Of a stretch of 41,369 nucleotides of DNA, positions 1 to 41,369 are shown piece after piece. Source of the DNA: Planctomycetaceae bacterium. GTDB lineage: Bacteria > Planctomycetota > Planctomycetia > Pirellulales > Pirellulaceae. The translations under genes were made by a program, and so were the position numbers. The notes under the pieces are model-generated. The model saw only the letters and a program-made list of their open reading frames with translations. It searched no databases and was not told the origin of the DNA. Where the stretch lies: positions 1 through 41,369 of the forward strand of contig JAAEMV010000609.1 of assembly GCA_024225195.1 (NCBI GenBank), given 5' to 3'. Each line of letters starts with the position of its first letter. Position 1 is the first letter of the stretch.

Positions 1-387
1 CCATCAACGAAGGCAGGGCAATATCAAGTGGCAGTCATTGCTCCCGCAATCAATTCAGATTTTTCAAGAGCCAGTCTGGCGATTTACCCACAGAACTCTC
101 TGGTGCGGCACACCGATGTATTTGTCAGTCGGGAAGACTGCGCTGTAAAGGTATCCGAAGCAATCAACCGCAGGACCAATTCGTCTGATTTCAACATTAC
201 CGATCTCGTTGATTATCAGGGGGGAGCATCCGTTTCCGTCCACGATATTACCTGCGAGGTAAATAGGCGTCATTCGATTGACAATTACGGTCGATCGGTC
301 TCGGTAGTTTCACGTGTCTGTGATCTGTTGAATGAGGTTTTCGAAGAGAAGGGCCTAGTCTCTGGTGGCAAGGTCAGGGGCAAATAG
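1..387 (+). CDS. C-terminal part of an unrecognised protein (5' end outside window)
   Basis: The reading frame is open from the first base of the window and stops with TAG at 385-387, so this is the 3' part of a longer gene; a GTG at 28 is possible as a start but nothing favours it. The visible 128 residues are soluble, mixed alpha/beta in character, without membrane segments or a family motif I recognise. The tail is basic (ending GGKVRGK). The nearest downstream gene on the same strand lies 320 bases away, so it probably ends its own transcript. Function unknown. Confidence 0.5.
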   Translation, partial: PSTKAGQYQVAVIAPAINSDFSRASLAIYPQNSLVRHTDVFVSREDCAVKVSEAINRRTNSSDFNITDLVDYQGGASVSVHDITCEVNRRHSIDNYGRSVSVVSRVCDLLNEVFEEKGLVSGGKVRGK

Positions 388-707
388 CGGACTGGGGAAT
401 CAAGCCAATCGAATGATTGGAGCAGTTCTTTCAAAAGTAAGCCCCAGTTCGAGACTGTTTTTATATCTCTATCTGGTTGTGCGGGCAGTTATTGCCCCAA
501 AATTGGCCTCGCCCGAAAAGATTCCCATGCGGGTACTTGCGAAGTGCCTGCAATCATGGATTTTGACTTGCAAAGCAGGCGACTTGGCCTAGTATAATCG
601 CTTCGCGGAAAAAATGATAAGCCGCCAGCCTGGCGAATTTGCCCACTGCATTGGGACTTCGAACGCGTTGAATCGCGGCAATTCTATTTTGATTAGGCCA
701 CCTAGCA
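388..707. other. Intergenic stretch before the ZIP gene
   Basis: No convincing gene is seen. A short frame at 365-592 has no recognisable content and no ribosome binding site. A perfect TATAAT lies at 593-598, about 110 bases upstream of the ZIP start, and could be a -10 element, but I find no matching -35 box at 16-18 bases, so the promoter call is weak. Confidence 0.3.
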
Positions 708-1625
708 ATGTACACGCTGTTAATCATTTATTGCGTTTTGATTGCTTTGGCGTCTCTGTTTGGCGGTTCAATTCCCTCTTTTGTGAAATTGACTCACCGA
801 CGAATTCAGCTAACGCTAAGTTTCGTATCCGGTGTAATGTTAGGTGTCGCATTCTTACATCTGCTTCCCCATGCATTTTACAAACTTGGAAGCATCGAGT
901 GGACTGCCGGGATTGCGTTGGTTGGTTTGCTGTTTATGTTTTTTATGATCCGCATGTTTCATTTTCATCAGCATGATCTTGCGGTTGATCGGGAACACGA
1001 CCACAAGCACAAACAATTGTGCGATCACGAAAATGATCATCACCACATCCATTGCGAAGATCACGGTGGCGGAGTCGATATCAGTTGGCTGGGCCTCTGT
1101 TTTGGCTTGGCGATCCACACAATTATTGACGGAATCGCATTGGCTGCAGTGGTTCAGGCGAACGGTGCGACAGGGCTCTCGCTTGCTGGTCTAGGAGTGT
1201 TTCTTGCCATCGTGTTGCACAAGCCTTTGGATGCCTTGTCGATTACCTCTTTGATGGCGGCGCGGGGGTGGAATGCTCAGCAGCAGTTGACCGTTAATTC
1301 AGTGTTTGCCTTGATGTGTCCTTTGGGAGCCATAATTTTCGCTTTTGCAATCGATCAAAATCCAGCCTATCGAGATTCGATCCTTGGAATCGCTTTGGCT
1401 TTTTCCGCGGGTATTTTCCTTTGTATCTCACTGGGAGACTTGCTCCCCGAAGTGCATTTTCATTCGCATGATCGATTGCAGTTGTCCGGCATGTTGTTGC
1501 TTGGTGTTTTGCTTGCCCTGTTAATTGAAGTGACTCACTCACACGAGCGACCGGCACGTGAAGAAACTGAAGTTACTCAATTGAGTTCTGGCGAAGAATC
1601 AGGATTGCAGTTGTTTCAAAAGTAA
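708..1625 (+). CDS. ZIP-family divalent metal transporter
   Basis: Predicted inner-membrane transporter of the ZIP (ZRT/IRT-like) family, moving zinc or a related divalent metal into the cytoplasm. The 305 residues form about eight hydrophobic segments. A histidine-rich loop at about residues 85-119, between the third and fourth segments, is the typical cytosolic metal-sensing loop. The two metal-site helices show HTIIDG (137-142) and HKPLDA (171-176); the second differs from the usual HExxHE-type motif, having Lys and Asp where Glu is common, so the metal preference may be shifted. Start ATG at 708 has only a weak ribosome binding site. It converges with the SRPBCC gene, with 24 bases between stops. 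Family assignment is secure; the metal is inferred. Confidence 0.9.
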   Translation: MYTLLIIYCVLIALASLFGGSIPSFVKLTHRRIQLTLSFVSGVMLGVAFLHLLPHAFYKLGSIEWTAGIALVGLLFMFFMIRMFHFHQHDLAVDREHDHKHKQLCDHENDHHHIHCEDHGGGVDISWLGLCFGLAIHTIIDGIALAAVVQANGATGLSLAGLGVFLAIVLHKPLDALSITSLMAARGWNAQQQLTVNSVFALMCPLGAIIFAFAIDQNPAYRDSILGIALAFSAGIFLCISLGDLLPEVHFHSHDRLQLSGMLLLGVLLALLIEVTHSHERPAREETEVTQLSSGEESGLQLFQK

Positions 1626-1649
1626 ATCAACTAATCGCCGCCAGTTCAA

Positions 1650-2252
1650 TCAAACTCCCTGTGGCGCAAGAACACGCAGGCTGAATTCTGTCGTAGTCGT
1701 AACCGCAGGTGCAGAAGCGTTTTCAGCTTCGATAAATTGCTTTAGTTTTTCCAGGCTCATCAAATACTCGGTCTTCATGTGAGAAGGGAAGAGCCAGCCG
1801 AAGTAGCCGTAGAAAGGTCCCCACGGCAGTTTGCCATTACTGGACCATGAAACGGTGGTTTTGTCACCATTCTCGACAAGCTCGAAACTGCTAAACATTC
1901 TTGGACGCATTTCGAAATCGGTCGCGTACTCAATTCTTTGATTGGGGGTCGACTTGGTGATCCAAATTTTTCCTTTTCCACGAAGGTCCGTCCAGCTTAA
2001 CGCAGCGTCCTTCCCCGACTTCTGCTCATTAAATTGCATTTTAAGGTCGGTGATCTCGGCAGGATTAAATTGACGAGACCAGTTGGGCCAGTTTTCCAAT
2101 GAGTTCAACTGGGCAAAAATTGCCTCAGGTTTCGCTGCGATCGCAAGCTCGGAGGTGAATGAAAAAGAGCGCGGAATTAAGCAGCCAAGAAATGCAAAAA
2201 ACAGGATGACCGAACCGAAAAGTAGTAACGCGCGGAAATAATACTTAAGCAT
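1650..2252 (-). CDS. SRPBCC-family (polyketide cyclase/START-like) membrane-anchored protein
   Basis: About 200 residues. An N-terminal hydrophobic segment (roughly residues 5-25) is followed by a START-like fold of the SRPBCC type: the stretch with ENWPNWSRQFNP is the typical WxxW-like entry to this fold, and the C-terminal helix with MKTEYLMSLEKLKQFIE closes the cavity. Such proteins bind hydrophobic ligands; no substrate can be inferred. I chose ATG 2252, which starts directly at the membrane segment; an in-frame ATG at 2297 would add 15 basic residues and cannot be excluded. It lies downstream of, and on the same strand as, the DUF1080 gene and may be co-transcribed with it. Confidence 0.75.
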   Translation of the reverse strand: MLKYYFRALLLFGSVILFFAFLGCLIPRSFSFTSELAIAAKPEAIFAQLNSLENWPNWSRQFNPAEITDLKMQFNEQKSGKDAALSWTDLRGKGKIWITKSTPNQRIEYATDFEMRPRMFSSFELVENGDKTTVSWSSNGKLPWGPFYGYFGWLFPSHMKTEYLMSLEKLKQFIEAENASAPAVTTTTEFSLRVLAPQGV

Positions 2253-2330
2253 TGATGGATTACTCAACCGTTTGATGAAAAACCCTCGGCGGGGCATCTG
2301 GTTGCAAATTCAGCCGCCAAGGTTCTCTGT

Positions 2331-3677
2331 TTAAGGTGCTTGTTTAAGTCGCTTGATTTCTAAATTGCGAAATTCGACTGGATCGTTATGGCCTGCGAGG
2401 CCAAAGTAACCAGACGTGCGATCCTTGCCTGGGTGTGGTCGATCAGCCATGAAATCAGAAGCTTCGCTCAGATCGCAATCAAGGATGACCGTTCCGTTTA
2501 GCTCGACTTTGATCTTAGACCCCCTAACGGTTACTTCTTGGAAATTCCATTCGCCAACTGGTCGTTGGTAGCCGCGGTGTGCAGCGGCCATGCCGTAAGC
2601 CGAACCGTGGTACTGACGATCATCAAGTTTGCTGAATTTTTCAGCGTCGTTGTCGAGGACTTGCAGTTCGCACATGCCCTGATAGGCCGTGTCCCCTTTG
2701 CCGGGATATCGAATTGCCAATCCATTGTTTCCACCGGGAGGGAGTTTGAACTCGAGCCGGGCGACAAAATTGTCGTACTCATCGTTGGTGTGAATCGTTC
2801 CCCCTTTTCCCTTCTTGCAAAGGATAGAACCGTCAATGACTTCGTAATTATCGAGCGGGCCTTTCCAGCCGGTCAGGTCCTTACCATTAAAGATTGACTC
2901 AAATCCTTCGTCGTTTTTAGAAGCAAGAATTTGATTCGCTTCTTCGGCGTTGAGGTCACGGGCGTAGATGTTGCGCCACTTAATTTGGCCGCCATGGGTC
3001 TGCAACTGAATCGGGCCTTTCGCAATCAGCGGAAGTTTATTTTTCTTCCCCCAGTAGTTGGCCATGATGGCATGGTCAACGACTTGCTTGTCATTTAGCC
3101 AGACACTCGTTCGCGAACCGATTTGTTGAATTTTAACGCGATTCCATTCACCGAACGGATTGTCAGCTAACACAAGTGGGTCTTTCCCAGCAGAGCCGCG
3201 GGGGTTGTTCCAGAGACCACCGGAGCCTTTGTTGGCTCCCAGCTTAAATTTGTTTTCGTCGGTGTAGTCCCAGATCTGCACCTGAGGAGTGGCTTTTAGA
3301 TAAATACCACTGTCAGCCAATGCGACAGTTTTGTACTCAATTAAAAGTTCAAAGTCTCCGTACTCTTTTTCAGAAGTCAAAAATGGACCGTTGCCATCGT
3401 TAATGATCTCTCCGTTTTCTACCCGCCAAAACTTATCAGTTGTCGCTTTCGCTTCTGCGATTCGTTTGGCTTTCGCAGCGCTGTCCATTTTTGAGAGACT
3501 GCGCGGATCATAGGTCTTGATCGCATACCAACCATCGAGATTCTTTTCATTAAAAATTGGCTGGAAAGCATCGCTGCTCCCCTGGCCAAAACTTTGACTA
3601 GATCCGCAGATGAGAATTGCGAATGCAGTTAAAACAAAAAGTGAGTTCACTATCTGAGCTGGCTGTTTTTTATTCAA
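2331..3677 (-). CDS. Secreted protein with two DUF1080 (3-keto-disaccharide hydrolase-like) domains
   Basis: 448 residues: a signal peptide with likely cleavage near residue 31 (after SFG), then two tandem DUF1080 domains with a concanavalin-like beta-sandwich fold. The first spans about 38-238 (entry FQPIFNEKNLDGWYAI) and the second about 258-445 (entry FESIFNGKDLTGWKG); each ends with the FRN/WRN strand (KWRNIYARDL, EFRNLEIKRL). The family is strongly expanded in planctomycetes, and some members hydrolyse 3-keto-glycosides; here glycan degradation outside the cytoplasm is a family-based inference. The start is TTG at 3677, the only start giving an intact signal peptide. The gene lies upstream of the SRPBCC gene on the same strand, with 78 bases between them. 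Confidence 0.9.
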   Translation of the reverse strand: MNKKQPAQIVNSLFVLTAFAILICGSSQSFGQGSSDAFQPIFNEKNLDGWYAIKTYDPRSLSKMDSAAKAKRIAEAKATTDKFWRVENGEIINDGNGPFLTSEKEYGDFELLIEYKTVALADSGIYLKATPQVQIWDYTDENKFKLGANKGSGGLWNNPRGSAGKDPLVLADNPFGEWNRVKIQQIGSRTSVWLNDKQVVDHAIMANYWGKKNKLPLIAKGPIQLQTHGGQIKWRNIYARDLNAEEANQILASKNDEGFESIFNGKDLTGWKGPLDNYEVIDGSILCKKGKGGTIHTNDEYDNFVARLEFKLPPGGNNGLAIRYPGKGDTAYQGMCELQVLDNDAEKFSKLDDRQYHGSAYGMAAAHRGYQRPVGEWNFQEVTVRGSKIKVELNGTVILDCDLSEASDFMADRPHPGKDRTSGYFGLAGHNDPVEFRNLEIKRLKQAP

Positions 3678-3830
3678 TTTGTTCTCGACAGTTTTGGCGT
3701 GAAAGTGGCTTGAAATTTAATTACAACATCTTAACCTTCCAACTAGATGCGGACTACCAATCTTTTAGATTTTTAGTATTCGCAAGTACAAGTATCTGGC
3801 GTTTTTATATCGAAAATCAAAGTCACACCA

Positions 3831-4358
3831 ATGAATGATCCGTTCAACACGGTAATCTCCGAAGAATTTTCCCGCTTGTCTATTGATTTGCTCGAACAGT
3901 CCACGGTCAAAATCAAACACTGTCTCGATCAATTAACTGAGGATCAAGTCTGGTGGCGTCCTCAACCATCGATGAATAGTATCGGGAACCTACTCGTTCA
4001 TTTAGCGGGGAACTTGAGACAGTGGGGGGTAGTTCCGTTCACACTCGCCAAAGACACTCGGGATCGAGAATCTGAATTCCACCCTGAACTGCGAAGAGAT
4101 GTTGACGAACTGATTCGAGAGTTGGATTCTCTGGTCAAGGCTTCGAAGGATCAGTGGCAGTATCTTTCTGCCAATCAATTGAGCAAAGTGATTGATATTC
4201 AAGGTTTTGGTGTTTCGCGATTGCAGGCGATTATCCACGCGTCTAGCCACTTTGTCGGTCATAGTCACCAGATCATTCAATTGACAAGATTGCAGCTCGA
4301 CCATGAATACAAGTTTCACTGGACTCCAAATGAGCCTCGGGGGGAGTTGCCAATCTAG
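3831..4358 (+). CDS. DinB/DUF1572-like four-helix-bundle protein
   Basis: 175 residues, all-alpha. The DinB-type fold is indicated by the N-terminal helix, the conserved NLLVHLAGNLRQW stretch holding His57, and the third-helix HASSHFVGHSHQI stretch with His136, His140, His144 and His146. A His triad of this kind usually binds a divalent metal, and members include thiol-dependent transferases such as bacillithiol or mycothiol S-transferases. No signal peptide is seen, so it should be cytoplasmic. The start ATG at 3831 matches the family start. The substrate is unknown. It is divergent from the DUF1080 gene, with 153 bases between the two starts. Confidence 0.8.
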   Translation: MNDPFNTVISEEFSRLSIDLLEQSTVKIKHCLDQLTEDQVWWRPQPSMNSIGNLLVHLAGNLRQWGVVPFTLAKDTRDRESEFHPELRRDVDELIRELDSLVKASKDQWQYLSANQLSKVIDIQGFGVSRLQAIIHASSHFVGHSHQIIQLTRLQLDHEYKFHWTPNEPRGELPI

Positions 4359-4777
4359 CGGCGAGTTAATTGAAATTCCGTTTTACTATTGGACTCCTCG
4401 TGAGTCGATCTGCTCGTGGATCGACTTGTTTAAGTACGCATAATCCAAATTGAGATCGCCGCCTTTTAAATACCCCTCCTTGCATTCGTGTCATGGCACG
4501 GGAGGTAGCTGCTCCATTTTCCTGTCAGGGTGAGTGCTAGCGTTTCTTATGCCATTGCCAGACGGGGTACTTCAGGGACTCGGTTTTAAAATTGATCTAG
4601 GTTGAAAAATTGAGGTGGATTAGATTTAAGCTGGAGTTTTTCCGCTGTTTAATTTACTACTTTTCCAAATTTGCACGTTTCAGGTTTTGGAAGGGAATTG
4701 GTATCCGGATCGAATGGAATCGGCGGTTACATGATTGGTGAGAAATCATCGAATCGATTGACAAATGGAGTTGAGCA
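4359..4777. other. Intergenic region between DinB-like and SMC-like genes
   Basis: No gene seen over 419 bases. It begins with a probable terminator hairpin (4403-4426). A second weaker pairing (CCTCC near 4478 with GGGAGG near 4499, around an inner CGTG/CACG stem) may fold in RNA. Just upstream of the next gene, GGAG at about 4766-4769 is its ribosome binding site. Confidence 0.35.
4403..4426 (+). terminator. Hairpin downstream of the DinB-like gene
   Basis: AGTCGATC (4403-4410) pairs perfectly with GATCGACT (4419-4426) around an 8-base loop, followed by TGTTT. It lies 45 bases after the DinB-like stop codon. The short T-run makes it a weak Rho-independent terminator candidate. Confidence 0.4.
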
Positions 4778-7700
4778 ATGAAGCTTACTGATCTTTTCAT
4801 TCAGGGCACTCGCCAGCGGCAGGATATAAAACTTGGGCCATTCTCTGATGGCGTTTCGGTGATCTGTGGTGATTCCGGGGCGGAAAGAACAAGTGTTCTG
4901 GAGTTTTTTCGAGACGCATGTCTTGGTCTTAAAGCTGATTTTGATCCCTATGGAACTTATAATCAGGCAGGAAGTCTCGGTCTTCATTTTGCATCAATCT
5001 CCTGCGAGTTGAATCGCGGTCAGGAATCTCGAACGCTGATTAAGCGGCGATTTAGTGGTGGCGAAGCAGAGCACTGGAATGCTGATGCTTTGGCAGACTA
5101 TTTGGCACCCGTCGATTCTGAGCTGTTTGACTCTGTATTCTGTGTAAGTTTTCTTGAAACCGCTGCTAATGCACGCAGGCTTGCCGGCGCTTTATATCGT
5201 CAATTAGGCGTGCCAGTTGGTCGGAGCTCGATGGTTGAGCGGGATGCAGTGCTCAAAAGAGAGCGGGACTCCCAAATGCGATTAGAGCAACTGGCAGTTC
5301 TCCGAAAACGAATAGAAGCGCTCGAATTGGAGCGTCGTGAAATGCTAGACAGTTCAGATCGAAATCAAAAACAGCAATCGACTGAATTGAGTTTGGTGGA
5401 ATTAGAAATTAACAACGTTGTTGCTGCAATAAATGAAATTGGGCAACAGCGAGCCGGTGTGGTTAGTGAGTGTAACAATTACGAGACGCCTGCGAATTTA
5501 AATCCCATTCAAACCTCCAGTTCGAAGGTTGAATTTACGGCTGAAGGTCACGAGCTTTCATCGCTGTATGCCCGCCTTGACCATGTTGAGGGGCAGATCC
5601 ATCGTTGGCGAAAATTTCAGCTAAGCGTTCATGAGCAGCGAGTCCAAATACGCGATGAGATGGCGGTTTGGAATGGGTTGACGCTTGATTCAGACGAACA
5701 TCCCTATCATCATTCTCGGGAAATTTTAGTCTCCTTAGAAAACAAGGTAGACGAAGTTGATCGCAATGCGAAACATTGGGGGGATGCGGCGGCGGCTCGG
5801 GTCGACACCGCCAGTATGGCACGGACCGTTGGTGCCATATGCAACAGTATGCGCGAAGATCTGTACGGATTGTGTGACGAACTGGCACATCAGTACAAGC
5901 ATATGCGACACAAATCTGCGGCCGCTGAATTAAGGCAGTTGCGGGCACTCTACAACGAAATTGGTTCGAATTTGCAGAAGTTGTCTCTCGAAAGGAAATC
6001 CATTGCGGCACTCGTGAGAGAGTCGGATGTTTTCGGGGCAAATTTGATTTCATTAAACGAAACCAGTTTTCTGGCATCCGCGCGAGCATTGGGCTATGAA
6101 AAAGCTCGTGATCGGTATTTTGCAGAGACAGCGGCAAAAGCCAACGGTGCAGGGGAGGTCGCAGATGATTTCCAGAAACGCCTAACTGCAATAGATCGGC
6201 GTCGAACAGAATTACTAGCAAGTGCTCGTTCTTTGGAAACTGAGTTAGAGCTCTTGCGTCAAAGGCATTTGTCTTTGCTTGAACAGCGCTCGGCGTTGAT
6301 CGATTTGGAAAAACCTTTGAATTGGACTGCGATGGTCAAAGAGATTGACCAAAAGTTAATTTCCTTAAGGTATCAATGCGAGGCTCTCAATAGTCAAAGT
6401 GAGATTGAGTTGCCGGCGGCCAATCCGATTGTCGAAGTAGCCAGTCTTGCAATGGAGCGTTTGACCGGAGGGGAGTTTGATGCAATTTGGTTGGGAAGTT
6501 CACTCCAATCTGAGAGAACCAGTGAGAATGCTGCTGCGGCGGTCGAATTGATCGTGAGGAATCGGCTAGGCCATGAAGTTGAGTTTTCACAACTATCTCC
6601 AGAGCTTCAAAATCGAATTTATTTAGCTCTTGTTTTGGGAGTCAAGAACCACTTGCGTGAGAACGGAATTGAGATTCCAACGTTTATCGACCACGCTTTT
6701 GCTCACCTCTCCGACAACGATATCCATCGATTGCTTGAGCAAGTTGAAAGCATGGCGGGAGCCGGGCATCAAGTCATACTATTGGGTCGCCCGCTTAATA
6801 ATTTTGCTTTGCTACCGTCGAAGGTCTTCGAGATTCCGACGACAACACAGGTCGCTGAGGTTTTTGCTGCGGGGCCGAGCGTTGCGATTGTTACCGAACC
6901 CGAGTGGCGTCCGGAAGATTTTGTGGCGACTGAAGTTTATGCAACTGGGTTTCTACCCCGCCCGTACCCGCTCTCAAAGTACCCTCGGTCTCAAGCTCAG
7001 TGGGCAATTGAGGAAGATGACTCAATCGTAAGTCTGCCATTTCCAGTTTCCGGCCAAAAGCAAATTTCTGCTCAGGAGACCAATGCGTCAGTAACTCCAC
7101 AGAATCAACCTGCGGTTTCCTCGGTATCGGTCAGTATGATTGGCGACCGACTCGGGTATGTTTCTAGAATCGATGAGACAACTGAGTTAGATCGGCTTGG
7201 CTTTTTTGATACTAAACAATTAAGACTGTTTCATGATCAAGGAATTGAAAGTGTTGGCGATTTGTTAGTGGTAGACGGGGACGTGGTGGGAGAACTCAAT
7301 CTCCACTCAGAGCAACTCGACCGCTGGCAGGCTCAGTTGTGGCTTTTGATGCATGTTCCCGGGCTTAGGACACCTGATGCAAAGGTTCTAGTCGCTTGCG
7401 GGATTACAGATCCAGAGCATTTGGACACCTCATTCCCGCAGCAGATTTTAGAACGAATCGATCGTTTTTTCTCAACCAGCGAAGGTCGACATTTTGGAGT
7501 CAATCGAGAATCGATAACGCTCGATCGAATCAACGGTTGGTATCGGTCACTTGATCGCGTTCGGGTAAAGACCGAACGCTCTGAAAACACTGAACCACAG
7601 GAACTCAAGATTCGTCCCGGTGGGGATTCATTGAGCGGGAGGCGCAAGCCGGGAAATCGCAAGCCGTATCAAAGGACCGCACGTGGTTATCAGGCTCGGG

Positions 7701-8362
7701 ATTTCGCACCCGAAGGGAATGTGATCAAGTCAAATCGGGCTTCAAAAACGGCGCGGCTCGCAAAGGCCAATAGCCAGCCTATGCTGGCTCGCCCGCCTCG
7801 AATGCACTCCAACGTCGCAGGGGCTCAGGTCGCACCGAGTATTCCGCCAGTGCCAGTTCCGGAAGATACTGAAGCGGCTAGTAGTAAGCCACAAGGGAAA
7901 AAGAAAAAAGCAAAATCTACCGCGCTAAAATTCTATCTTGATTTAAGTGATCATGTCGAAGCGGCTCCATCGATTGGCCCAAAAACAGCGGAGAGATTTG
8001 AGAAAATAGGGGTCAGTACAGTGGCTGAATTTCTAAAACACACTGCAGAGTCGATGGAGGCGAAGCTAGACTACAAACGAATCTCAGAGAAAATCATTCG
8101 GGTTTGGCAACATCAAGCGAGGTTGGTTTGTCGCATTCCAAATTTGCGAGGCCATGATTCACAACTGCTTGTCGCGTGTGGGATTACCGAGCCAGAAACT
8201 CTGGCGACTATGCAGCCGCAGGCACTCTACGAGATCATCGGCCCGTTCGCTGAAACCAAAGAAGGCCAGAAAATCATTCGCAATGGTAAAAAACCTGATT
8301 TGGAAGAGGTCAGCAATTGGATTACCTGGGCTTCCAACTTTCGTTCACTTCAGGCTGCCTAG
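4778..8362 (+). CDS. SMC/YhaN-like coiled-coil protein with degenerate ATPase motifs and two DUF4332-like repeats
   Basis: 1194 residues. The N-terminus (1-150) looks like an ABC/SMC-type head of the YhaN/RecF-like class, followed by long coiled coil (about 150-540) and a C-terminal head half (545-690). The nucleotide motifs are eroded: the P-loop position reads GDSGAERTS (31-39), with Glu36 and Arg37 where Gly-Lys is expected; the signature region reads FSQLSPELQNRIYLAL (603-618) where LSRGT-like is usual; the Walker B-like stretch IPTFIDHAFAHLSD has Asp638 followed by His. Residues about 805-930 and 1055-1190 hold two related helix-hairpin-helix DUF4332-like units, each with LVACGIT (871-877 and 1131-1137), joined by a basic, proline-rich linker. 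Start ATG 4778 follows GGAG. Likely DNA-associated and structural; it may bind ATP poorly or not at all. Confidence 0.75.
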   Translation: MKLTDLFIQGTRQRQDIKLGPFSDGVSVICGDSGAERTSVLEFFRDACLGLKADFDPYGTYNQAGSLGLHFASISCELNRGQESRTLIKRRFSGGEAEHWNADALADYLAPVDSELFDSVFCVSFLETAANARRLAGALYRQLGVPVGRSSMVERDAVLKRERDSQMRLEQLAVLRKRIEALELERREMLDSSDRNQKQQSTELSLVELEINNVVAAINEIGQQRAGVVSECNNYETPANLNPIQTSSSKVEFTAEGHELSSLYARLDHVEGQIHRWRKFQLSVHEQRVQIRDEMAVWNGLTLDSDEHPYHHSREILVSLENKVDEVDRNAKHWGDAAAARVDTASMARTVGAICNSMREDLYGLCDELAHQYKHMRHKSAAAELRQLRALYNEIGSNLQKLSLERKSIAALVRESDVFGANLISLNETSFLASARALGYEKARDRYFAETAAKANGAGEVADDFQKRLTAIDRRRTELLASARSLETELELLRQRHLSLLEQRSALIDLEKPLNWTAMVKEIDQKLISLRYQCEALNSQSEIELPAANPIVEVASLAMERLTGGEFDAIWLGSSLQSERTSENAAAAVELIVRNRLGHEVEFSQLSPELQNRIYLALVLGVKNHLRENGIEIPTFIDHAFAHLSDNDIHRLLEQVESMAGAGHQVILLGRPLNNFALLPSKVFEIPTTTQVAEVFAAGPSVAIVTEPEWRPEDFVATEVYATGFLPRPYPLSKYPRSQAQWAIEEDDSIVSLPFPVSGQKQISAQETNASVTPQNQPAVSSVSVSMIGDRLGYVSRIDETTELDRLGFFDTKQLRLFHDQGIESVGDLLVVDGDVVGELNLHSEQLDRWQAQLWLLMHVPGLRTPDAKVLVACGITDPEHLDTSFPQQILERIDRFFSTSEGRHFGVNRESITLDRINGWYRSLDRVRVKTERSENTEPQELKIRPGGDSLSGRRKPGNRKPYQRTARGYQARDFAPEGNVIKSNRASKTARLAKANSQPMLARPPRMHSNVAGAQVAPSIPPVPVPEDTEAASSKPQGKKKKAKSTALKFYLDLSDHVEAAPSIGPKTAERFEKIGVSTVAEFLKHTAESMEAKLDYKRISEKIIRVWQHQARLVCRIPNLRGHDSQLLVACGITEPETLATMQPQALYEIIGPFAETKEGQKIIRNGKKPDLEEVSNWITWASNFRSLQAA

Positions 8363-8399
8363 ATCTTTGAGAAGCTCAAGTCCGGTAGATGGCAACTAC

Positions 8400-9995
8400 T
8401 TAAACCAGAGGGCCGGCGTTGAGTACTTCGTCGGAGGCTTTGTCGGCATAAGCGGTAAAGTTGTCGCGGAACTTTGTCGCGAGTAACTTAGCCGTTTCTT
8501 CAAACGCGATGGAGTCCGCCCAAGTTCCCCGCGGCTGGAGAATTTTCCCGGGAACACCAACGCATGATTTCGGGACTCGCAATCCGAAAATTGGATCCGT
8601 TGTGTAATCAGCAATCGCAAGCGAGCCGTTGTGAATGGCATCGATAATTGCACGTGTGTACTGAAGGCTGATTCGTGAACCGACTCCAAAAGCGCCTCCA
8701 CTCCAGCCCGTGTTCACCAACCACGCAGAAGTTCCGTGGAGCTGCATTTGTTCGGCTAATAGAGTGGCGTATTTGGTTGGGTGCCAGACTAGAAAGGCAG
8801 CGCCAAAGCAGGCAGAAAATGTAGCTTCCGGATCTTTGACGCCGACTTCGGTTCCAGCGACCTTGGCAGTGTACCCGCTGATAAAGTGGTACATCGCCTG
8901 AGCAGAGGTTAGTTTGCTCACTGGCGGAAGGACGCCAAAGGCATCGCAAGTCAAAAATACAATGTTCTTTGGCGAGTCGGTGATACAAGGGATTCTGGCG
9001 TTATCGATGTATTCGATCGGGTAAGAACAACGAGTATTTTGGGTTAACGATACGTCGTTGTAGTCGACCTCGTGGGTGAGTGGGTTCTGAACCGTGTTTT
9101 CAAGCACTGATCCGTAGCGGATCGCGTCAAAAATCTGAGGCTCTTTTTCTTTCGAAAGGTTGATGCATTTTGCATAACAACCCCCTTCAATGTTGAAGAC
9201 TCCATCGTCGTTCCAGCAGTGCTCGTCGTCTCCAATGAGCGGGCGTGACGGATCGGCCGAGAGTGTTGTTTTTCCAGTTCCCGAAAGCCCAAAGAATAAC
9301 GAGACATCATGTTTTTCACCAACGTTGCATGAGCAATGCATCGATAAAATATCCCGCTTGGGCATGAGGTAATTCATGATCGTGAAAACGCCTTTTTTCA
9401 TCTCGCCGGCGTATTCAGTTCCTAAAATTACCATCTCACCGCGATCGAAGTTGATCGAAACCGACGTCGTGGAATCGACGCCTTCAATCGAGGTGTCGGC
9501 AGAGGTTTGGCCGGCGTTATAAATAACGTAATCAGGCTCACCGAAGTCAGCCAATTCCTCAGCGGTCGGCCGAATCAGCATGTTGTGCATAAACAGTGCG
9601 TGATAGGCGCGAGAGCAGATCACACGAACCTTTAGGCGGCAGTTGGGATCCCAGCCGGCAAAGGCGTCGAGAACGTAAAATTGAGGACACGTGTCGAGGA
9701 AATCGATCGCCTGCTGTTTTACTTTTGTGAAAGACTCCTCGGGCATGGGAATGTTAATTTCACCCCACCAGACATCGTCATTGATGCTCTCTTGCTGCAC
9801 AATCCGTTTGTCTTTCGGGCTGCGACCCGTTTTATCTCCCGAGTTGGAAGAGAGCCCACCGGTACTGGTAATTGTTCCCTGGTCGAACTTAATGGCCTCT
9901 TCGTAAAGACGGGCAGGGGCTGTATTTCGTAAAATGCCCTCTGGGAATTTAGGTAGATTAAGTGAAGCAATTCTTGATTGGTTCGGTGTGGCCAT
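8400..9995 (-). CDS. pckA: Phosphoenolpyruvate carboxykinase (ATP)
   Basis: ATP-dependent PEP carboxykinase converts oxaloacetate and ATP to PEP, CO2 and ADP, the first committed step of gluconeogenesis in the cytoplasm. The 531 residues match the family length (about 530-540). Visible motifs are the kinase P-loop GLSGTGKTT (236-244), the metal-binding segment with His220 (ILSMHCSCNVG), the second Asp-rich motif LIGDDEHCW (254-261) and the substrate arginine region TGRSPKDK. I chose ATG 9995, preceded by AGGAACGATCAA as ribosome binding site; a longer frame to 10046 adds 17 atypical residues. It converges with the SMC-like gene (37 bases between stops) and is divergent from prpB, fitting a role for oxaloacetate derived from propionate or the TCA cycle. 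Confidence 0.97.
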   Translation of the reverse strand: MATPNQSRIASLNLPKFPEGILRNTAPARLYEEAIKFDQGTITSTGGLSSNSGDKTGRSPKDKRIVQQESINDDVWWGEINIPMPEESFTKVKQQAIDFLDTCPQFYVLDAFAGWDPNCRLKVRVICSRAYHALFMHNMLIRPTAEELADFGEPDYVIYNAGQTSADTSIEGVDSTTSVSINFDRGEMVILGTEYAGEMKKGVFTIMNYLMPKRDILSMHCSCNVGEKHDVSLFFGLSGTGKTTLSADPSRPLIGDDEHCWNDDGVFNIEGGCYAKCINLSKEKEPQIFDAIRYGSVLENTVQNPLTHEVDYNDVSLTQNTRCSYPIEYIDNARIPCITDSPKNIVFLTCDAFGVLPPVSKLTSAQAMYHFISGYTAKVAGTEVGVKDPEATFSACFGAAFLVWHPTKYATLLAEQMQLHGTSAWLVNTGWSGGAFGVGSRISLQYTRAIIDAIHNGSLAIADYTTDPIFGLRVPKSCVGVPGKILQPRGTWADSIAFEETAKLLATKFRDNFTAYADKASDEVLNAGPLV

Positions 9996-10354
9996 TTGAT
10001 CGTTCCTGCGTGGACCGGAAACGGGAGACTTTAAGCAAGAAAGCAATGTTGCTGCGGAAAAAAACCGGCAGAATGTTTTCTTAGAAGCTCCCTAATTGAG
10101 TCCATTTCAGTTAATGTTTTCGGGTAAGTGTTCAGGTTAACTACCTTATCGATTCTGTCAAAGCCAACTCGTGGGCCGAAGCCTCATATTTTGCTGAAGC
10201 CAATGCAATCTGCGAGGTTCCTGGGGGAACTTCCATATGTTGAATGATTTTTCCCACCGGTCGACGTTTCACTGTAGGATTAGCTTGGCTAACCATAGCG
10301 CTTTCTCACAAGCCGGTTGGCAGTTTCGAATTTTATAGAAGGAAGAAAAACGGT
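9996..10354. other. Divergent regulatory region between pckA and prpB
   Basis: 359 bases with no credible gene; an in-frame extension of prpB to 10244 gives atypical sequence. An inverted repeat AGGTTCC (10215-10221) and GGAACTT (10226-10232), with one G-T mismatch and a 4-base spacer, could be an operator or a leader hairpin. The prpB ribosome binding site GAAGGAAG is at 10338-10345. Both flanking promoters must lie here, but I cannot place -10/-35 boxes with confidence. Confidence 0.4.
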
Positions 10355-11239
10355 ATGTCCTCCACTCCAGGTGAGCGGTTTCGAACGGCGATGGCTGAAG
10401 AAAACCCGCTGCAAATTCCCGGCACAATTAACGCCTACACGGCTTTGCTTGCTCAGCGGGAAGGTTACCGCGCAATTTATCTTTCCGGAGCCGGTGTTGC
10501 GAATGCTTCCTACGGGATGCCAGACTTGGGAATGACATCCATGTCAGATGTTCTTATCGATATTGAGAGAATCACTTCTGCCTGCCCGCTGCCGTTATTG
10601 GTTGATGCGGACACCGGCTGGGGACATTCATTGTGTATTGCTAGAACCATTCAGGCGTTTATCAAAGCGGGTGCTGCAGCGGTCCATATCGAAGACCAGC
10701 AGGCGGCGAAACGTTGTGGACATCGTCCTAACAAATCGATGGTGAGTGCGGGAGAGATGGTGGATCGATTGCATGCCGCCGTTGACGCACGAACAGACGA
10801 ATCGTTTGTGATCATGGCTCGCACCGACGCTTTAGCGGAGGAGGGGTTGGAGCAATCAATTGAACGCTGCCAGCGGTATATCGAAGCGGGGGCTGATGTG
10901 ATTTTTGCCGAGGCGATCACCGATGCTGAGCATTACCGATTTTTTACACAATCGCTAAGCGTGCCAGTGCTTGCGAATATGACCGAGTTTGGGATGAGTC
11001 CGTTGATGACGGTCGAGCATCTTTCAAAAGTGGGTGTGGAGTTGGTACTCTATCCGTTGACAGCGTTTCGAATGATGAGCCAAGCGGCAGGAACGGCTTA
11101 CGAGACGATTCGCAAAACAGGTACGCAAAGCAGTATTTTAGATCAGATGCAAACTAGAGAAGAACTTTATGAAGTGCTTGATTATCACGCGTACGAGCAA
11201 AAAATCGACGACCTATTAAATAAGGCTGAGGCAGAATGA
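10355..11239 (+). CDS. prpB: 2-Methylisocitrate lyase
   Basis: Cleaves 2-methylisocitrate to pyruvate and succinate, the last step of the methylcitrate cycle for propionyl-CoA disposal. The 294 residues match PrpB (about 295) of the isocitrate lyase/PEP mutase superfamily. Visible are the metal-site Asp pair VDADTGWG (Asp84, Asp86), HIEDQ with Glu113, and the catalytic-loop signature KRCGH (119-123). The start is ATG 10355, with GAAGGAAG ten bases upstream. Its last four bases overlap the start of prpC (ATGA), so the two are translationally coupled in one operon. Isocitrate lyase itself is far longer, and the paired prpC supports the methylisocitrate assignment. Confidence 0.94.
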
Positions 11240-12378
11240 CAGTTAAGAAAAAAACAGGTGGACTTGCAGGTGTTGTTGCTGGTGAGACTGCCATCGCAAC
11301 AGTTGGAAAAGAAGGCAAGGGATTGAATTACCGTGGTTACTCAATTCATGACCTGGCGGAACACGCAACATTTGAAGAAGTTGCATTCTTGCTGCTTTAT
11401 GGTCATCTTCCTCTCCGAAAAGAGTTGGACAGCTTTACCGCAAGGCTAGTCGGCGGACGCCAGTTACCTGACGCGTTGTGCCAAACGTTGCGTGCGATCC
11501 CTGCAGACGCCCATCCCATGGACGTTCTTCGCACAGGTTGTTCGATGCTGGGTGTCTTGGAACCTGAGACGTCGTTTGACCAGCAAGAGCAAAAGGCAGA
11601 GCGTCTGTTGGCCTGTTTGCCGTCGATGCTGGTATATTGGTACCGTTTTTCGCAAGACGGATCTGAGATCGACTTCGATTCGACCGAGTCAAGTATTGCC
11701 GGGTATTTTTTGGAGAAAATGCACGATGCCACGCCGTCGGATCTTCATCGTCGCGTGATGGATGTGTCGCTTGTGCTTTATGCTGAGCATGAATTTAATG
11801 CATCTACTTTTACCGCTCGGGTCTGCACGGCAACGCTTTCTGATTTGTTTTCTGCAATCACGGGGGCAATCGGGACATTGCGAGGGCCACTACACGGGGG
11901 CGCTAACGAGGCGGCGATGGAGTTGATTGAAAAATTTCAAACGCCGGAGGAGGCCGAAGCCGGCATTATGGAAATGTTGTCGAGCAAGGCCCTGATTATG
12001 GGTTTTGGTCACCGCGTCTACTCGATTTCAGATCCTCGCAACGAAGTCATTAAAGGCTGGGCAAAGCAGCTTTCAGAAGCTAATGGAGATACGGTGCTAT
12101 ATCCTGTTTCTGAGCGAATTGAGCAGGTGATGTGGCGGGAGAAAAAGCTGTTTCCCAATCTCGATTTTTACAGCGCGTCGGTTTACCACTTCCTCGGAAT
12201 ACCGACTGAGATGTTTACCCCGATTTTTGTTCTTTCGAGAGTCTCAGGTTGGGCCGCACATGTTTTTGAACAGCGTTCCAACAATCGACTTATCCGTCCG
12301 GGAGCCGAATATATTGGTCCCGATCAGCTTGATTTCGTAGCAATTGACGACCGCGAGGCAGCGATAGATTCCGTGTAA
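11236..12378 (+). CDS. prpC: 2-Methylcitrate synthase (citrate synthase family)
   Basis: Condenses propionyl-CoA with oxaloacetate to 2-methylcitrate; many members also accept acetyl-CoA. The 380 residues carry the citrate synthase active-site histidines in [12 protein letters not shown] (His220) and [14 protein letters not shown] (His259), and the C-terminal [11 protein letters not shown] stretch. The segment [22 protein letters not shown] is close to what methylcitrate synthases carry, and overlap with prpB by ATGA makes the methylcitrate role much more likely than a housekeeping citrate synthase. No 2-methylcitrate dehydratase (prpD or acnD) is in the window, so that step must be encoded elsewhere. 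The gene ends 43 bases from the convergent pgl. Confidence 0.93.
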
Positions 12379-12421
12379 TTAGGAGAGTGGACAAATTGGC
12401 ATCGGCCCTTTGAGGTTTGTT

Positions 12422-13156
12422 TTACTCGCCCAATTGTGCCGCTGCCGATTGATCCACAAAGAAAAATAACTCCCCCTCCGGGATGATGTGAGAGGTGGGG
12501 TAGTCGCGATAGCTCCCCGATTTCTGCATGATTTCAGCCAGAATCGGGGCTTTGCTTTCACCTGTGATCAGGAAGTATACGCAAGAACTCGCGTTGATGA
12601 TCTGACCCGTGATGGTAATGCGTTTTTGCCCACTTTCCGGGTGAGTTGCAACCTCGCAGATCCGTTTCGATTCGAGAAAGCAAATTTCATGCGGAAAGAT
12701 AGAAGCGGTGTGACCGTCGGCGCCCATGCCCAGGATCATGATATCGAAGGTAGGGATGTTGTCACGGTTGTGGGGCAGAACGCTAGAGATTTCTGTTTCG
12801 TACCGAGTGGCCTCGATGTTCGGTTCGTTTTCTCCAAGAACACGGTGGATGTTGGCGGAGGGGATCTTGATCTTTGACAAAAGTAAACGATGGGCTTCGC
12901 CATAGTTACTCTCTGCATCATCGGGGGCAACGCATCTTTCGTCTCCCCAGAAGAAATGGACTTTTGTCCAATCAACCGCGTCGGCGTGTTCTTCTGCAAG
13001 TACTTGAAATAATAGTTTCGGTGTACTGCCTCCAGAGAGCGAGACGGTGATCAAGTCTTGGTTGGCAGCCAGAGTGTGGAGTTTAGACACAAATTCACTG
13101 GCGAAAGATCGAGCGACTTCGGGATTGTCGGAGTATTTTTTGATGACGGGATTCAC
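12422..13156 (-). CDS. pgl: 6-Phosphogluconolactonase
   Basis: Hydrolyses 6-phosphogluconolactone to 6-phosphogluconate in the oxidative pentose phosphate pathway. The 244 residues match the DevB/Pgl type (NagB-like Rossmann fold): SLSGGSTPKLLF near residue 40, HFFWGDERCVAPDDAESN near 88-105, and the catalytic region MILGMGADGHTASIFP near 140-155 with its His. The start is GTG at 13156; the ribosome binding site is weak. It shares strand with the dioxygenase gene upstream (51 bases apart) and converges with prpC. Neither zwf nor gnd is seen nearby. Confidence 0.95.
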   Translation of the reverse strand: MNPVIKKYSDNPEVARSFASEFVSKLHTLAANQDLITVSLSGGSTPKLLFQVLAEEHADAVDWTKVHFFWGDERCVAPDDAESNYGEAHRLLLSKIKIPSANIHRVLGENEPNIEATRYETEISSVLPHNRDNIPTFDIMILGMGADGHTASIFPHEICFLESKRICEVATHPESGQKRITITGQIINASSCVYFLITGESKAPILAEIMQKSGSYRDYPTSHIIPEGELFFFVDQSAAAQLGE

Positions 13157-13207
13157 GGTAGAGGTCCGTAGTGGGTTGCGAAATGGATAGGTTAATAATT
13201 ATGTAGA

Positions 13208-14020
13208 TTAATGATTGGCAAACAGGTGGCGAAATTTTTTGGGGATTTTTTTTCGTTCACCAGAAGCGAACCGCACCGGTTTTTGATCGTTGAAGTTAAA
13301 CGTGTCCTGGAACCATGGGCGACTGTAAACGAGGTATAAAATGGGGCGAGCGTAATTGGCATCGTTCGCCATGCCGCCGTGGATCACACGGTAGTCCATC
13401 AGGTAAGCATCGCCACGACGGGGTAGCGGCGTACTTGCTTGAGGCCACTGCGGATCCTCGGACAAAGCTTGAAGTTCCTGCCGGGCAGTCGCTCGTCGAT
13501 GGCTACCTTCCCAAATTGCGGTGGAGCCTGTTTCGTGGGTGATATCAACTAAGGGGATGACAACCGTAAGGGCATAAGGAGGGGCTTTTGCGCATGCCTC
13601 AGGAGACTCGAACAGGGGTGGGTGGTCAAAGTGAATGGGTTGGTGTTGTGCGCCCGGGAAACTGAGGACCGATCCAAAACTTGAGATCACACATTGGTTT
13701 CCTAGAATCGATTGCACAAGTGGAAGCAAAAGCGAGTTGGCGTATAAACACGGATCGTTAAACGGCGGTTCAAGTTTAATGGAAATCATGAAACGCTGAT
13801 CGCCAACGACTGCGTGTTTCTTTTTTAATTTCTTGAGAGGTTGCTCGGTGTATTTTTGTTGATAGGCCTGAGCTAGTTCGTGAATGAAAGAGGGCGGGAT
13901 TGCATTTTTTAACCACAAAGCCCCATGTTCGAGGAATAAATCCTTCGCTTGCTCACGCGTATTTTCGAGCAATTGTTGTGCATGTTGTTCTGGCGTCGAA
14001 ACGTCGATTATTGAATTCAT
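13208..14020 (-). CDS. Phytanoyl-CoA dioxygenase (PhyH)-family Fe(II)/2-oxoglutarate oxygenase
   Basis: 270 residues with the double-stranded beta-helix PhyH pattern: the iron triad is HFD (His130, Asp132) plus His214 in VIHGGMAN, and Arg225 (ARPILYLVYS) is placed to bind 2-oxoglutarate. These enzymes hydroxylate small molecules or lipids; the substrate cannot be told from sequence. The N-terminal 50 residues are helical, with a Lys-rich patch KKLKKKH (63-69). I chose ATG 14020 because the fold starts there; an in-frame ATG at 14089 would add 23 residues of no family character. Neither start has a clear ribosome binding site. Possible co-transcription with pgl downstream (51 bases). Confidence 0.85.
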   Translation of the reverse strand: MNSIIDVSTPEQHAQQLLENTREQAKDLFLEHGALWLKNAIPPSFIHELAQAYQQKYTEQPLKKLKKKHAVVGDQRFMISIKLEPPFNDPCLYANSLLLPLVQSILGNQCVISSFGSVLSFPGAQHQPIHFDHPPLFESPEACAKAPPYALTVVIPLVDITHETGSTAIWEGSHRRATARQELQALSEDPQWPQASTPLPRRGDAYLMDYRVIHGGMANDANYARPILYLVYSRPWFQDTFNFNDQKPVRFASGERKKIPKKFRHLFANH

Positions 14021-14311
14021 AGTAATCAAATTCGGCCGGCACTTAGTCGATGGCGAGTTGTGACCTATTCTACAGTCTTCGGAATTCACAGTCAGGTGTG
14101 TGCCGAGTATTTGTTTTCACCAAATAATTTAAGATTTTAAAGCGGTTTAACAAACAGAATTCGTACAAAGATACGGAGCACAGCTTAGTTCTAGTGGCTC
14201 GGAATCATTTTTGTGAATTTGGTTCGCATTGGAATCCAATTTTGGATTCATTTTGTACTACTGATTTGGTAGGCTTAAACCCTGATGTTTCGCCAAATAC
14301 GAGGGTAATCG

Positions 14312-14728
14312 ATGTTGTTCGTGTATCGCTGTCGGGTTTTTATCTTGCTTGCCGCTGTCTTTTGCATCAGTGGATGTAATACCCAATCGCCGACAGATGA
14401 AATTCAGGTTTGTTTTGATGAAGTTAGAGATGCTACAACTGCGTTTCATCAAAACATGGTTGAAATTACAGACCAGGCCTCGGCGGAGCGAATCTTGCCT
14501 GAGTTGAAGGCAAGTCATCTACGACTGGCGGAAGCCTATAACGCTCTCGATGAAGCGACGATGACGAGTTCTCGGGGGGCGCGTAAGATAATATCCGACG
14601 TTGAGGATTACAAAGAGGAACAGAGAGAGTTATTGAAAATTCAATTCGATCGTTTGAAAGAGGATGAATTTGTCAAAGCTGTCGTCGAGCCTTTTATGCG
14701 TCGAATCAATGCGTTTAAGATGAATTAA
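14312..14728 (+). CDS. Small helical lipoprotein, unknown function
   Basis: 138 residues: a lipoprotein signal peptide with a lipobox at FCISGC (Cys at about residue 22), then a fully helical, charged domain with heptad-like spacing and a conserved-looking ALDEATMTSSRGARKI segment. No family is recognised. GAGG eight bases before the ATG supports the start. It is probably anchored in an envelope membrane facing the periplasm. The next gene on this strand starts 174 bases downstream, so co-transcription is uncertain. Confidence 0.7.
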   Translation: MLFVYRCRVFILLAAVFCISGCNTQSPTDEIQVCFDEVRDATTAFHQNMVEITDQASAERILPELKASHLRLAEAYNALDEATMTSSRGARKIISDVEDYKEEQRELLKIQFDRLKEDEFVKAVVEPFMRRINAFKMN

Positions 14729-14902
14729 TACCGGTGGATTATCGTACTTCCACTTTTTAGGTCGCTGTTACCAAGCTTCAAATGTTGAATCAGTGATTCG
14801 TAAATTGAGCCGAAAGTGTCGCTCACTCCGCTGTTTTATTTCTGTGATCGACGTTAAAATCCCGGGTTGATGAAGCATGGTTTTTGACGGAGTTATGTGT
14901 AA

Positions 14903-15496
14903 GTGAGTGGGATGCCTAACGCGACTGCCCAGTTGGCAGAAATTGTAAAATTACTTGGCAGGCTTTGGTTGTTCGAAGTCAATCAATCAACTCTTGAGTC
15001 CATGTGTGGGCCGGAGTTCCGCGAGCCTTATGAATCTTTAGGTGGGGAATTACCCGACGTCGTTTCACCAGAACTGGTTGAACAGTTGGCAATTGAGTAT
15101 TGCGAGCTACTGATCGGCCCCAAAGAACATATCTCGCCAGTCCAGTCGATTTGGGTTGAAAATCAGTACCAGGCGGAAACTGCGGCTTCCATGAATCGGT
15201 TCTTTGATGTCTTGCCTGGCTATCGTCCGCAGTCTTCCTTGCAAGATCATCTTGGCGTTCAATTTGATTTCTTAAGTGAATTGATGCGTCTAGTTCGGGA
15301 TCCTGAGCAAGGTGAGGTAGTGCGGGAGGTGATTCAGTGTTTTGTTGATGACCATCTGAGTTGGTCTTTGCCAATGTTCGAAAAGATCGTTTCTCAAACG
15401 AATTCGTCTTTCTATCGGGGATTGGCAATTGTCTCCGCCAATTTTGTAAAAGGCGTGTTGCCGCAATTAAATATGGTGTCCACCTCTGTGGACTAA
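14903..15496 (+). CDS. TorD/DmsD-family cytoplasmic chaperone-like protein
   Basis: 197 residues, all-alpha. Hallmarks of the TorD-like redox-enzyme maturation chaperones are the EYCELLIGPKEHISPVQSIW stretch (65-84; the EYxxLFxGP...SxW pattern) and DHLGVQFDFLSELM (115-128). Such proteins guard Tat-exported molybdoenzymes during cofactor loading. No molybdoenzyme or iron-sulfur subunit is in the window, so the client is not identified. The start is GTG 14903 (GGAG ten bases upstream); ATG at 14912 is the alternative. The transglutaminase-like lipoprotein follows after 29 bases, suggesting a joint transcript. Confidence 0.75.
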   Translation: MSGMPNATAQLAEIVKLLGRLWLFEVNQSTLESMCGPEFREPYESLGGELPDVVSPELVEQLAIEYCELLIGPKEHISPVQSIWVENQYQAETAASMNRFFDVLPGYRPQSSLQDHLGVQFDFLSELMRLVRDPEQGEVVREVIQCFVDDHLSWSLPMFEKIVSQTNSSFYRGLAIVSANFVKGVLPQLNMVSTSVD

Positions 15497-15525
15497 TCTT
15501 CCAAGATTGTATTTCAGAGTGAAAA

Positions 15526-16566
15526 ATGAAGTTTGAACATTCAGTTCGGCGTTACGTTTGTTTGGCGAGTGTCGCATTGCTCACTGTTGTCGGTTGTGAC
15601 AACGGTGGACCACCCAGCGGTTTCATGTCCCAGCCATTGGCGACGAATCCCAGCGAAAAGTTAGATATTGATTCCCGGCAATTTGAGTTTGAATATGCTG
15701 CTGAAATTCAGGGCGTACCTGAAAATGCAACGGTTCGGATTTGGTTCCCAGTGGCGGAGTCCAATCCGCAGCAAACCGTGCAATTAGTAAGTTCAGATGT
15801 TCCTGGGGAACTGACGCTGCATCGTGATGAAAAATATCAAAATCAGATTGGTTACGTTGAACAGCAGATGGATGCAACTGGAGGGGAGGAGATTCGGTTT
15901 GGGGTTAAATATCAAATCGACCGAGTGGAGGCGGGGACTGATAGATCCGAATTGTCATTGAACCGACAGCAGAATGATGTTTTTTTGAGTGCGAATTCAA
16001 TGGTTCCTGTTGAGGGAAAGCCACAGGCCTTGCTTGCCGGTAAGCAGCTTCCTGAAGATCCGGTAGATGCCGGGTTGCTGCTGTACGAAACGGTTGAAAG
16101 TCACATGACCTACGACAAATCAAAACCGGGGTATGGCAAAGGCGATGCCGTTTGGGCCTGTGATAGCCAGACAGGAAACTGCACGGATTTTCATAGCTTG
16201 TTTATTTCTTTGGCTCGCAGTCAGCAGATTCCAGCAAAATTCGAGATTGGATTTCCAATCCCGTCAGATCAACAGGAAGGTAAAGTAGGAGGTTACCATT
16301 GTTGGGCTTGGTTCCATGCTCATGGAATCGGTTGGACGCCCGTAGATATCTCAGAGGCGGATAAAAATCCGTCGATGAAGGATTATTATTTTGGGAAGTT
16401 AACCGCAGATAGGGTGACGTTTTCGAAAGGGCGTGATATCGAACTTGTTCCGAAGGCTGAGCAGGGTCCGCTAAACTACTTCGTCTACCCGTACGTTGAA
16501 GTCAATGGAGAGACTTGGCCTAAAGAAAAAATCAAGTTGAATTTTTCATTCAAGGATAGCCAGTAA
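15526..16566 (+). CDS. Transglutaminase-like lipoprotein
   Basis: 346 residues. A lipoprotein signal peptide ends at a lipobox (VVGC, Cys24). Residues about 50-150 form a beta-rich N-terminal domain (PVAESNPQQTVQ), followed by a transglutaminase-like core at about 180-290 with the full catalytic triad: Cys219 (TGNCTDFHSLF), His258 (GGYHCWAWF) and Asp274 (WTPVDISEAD). In bacteria this fold is usually a protease or an amide-cross-linking enzyme in the envelope; the substrate is unknown. Start ATG 15526 follows GAGTG. It sits 29 bases after the TorD-like gene and 28 bases before a small membrane protein gene. Confidence 0.85.
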   Translation: MKFEHSVRRYVCLASVALLTVVGCDNGGPPSGFMSQPLATNPSEKLDIDSRQFEFEYAAEIQGVPENATVRIWFPVAESNPQQTVQLVSSDVPGELTLHRDEKYQNQIGYVEQQMDATGGEEIRFGVKYQIDRVEAGTDRSELSLNRQQNDVFLSANSMVPVEGKPQALLAGKQLPEDPVDAGLLLYETVESHMTYDKSKPGYGKGDAVWACDSQTGNCTDFHSLFISLARSQQIPAKFEIGFPIPSDQQEGKVGGYHCWAWFHAHGIGWTPVDISEADKNPSMKDYYFGKLTADRVTFSKGRDIELVPKAEQGPLNYFVYPYVEVNGETWPKEKIKLNFSFKDSQ

Positions 16567-16594
16567 CATTTCTCTCTGGTCAGGTAACTCAATT

Positions 16595-16861
16595 ATGAAA
16601 CAGCACCGAACTATTGGCGTTTTCCTCCTCGGTTGCGCCGTTATTTGTTTTCTAATTGCCTGGGAACGTTACCATTCGGCAGTCCAGACTGCTCAGGAAA
16701 TAGCGCGCGTCATTACGGAAATCGAATACGAATCCGTTTCCACGCCGATTGAAACGACGGTCAGTGGGCTACTCGGAGTCGCACTGGCAGTCGCTGGCGT
16801 GGTACTAATTATGGAATACATTCGCGGGAAGAATAAGCCCGACGATCTGCTCAAGCCATAA
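16595..16861 (+). CDS. Small two-helix membrane protein
   Basis: 88 residues with hydrophobic segments at about 8-22 and 58-74, a short charged stretch between them and a basic C-terminus (IRGKNKPDDLLKP). No family recognised. It follows the transglutaminase-like gene by 28 bases and is probably the last gene of that transcript, converging with rph 15 bases away. There is room for nothing else between the two stops. Confidence 0.6.
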   Translation: MKQHRTIGVFLLGCAVICFLIAWERYHSAVQTAQEIARVITEIEYESVSTPIETTVSGLLGVALAVAGVVLIMEYIRGKNKPDDLLKP

Positions 16862-16876
16862 TTGATCGGCTGCGAT

Positions 16877-17596
16877 CTAAAATTTAGGCCACTGTTTTCC
16901 AATAGCTTTTTGTTGAATCTGAGTAAGCTGTTTGATACTTTTCTTGGCTAACTTAATGAGATCCGCTAGTTCCGCTTCACTGAAAGTTGCCTCTTCTCCA
17001 GTTCCCTGAATTTCAACGAATTGGCCGCGGCCGGTCATGACGACATTCATATCAACACTGGCGGCAAAATCCATAGGGTAATCCAAGTCAGTTACTGGTT
17101 TGCCATCAACGATTCCAACGCTGATTGCGGCAATGGAATCGCGTAACGGATAAACCTTTGGATCGGGCAGGTCTTTCTTGATGGAGTTGATGGCATCTAC
17201 CAAGGCAATCATTCCGCCAGTAATACTGGCAGTACGAGTGCCGCCGTCGGCTTGGAGGACGTCGCAGTCGACTGTGATTTGGCGAGCCCCCAGTGCTTCG
17301 AGGTTCGCAACCGCGCGAAGGGATCTGCCGATGAGTCTTTGGATTTCCGTTGTCCGCCCGTCAACCTTGGATCGATCTCTTCTCTTTCGCGGGCTCGTGC
17401 TTCCCGGCAGCATGTTGTACTCAGCTGTGATCCACCCTTTTTCTGAATTTCGCATCCAAGGCGGAACATCTTCGGAAACCCTCGCTGTGCAAAGGACAAC
17501 CGTCCCGCCACATTGGTAGAGTACGCTGCCGGGAGTCTTGTTGGTGAATTTGCGTTTTACTTTGACGGGGCGTATTTCGTTAGCTTTTCGAGTCAT
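16877..17596 (-). CDS. rph: Ribonuclease PH
   Basis: Phosphorolytic 3'-5' exoribonuclease that trims tRNA 3' ends; forms a hexamer in the cytoplasm. The 239 residues match the family length. Visible features are the N-terminal [12 protein letters not shown], the arginine-rich [24 protein letters not shown] segment that binds RNA and phosphate, [19 protein letters not shown] and the [20 protein letters not shown] core. Start ATG 17596 has a weak ribosome binding site. It is the third gene of the minus-strand run argB-argF-rph, with 63 bases to argF. In-frame length and motifs are intact, unlike argF upstream. Confidence 0.97.
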
Positions 17597-17659
17597 GGTG
17601 TTTAGTTGTTTGGAGTTGAAAGTTGAGGGAATGAATTTTGGATTGAGTCAGCACGGCAA

Positions 17660-18586
17660 CTAGCTGCTTTTCGACGCTTCGCTAAGCAGCCAGACGACCA
17701 GTCCTTTTTGTGCGTGGAGTCGATTGTTTGCTTGTTGAATGATTGCACTTTGCGGGCTGTCAATCACTTCCGAGGTAACTTCCTCGCCGCGTCTTGCCGG
17801 TAGACAGTGCAAGAATTTAGCGCCGTCTCGAGCTGAGTTCATAATGTTTTGATTGACTTGGTAGTCAGCTAAATCAGAAAGCCGTTGTTGCGACTCGGCC
17901 TCTTGCCCCATGCTTGTCCAAACATCAGTGTAGACGAAAGCAGCATCGGCAGCAGCAGCGACGGCATCGCTCGTTTGAGTGATGATTGTCGAACCGGCAG
18001 CTTCATTGAGCTGGTTAATAAATGCCGGATCGAATTGCTATTTATCAGGTGCACCAATGCGAAGTGGAATATTGAGCTTACTACAGGCTACTGCGAGACT
18101 GTAGGTAACGTTGTTGGCATCTCCAAGGTAGGCAACGCTCACACCGCTTAGCCCACCAGCTAATTCCTGGATCGTCAAAATGTCAGCGAGAGCCTGGCAG
18201 GGATGCGAAACATCGGTCAAACCATTGATGATGGGGCATTCGCTAAACTTGGTAGCTTCGACGACTTGTTCGTGGCTTTTCGCGCGAATTACCAGGACGT
18301 CGAGGTAGCTGGTAAGAATGGGCATAAAGTCACAGAGCGGTTCCCGCTTGCCCCAACCGACATCTTCTCCAAGGAATAGTGCCGAACCGCCCAGTTGTCG
18401 AATTAAGGTCTCAAAACTGACACGTGTGCGGAGGGAGGGTTTTTCAAACAATAGGCCCATGACCTGATGTTCTAACAGGCCCGGTCGGTTACCAGCGTTA
18501 AGCTTAGATTTTAGATCAGCTGAAATTTCCAGAACCCGACGAATTTCTTCGCTGGAAAGGTCGAACAGGGAAAGCACATGTCTCAT
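17660..18586 (-). pseudogene. argF: Ornithine carbamoyltransferase gene interrupted by one in-frame TAG
   Basis: Ornithine carbamoyltransferase makes citrulline from ornithine and carbamoyl phosphate. Codons before the stop encode the carbamoyl phosphate domain, with KPSLRTRVSFE (49-59) and DVSHPCQALAD (125-135). Codon 183 is TAG (complement of 18038-18040). Without any frame change the sequence then continues QFDPAFINQLN..., then DVWTSMGQEAE (the SMG ornithine loop) and FLHCLPARRGEE (catalytic Cys), ending at TAG 17660-17662. Total 308 codons, the normal family length. The preceding residues IGAPDK and the following QFDP suggest the lost codon was TAT or TAC (Tyr). Start ATG 18586 has AAAGGA upstream. 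A recent nonsense mutation, sequence error or recoding are possible; argB ends 40 bases upstream. Confidence 0.9.
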
Positions 18587-18626
18587 GCGATGTCCTTTTG
18601 CATATCTCAGAGAGATGGTTGGGGAT

Positions 18627-19508
18627 TCAGGCCTGGTTGGAAATGACGGTTCCGATGCCGTTGCTTGTATAAACCTCGAGCAATAATCCATGCCGCAGCG
18701 AACCATTGACGATATGAACTTTTCGAACTCCGCGGTCAATTGTTTCAAGGCACGCTTCGACTTTGGGAATCATTCCGTCTGAAATTGTCCCATCAGCGAT
18801 TAGCTCCAAGGCTTCGGGTTTTGTAAGACTTGAGATAATTGAATCTGGATCGGAGGGGTCCCGAAGAACTCCGGGAACATCTGACAAGATTACCAGTTTG
18901 TCTGCGTTTAATTCTTGAGCAAGTTTTGTAGCAACTGTGTCGGCGTTCACGTTTAGCTTTTGTCCGTCGGCATCGACACACATTGAGGGGATGAACGGGG
19001 TTTGCCCGGCGTAGCAGAGGTTATCAATAACCAATCGGTCGATCTTTGTGATTTCCCCGACGAATCCGAGATCAACTGGTTGCCCATCGGCACCGTTGAG
19101 GACAAGCTTTTTACCGGTTAAAACCGGAGTCGAATCAAAATTCAGAGTCATCGCCCGACCACCAATTTTTTCAAACTCGTCGGCGAGGAATTGATTTGTT
19201 TCTTGTGCCAAGACTCGTTCGACAATGTCGAGCGTCGGGGCATCGGTGTATCTTCTGCCTTCGACGAATCGCGGTTCGATCCCAGCCTCTTTCATGGCAG
19301 CGGAAATCCGATTGCCTGCTCCGTGGACAACAACGGGGCGCATTCCCACAGTTTCCATAAAATGAATGTCGAGCAAGATGTGGTGGAGCGCGTCGATGTC
19401 ATCGAGCATGCTTCCACCAAGTTTGATGACAGTGGTTTTGTCCCGGAACATTCGGATCCAGCCGAGTGCTTCGATCAAAGTGTTCGCTTTTTGAATTGCC
19501 TGTTCCAC
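18627..19508 (-). CDS. argB: Acetylglutamate kinase
   Basis: Phosphorylates N-acetylglutamate in arginine biosynthesis; the product leads to ornithine, the substrate of ArgF downstream. The 293 residues show IKLGGSML (28-35, phosphate-binding Lys) and [11 protein letters not shown], where most enzymes have GGGP-like sequence, so this glycine-rich loop is a variant. The N-terminal helix ([21 protein letters not shown]) is the type found in arginine-inhibited hexameric enzymes, so feedback inhibition by arginine is plausible. The start is GTG 19508; no strong ribosome binding site, but the conserved N-terminal helix requires it. Forty bases to argF. Confidence 0.95.
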
Positions 19509-19719
19509 GGTGTTCGTTTCTTTTGAGAGTCTAGTTTGCGTCTTGCGTAGAGGATTCGGGGAATGGGAAAGCTCACCATCCTAGGATCTACGATGTACCG
19601 GTGCAAGTTGTCGGTAATTCGTCGTCCAATTGAAAAATCCCAGAGTCTGGAATCAGGTCTGGGTAGTTTTGCTGATGTGCCTAATGATTGAAATCGTTTG
19701 CTCGGTCGATCGCCAGAGG

Positions 19720-22700
19720 TTACGCGACCGCAGGGTCCTTGTCGGTGATTTTTTCCCATTCACGAGCTAGGATCTCTACCGAATCGCGAATTTGCTTTTC
19801 AGTGTGTGCCGCAGTCATGAAAATTCGAACCCGTGTTTCTTTTTCCGGCACCGCAGGATAAAGAATGGGCTGAGCATTGATGCCATGATCGTACAAAGCT
19901 TCGGAGAGCCGCAAGGCTAAGAGCGAGTGCCCCGTGATGATCGGAATGATCGCAGTCCCCTGTGCCATCCCGGTATCGAGGCCGGCTTCCTTAGCGAGGC
20001 TCAAAAACAGGCGGGCGTTTGCTTGCAGCTTTGCGACCAATTCGGGTCGTTTCTGTAGAACGCGAAGGGAGCCAAGTGCCGCTCCGACATTGGCCGGAGG
20101 CATTCCTGCGGCGAACACATAACCCGGGGTCGTGTAACGTAGGTATTCAATCAGTGAGCGGGAGGCTCCCACGAATCCGCCACAACTGCCGAACGACTTA
20201 CTAAGAGTGCCCATCCAGCACTCAATATCATCGCGTTGAACGTCGTATACCTCTCCCAGACCTCGTCCCGTCTCGCCTAGTGTGCCGATGGAGTGGGCTT
20301 CGTCGAGATAGAGCCAGGCCTTGTATCTTTTCTTGATCTCGATGAACTTTGGAAGGTCCGGGTAATCCCCGTCCATACTGTAAAGCCCTTCGATGATAAT
20401 CAGAACGCGTCGATATTCCCCGCGGCAGCTCCGCAGAATGTTTTCCAGGTCTTCCCAGTTATTATGCTCGAAAGGGCGACGCTGGGCGCCCGATAGCATC
20501 GCACCTTGAATCAGGCTGTTGTGGGCGAAACTGTCGTGCAGAATCAAATCGCCGCGTCCAACTAGGTGCCCAATTACAGATTCATTGCAGCCATGTCCAC
20601 CTGGGAATGTGATCACGTCTTCTACTCCGAGGAAATCGGAGAGCTCTTTTTCGAGTTGCTTGTGAATTGTTTTTTCACCCGAAACAATTCGACTGGCGGA
20701 AACACTGGTGCCGAAGTTGTCAATCGCGTTCTTCGCAGAGAGATTTACCTCGGGGTCCCCGGATAGCCCCAGATAGTTGTAGCTGGCGTAGGAAATTAAT
20801 TCTTTCCCGTCAATTTCAGTCGTATCGCTGATCCGCCCTTCGTGGACGCTGAAAAATGGGTTTCGAATTCCTGAATCTTCGATCCTTTTTCTCAGACTCT
20901 GGAGACGCATGAATTCCGGCATCTTTTCCAGTTTGTAAAATGATTCAGGAACCTCGCCGTTCGTCTTTTTGGTTCCTGCGTATTTTTGGATCGCCGTGGC
21001 AACTTCGCGAACAGTCTCAATGTCTTGGAGTACATGTTCCGGTATCTTTCCACCGAAAGCACGTTCGAGTGATTGTGCGACATCAAGACGAGCGAGTGAA
21101 TCCAAACCCAGTTCGAGGATGTTGGTGTCTATTTCGACCGTTTGGGTTTTATCCGTCAACGCCGAGCGAACCTGTTCGATAACGGCTTGAACAACTTCGG
21201 GAGCGAGTTCAGAGTCAGCAAGAGTTTCGCCATCGATCTCTGCAGGAGCATATTCCTGATTTGAATCTACGTTTTGTGATTCTTCCCATAGGCACCAACG
21301 AGCGATGACATGGATATCCTCTCCATTTTCAAAGTTCCTCTTGCAGGCGTGTCGTTGAACCTTACCGGATGATGTTTTGGGAACGCTGTGGGCACGCACC
21401 AGAACGATTGCATCTGGTGGCAGATCGTGCTCAAGGGCAACCGACTTGCGGATGCTTTTGATGACGCTTTCCCATTTGTCTTTAGCCGGGCTGCGCTCGA
21501 TCTCGCAAACAATCACTAGGTGTTCGCGATCCCAACGGGTCACCGAAAATGCTGCTGCTCCGCCGGAGCGGGTAAGCGGATGGCACAGCTCGACTGTGGT
21601 TTCGATATCCTGTGGGTACCGGTTGGCGCCACGGACAATAATCATGTCCTTCAATCGACCGGTAACAAATAATTCTCCCCGATCCATGAACCCAAGATCG
21701 CCGGAACGCACGTAGTACTTTCCGTTGTCAGGTTTGAGTCGAGCCCGGAACGTCTCCTGGGTTTCCTGCTCTCTTTGCCAGTAACCCTGACCACAACTTG
21801 GGCTGTTGATCCAAATTTCCCCAATTTTGTCGTCGGGAAGCGGTGTGTGATTTTCTGGGTGGACGATCAGGACTTCTTCTTCTTCAAGAATCTTGCCGCA
21901 GCCGACTAATCTACGTGCATTTTCGTGGTTCTCATCCACACGGAGGACGCGATGTTCAACCAGTTCGTATTTATCAAATGGTCTCACGATCGGTGCTTCT
22001 TCGTCCGATCCACCGGTAACAATCAATGTTGTTTCGGCCATCCCGTAACAGGGGTAGAAAGCTTCCGGACTGAATCCGTAGGGCGCGAACTTTTCGGTGA
22101 AACGTTCCATTACCGCCGCACTTACCGGTTCGGCGCCATTGAACGCGACTTTCCAGTGTGAGAGATCAAGTCCTTCGCAATCTTCTTCGTTGATTTTCAT
22201 CGTACACCACGCGTAGGCGAAGTTTGGGCCTCCGCTGGCAATCGACTTGTATTTTGAAATGGCACGCAACCAACGGATGGGCCGAGTAAGAAATGCCACG
22301 GGTGACATTAAGTTATCTTCAGTTCCGCAATACATTGGATTGAGAATTCCCCCCACAAGCCCCATGTCGTGGTAGGTTGGAAGCCAGCTGCAGATGGAAC
22401 CTTTGAATCGACCTGTTTGGAATGCTCTGGTGATCATTCGGCAGTTCGCAATCAAATTGCGATGACTTAACATGACTCCTTTGGGAGAACCGGTTGACCC
22501 CGATGTGTACTGAATCAAACCAAGGTCATCGAGTGAAGCTTTCGGCTTGACCCAGTCGTTGGCGAATTCGGCGGCGACCGACTCGGTTGATAACCACGCA
22601 ATTCGCTGCAAGCCCGGAGAGTCTTTTATCCACTTCTCACAACTCTTGATCACCGAAGAAATTGAAATAGCGACGGACGCCTGCGCGTCATCTGAGATGG

Positions 22701-23037
22701 CACCGATCCGTGCCATGTTGCGATTGCGACGAGGTGGAAAAGCAGGGATGGGTGTGACGGCAGCGTAGTGACAACCAAAAAATGCAACAATGAATTCGAG
22801 CCCTGGTGGGTACATCATCAATGCTCGTTTGCCGGCATAGCCCCTGGAGACGAGCATCGCCGCAACAGCTTTCGCTTGGTGGTCTAGTTCTGCAAAAGTT
22901 AAGGTTTTAATTTCGCCATCACCGCCGATAAAACGGTAGGCAATTTTCTCTGGCTGCGCAGCAGCCCAGTAACTTAGCCGATCCAGAAAATTGGTTTCGG
23001 GCGGCGAGTAAGGTGCAAATAGTTCTTCAAGTTTCAC
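19720..23037 (-). CDS. Fatty acyl-AMP ligase, acyl carrier protein and alpha-oxoamine synthase fusion
   Basis: 1105 residues in three domains. Residues 1-590: fatty acyl-AMP ligase of the FAAL/FadD32-like class, with QYTSGSTGSPKGVMLSH (176-192) and YPCYGMAETT. Residues 610-690: an acyl carrier protein with GLDSL, Ser647 carrying phosphopantetheine. Residues 715-1100: PLP-dependent alpha-oxoamine synthase (AONS/serine palmitoyltransferase-like) with YNYLGLS (754-760), LDEAHSIG (911-918) and the PLP lysine Lys947 in GTLSKSFG. Inferred reaction: the ligase activates a fatty acid as acyl-AMP, hands it to the in-cis carrier, and the synthase condenses it decarboxylatively with an amino acid to an alpha-amino ketone. 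Start GTG 23037 after GGAG. The next gene, argB, is 211 bases away; no dedicated cluster is seen. Confidence 0.93.
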   Translation of the reverse strand: MKLEELFAPYSPPETNFLDRLSYWAAAQPEKIAYRFIGGDGEIKTLTFAELDHQAKAVAAMLVSRGYAGKRALMMYPPGLEFIVAFFGCHYAAVTPIPAFPPRRNRNMARIGAISDDAQASVAISISSVIKSCEKWIKDSPGLQRIAWLSTESVAAEFANDWVKPKASLDDLGLIQYTSGSTGSPKGVMLSHRNLIANCRMITRAFQTGRFKGSICSWLPTYHDMGLVGGILNPMYCGTEDNLMSPVAFLTRPIRWLRAISKYKSIASGGPNFAYAWCTMKINEEDCEGLDLSHWKVAFNGAEPVSAAVMERFTEKFAPYGFSPEAFYPCYGMAETTLIVTGGSDEEAPIVRPFDKYELVEHRVLRVDENHENARRLVGCGKILEEEEVLIVHPENHTPLPDDKIGEIWINSPSCGQGYWQREQETQETFRARLKPDNGKYYVRSGDLGFMDRGELFVTGRLKDMIIVRGANRYPQDIETTVELCHPLTRSGGAAAFSVTRWDREHLVIVCEIERSPAKDKWESVIKSIRKSVALEHDLPPDAIVLVRAHSVPKTSSGKVQRHACKRNFENGEDIHVIARWCLWEESQNVDSNQEYAPAEIDGETLADSELAPEVVQAVIEQVRSALTDKTQTVEIDTNILELGLDSLARLDVAQSLERAFGGKIPEHVLQDIETVREVATAIQKYAGTKKTNGEVPESFYKLEKMPEFMRLQSLRKRIEDSGIRNPFFSVHEGRISDTTEIDGKELISYASYNYLGLSGDPEVNLSAKNAIDNFGTSVSASRIVSGEKTIHKQLEKELSDFLGVEDVITFPGGHGCNESVIGHLVGRGDLILHDSFAHNSLIQGAMLSGAQRRPFEHNNWEDLENILRSCRGEYRRVLIIIEGLYSMDGDYPDLPKFIEIKKRYKAWLYLDEAHSIGTLGETGRGLGEVYDVQRDDIECWMGTLSKSFGSCGGFVGASRSLIEYLRYTTPGYVFAAGMPPANVGAALGSLRVLQKRPELVAKLQANARLFLSLAKEAGLDTGMAQGTAIIPIITGHSLLALRLSEALYDHGINAQPILYPAVPEKETRVRIFMTAAHTEKQIRDSVEILAREWEKITDKDPAVA

Positions 23038-23531
23038 AGGGATTCAACTCCGAGTTCCATCGTGGATTGCCTGAGGAAGTATCTTATCTGGAAGCTTGGC
23101 AGATGAAGCTTGCAAACCAGAATATTGATTGCCTCAAAGCGGTAGAAATCAAATCGCCGTAAGGGGCGACTGGTAGTAAATTTCTCGCAAACACTTTCGC
23201 ATAAGTATAGCAGTTTCCCATCTCATGTTCAGGGCTACTTTTTTTCGGAAAATCCTGTTGATTTTCCATTTTCGATACAGTCTGGAAATTCCTCAGCCTT
23301 TGACAAATTATGCAATTTTAAGTAGTTAAACAGCCTAAATCGTTCACCATCGAGGGTGAAATGCGACTTGCGAACGGGAGAGCCCAAGGGCGTCTGTACC
23401 GCTGTGATAACCACCAATTCGAGAATGAAATTAACAACTACCTAATCCAAATTTCGAAACGACTTCAAGAGAAACTGACAAAGCGTTTTAATTCGGTACG
23501 GTTTTGGCGTTTGGAATGTCTTCCAAGCGGT
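23038..23531. other. Intergenic region upstream of the FAAL-ACP-AONS gene
   Basis: 494 bases without a gene I can defend. Two perfect hairpins are present: GGAAAATC (23247-23254) with GATTTTCC (23260-23267), 5-base loop; and TTCACC (23343-23348) with GGTGAA (23355-23360), 6-base loop. They may belong to the leader of the minus-strand ligase gene or to a small RNA. A short plus-strand frame from ATG 23361 has a GAGG-like site but no family content; another on minus (23235-23417) is equally weak. Confidence 0.35.
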
Positions 23532-24107
23532 TCAAGTCATAATTCTATTTGACTCCGGCCTTAATTCGCGGACCGTTAGGTGTTGCCCGAGGCGGACGGC
23601 AGGGCGGAGGTCGCTGACAAGAAAACGTCGCTGCATCGGAATCTCGTTAGCGGAAAGGCGAAACTCGACCGTCCGTTTGGTGCGATTCCAAAGAATATCT
23701 ATGACTTCGGCGATCTGAGGTTTCAATTTGCCGCTCTGAGATTTAATTTCAACCCGATCTCCAAGCTCGATTTCTTGGTGGGGAACTTCTAACCAGAGTG
23801 CCGGTTTCCCCCGAAACCAACGCGCACCATACTGGAATTTAGAAAAGCCGAGTTCTCGGTCGGAAGCATTTTCACAATCGCTGCGTAAAAAAACACGGTT
23901 ACTCGGAATTAGACAGTCCGCGATTTCAACATCGTCAGAGTGAACCCAAGATGGAGTTTGCTCAGTCCACCAGAGAAAAACGCCAAACTTTACCGGTTGC
24001 TTCAGATCACTGTTTGCGACTTGGATTCTTGAGACGTCTTCTTCCGAAGCGTCGGAATCCCAGGAGAACGGAATGGAAGGACTCTGAATGTTTTGCTTAC
24101 TCTTCAA
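23532..24107 (-). CDS. Hypothetical protein, no family recognised
   Basis: 191 residues from a TTG start at 24107, with GAGG about nine bases upstream; no better ATG exists. Predicted soluble and beta-rich, with two Trp-rich stretches (FGVFLWWTEQTPSWVHSD, and ARWFRGKPALWLEVP around residue 95), and an RVEIKSQSGKLKPQIAEVIDI segment. No signal peptide or membrane segment. I do not recognise the family. It lies between gap and the ligase gene on the same strand, but the gap terminator separates it from gap. Function unknown. Confidence 0.55.
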   Translation of the reverse strand: MKSKQNIQSPSIPFSWDSDASEEDVSRIQVANSDLKQPVKFGVFLWWTEQTPSWVHSDDVEIADCLIPSNRVFLRSDCENASDRELGFSKFQYGARWFRGKPALWLEVPHQEIELGDRVEIKSQSGKLKPQIAEVIDILWNRTKRTVEFRLSANEIPMQRRFLVSDLRPAVRLGQHLTVRELRPESNRIMT

Positions 24108-24190
24108 CCTGGGAACCTCGATCGCACGTTAAGCAGTCGATGCTGTCGTCTGTTACTGAAAGACGGCAGATATCATCGTAAAGAAACGAA

Positions 24191-24216
24191 AAAAGCACGG
24201 GGTGAACCGTGCTTTT
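24191..24216 (-). terminator. Rho-independent terminator of gap
   Basis: A perfect 10-bp stem, AAAAGCACGG (24191-24200) and CCGTGCTTTT (24207-24216), with a 6-base loop. Read on the minus strand it is followed by a T-rich run, 50 bases beyond the gap stop codon. It separates gap from the hypothetical gene at 23532-24107. Confidence 0.85.
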
Positions 24217-24266
24217 ACCCTACTCGGAGAACCGAGATTGTGGCCGTGATATCTCTGGAAAAATGA

Positions 24267-25316
<1,050 letters not shown>

Positions 25317-25429
25317 TCAAAATCAAATTTTTTTGGTGTAGGATAAAACAGCGACCTCAAATCAAACGTACTGGTCGATGCTTGTGCGGTGACGATAACA
25401 AATTCTCGTAAACTACGGCAAGTGGGCGA

Positions 25430-25435
25430 TATAAT
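25430..25435 (+). promoter_or_regulatory. Possible -10 element of the methyltransferase gene
   Basis: A consensus TATAAT 40 bases upstream of the ATG at 25475, in the divergent region with gap. No -35 box at the standard spacing is recognised, so this is only suggestive. Confidence 0.3.
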
Positions 25436-25474
25436 CGGAACCGCTGTTAAACCTGCTTTGGACTGCCCAAACCT

Positions 25475-26350
25475 ATGGAAAATGATCGTGGAAATTCGGC
25501 AAAGGTTGGCTCAAATAGGGCGAATTGGCAGATTCCTCGTGGTGTAACAGCCTCGAATTGGGAATACGCTCAGGCGAACCACATATCAACGGGATATGAC
25601 GAATTCCTCCGTGACGATCCATTAACTATGGTCGACAGGCAGATCCTCAACCGTTACCTGCCAGATCGTAATGGCGAAACTGAAAAAAGTGCGAATTCGA
25701 ACAAACCGCTCATCGCTGATTTTGGTTGTGGAAACGGGAGAACGCTGATCCCGCTGTTAAATCGGGGCTACCAAGGGGTGGGCATTGATTTATCGATTCC
25801 AATGCTAAACGCTTTTCAAAAAAAAATCGGGATCGAACCGAATAGAGGGGAATTAGGTTCGGATACGGGTGAAAACGACTGTTTTTGGATTCAAGCAAAC
25901 CTCGTTGAATTGGAAGGAATTGTTGACGGGGCGTTCGATCATGGTCTCAGTCTGTTTAGCACATTGGGGATGATTCGCGGGCATGAAAACAGGTTGCTGT
26001 TTTTAAAGCATGCGCGACGAACCGTTAAGCCAGGAGGTTGGTTCATCCTGCATGCCCATAATGTTTGGTACCAACTGAGATATCCCGGAGGTCTTCGTTG
26101 GGCTCTTGGAAATGGTCTCCGTGCGATTCGAGGAAGATCTGAATTTGGTGACCGTGAGTCAAATTATCGCGGCATCAATAAGATGTTCATTCACAGTTTC
26201 CGACGTAAGGAACTAGTCCGGGCATTGACGCATGCAGGATTTCGCGAGTTCGATTGGTTTGGGGTTAGTCCGCATCAAGAGCAGCCAGTCGATGGTCTTC
26301 CGTTTGGGCATCCCCTGCGATTGGTGGGATGGGTTGTGGCTTGCCGGTAA
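25475..26350 (+). CDS. SAM-dependent methyltransferase
   Basis: 291 residues, class I Rossmann-type methyltransferase. Motif I is at residues 79-88 (LIADFGCGNG), followed by GVGIDLSIPML (SAM ribose-binding acid), and the HARRTVKPGGWFILHAHN stretch (motif III to IV). The C-terminal part (SNYRGINKMFIHSFRR) resembles small-molecule methyltransferases. A substrate cannot be named. Start ATG 25475; TATAAT at 25430-25435 lies 40 bases upstream, but the -35 box is not evident. The following gene is 268 bases away. Confidence 0.85.
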   Translation: MENDRGNSAKVGSNRANWQIPRGVTASNWEYAQANHISTGYDEFLRDDPLTMVDRQILNRYLPDRNGETEKSANSNKPLIADFGCGNGRTLIPLLNRGYQGVGIDLSIPMLNAFQKKIGIEPNRGELGSDTGENDCFWIQANLVELEGIVDGAFDHGLSLFSTLGMIRGHENRLLFLKHARRTVKPGGWFILHAHNVWYQLRYPGGLRWALGNGLRAIRGRSEFGDRESNYRGINKMFIHSFRRKELVRALTHAGFREFDWFGVSPHQEQPVDGLPFGHPLRLVGWVVACR

Positions 26351-26455
26351 ACTAACTCTATCACTGTTTTGAATCTGCGATTGTTCGTGTGTTTTGAATT
26401 ATGTTTCAGACGCTCGTGCATCGACTCAGGCGTAGCGGGCTCGGTTTTGAAATTG

Positions 26456-26481
26456 TTGAGTGCACGGCTTGAGTGCACGGC
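26456..26481. repeat. Tandem 13-bp direct repeat
   Basis: Two adjacent copies of TTGAGTGCACGGC (26456-26468 and 26469-26481) in the spacer upstream of the TPR-like gene. Each contains the palindrome GTGCAC. It may be a regulator-binding site or simply a small duplication. Confidence 0.6.
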
Positions 26482-26618
26482 TTTACCAATAAATAAACAA
26501 CGCGTCGTCGTGAACGACTTTCATTGACTTGGAAGTTTGGATTGCCTGGGAACTTTATGGCAACACGACACCGTGGTATAGTCGTGAATTAGTTTGGCAA
26601 TTGAGGGAGAGGATAAAT

Positions 26619-26927
26619 ATGACGCGGCGAGAGCAATTGGAATCGATGCTTGCGGATTCACCCAAAGACACATTTCTTCGGTATGCTCTCGCGATGGAGC
26701 TCGAGGGTGAAGGTGAGAATGAGCGAAGCCTTTTGCTTCATCGGGGACTAATTGAAGATGAACCGCCCTACGTCCCTTCGTTTTTCATGAGTGGACAGCA
26801 ACTGGCAGATCTTGAACGTACAGAAGAGGCCGTAGAGATTCTCAAGCAGGGAATAGAGCAGGCTGGGTTGCAAGGGAACGACCACGCGAAGGCGGAGATG
26901 ATCTCATTTTTGCAGTCGCTTGAATAA
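26619..26927 (+). CDS. Small TPR-like protein
   Basis: 102 residues. Two or three tetratricopeptide-like helix pairs: FLRYALAMELEGEGENERSL, then PSFFMSGQQLADLERTEEAVEILKQGIEQA. No signal peptide. I chose ATG 26619 because GAGGGAGAGG lies immediately upstream; an extension to 26529 adds 30 Trp-rich residues of no family character. Likely a cytoplasmic protein-protein adaptor; partner unknown. Confidence 0.75.
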   Translation: MTRREQLESMLADSPKDTFLRYALAMELEGEGENERSLLLHRGLIEDEPPYVPSFFMSGQQLADLERTEEAVEILKQGIEQAGLQGNDHAKAEMISFLQSLE

Positions 26928-27403
26928 CCAACTGAATCTAAGCCAAACGCTTTATCTTATCTACTGCCGTTGGGTTTGGTGGTTGGGCTGATATCTTTTG
27001 AACAGCTATTCCACAATTTTGTTCTGAGCAAGAACTAATTGTCACAAATTCCCTGATCCAAAAACTCTGGCTTTTCAGCGGGAGTGATTGTTAAGAGGTG
27101 AGGGTTTTACTGATAAACCATCGCTAAAGCAGCGAAAACCAGTTCACTCGATTTGCCGACAGCCCATTCAAAGGTTGCGTGTCTAGGAAGGGCTGGGTTT
27201 GAAATTCGATCATTGACACTGATCGCCTCTTGCTCAACACTTTAACTTAACCAAGTTGCCTATTTGAACGAATTGTTCAACGGCATGCGGTCGTCGTTGC
27301 TCTAGCTTTTGGGGGAGCGTGACCTTCCGACATTGGGTGGCGTTCTGGCTCGTTTACTCAATTAAACAGCTAAACTATTGCATAGATTAGAATTCTCATT
27401 TAG
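26928..27403. other. Intergenic region before the BRCT-MerR-TPR gene
   Basis: 476 bases with no gene. A perfect 17-base inverted repeat with TTGAAC arms (27264-27269) and GTTCAA (27275-27280) could be an operator, possibly for the MerR-like protein encoded downstream; that link is only by proximity. No strong terminator is seen after the TPR-like gene. Confidence 0.35.
27264..27280. promoter_or_regulatory. Inverted repeat, candidate operator
   Basis: TTGAAC and GTTCAA separated by GAATT, a 6-bp perfect dyad, about 124 bases upstream of the MerR-like fusion gene. The size and symmetry suit a dimeric DNA-binding protein. No regulator is shown to bind it. Confidence 0.3.
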
Positions 27404-28642
27404 ATGAAATTGACAGTGGCAAACCCTGAATTTAGCGAATCGTCTGCGGATGAATTGTTGAACGCTGACTCACCGATTTCGGGTCGCCGAATCGCGTTTG
27501 TCGGTAAATTGGGAAGCATGAATCGCCGCGAAGCGCGCGAACTGGTTCGCCGGCATCAGGGCCTGATGGTAGAGCGAATTGATCCATCGGTTGACTTGGT
27601 AGTTATTGGTGCCGATGTACTGCCACTGGGTGATCAGGCTGAGTTGCTTGATGATTGGGTGATTGAAGCGAGTGCTCAGGGACGTATCAGCGTAATTAAC
27701 GAAACTCAGTTTTGGCAAGAATTGGGGATTGTGGAGCCAGAGTTAGATATCGGACGTTTTTACACTCCAGCCATGCTGGCTGGTTTACTTGGTTTGCCGT
27801 TGTCGACAATTCGTCGTTGGCACCGCCGCGGGCTGATTACTCCAACTCGGCAGGTTAAGAAGTTAGCGTATTTTGATTTTCAAGAAGTCGCTTCGGCGCG
27901 TCGAATCGCACGTTTAATCGCGTCCGGTGCTACCGCTCAGTCGATCGAGACAAAGCTTTCACGTTTGGCCGGACTTTACCCCAATCTTCAGCGGCCTTTG
28001 TGCCAGCTTTCCGTGATTGTTGAAGGACGTCAACTTTTGCTGCGGCAAGGCGGAGGGTTGATTGAGCCTGGGGGGCAGATGCGAATTGATTTTGACTCGC
28101 CTAGCCTCGAGGATGACAGGGATGATCAGGAGGTTTCATATCCAATCAACGAGCCAGTTGCTCCGGTTCCCTTGGAAGAACTAGTCACACCTGATGAGTT
28201 CCTTAGGGCTGCTATCGATTTTGAAGATGAAGAAGATGCCGATGGGGCGATTGAGGTATATCGAGCGATGTCTCTTGCGTTTGGCCCATCTTCAGATTCC
28301 TCGTTTCGGTTGGCTGAATTACTTTACCAGCAAGGCGATTTGCCAGGAGCGCGAGAGCGTTACTTTCTGGCAATCGAATTAGACGAGTCATTCGTTGAGG
28401 CGCGGGCGAGTTTGGGGTGTGTTCTGGTCGAATTGGGCCAGCAAGAAATGGCCCTAGCTACCTTTCACGGGGCACTCGCCCATCACGCAGATTATCCAGA
28501 CGTGCATTTTTATCTTGCAAGATTGCTGGACGACATGGATCGTGCAACGGAAGCCGAACCGCATTGGCGAACGTTTCTGGAGCTTGCTCCCAAAAGTCCC
28601 TGGGCCGAAGAGGCTCGTCAGCGTCTAGACGCCGACAACTAA
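27404..28642 (+). CDS. BRCT, MerR-like HTH and TPR fusion protein
   Basis: 412 residues with three parts. Residues about 25-110 look like a BRCT domain (GRRIAFVGKLGSMNRREARELV, then VDLVVIGAD and the WxxE-like FWQELGI end). Residues 118-195 are a MerR-type winged helix-turn-helix (FYTPAMLAGLLGLPLSTIRRWHRRGLI, then the YFDFQEVASARRIARLI wing and helix). Residues about 262-412 are TPR repeats (RLAELLYQQGDLPGARERYF, then VEARASLGCVLVELGQQEMALATF). The middle linker (195-262) is acidic. It may be a DNA-binding regulator or a repair-linked scaffold. Start ATG 27404, no clear ribosome binding site. No stress or repair genes adjoin it. Confidence 0.85.
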   Translation: MKLTVANPEFSESSADELLNADSPISGRRIAFVGKLGSMNRREARELVRRHQGLMVERIDPSVDLVVIGADVLPLGDQAELLDDWVIEASAQGRISVINETQFWQELGIVEPELDIGRFYTPAMLAGLLGLPLSTIRRWHRRGLITPTRQVKKLAYFDFQEVASARRIARLIASGATAQSIETKLSRLAGLYPNLQRPLCQLSVIVEGRQLLLRQGGGLIEPGGQMRIDFDSPSLEDDRDDQEVSYPINEPVAPVPLEELVTPDEFLRAAIDFEDEEDADGAIEVYRAMSLAFGPSSDSSFRLAELLYQQGDLPGARERYFLAIELDESFVEARASLGCVLVELGQQEMALATFHGALAHHADYPDVHFYLARLLDDMDRATEAEPHWRTFLELAPKSPWAEEARQRLDADN

Positions 28643-28891
28643 CCTAGGAATTAGGCGTTTTCGCGTGTTTTTACGATGAAAGATGGCCTTCAGTCGTTTT
28701 CGAACAGGGCAACTCAGTTTGCTTGACTTTAACGGTTAGTTAATCAGTGACCACTTTTACGTTCGTAACGGTCTTTCTGGTTTCTCTTGCTAGGTTTGCA
28801 GATTCTTCCGATTGTAATAACAGGCATTCGTTGCAACCGGGCTGCGCGAATTCTCAATCAGCTTGGAAAATTCTCTTTGTCACATCGTTTC

Positions 28892-30562
28892 ATGAATCCA
28901 CAAATTAATCATTTTTTCGTGAGGACGGGGTTAGCCTGTTGGCTACTCCTTTGGTGCGCGACGTTCTCCCACGCTCAAAAGACCTACCCAACCTCACGTT
29001 ATCGTGGTCAGCAGTTGCTCGAAGACCAGCAGGTTTATGACCTGGGCAGCCAGTTGTACTCGGATTCAAGCAGTGATTTTCAGGCAATGTCACCTGACAG
29101 GTGGAGTATCCCGCCGGTCGGTGCTCGTCCAACAATTGTCAGTCGAATAGAGGAGGTGGAAGCTCAAACGCCAATCCATTCGAACAAGAAATTAATGAAT
29201 TCAATTGCGTTTAAAAAGCCTCGTGACCTCCAACCCAAATCAAAACTTGGCGAATCAAAAAGTTCTTATTGGTCACAAGCTGGGATTGAAATTTCATCAA
29301 AGCGAGAGGATCGAGTTCGACCACAACAAAGTCCGAGGCTTCATTCAGAGCGTAAACCGAATTTGAAGGCTGGATATCCTCTGCGAGTTTCTGCACGGCA
29401 GGAAATTTCAGAAGCCTCCAAGGGGCAAGTTTCGAATGGACCAGTCCTTACTGCTCCGGCATCGAATCAGAAGAGTTGGCGGCCGAAAGGGCAAAACGTG
29501 AGGAAGCGAGTCAGTCAGTCGGTGCCGCATGGTTCCGGCGAAAGCGATTGGAACTCTCATGTTAGTCGCTCATCTGCATTGGATCTTGGATTTCGACGTC
29601 CAGAGATTACAAGGCGTCCAACCGTGGAGTACTCACCTTCGAGCGCCTCTTTTGCTTCGGATTCTAGGTGTGATTGCGGCGAAACAGACTCGCCAACATT
29701 GGAAGAGATCTTACGGACCGGTCGGTATTTTGGTTCCGCCAATGTCTCATTTCTAAAGCCAGTATTGCAAGGCGATATTGCCTATGAAACCTCGGGTTCC
29801 GCCGGTCAGTTTCAGGATAATTTTGAATATGATTACAGTACTGCAAGTCAATTCAGCGTAGGCTTTGAGTCCCAAGCAGGACCAGGTTTCAGCATCAATT
29901 ATTGGGAATTTGATGGCGTGTCTGATGCTGCCAGTTGGACGTCTGGAGATGTAAGTTCAGGAGAAACCATTGTTGGTCTTGGCGGGGTTTTGGGTGGCAG
30001 GCAGTTCACCGTTTTCGATTTTAATGACACCGTTACGGTAAACGACTCACTGGACGTTCAGAGTATTGAAGCCAGTTTGTTTAAAGAGATGAAATTCAAG
30101 GTCTCTCGAATGGGGGGGCGAGTTGGATTCCAGTGGGTTGAGATCAATCGTCAAACCAATGCCTCGTTTACAGACGTTGGGGGCAGCACGGTAGCCTGGG
30201 AGGGGAAGGACCAATTCCAGGGAGCGGGACCAACTTTTGGATTTGATTATTTCCGGCCAATTGGTCACACAAAGATCGAATTTCATGCAAGTAGCGATTT
30301 TGGTTTGATTTTTGGGCAAAGAGACAAGGTTGTTCGTGACAACTTCGGTGCGATAAATCAAAACCTTAGCGATGACGAGTTTTTTACTAATTTAGATTTA
30401 TTCTTGGGTGCTCAGTACGTCATTTCTCGTGGTGGTAATCGGTGTTTTTACTTTAGGTCTGGTCTAGATTATCAGGTTTGGCTTGGAGCAGATAACGAGA
30501 CCGCTTCCAATTCCGACTTTGGTTTACGTGGTTTTTCACTAACCCTTGGCTATAATCGGTGA
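28892..30562 (+). CDS. Outer-membrane beta-barrel protein with long low-complexity N-terminal region
   Basis: 556 residues: a signal peptide ending near residue 29 (THE SHAQ-type site, ATFSHA-Q), then about 245 residues rich in Ser, Arg, Pro and Gln with no fold recognised, then from about 278 a beta-rich region with alternating aromatic strands (RYFGSANVSFLKP, FSVGFESQAGPGFSINYWEF, FGFDYFRPIGHTKIEFHASS, ending LRGFSLTLGYNR, a barrel-like terminal strand). The pattern is close to planctomycete Lpg1974/BBP7-like pore or barrel proteins. I chose ATG 28892; upstream frame (to 28787) lacks a signal peptide. Placement in the outer membrane is inferred. The low-complexity segment is unusual and could bind the envelope or be a linker. 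Confidence 0.65.
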   Translation: MNPQINHFFVRTGLACWLLLWCATFSHAQKTYPTSRYRGQQLLEDQQVYDLGSQLYSDSSSDFQAMSPDRWSIPPVGARPTIVSRIEEVEAQTPIHSNKKLMNSIAFKKPRDLQPKSKLGESKSSYWSQAGIEISSKREDRVRPQQSPRLHSERKPNLKAGYPLRVSARQEISEASKGQVSNGPVLTAPASNQKSWRPKGQNVRKRVSQSVPHGSGESDWNSHVSRSSALDLGFRRPEITRRPTVEYSPSSASFASDSRCDCGETDSPTLEEILRTGRYFGSANVSFLKPVLQGDIAYETSGSAGQFQDNFEYDYSTASQFSVGFESQAGPGFSINYWEFDGVSDAASWTSGDVSSGETIVGLGGVLGGRQFTVFDFNDTVTVNDSLDVQSIEASLFKEMKFKVSRMGGRVGFQWVEINRQTNASFTDVGGSTVAWEGKDQFQGAGPTFGFDYFRPIGHTKIEFHASSDFGLIFGQRDKVVRDNFGAINQNLSDDEFFTNLDLFLGAQYVISRGGNRCFYFRSGLDYQVWLGADNETASNSDFGLRGFSLTLGYNR

Positions 30563-30661
30563 ATCGCGACGGCGATTGCTGGATGCGAGTGTTTTTCTGC
30601 GTTCTGTTGCTCTTTTGTTTTCCGCGAACGCGTAATGTGATCTCCCCCGGACGATATCAGC

Positions 30662-32326
30662 ATGACAGTAGCCGTATTCATTACCAGTGAGTCTGACGCC
30701 TCATGTCTCATTCCATGGGGGATCCACTTTGCATTGGCGGATCACACTGATTTGTTAATTGTTTGTCCAAGAAAATCAAAAGGCAAACGCGCTTGGGAAA
30801 AGTTAGAAGTTTCAGAAAAAGAGGGGCGTTCGCTTTACCAGTCTGTTTTTGCCGAGTTGGAAAAAATCGATCCAAGTCGAGTGGTTATGAAGGAAGCGAT
30901 CGCCGATGGTGAAGAGTCGACAGATATGGATCGCGTTGCGATTGAAACTCGTGAACTCATTGCTACCGCGCCCGAGGATGCTTTTGTTGAGGAAATTGGT
31001 AATCTCGACGTGCGTTTAGTACTGCTCCCAGCATTTGCTCCAGTGAAAGGTTCGAATGAGACGGACATGCGCTGGCATCAAAAGGTTTTCCGAGCGGCGC
31101 CTTGTCAGGTCGCGGTAGTCAAAGGTAACGTTCCAATTGGCGAGGGAGCGAGTCGAATACTTGTCGCGAGCGAGGGGGAAACCGATCCGGATCAGAAACT
31201 GGCGGTGGCAAGGAGTTTGCAACTGGCGAAGACGGTCGGGGCTGAACAAGTTGAGTTGCTGTATGTTCGACCGGACGATGATGAGGTTGCTGCAGAGATT
31301 GCGGAAACCCACCTGAGTCAGCTTACAAAAACCAAGCAGGAGAAGTCGCTCGAAATTGTGCCACGCTCAATTCTCGCTGATTCGCTATTCGATGGGATTC
31401 GACAAATCCCGGAATTGGATTTTGATGTCTTGCTAGTGGGGACCCGGAAAGAGAAAGTTATCCGGTCTTTGTTTTTAGAACTGGATCCGGGAACTCAGAA
31501 AGCTGCATCGTCAATTGTTGTGGTGCGGGCAGCGGTTCCGCTGACAGTTCGGGTTTGGGGAGGTGTGACTTTATGGATTCGAAGTAAAGTACCTCAGATC
31601 GATCGAGAGCGGCGAGTGAAGCTGGTCGATAACTTACAGATAAACTCTCAGTTTAATTTCGATTTTGGCGCGTTGATTTCTCTCTCGACGCTTATCGCTG
31701 CCCTCGGTTTGGTGAGAGACTCTGGCGCGGTTGTGATTGGTGCCATGTTGGTCGCTCCGTTAATGACGCCCCTAGTCGCGATGGGATTCGCGTTAGTGCA
31801 GGGAAATCTGAAACTCATCCGATCGGCCTTGAGGTCTGTCGCGTGGGGGTTCGCTATCGCCTTGCTCATTGGTGCATCGATTGGACTCATGTTGCGACTG
31901 TTTGCACCGGGACTTGAGATTAGCGAGCAGATGGCAGATCGTGGGTCGCCGAATTTCTTGGACTTGATTGTAGCTCTGGCAAGTGGAGTGGCTGCGGCGT
32001 ATGCCATGGGACGACCAAATTTAATTTCGGCGTTGCCCGGTGTTGCGATTGCGGCCGCGTTAGTTCCACCGATAGCCACATCCGGGCTGGCGTTAACGAT
32101 GGGAGATCTAGCTCTTGCCGGCGGTGCTTCACTTTTGTTCTTTACAAATATTGTCGCGATTGTCCTCGGAACCGCAATTACTTTTTGGTGCGTGGGGATT
32201 AGCACCCGAATGAGTGAAGGCCGGCCGGCTCAGATCTGGCCGCGTTATTGGTTGATCGGGTTCGTGGTTTTGTCGATTCTGTTGACGTTGGAAATGTGGA
32301 ATTTCAATCCTTTGGCCGCACCGTAA
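30662..32326 (+). CDS. DUF389 membrane protein with USP-like cytoplasmic domains
   Basis: 554 residues. Residues 1-300 contain universal-stress-protein-like segments (SRILVASEGETDPDQKLAVARSLQLA near 160-185, LLYVRPDDDE, and LVGTRKEKVIRSLFLE before an SSIVVVRAAV strand). Residues about 325-550 are the DUF389 membrane domain: VIGAMLVAPLMTPLVAMG and PNLISALPGVAIAAALVPPIATSG are its conserved helices, with about six transmembrane segments. DUF389 function is unknown; the USP domain suggests nucleotide or stress signalling. Start ATG 30662. No neighbour clearly belongs with it. Confidence 0.88.
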   Translation: MTVAVFITSESDASCLIPWGIHFALADHTDLLIVCPRKSKGKRAWEKLEVSEKEGRSLYQSVFAELEKIDPSRVVMKEAIADGEESTDMDRVAIETRELIATAPEDAFVEEIGNLDVRLVLLPAFAPVKGSNETDMRWHQKVFRAAPCQVAVVKGNVPIGEGASRILVASEGETDPDQKLAVARSLQLAKTVGAEQVELLYVRPDDDEVAAEIAETHLSQLTKTKQEKSLEIVPRSILADSLFDGIRQIPELDFDVLLVGTRKEKVIRSLFLELDPGTQKAASSIVVVRAAVPLTVRVWGGVTLWIRSKVPQIDRERRVKLVDNLQINSQFNFDFGALISLSTLIAALGLVRDSGAVVIGAMLVAPLMTPLVAMGFALVQGNLKLIRSALRSVAWGFAIALLIGASIGLMLRLFAPGLEISEQMADRGSPNFLDLIVALASGVAAAYAMGRPNLISALPGVAIAAALVPPIATSGLALTMGDLALAGGASLLFFTNIVAIVLGTAITFWCVGISTRMSEGRPAQIWPRYWLIGFVVLSILLTLEMWNFNPLAAP

Positions 32327-32679
32327 GCAGTCAGGCTCAATTCCAAATAAGGAAAGTCCTGGCCGAGGATCCCCCAAATTAACTTTGCCTGTGAGCTTAG
32401 TTTTTAGGGTTTTACCAACGAATCGTTGTGGGTGGTGGCTTTCACTCGAAAATGAGGCTGAAAGCGGAGCAACGATTCGACAATAGATACCCGAAACACT
32501 AGAATTCGAGAGTGCGATTTGGCTCTATTTGAACCGTGTGACACGATTTGAGTTGGCTGAAGACGCAACATCGCGGAGAACTGGTAAACGGTCGGTTGTT
32601 CGCTTACACAAGACGTGATTTAGATACAATTTATTTGGCTGCGATTATCCAAGCGGTCTCAGTGTTCCAGGAGAATAAA
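32327..32679. other. Intergenic region before the repetitive DUF1080 gene
   Basis: 353 bases with no gene: an upstream in-frame extension of the DUF1080 frame to 32548 is not family-like. It contains the nested inverted repeat at 32419-32479, and AGGAGA at about 32669-32674, the ribosome binding site of the DUF1080 gene. Confidence 0.5.
32419..32479 (+). repeat. Nested inverted repeat, candidate structured RNA or terminator
   Basis: The outer arms CGAATCGTTG (32419-32428) and CAACGATTCG (32470-32479) pair perfectly; an inner stem pairs GCTTTCA (32438-32444) with TGAAAGC (32459-32465), and an apical CTC/GAG may close further. An alternative short hairpin CAACG-AAT-CGTTG competes with the outer stem. 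There is no clear T-run after it. It lies 92 bases after the DUF389 stop and 200 bases before the DUF1080 start. Confidence 0.5.
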
Positions 32680-34197
32680 ATGTCGTTTCATTCGATTTTA
32701 CGATCGCCTCTATGCTCGCTTGCGTGCGCAACTTTGTTGGCTCTGGGCGCGCTGCAAGAAGCGAATGCTCAAGGTAAATTTGCCAACGGCGGTGGGCAGA
32801 TGAAGCAGGGCAAACCGAACGGAGACCGCGATGGTGGTTCGGATGGCTTTACTGGTGGAACGACGGGCAAAGCGAGGTTTGTCAATCTGCTGGATTCACG
32901 AGACCTGAGTCAGTTTCGTGGTTATGAGTCGGAGCAAATTGGTGAAGGTTGGTCACTGGATGGTCGGGATCTTTATTTTGATGGTTCCGGTGGTGGTGAC
33001 CTGATCACTCGGCAGACTTACGGTGATTTCGATTTGCAAGTGGAGTGGAAAGTAGCCAATGGGGCGAACAGCGGAATTATGTGGCGTGTTTCACTCGGTG
33101 ATAGTGCGCCCTACATGTCCGGTCCGGAATATCAAATCTTGGATGATAGCGAACATGCAGATGGTGCTAACGAATTAACCGCTGCCGGTTCTTTGTACGG
33201 TATGTTCCCAGCAAAAGATCGCGATGGAAATAAAACGCTTCGAGATGTTGGAACTTGGAACAAGACACGAATTACAGTCGTGGGAAATCGTGTTACCTAT
33301 TATCTGAATCTGAAAAAAGTTCTTGAAACTGAAATTGGCAGTCCTGAGTGGAACGAGCAGTTGGGGAAGAGCAAGTTTAAAGACTGGGATAAGTTCGCAA
33401 AAAATCGCGGTGGACACATCGCGTTTCAAGATCATGGAAATGAAGTCTGGTTCCGTAATATCCGAATCAAGCGTTTAGACAACGGGACACCACAAGGTGG
33501 ATACTCTCAGGGTGGTGGTGCCGCGGGAGCGCAGGGTGGATTTAGAAATTCGAAATTTGAAGGAATGCAAAATTCATTGAATGCTGGTGGTGGAACTGGC
33601 CGTAGTATCCCTCGTGAACAAACGGGGGGGGCGGGTTTGCCGCCTGACTTTGATTCCAGTGGACGACCGGCGAGTATGAATCGCGGTGGTACGCGAGGCC
33701 CAGGTGGTGCTACATCAGATCGAAATTCTGGACTTAGCCCCCGAAACTCAAAGTTCTCTGGGATGCAAAACTCGTTGGACACTGGTGGTGCCGATCGCGG
33801 TGGACGTGGTGATACTCGTGGCGGTGGTGGAACTAGCCCTCGAAACTCAAAGTTCTCTGGGATGCAAAACTCATTGGACACGGGAGGTTCTGCTCGCGGT
33901 GGCCGTGGTGATACCCGTGGCGGTGGAGGACGACCTGAGCCTGAATTTGATTCTAGTGGACGACCTTCGAGTATGAATCGTGGTGGCACACGAGGTTCTG
34001 GTGGCAATACATCAGATCGGAATTCTGGAACTAGCCCTCGAAACTCAAAGTTCTCTGGGATGCAAAACTCGTTGGATACCGGTGGCAGTGCTCGCGGTAG
34101 TAATCGAGGCTCAACTGATCGTTCGTCTCAGAGTAACTCGAAAAACTCAAGTTCAAAAAAGAGTAGTAACGGACCAACTGGCCCTGCAAAACTTTAA
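32680..34197 (+). CDS. DUF1080 protein with repetitive Gly/Arg/Asn-rich C-terminus
   Basis: 505 residues: signal peptide (cut near ANAQ, residue 31), then a DUF1080 beta-sandwich at about 65-266 (ending in WFRNIRIKRL), then a low-complexity tail (267-505). The tail carries four copies of RNSKFxGMQNSL at 289, 355, 388 and 454, and two of FDSSGRPxSMNRGGTRG (324-340, 423-439). The last three copies are nearly identical at DNA level, suggesting recent unit duplication; the first is older. The start is ATG 32680 with AGGAGA seven bases before it. Predicted secreted; the tail may be an adhesive or a matrix-binding extension, by inference. Confidence 0.9.
   Translation: MSFHSILRSPLCSLACATLLALGALQEANAQGKFANGGGQMKQGKPNGDRDGGSDGFTGGTTGKARFVNLLDSRDLSQFRGYESEQIGEGWSLDGRDLYFDGSGGGDLITRQTYGDFDLQVEWKVANGANSGIMWRVSLGDSAPYMSGPEYQILDDSEHADGANELTAAGSLYGMFPAKDRDGNKTLRDVGTWNKTRITVVGNRVTYYLNLKKVLETEIGSPEWNEQLGKSKFKDWDKFAKNRGGHIAFQDHGNEVWFRNIRIKRLDNGTPQGGYSQGGGAAGAQGGFRNSKFEGMQNSLNAGGGTGRSIPREQTGGAGLPPDFDSSGRPASMNRGGTRGPGGATSDRNSGLSPRNSKFSGMQNSLDTGGADRGGRGDTRGGGGTSPRNSKFSGMQNSLDTGGSARGGRGDTRGGGGRPEPEFDSSGRPSSMNRGGTRGSGGNTSDRNSGTSPRNSKFSGMQNSLDTGGSARGSNRGSTDRSSQSNSKNSSSKKSSNGPTGPAKL
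33544..34074 (+). repeat. Tandem-like coding repeats in the DUF1080 tail
   Basis: Four units built around a 36-base core that encodes RNSKFxGMQNSL, the last three almost identical, interspersed with glycine-arginine stretches and two copies of a longer FDSSGRPxSMNRGG unit. The arrangement gives a large spurious frame on the minus strand. Confidence 0.8.
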
Positions 34198-34277
34198 GGT
34201 GCACTTGCGTTAGAGGTTTTTTGACCAAAACCACTCGCGATTGAGTCATGCTCCGCTTCAACAGAATGTAATATACA

Positions 34278-34307
34278 AACGCCCGGTTCACGCCGGGCGT
34301 TCGTCTT
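34278..34307 (+). terminator. Rho-independent terminator after the DUF1080 gene
   Basis: AACGCCCGG (34278-34286) pairs perfectly with CCGGGCGTT (34293-34301) around a 6-base loop, then CGTCTTTTA. It is 80 bases past the DUF1080 stop, immediately ahead of the next gene. Confidence 0.75.
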
Positions 34308-34309
34308 TT

Positions 34310-35725
34310 ATGGAAAACAAAACTAAAGATTTGACGAAGGAAATATTTCCGTTGCTCATGTCGAGTATCGAGAAATTTCATTGGTACGACAGTCGACCAA
34401 GTCACCCAAATTTTATATTTGGTCGGCTAGAATTTAGAATACATATTGATCCGGTCCTTGCCAAGGAAGCCTGGAGGATCGCATTGAGCCGACAGCCGCT
34501 TGCAGGTGTCAAACCAGAAAAGGTTAAACGGCGTTGGCATTGGGGGGCTAAATCCCAAACGAACGAGCGCGGTTCCACGGGAAGTTTTAATCATCATGAG
34601 GCCGAGTCGTCTCCGGAGCCTTGGAACTTTGAAGATGACGAATTGCGTTTAACGATTTCCAGTCATTTGGAAATGCGAACCGGCGGTCGCGCGAGGCCAA
34701 CTGGAGAGCTTCACGGAAAACTAGTGGAGCGAACAACGTTGGTTTACTTTGCTGTCCATCATGCGATAAGTGACGGTGCGGGTGCGATTTTAGTGGTTAA
34801 TGAATGGCTTGCTATTTATGCGAATCTCGAATCTGGGAGGTCTGGCACGGCGGGACTTCAGCGGTTGGAGGCCGACCGTCTGAGAGCACGTAACCACCTT
34901 GGGCTATTTCGTTGGAATTATTTGAAACATATCTTTCAGCAGCCAGTGGCCTTGTTCGGGGCAACCAAGTTCATTTTTCGAAAAACGGTTGACTTGACGA
35001 TTCAAAAAGATGTTTCAGATGGTGATGCGAGGCTATATCCGGCTATTGTTGGACGCTGGTTGGATGCAGAAGCTGTTCGCTGTCTTGGTCGCGAAAGTGG
35101 CCGTTTGAGGGTGACGCTGAATTCGATCATGCTGGGGCGATTGTTTGTGTCGCTATCGAGATTTTTGGCGAGGGATGGAGAGGATCATCGCAGAGACTGG
35201 TTGCGTGTCATCTTGCCGATTAGTATTCGAGAAATGTCAGACCGGCGGATGCCAGCGGCCAATCGAACGACGATTGTCCAATTAGACCGCCGGGCTGATG
35301 AACTGGCGTTGTCGGATGGGTTTTATCAAAACTTGGATCGAGAGATTCGAATCATCCGCGGTTGGCAGTTAGATAAAATTTTTCTGATATGTATCCGGTT
35401 GCTTTCGACCGTCGAACCGTTGTTTCGCAAAGTAGCCGGGAATCGAAAGTCGCGTGGGACAGTGGTTTTTACGAATCTCGGAGAGCCTTTTCGAAAGCTA
35501 CTTAAAACCCAATCTCAGTTGAGTCGTGGTTCGTTTGGTCAATTTGATCTTGTTGGACCCGTCCGTGAGGGAACTCCGCTGAATTATACAGTCGCACGCC
35601 ATGGTGAACGGCTTCGGGTTTCACTTCATTATGATTCACGCGTATTTTCAGCGAATCGGGCAGAGGATTTGTTGGAGAGCTACGCGAGCGAATTGGTTGG
35701 CGGGACGCCACGCGAGAGTGAATGA
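34310..35725 (+). CDS. Condensation-domain/WS-DGAT-like acyltransferase
   Basis: About 471 residues with the CoA-dependent acyltransferase fold. The active-site motif HHAISDG (150-156) has the HHxxxDG pattern shared by wax ester synthase/diacylglycerol acyltransferases and peptide condensation domains; the C-terminus has a matching acyltransferase core (VFTNLGEPFRKL, FDLVGPVREGTPLNYTVARHG). It probably transfers an acyl group to an alcohol or amine; substrate unknown. I chose ATG 34310, directly after the terminator hairpin; an in-frame ATG at 34358 is possible, as neither has a good ribosome binding site. A start at 34241 would place the hairpin inside the gene and is rejected. It converges with the coiled-coil gene, 26 bases apart. 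Confidence 0.75.
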   Translation: MENKTKDLTKEIFPLLMSSIEKFHWYDSRPSHPNFIFGRLEFRIHIDPVLAKEAWRIALSRQPLAGVKPEKVKRRWHWGAKSQTNERGSTGSFNHHEAESSPEPWNFEDDELRLTISSHLEMRTGGRARPTGELHGKLVERTTLVYFAVHHAISDGAGAILVVNEWLAIYANLESGRSGTAGLQRLEADRLRARNHLGLFRWNYLKHIFQQPVALFGATKFIFRKTVDLTIQKDVSDGDARLYPAIVGRWLDAEAVRCLGRESGRLRVTLNSIMLGRLFVSLSRFLARDGEDHRRDWLRVILPISIREMSDRRMPAANRTTIVQLDRRADELALSDGFYQNLDREIRIIRGWQLDKIFLICIRLLSTVEPLFRKVAGNRKSRGTVVFTNLGEPFRKLLKTQSQLSRGSFGQFDLVGPVREGTPLNYTVARHGERLRVSLHYDSRVFSANRAEDLLESYASELVGGTPRESE

Positions 35726-35751
35726 TCGCGTTTAAAAAAGAGGGCGTCCTT

Positions 35752-37104
35752 TTAGGCGGCTGCTTTGCCGGTTTTAGGCTGGGCAAGGAACTCTGCCTGT
35801 TGCTTCCAGGTATTCGTGATAAGCGATTCAGCGATTCCTAATTGATTTGAAAACTCTGTGACTGCTTCTTCGGACCAGTTGAGAATCTGTTTGTAGGAGT
35901 AAATGCCGCAGTCGTTTAAGCGAGCTTCGAGTATTTCCGTGACTCCGGAAATGAATTTCAGATTATCTGGTTTTTTCGGAGGTGAGGTGAATAGCATGCC
36001 TCGCTGGGCGTGTTTTACGAGATGCCCTTGATGCTCAGCGTCATATTGCTGAGATTGGGATTTTCTTTGCTCCATCGCTTTTGCAAAGGAAATGATTGCA
36101 GAGTCTGCTTCTGCAACAGATTGTTGGTTGGCAAGACGCGCTAAAAGTTCCACACGTTCTTGTTGTAGTTGATCATTTTTGAGTCTGAGATTCTCGATCG
36201 TTTCAGATGATTCTAATTCTTTTGCTTTTTGCGCAGTCAGTCTATTGTTTGCTTCTTCGTCTGATTGAAGGTTAGCCCGCCTTAGGTTATCGATTTCGTT
36301 TGACAATTCCTGCTGTGCTGACAGGATATCTTGTTGCTCGTTTTGAAGAGTTTGGTTTGCTAATTTAAGTTGCTTGTTTTCAATTTCTACACCCTGCATG
36401 TGAGATTCGTACTGAGAGATTCTCAAACAGGTAGCTTTTAGATTTTCAATTTTTTTGTTGAGTTTGGCCGTTCGGGAATTGGATTCCATTAATGCGGATT
36501 CAGAGACCACTAGATTTTTCTGAGAGACGTCCAGTTCAACGGCGAGGTCTTCGAGGTGTTTGTCGGTCTTCTTAATTGACTCTGCTTGGCTGCAGATTCG
36601 ATGTTCGAGGCGACTTATCCGTTCAGAATATTCGTCCTCTTTTTTACCAAGGGACTCTTGGTTCCGTTTGGTGATTGCATGGATGGTAGATTCCTGGTTT
36701 TCAAGACGTTTCTTGAGCGCCGTGTTTTCTGCGATCGCTTGTTCCAAGTCAGCCGTTGAATCGAATCGTTCATCGTCGACTTTGAGCACGCCACTCTCTT
36801 GAAGTGGTTCGCTTCGCGGTTTGTCCGTGCCTTCTCCAGAGCTAGGTGAAGCATGCTGCGACGTGTCGTTTAGCTCATCGCAAAGTCGTTGCAAAACATT
36901 GAGTTGAGAGGTTTGACGTTGGAACCGGTCGTTTAATTGACGGTGGGTCGCGTGGGCGAGCGTCAGGCTGGCGTGGAGATCGTGGTTGTCCTTCTTCAGC
37001 GACTGCTGCAATAAGGTCTCATTGCGTCTGTCGCGGTGCCAAAGCAGGTACCCAGTCAGAAGACCTGAAAATACGAGTATTAGATTTGTCATGTAGTCCG
37101 GCAT
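35752..37104 (-). CDS. Membrane-anchored coiled-coil protein with C-terminal helix-hairpin-helix domain
   Basis: About 450 residues. A single membrane segment near the N-terminus (LILVFSGLLTGYLLW) is followed by heptad-like coiled coil with many Gln, Glu and Asn over roughly 40-340, then a C-terminal helix-hairpin-helix unit (FISGVTEILEARLNDCGIYSYKQILNWS... to the end), resembling the DUF4332-like repeats of the 4.8-8.4 kb protein and FEN1-like HhH units of COG3743. The start ATG 37104 has GGAG ten bases before it; ATG 37149 has none. Likely anchors the inner membrane and reaches into the cytoplasm, perhaps binding DNA or a partner protein; function inferred only. Confidence 0.7.
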   Translation of the reverse strand: MPDYMTNLILVFSGLLTGYLLWHRDRRNETLLQQSLKKDNHDLHASLTLAHATHRQLNDRFQRQTSQLNVLQRLCDELNDTSQHASPSSGEGTDKPRSEPLQESGVLKVDDERFDSTADLEQAIAENTALKKRLENQESTIHAITKRNQESLGKKEDEYSERISRLEHRICSQAESIKKTDKHLEDLAVELDVSQKNLVVSESALMESNSRTAKLNKKIENLKATCLRISQYESHMQGVEIENKQLKLANQTLQNEQQDILSAQQELSNEIDNLRRANLQSDEEANNRLTAQKAKELESSETIENLRLKNDQLQQERVELLARLANQQSVAEADSAIISFAKAMEQRKSQSQQYDAEHQGHLVKHAQRGMLFTSPPKKPDNLKFISGVTEILEARLNDCGIYSYKQILNWSEEAVTEFSNQLGIAESLITNTWKQQAEFLAQPKTGKAAA

Positions 37105-37324
37105 AGCAGCTCCGTCGGGCGCTGAGTTCAATCCGATAGCCGCTAGCATTCTGGTAAGATGTAACGGTTACGCTCTTTATTTCGGTCGGATCTAAATCGC
37201 AACGATCTCCAGCAAAATTTGCGGTAATGACGGAAGTTTTCAGTTTGTTTCAGCCGTGTCTAGCATTTTGTGCTTGGCCAAACCGAAAACCTGGGGAATA
37301 GCGGCCGAGATAGATGTTTTCGTA

Positions 37325-38770
37325 TTACAGCCAAAAAGGCGCTGGCAAAAGGAAGACATGGTTTTCAAAAAGGCTCAACGCACCATTCCAACTCACATAC
37401 CGCGTGAGCGTGAGAATGATTGCGAAAGCGAATGCGACGGGAACTGAGGCAAGCAGCATTGGATATCTGAGCCACCAACGACGTGAACAGGTGGCAGTTT
37501 CCCCACGTCGATAGGCCCATCCAAGAGCAAGTCGAGCCGGCCAAGAGAAAATAATAAAAACGAGACTCAGTGTCCAAAGGAGTTCATTGGGGATTGTCTC
37601 AATCTTAAGTAAAAACAACGGCAAGGCGAGAACGAGACTGACTGTTAAGGCGAAGAGATGAGCGATGGGTGCGCGGCCAAAATTTCTCCAAACTTGCCCC
37701 ACTTGAAAAAATCGAACTAACTTGCCGTCAACCGAGAAATGGGTTTGTAAAAATAAAAGGGTGCCAAAGATTGGTATCGCAAATAAAACTCCGAGAATAC
37801 CAAACAGAATCGAGAGCCCGCTTTCTTCATAGCTTGCAGCTACCAAAAGCAAAGTAGGAATCAGAAGCCAGGCAAAAGACCCGACGAAGCCTTTGAGGCC
37901 TAACAGCATATAATATCTTAAATTTAGACTCGCAAAGAAATTCCATGACTTGTCTCTGGCGGTAGTGTAGATGTTTTCATTGCGTAATCTGGAAAGCAGG
38001 ATTAATGGCGGAAACCAGTCTCCGATCGGTTTTGCGTTGCTGATATCTTTTTCGATGTTGGGGGCAACTATTCCAAGTGTGTATTTGATGATGAAGCGGA
38101 TTGCCTTGATACCTGTCAGGCGGCGAGCCACCCAGACGAAAAGCGAAACGGGTGCGATGAGGGGCCAAAAAAAATAACGCAGCCGAGCACCGCAAATGAG
38201 CGCAGTGAAGATATGGCAGACTGACAAAATGATGAGCAAGTACAGGCAATTTTTTGCAATCAAGGTTTCGGAACTGCTTGAGTCGATCAGGTAAGCTTCT
38301 TGCCAGATGCTGGAGAGAAGCCTTACAGGTAAAAAGGTCAGCCAGCAGCCTACGATCACGCTGCCAAGTTTTGAGGCTTTTGAAAGTCCAATCATTGCAT
38401 CGCGAAAAGTCCGCTGTCTCGCAAGTCTCCCAGAGACTTCGATTAAATACCCGAAACTAATGAATTGTAAGATTGGAATACTTGCCGTTATCGCAAGTAA
38501 AATAACAATGCTAACGACGCCAAATATGTGAGATGCGAAGGTTGATAAAGCACTCATCAATCGAAAAGGCCAGCTCTTCCGTGACGCGGAAGCAGGACAG
38601 GGCATCGAGTCGTTGCGCGTAATGCTGGTGGTAGGGGAAAGGTTTTCCAGAGCACCGGGGGAGGGGGAGGCTGGGGAAAGGTGGCCGATTTGACCAGGCT
38701 GCGCCGGTAGGCTCGCTCCTTGCGGTTGGCGTTGAGTAATCTGATTATCAAAATCACCTGAATTGGTCAT
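37325..38770 (-). CDS. Polytopic membrane protein, unknown function
   Basis: 481 residues. About 75 disordered, Pro/Ser-rich residues precede several hydrophobic segments (about 80-110, 138-155, 170-190, 200-225, 290-320, 325-350, 370-390, 400-420 and 435-460), consistent with a multi-pass inner-membrane protein. A large polar loop lies at about 235-285. The sequence IKAIRFIIKYTLGIVAPNIEKDI and the GRLARQRTFRDAMIGLSKASKLG stretch look conserved but no family is recalled with confidence; it resembles the DUF4013-like planctomycete membrane proteins. The start is ATG 38770; ATG 38605 is the alternative. It is 221 bases upstream of the coiled-coil gene on the same strand. Confidence 0.65.
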   Translation of the reverse strand: MTNSGDFDNQITQRQPQGASLPAQPGQIGHLSPASPSPGALENLSPTTSITRNDSMPCPASASRKSWPFRLMSALSTFASHIFGVVSIVILLAITASIPILQFISFGYLIEVSGRLARQRTFRDAMIGLSKASKLGSVIVGCWLTFLPVRLLSSIWQEAYLIDSSSSETLIAKNCLYLLIILSVCHIFTALICGARLRYFFWPLIAPVSLFVWVARRLTGIKAIRFIIKYTLGIVAPNIEKDISNAKPIGDWFPPLILLSRLRNENIYTTARDKSWNFFASLNLRYYMLLGLKGFVGSFAWLLIPTLLLVAASYEESGLSILFGILGVLFAIPIFGTLLFLQTHFSVDGKLVRFFQVGQVWRNFGRAPIAHLFALTVSLVLALPLFLLKIETIPNELLWTLSLVFIIFSWPARLALGWAYRRGETATCSRRWWLRYPMLLASVPVAFAFAIILTLTRYVSWNGALSLFENHVFLLPAPFWL

Positions 38771-39036
38771 TTGAAATGAACGATTAAAAGAAAAGGATTT
38801 GATAATTTCCAGAGGTTACAAAACTGAAGGTCTCATTGTCGAGTATAACTTAATAGCGGTTGCTAGATAACCAAACCCACGATTGGGGAAGCTTGTTTCG
38901 AATAAGATGTAAATTTGGGACGTATCTTCAGGTTCATTTTGAGCCAACTTTGGTTTTCGGCCTGAGCCCTGTTTATCTTGAACTTAGAGCCAGTATCTAA
39001 ATCCGATAGGGGGCGCGAGAGCGTTCATTGCCGATC

Positions 39037-40680
39037 ATGAAAGATATGTTTTTTTTGAGCTTGGTATTTGGCGGGATAGCTGCGCTTACATTTTCATTGA
39101 CGCGAGTGGAGAAGATTGCTGCTCCCAGATCTGCCAAAGCCAATGATCTCGTTTTAGCGGATATCGACCTAGTTGCCGAAGCGATTGACTCCGCGTTTGC
39201 CGAGGAATGGTCGGCTCGGAATTTGTCTCATGCAGATCAAGTAAATAACCTTCTGGTAGCTCGGCGGATATCTCTTGGAATCGCCGGGACGATACCCTCG
39301 TTAGCTGAAATTCGTGAATTTGAATCACTGCCTGAGTCGGAGCAAATCGACTGGTGGGTTGCCCGATTGTTGGAAGATCGCAGGACTAGTAACTACCTTG
39401 CAGAGCGGTTGACGCGTGCCCTAGTCGGTGTCGAGGAAGGCCCGTTTTTGATTTTTCGTCGTCGTAGGTTCGTCAGTTGGCTATCGAACCAATTGTTTCT
39501 AAATAAACCTTATGATGAATTAGTTGCCGAGATATTGACGGAGGAAGGCCTTTGGACGGACGCTCCGGCGGTCAATTTTTACACGCGAACAATCTCGCAA
39601 AATGAGGAAAGTAATAAGCCTGATCCGGTGCTTTTGGCAGGGCGAACTTCCCGCGCCTTTCTTGGAATGCGAATTGACTGCTTGCAATGTCATGATGATT
39701 TTTTAGATACGGTTGAATTAGGGAATGCGGAAGACTTGCGGAGCGGGACTCAGCAAGATTTTCATTCCCTCGCGGCATTTTTTAGTGATGTAGAGAGTTC
39801 GCTGCTTGGCATCCGAGATGTAAAGGAGCACCAGCCTTATGAATATCAATTGCTGGACGAGGACAAGGCTTCCGTGATTGTCCCGATGGTTCCCTTTCAC
39901 GCAGAATTAGATGGCAAAGAAAGTAATCAACGGACGAGGCTTGCTAATTGGGTAACTCATCAAGAAAACCGCCCCTTCGCTCGGGCGGCCGTTAATCGAA
40001 TGTGGGCAATTATGTTCGGACGCGGGTTGATCAACCCCGTCGATGAGATTCCTCTAGGCGGACCGTTTCCAAAGGTGTTGGAAATTTTGACGGATGATTT
40101 TGTCAGTCACGGTTATGATTTGCATCGTCTAATTCGGGTCATCAGCTCAACGCAAGCTTTGAGATTAAACAGTGCAGCTGAATTCACGGTCACGCCGAGT
40201 CATGAAAATTTAGTCGCTGTTTTCCCAACGATTCGACTGCGTCCGGAGCAGGTGGCTGGCGCTATCGCGCAATCTACGAGTTTAACCACGATCAACTCGG
40301 GGGCGCACATCACGACGCGACTAATGAAATTCGGCCAGCAGAACGAGTTTGTTAGTCGTTTTGGTGACCCCGGAGAAGATGAGTTTAGCGATCGGGGAGA
40401 AACTGTGACTCAGCGGTTATTAATGCTGAATGGTGAGATGGTTGGCGAGCGGTTAGAGAATATTTTAAACGCTCCTTCCCACTTGGCCAGTCTGTCGCCA
40501 GACCTCGATACGGCTGTCGATGTTATTTATTTGACAACGCTGACGAGGCATCCGAATGAGGAGGAGAGGAAACAAGCAGTGAGTGGGTTGAGCGGGCAAA
40601 ACCGCGAGCAGCGTGGCGAGGAAGTGATCGATTTATACTGGTCGTTATTAAATTGTGCTGAGTTTCGATGGAATCATTAG
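39037..40680 (+). CDS. DUF1549/DUF1553 planctomycete protein with a CxxCH motif
   Basis: About 547 residues: an N-terminal membrane or signal segment (MFFLSLVFGGIAALTF), a DUF1549 part (about 45-270) with CLQCH (Cys218, Cys221, His222 counted from a possible TTG start at 39028), which could bind heme or metal, and a DUF1553 part (about 300-545; ANWVTHQENRPFARAAVNRMWAIMFGRGL is its core). The usual N-terminal cytochrome c-like domain (PSCyt1) is absent. The start is ATG 39037 or TTG 39028. The pair DUF1549/1553 and DUF1501 is characteristic of planctomycetes; function unknown, likely extracytoplasmic. The DUF1501 gene follows after 89 bases. Confidence 0.9.
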   Translation: MKDMFFLSLVFGGIAALTFSLTRVEKIAAPRSAKANDLVLADIDLVAEAIDSAFAEEWSARNLSHADQVNNLLVARRISLGIAGTIPSLAEIREFESLPESEQIDWWVARLLEDRRTSNYLAERLTRALVGVEEGPFLIFRRRRFVSWLSNQLFLNKPYDELVAEILTEEGLWTDAPAVNFYTRTISQNEESNKPDPVLLAGRTSRAFLGMRIDCLQCHDDFLDTVELGNAEDLRSGTQQDFHSLAAFFSDVESSLLGIRDVKEHQPYEYQLLDEDKASVIVPMVPFHAELDGKESNQRTRLANWVTHQENRPFARAAVNRMWAIMFGRGLINPVDEIPLGGPFPKVLEILTDDFVSHGYDLHRLIRVISSTQALRLNSAAEFTVTPSHENLVAVFPTIRLRPEQVAGAIAQSTSLTTINSGAHITTRLMKFGQQNEFVSRFGDPGEDEFSDRGETVTQRLLMLNGEMVGERLENILNAPSHLASLSPDLDTAVDVIYLTTLTRHPNEEERKQAVSGLSGQNREQRGEEVIDLYWSLLNCAEFRWNH

Positions 40681-40769
40681 TTGAGATTCTGTATCGCAAT
40701 CCTGAGGGTTGCCAAGAGGATTGTTGTGTTTGACTACTGTGACTTTTAAAAGATGGACTGCTTGGTGCT

Positions 40770-41369
40770 ATGATGGTGAATTCAACAGATTTTATTCAAA
40801 AGCAACAAACTCATTTTCACCGCCGTTCATTGTTGAAGATGGCGGGGCTAAGTGGTTTGTCATGGTTGACCCCACTGGCTACGCGTCTTGCGAGGAGTGC
40901 CGAGGCCGACCAAAGGGGAAAGGCAAAGTCGTTAATCGTCTTATGGCTTGAAGGCGCTCCGAGTCAGCTTGAAACTTTCGATCCGCATGAAGGCACTACG
41001 ATCGCTGGCGGAAGTAAGGCCCGAAGAACCAGTGTGGATGGCATCAGGCTGGGAGACGGGTTGCAGCAGGTTGCTGAGCAAATGGAGCATATCTCATTGA
41101 TTCGGTCGGTGACCAGTAAAGAAGGCGATCACGAACGAGCGATTTACAACGCTAAAACTGGCTTTCGGCCGGATCCGACATTGATTCATCCATCCATTGG
41201 GAGTGTCATCTGCCACCAGATGAATCAAGAGCAAGATCGATTGGTTGATATCCCCCGCCACATTTCGATTTTGCCCAGCAATACACCAGGACGGGGTGGT
41301 TATCTTGGGGATCAGTTCGACGCCTTCAAGGTGTTTGATCCAGTCCAGCCAATTCCTGATGTGGCAGCG
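40770..41369 (+). CDS. DUF1501 protein (N-terminal part; runs off the window)
   Basis: An uninterrupted 200-codon frame from ATG 40770 to the window edge. A Tat-type signal is present: HFHRRSLLKMAGLSGLSWL (residues 16-34). The DUF1501 core begins with KSLIVLWLEGAPSQLETFDPH and continues with GDGLQQVAEQMEHISLIRSVTSKEGDHERAIYNAKTG. DUF1501 is in the alkaline-phosphatase-like superfamily, common in planctomycetes and coupled to DUF1549/1553 as here. An overlapping frame at 40709-40951 in another phase is a shadow. The C-terminal half is not in the window. Confidence 0.92.
   Translation, partial: MMVNSTDFIQKQQTHFHRRSLLKMAGLSGLSWLTPLATRLARSAEADQRGKAKSLIVLWLEGAPSQLETFDPHEGTTIAGGSKARRTSVDGIRLGDGLQQVAEQMEHISLIRSVTSKEGDHERAIYNAKTGFRPDPTLIHPSIGSVICHQMNQEQDRLVDIPRHISILPSNTPGRGGYLGDQFDAFKVFDPVQPIPDVAA

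Follow-up and report, generated by a model that had tools for sequence, protein, structure and literature searches.

The locus described here raises the question of what is made by a protein in which a fatty acid-activating enzyme, an acyl carrier and an alpha-oxoamine synthase (AONS) are joined. It lies in the window, the whole stretch of 41,369 nucleotides that was analysed, from a Planctomycetaceae bacterium of the order Pirellulales (contig JAAEMV010000609.1). An earlier note on this DNA had proposed an all-in-one amino-ketone lipid synthase, leading to a sphingoid-like base or another alpha-amino ketone.

Domain Architecture and Catalytic Residues

An intact open reading frame of 1105 residues, with a GTG start and its stop codon included, corresponds exactly to positions 19720-23037 on the minus strand, while the plus strand of this interval is riddled with stops. 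The single-chain organization is confirmed by Pfam, which finds every domain on this frame, all coordinates being on the minus strand: an AMP-binding domain (PF00501, residues 23-420, positions 21778-22971, E 1.8e-61), a DIP2-like C-terminal AMP subdomain (PF23024, residues 464-571, positions 21325-21648), a PP-binding acyl carrier domain (PF00550, residues 618-683, positions 20989-21186, E 2.5e-11) and an Aminotran_1_2 domain, the AONS part (PF00155, residues 747-1088, positions 19774-20799, E 7.4e-43). The fusion is no assembly accident, since orthologues of 94-98% identity recur in separately deposited assemblies (98% in genome G016), and a chimeric assembly was thus rejected.

The three active sites, which had been described as intact, are indeed directly observed. 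When 17 sequences, that of the window among them, are aligned, all but one of the 11 residues of the P-loop motif YTSGSTGSPKG (residues 177-187, positions 22477-22509) are invariant. Ser647 of the GLDSL motif (codon 21097-21099), the predicted phosphopantetheine site, and Lys947 of the GTLSKS motif (codon 20197-20199), the predicted PLP Schiff-base lysine, are invariant in the same alignment, as are His839 and Lys559, the latter lying in the DIP2-like subdomain and taken here to be the ligase lysine. The AONS residues that align with the references are kept (K947, H839 and R1071 in 17/17, D912 in 16/17) and presumably play SPT-type roles as PLP lysine, stacking histidine, carboxylate arginine and aspartate, respectively (SPT, serine palmitoyltransferase).

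A segment at about residues 342-380 (positions 21898-22014, limits approximate) is missing from E. coli FadD in the alignment and looks like the insertion that is linked to fatty acyl-AMP ligase (FAAL) function. With this insertion, and with its closest relatives among FAALs and not FACLs, the activating domain is predicted to be a FAAL; it is 33% identical to E. coli AasR and 25% to FadD. Its nearest solved structure, at 45-46% identity, is the FAAL domain of the Synechococcus olefin synthase, determined with palmitoyl and stearoyl adenylate. The carrier domain, with Ser647 in 17/17 sequences, is likewise a predicted substrate of phosphopantetheinylation. A phosphopantetheinyl transferase was found in 35 of 40 genomes and in none of G003, G015, G021, G022 and the window's genome (G000), where an assembly gap is the likely cause.

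A Distinct Clade of Oxoamine Synthases

The grouping of the AONS domain with SPT, as the sphingoid proposal implied, was not recovered. All three NCBIfam SPT models score it far below their cut-offs (297/640, 287/500 and 230/670 bits). The suggested phylogeny against SPT, BioF and KBL was carried out, and the domain groups with none of them: in two trees (60 and 71 rows, none of them ALAS, CqsA or eukaryotic SPT), it forms its own clade on a long branch, outside the SPT, BioF, KBL and CFAT references. Either SPT or BioF/KBL may be its sister group. The two signs named beforehand as fatal to a sphingoid product, a grouping with BioF and a carrier lacking phosphopantetheinylation, have not appeared, since the domain lies outside the BioF group and the carrier serine is present. 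In terms of fold, S. multivorum SPT with L-serine (3a2b; TMt 0.92, rmsd 1.9, 32% identity) comes first among AONS-type structures, in a narrow ranking, and identity to solved SPTs is 31-32%.

Distribution and Partner Genes

The fusion is not unique to the window's genome: its order-wide conservation is directly observed. It is encoded in one frame in 50 of 60 genomes (the window's own included), and 177 of 197 genomes of the order match its AONS domain at E<=1e-85. Synonymous divergence (dS) is saturated between the compared sequences.

YghO, a ceramide N-acyltransferase, has a homologue in 57/60 genomes and in 183/197 genomes of the order at E<=1e-25. The co-distribution of the two genes is likewise a direct observation: 175 of the 197 order genomes have both the fusion-clade AONS and YghO, 12 have neither, two have the AONS only and eight YghO only (Fisher p = 2.1e-12, a value uncorrected for phylogeny and obtained without a control gene). 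The double absences are spread over seven genera and five families, four of which include other genomes with both genes. Three of the eight YghO-only genomes, as counted at the 1e-85 threshold, belong to a single genus (g39) that keeps a fusion without the PLP lysine.

The earlier statement that no reductase or N-acyltransferase adjoins the fusion holds for the 20 open reading frames scanned in the window, but a YghO homologue (38% identical across residues 8-377 of 380) and a short-chain dehydrogenase-type gene (SDR) are found side by side on another contig (C64) of the same genome. The suggested genome check for ceramide synthase and ketosphinganine reductase homologues was thus positive for the former, through this YghO gene, whereas the SDR bears only a distant resemblance to E. 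coli CerR (epi), a search with which at E<=1e-15 gave no match in this genome and matches in 10 of 40 genomes overall. An SDR gene also adjoins YghO in G005 and G042, and the fusion itself in G049. Since the best NCBIfam model for the SDR of the window's genome is the hopanoid-associated HpnA (243 of 368 bits, below the cut-off), this SDR may serve hopanoids instead.

Direct adjacency of YghO to the fusion clade was seen twice among the matches listed, with the full fusion in G352 (locus L174) and with a fusion-clade ACP-AONS protein in G028. When 23 stretches of about 12-20 kb carrying the full fusion were scanned, YghO was found only in L174, a stretch chosen because the gene was already listed there. 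The neighbours in the window are an amino acid kinase (argB-like), a carbamoyltransferase (argF-like), RNase PH, a DUF6960-like gene and GAPDH. In other families (L118 representatives), the recurring neighbours are a BBP7 porin, AP_endonuc_2, PQQ, RF-1, rRNA adenine dimethylase, lumazine-binding and enolase genes. A local biosynthetic operon was rejected, these neighbours representing ordinary synteny, and a scan for promoters and terminators gave no clear excess over shuffled sequences (2 versus 3.5 and 6 versus 4.7).

Proposed Function and Alternatives

On balance, we consider it fairly probable that the fusion is a single-chain long-chain amino-ketone synthase, likely using serine, and that it leads to a dihydroceramide-type lipid with the help of YghO and the SDR. 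By analogy with homologous enzymes, the FAAL domain would adenylate a free long-chain fatty acid and load it onto the chain's own carrier at Ser647; the AONS domain, through Lys947-PLP, would then join this acyl chain to a small amino acid in a decarboxylating condensation, giving a 3-keto-sphinganine-type base. The YghO-family N-acyltransferase and the SDR reductase, encoded elsewhere, would convert this base into the dihydroceramide-type lipid. The choice of serine is a guess and, together with the ceramide product and the role of the SDR as the reductase, represents the least certain part of this scheme. The sphingoid-type product proposed earlier is supported because this AONS clade is co-distributed with YghO and adjoins it in two genomes; the position of the domain outside the SPT clade speaks against it.

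The same chemistry with alanine, glycine or another small amino acid, yielding a 1-deoxy-sphingoid base or a different 2-amino-ketone lipid, is unlikely on present evidence, albeit far from negligible. The AONS domain is indeed about equally distant by bit score from the promiscuous ThAOS (227), S. multivorum SPT (222), KBL (217) and the SPT2 chain 7k0i (214), and its GTSVSASR, GGHxxNE and HNS motifs are absent from 11 references. The co-distribution with YghO is compatible with either base, but the first fold match, however narrow the ranking, is an SPT with serine, and Tyr753, which replaces a common Asn, recurs in just one of the references, S. paucimobilis SPT.

It is less probable still that the order owes its ceramide base to different AONS genes, of CFAT-like or SPT-like type and located beside YghO, with the fusion devoted to some other lipid or to a secondary metabolite, in the manner of PigH-type carrier-AONS proteins. 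Solo AONS genes do adjoin YghO in G016, G005, G037 and G054 (those of G016 and G005 grouping with CFAT), and in relatives of Mariniblastus a second YghO has a further AONS next to it. The fusion's own AONS clade is carried by a KS-AT-DH-ER-KR-ACP polyketide synthase in some genera, and such domains are treated as NRPS/PKS-related in the catalogue of PMC3870968. This reading nevertheless does not explain why fusion and YghO are missing together; no AONS was found in the 18 kb around the complete YghO and SDR genes of the window's genome, and the fusion clade itself adjoins YghO in the two genomes mentioned above. That the protein is a housekeeping BioF or KBL to which an activating module has been joined, similar to the known BioW-BioF fusion (PMC9544090), appears very improbable. 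The bioF model gives the best AONS score (336 bits), which is below its cut-off of 426, and both KBL models also stay below theirs (300/460 and 261/493). The BioF or KBL identity was rejected, since the genome encodes a separate BioF (461 bits, above cut-off) and a separate KBL (474 bits, above one of the two KBL cut-offs); the trees also place the domain outside both clades, and its activating part is a FAAL with a carrier, not a pimeloyl-CoA synthetase.

Comparison with Known Systems

The proposed single-chain synthase of sphingoid-type bases has its closest counterpart in the AasR, AcpR and SPT proteins of Caulobacter and E. coli BL21, the route from AasR through AcpR to SPT having been proven by experiment in Rhodobacteria/Proteobacteria (PMC9386255). 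The correspondence with separate acyl-activating, carrier and SPT proteins, to which the earlier note had pointed, is supported. Both systems combine fatty acid activation, a dedicated carrier and an AONS, with a YghO (aca) homologue in the same genomes; they differ in that the Planctomycetaceae enzyme is one chain, with an AONS outside the SPT clade. In E. coli and Rahnella, the same components are encoded by individual genes that lie together with one of the yghO type; this is also so in Pseudomonas, where a nearby YghO-type frame, unlisted in the record, was found by script.

Blastopirellula presumably belongs to the same order as the window's genome, and A3ZWL3 of Blastopirellula marina is thus probably an orthologue of the fusion, as judged by domain order and taxonomy. 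The fused layout is indeed not new as an architecture: A-CP-PLP2 was catalogued without function in 2013, with A3ZWL3 and A1ZVW4 of Microscilla marina showing the same domain order (Table 2 of PMC3870968). Cluster and product are not given in these entries, which are presented as NRPS/PKS-related, with no apparent link to sphingolipids and no apparent account of their distribution (PMC3870968). A literature search combining FAAL or fatty acyl-AMP ligase with AONS, oxoamine synthase or SPT retrieved only BioWF. This protein likewise unites acyl activation and an AONS in a natural fusion, but consists of pimeloyl-CoA synthetase and BioF, acts in the biotin pathway and, being a di-domain protein, has no carrier (PMC9544090). 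Proteins of the PigH type carry a carrier followed by an AONS on one chain, as the fusion does, without a FAAL and in secondary-metabolite pathways (PMC3870968). On a Legionella lytica plasmid, a CFAT sulfonolipid-type set (L060) has FAAL and ACP on one chain with an AONS gene beside it; unlike in the Planctomycetaceae fusion, this AONS stands on its own and falls in the cysteate (CFAT) clade, and the FAAL-ACP is fused to ComA. SxtA is another carrier-AONS protein without a FAAL, from a secondary-metabolite pathway.

Fusions without the PLP Lysine

Unexpectedly, in four genomes the chain is complete but its PLP lysine is gone, and each of them has a separate AONS with the lysine, a CFAT-like one in genus g39. 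One of them is G028, where the fusion-clade ACP-AONS that adjoins YghO accompanies such a lysine-less fusion. Tentatively, and with clearly less than even confidence, ceramide-type lipids could be an ancestral and near-universal trait of Pirellulales, begun by one fused enzyme with an AONS of a distinct clade that SPT-based surveys would miss. In the lysine-less fusions, of which there are at least four, the AONS part would then be a non-catalytic domain that still carries FAAL and carrier, and the acyl chain would pass to the separate, active AONS of the same genome. Such an arrangement would be parallel to eukaryotic SPT, a pair of a dead LCB1 and a live LCB2 subunit. The lysine-less fusions would make it possible to ask in a bacterium why an inactive AONS half persists.

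Implications

A literature search for planctomycetes with sphingolipid or ceramide gave, among the matches listed, no title on sphingolipids isolated from Pirellulales. A Black Sea survey reported 138 Planctomycetota MAGs with Spt-like genes, some of the hits lying within longer proteins, and its main text does not use the word "fusion" (PMC11334938). Its SPT filter was set at E<=1e-70 (PMC11334938), and the fusion AONS, because it scores only about 220 bits, would be expected to fall below it.

The fusion provides a natural "Rosetta stone" for the finding that, in Proteobacteria, SPT is supplied with its acyl chain by a dedicated carrier, and a single expressible chain would make it easier to follow the acyl group as it passes from the FAAL through the carrier to the AONS. 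Pirellulales, the group of Pirellula, may make ceramide-type lipids via an overlooked fused-enzyme route. If this is true, an order of aquatic bacteria would join the sphingolipid makers, by means of an enzyme outside the recognised SPT clade.

Domain Organization of the Fusion

The gene at 19720–23037 (minus strand) encodes a single chain of 1105 aa, in which Pfam, the kind of domain search proposed in the earlier note, identifies an AMP-binding enzyme (residues 23–420 and 464–571), a carrier (618–683) and an AONS-type Aminotran_1_2 domain (747–1088). The fusion of fatty acyl-AMP ligase (FAAL), acyl carrier (ACP) and alpha-oxoamine synthase (AONS) is thus confirmed, and its active sites are indeed intact, the checked catalytic residues being invariant across 17 aligned rows except for D912 of the AONS (16/17). 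The AlphaFold model, based on an alignment of 17 rows (the window and 16 orthologues), has a mean pLDDT of 81.5 but a pTM of 0.52; the single domains as predicted are hence credible, their mutual placement is not. By Foldseek, the first half matches the Synechococcus olefin synthase FAAL (45–46% identity), and for the AONS domain the first-ranked match among AONS folds is 3a2b (TMt 0.92, rmsd 1.9), the serine palmitoyltransferase (SPT) of S. multivorum with L-serine, the promiscuous ThAOS being a close second.

The fused architecture is already in print, since the available part of PMC3870968 assigns the layout A-CP-PLP2 to A3ZWL3 of Blastopirellula marina and A1ZVW4 of Microscilla marina, giving neither cluster nor product and treating such domains as NRPS/PKS-related. 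No sphingolipid role for this layout was found in the literature searched. In plasmid records of E. coli, Rahnella, Klebsiella and Pseudomonas (tblastn), FAAL, a candidate reductase (SDR), carrier and AONS are separate adjoining genes, in contrast to the one chain of the window. In E. coli (as yghO) and Rahnella, an N-acyltransferase gene comes before this set, with LptF or LptG genes close by. According to the part of PMC9386255 available, the acyl-ACP synthetase of this set acylates its dedicated carrier, and not CoA or housekeeping carriers, SPT favours the acyl-loaded dedicated carrier, and yghO is named aca, an N-acyltransferase; the terms “fused,” “fusion” and “planctomyc-” are absent from that text. 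A compact, sulfonolipid-type set is seen on a Legionella lytica plasmid (L060:5875–10746), where an AONS of the cysteate acyltransferase (CFAT) type adjoins a 970-aa FAAL-ACP-ComA fusion and 2-phosphosulfolactate phosphatase.

Elsewhere in the window, a 412-aa protein (27404–28642, plus strand) has an unusual combination of MerR-type HTH, TPR and weak BRCT (21.1 bits, slightly below the cut-off of 21.3). In a 591-aa protein (28787–30562, plus strand), the C-terminal half gives a weak match (26.9 bits against a cut-off of 25.4) to the family of the Legionella major outer membrane protein.

Relation of the AONS Domain to Known Enzymes

The AONS domain scores below every equivalog cut-off, for bioF (336 of 426 bits) and KBL (300 of 460) as well as for SPT (two of the models giving 297 of 640 and 287 of 500). 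In a 60-row tree, a fusion clade of 30 rows (support 100/100, branch 1.3) is separate from the BioF/KBL group (placement with BioF would, by the earlier note, have spoken against a sphingoid product) and equally from the SPT/CFAT group. This clade contains the polyketide synthase-borne AONS, those of G287 and G028 (the latter an ACP-AONS), and all fusion-type AONS but one, the divergent second fusion of G148 (37% identity). It stands apart again in a 71-row tree, which combines 49 of the earlier rows with 22 more, a 23rd addition having been dropped as short. With three groups only, these trees cannot root its sister relation. Judged by sequence, the fusion AONS is neither SPT nor BioF, since it misses the cut-offs and forms its own clade; it may function in the manner of SPT all the same.

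Distribution

All 60 genomes first compared (the window's own included) contain some match, which is not the fusion in every one. The three domains share one open frame in 50/60 (rows read by eye), as a single match in 38 and as two matches within a frame of one length in 12; the fusion is shortened or scattered in five (G013, G021, G029, G032, G036) and was not found in five (G004, G037, G038, G041, G048). Of 197 Pirellulales genomes that are at least 90% complete, 193 are matched by the whole protein at E ≤ 1e-120, a figure that other FAALs inflate. With only the AONS domain as query, 177 match at E ≤ 1e-85, a threshold that parts the fusion clade from solo AONS genes (best scores 1e-68 and 3e-66). 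The fusion is rare outside its order: in a phylum sample (294 genomes, E ≤ 1e-100), fusion-kind AONS beyond the order occur, among the matches listed, only in G287 and in G195, as a 677-aa frame close to a contig start in the latter. The G287 stretch (L054, G287:C31), from another family of the class, has the AONS alone, with one in-frame TAG.

A PF01648 phosphopantetheinyl transferase was found in 35/40 genomes, including the close relatives G016 and G017, and not in G003, G015, G021, G022 or the window's own genome, G000 (1063 contigs, 94% complete). Fatty acid synthesis requires such a transferase, and we therefore take the absence in G000 as an assembly gap.

Association with YghO and SDR

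As claimed earlier, no N-acyltransferase or reductase of the sphingolipid kind is present among the scanned neighbours in the window. The suggested genome search for ceramide synthase homologues did retrieve, on another contig, a homologue of the N-acyltransferase YghO (G000:C64:22568–23671, 38% identity over almost its full length), adjoined by a 324-aa SDR (L106:9860–10834), the pair being flanked by a ketoacyl synthase; a second, partial match begins contig C799.

YghO matches 57/60 genomes and 183/197 of the order, where 175 have both YghO and the AONS clade, two the clade only (G409, G501), eight YghO only (G037, G311, G359, G371, G394, G398, G406, G431) and 12 neither (Fisher p 2.1e-12, ignoring kinship and with no control gene). 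The 12 belong to seven genera in families f2, f3, f6, f7 and f13. Several joint losses are likely, because other members of f2, f3, f7 and f13 have both. Incompleteness is not the reason for most of these absences, since G041 is a single 6.6 Mb contig and G048 is 99% complete, although it may explain G435 (2.8 Mb, 90%).

Physical linkage is real but rare. Among the 23 stretches scanned that hold a full fusion, YghO occurs in one (L174 of G352), which was included because match positions already showed it there; it lies ~200 bases from the AONS end, convergent. Another of the 23 (L120, G049) has, beside the fusion, an SDR resembling the YghO-adjoining one. In G028, a fusion-clade ACP-AONS with intact lysine is divergent from YghO (L111).

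Fusions Lacking the PLP Lysine

Three genomes of genus g39 (G311, G371, G406; L167, L168, L169) and G028 (L137, G028:C13) retain the whole frame (1167–1259 aa) with intact P-loop and GLDSL, the PLP lysine being replaced by H, A, A and T, respectively, and the stacking histidine lost. The lysine is also missing from a short fusion-clade AONS of G359 (536-aa frame). In the 71-row tree, the lysine-less g39 rows branch off beside the fusion clade with weak support (79/94). G371 and G406 share 92% identity over the FAAL part and 58% over the AONS part; in two live pairs, conservation is higher in the AONS than in the FAAL (85 vs 82% and 73 vs 63%). Replacement differences remain below silent ones in the dead part (pN 0.29, pS 0.73, silent sites saturated). 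Each of these three g39 genomes has an extra stand-alone AONS with lysine, clustering with CFAT and Mariniblastus solo genes (95/83; 71-row tree), and the lysine-bearing counterpart in G028 is its ACP-AONS. From the retained frame, this excess of silent differences and the separate live AONS, we infer that the dead domain has been retained in some non-catalytic capacity, possibly as a partner of the live AONS in the same genome.

Implications

The interpretation of the earlier note gains partial support: its amino-ketone lipid synthase is very likely, a sphingoid base made with serine is our best single guess, and the closed channel is putative. Order-wide conservation, the tie to YghO and the dead variants merit further work.

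Other variants exist in the order. Polyketide synthases (KS-AT-DH-ER-KR-ACP; 2567 and 2607 aa) of G187 and G036 end in a fusion-clade AONS (L135:3019–10722 and L136:1546–9369). The second fusion of G148 (L134:8621–11950) is convergent with an MMPL-family exporter gene, and in Mariniblastus relatives a solo AONS of the CFAT-like kind adjoins MMPL and a YghO. At L110:6006–13635 of G005, such a solo AONS is accompanied by MMPL, two copies of YghO and an SDR. Near L176:12881–14071, the fusion-clade match is that of the G148 AONS, whose frame is 2583 aa long. Given the polyketide synthase-borne, second-fusion and solo forms, the amino-ketone lipids of the order are probably of more than one kind.
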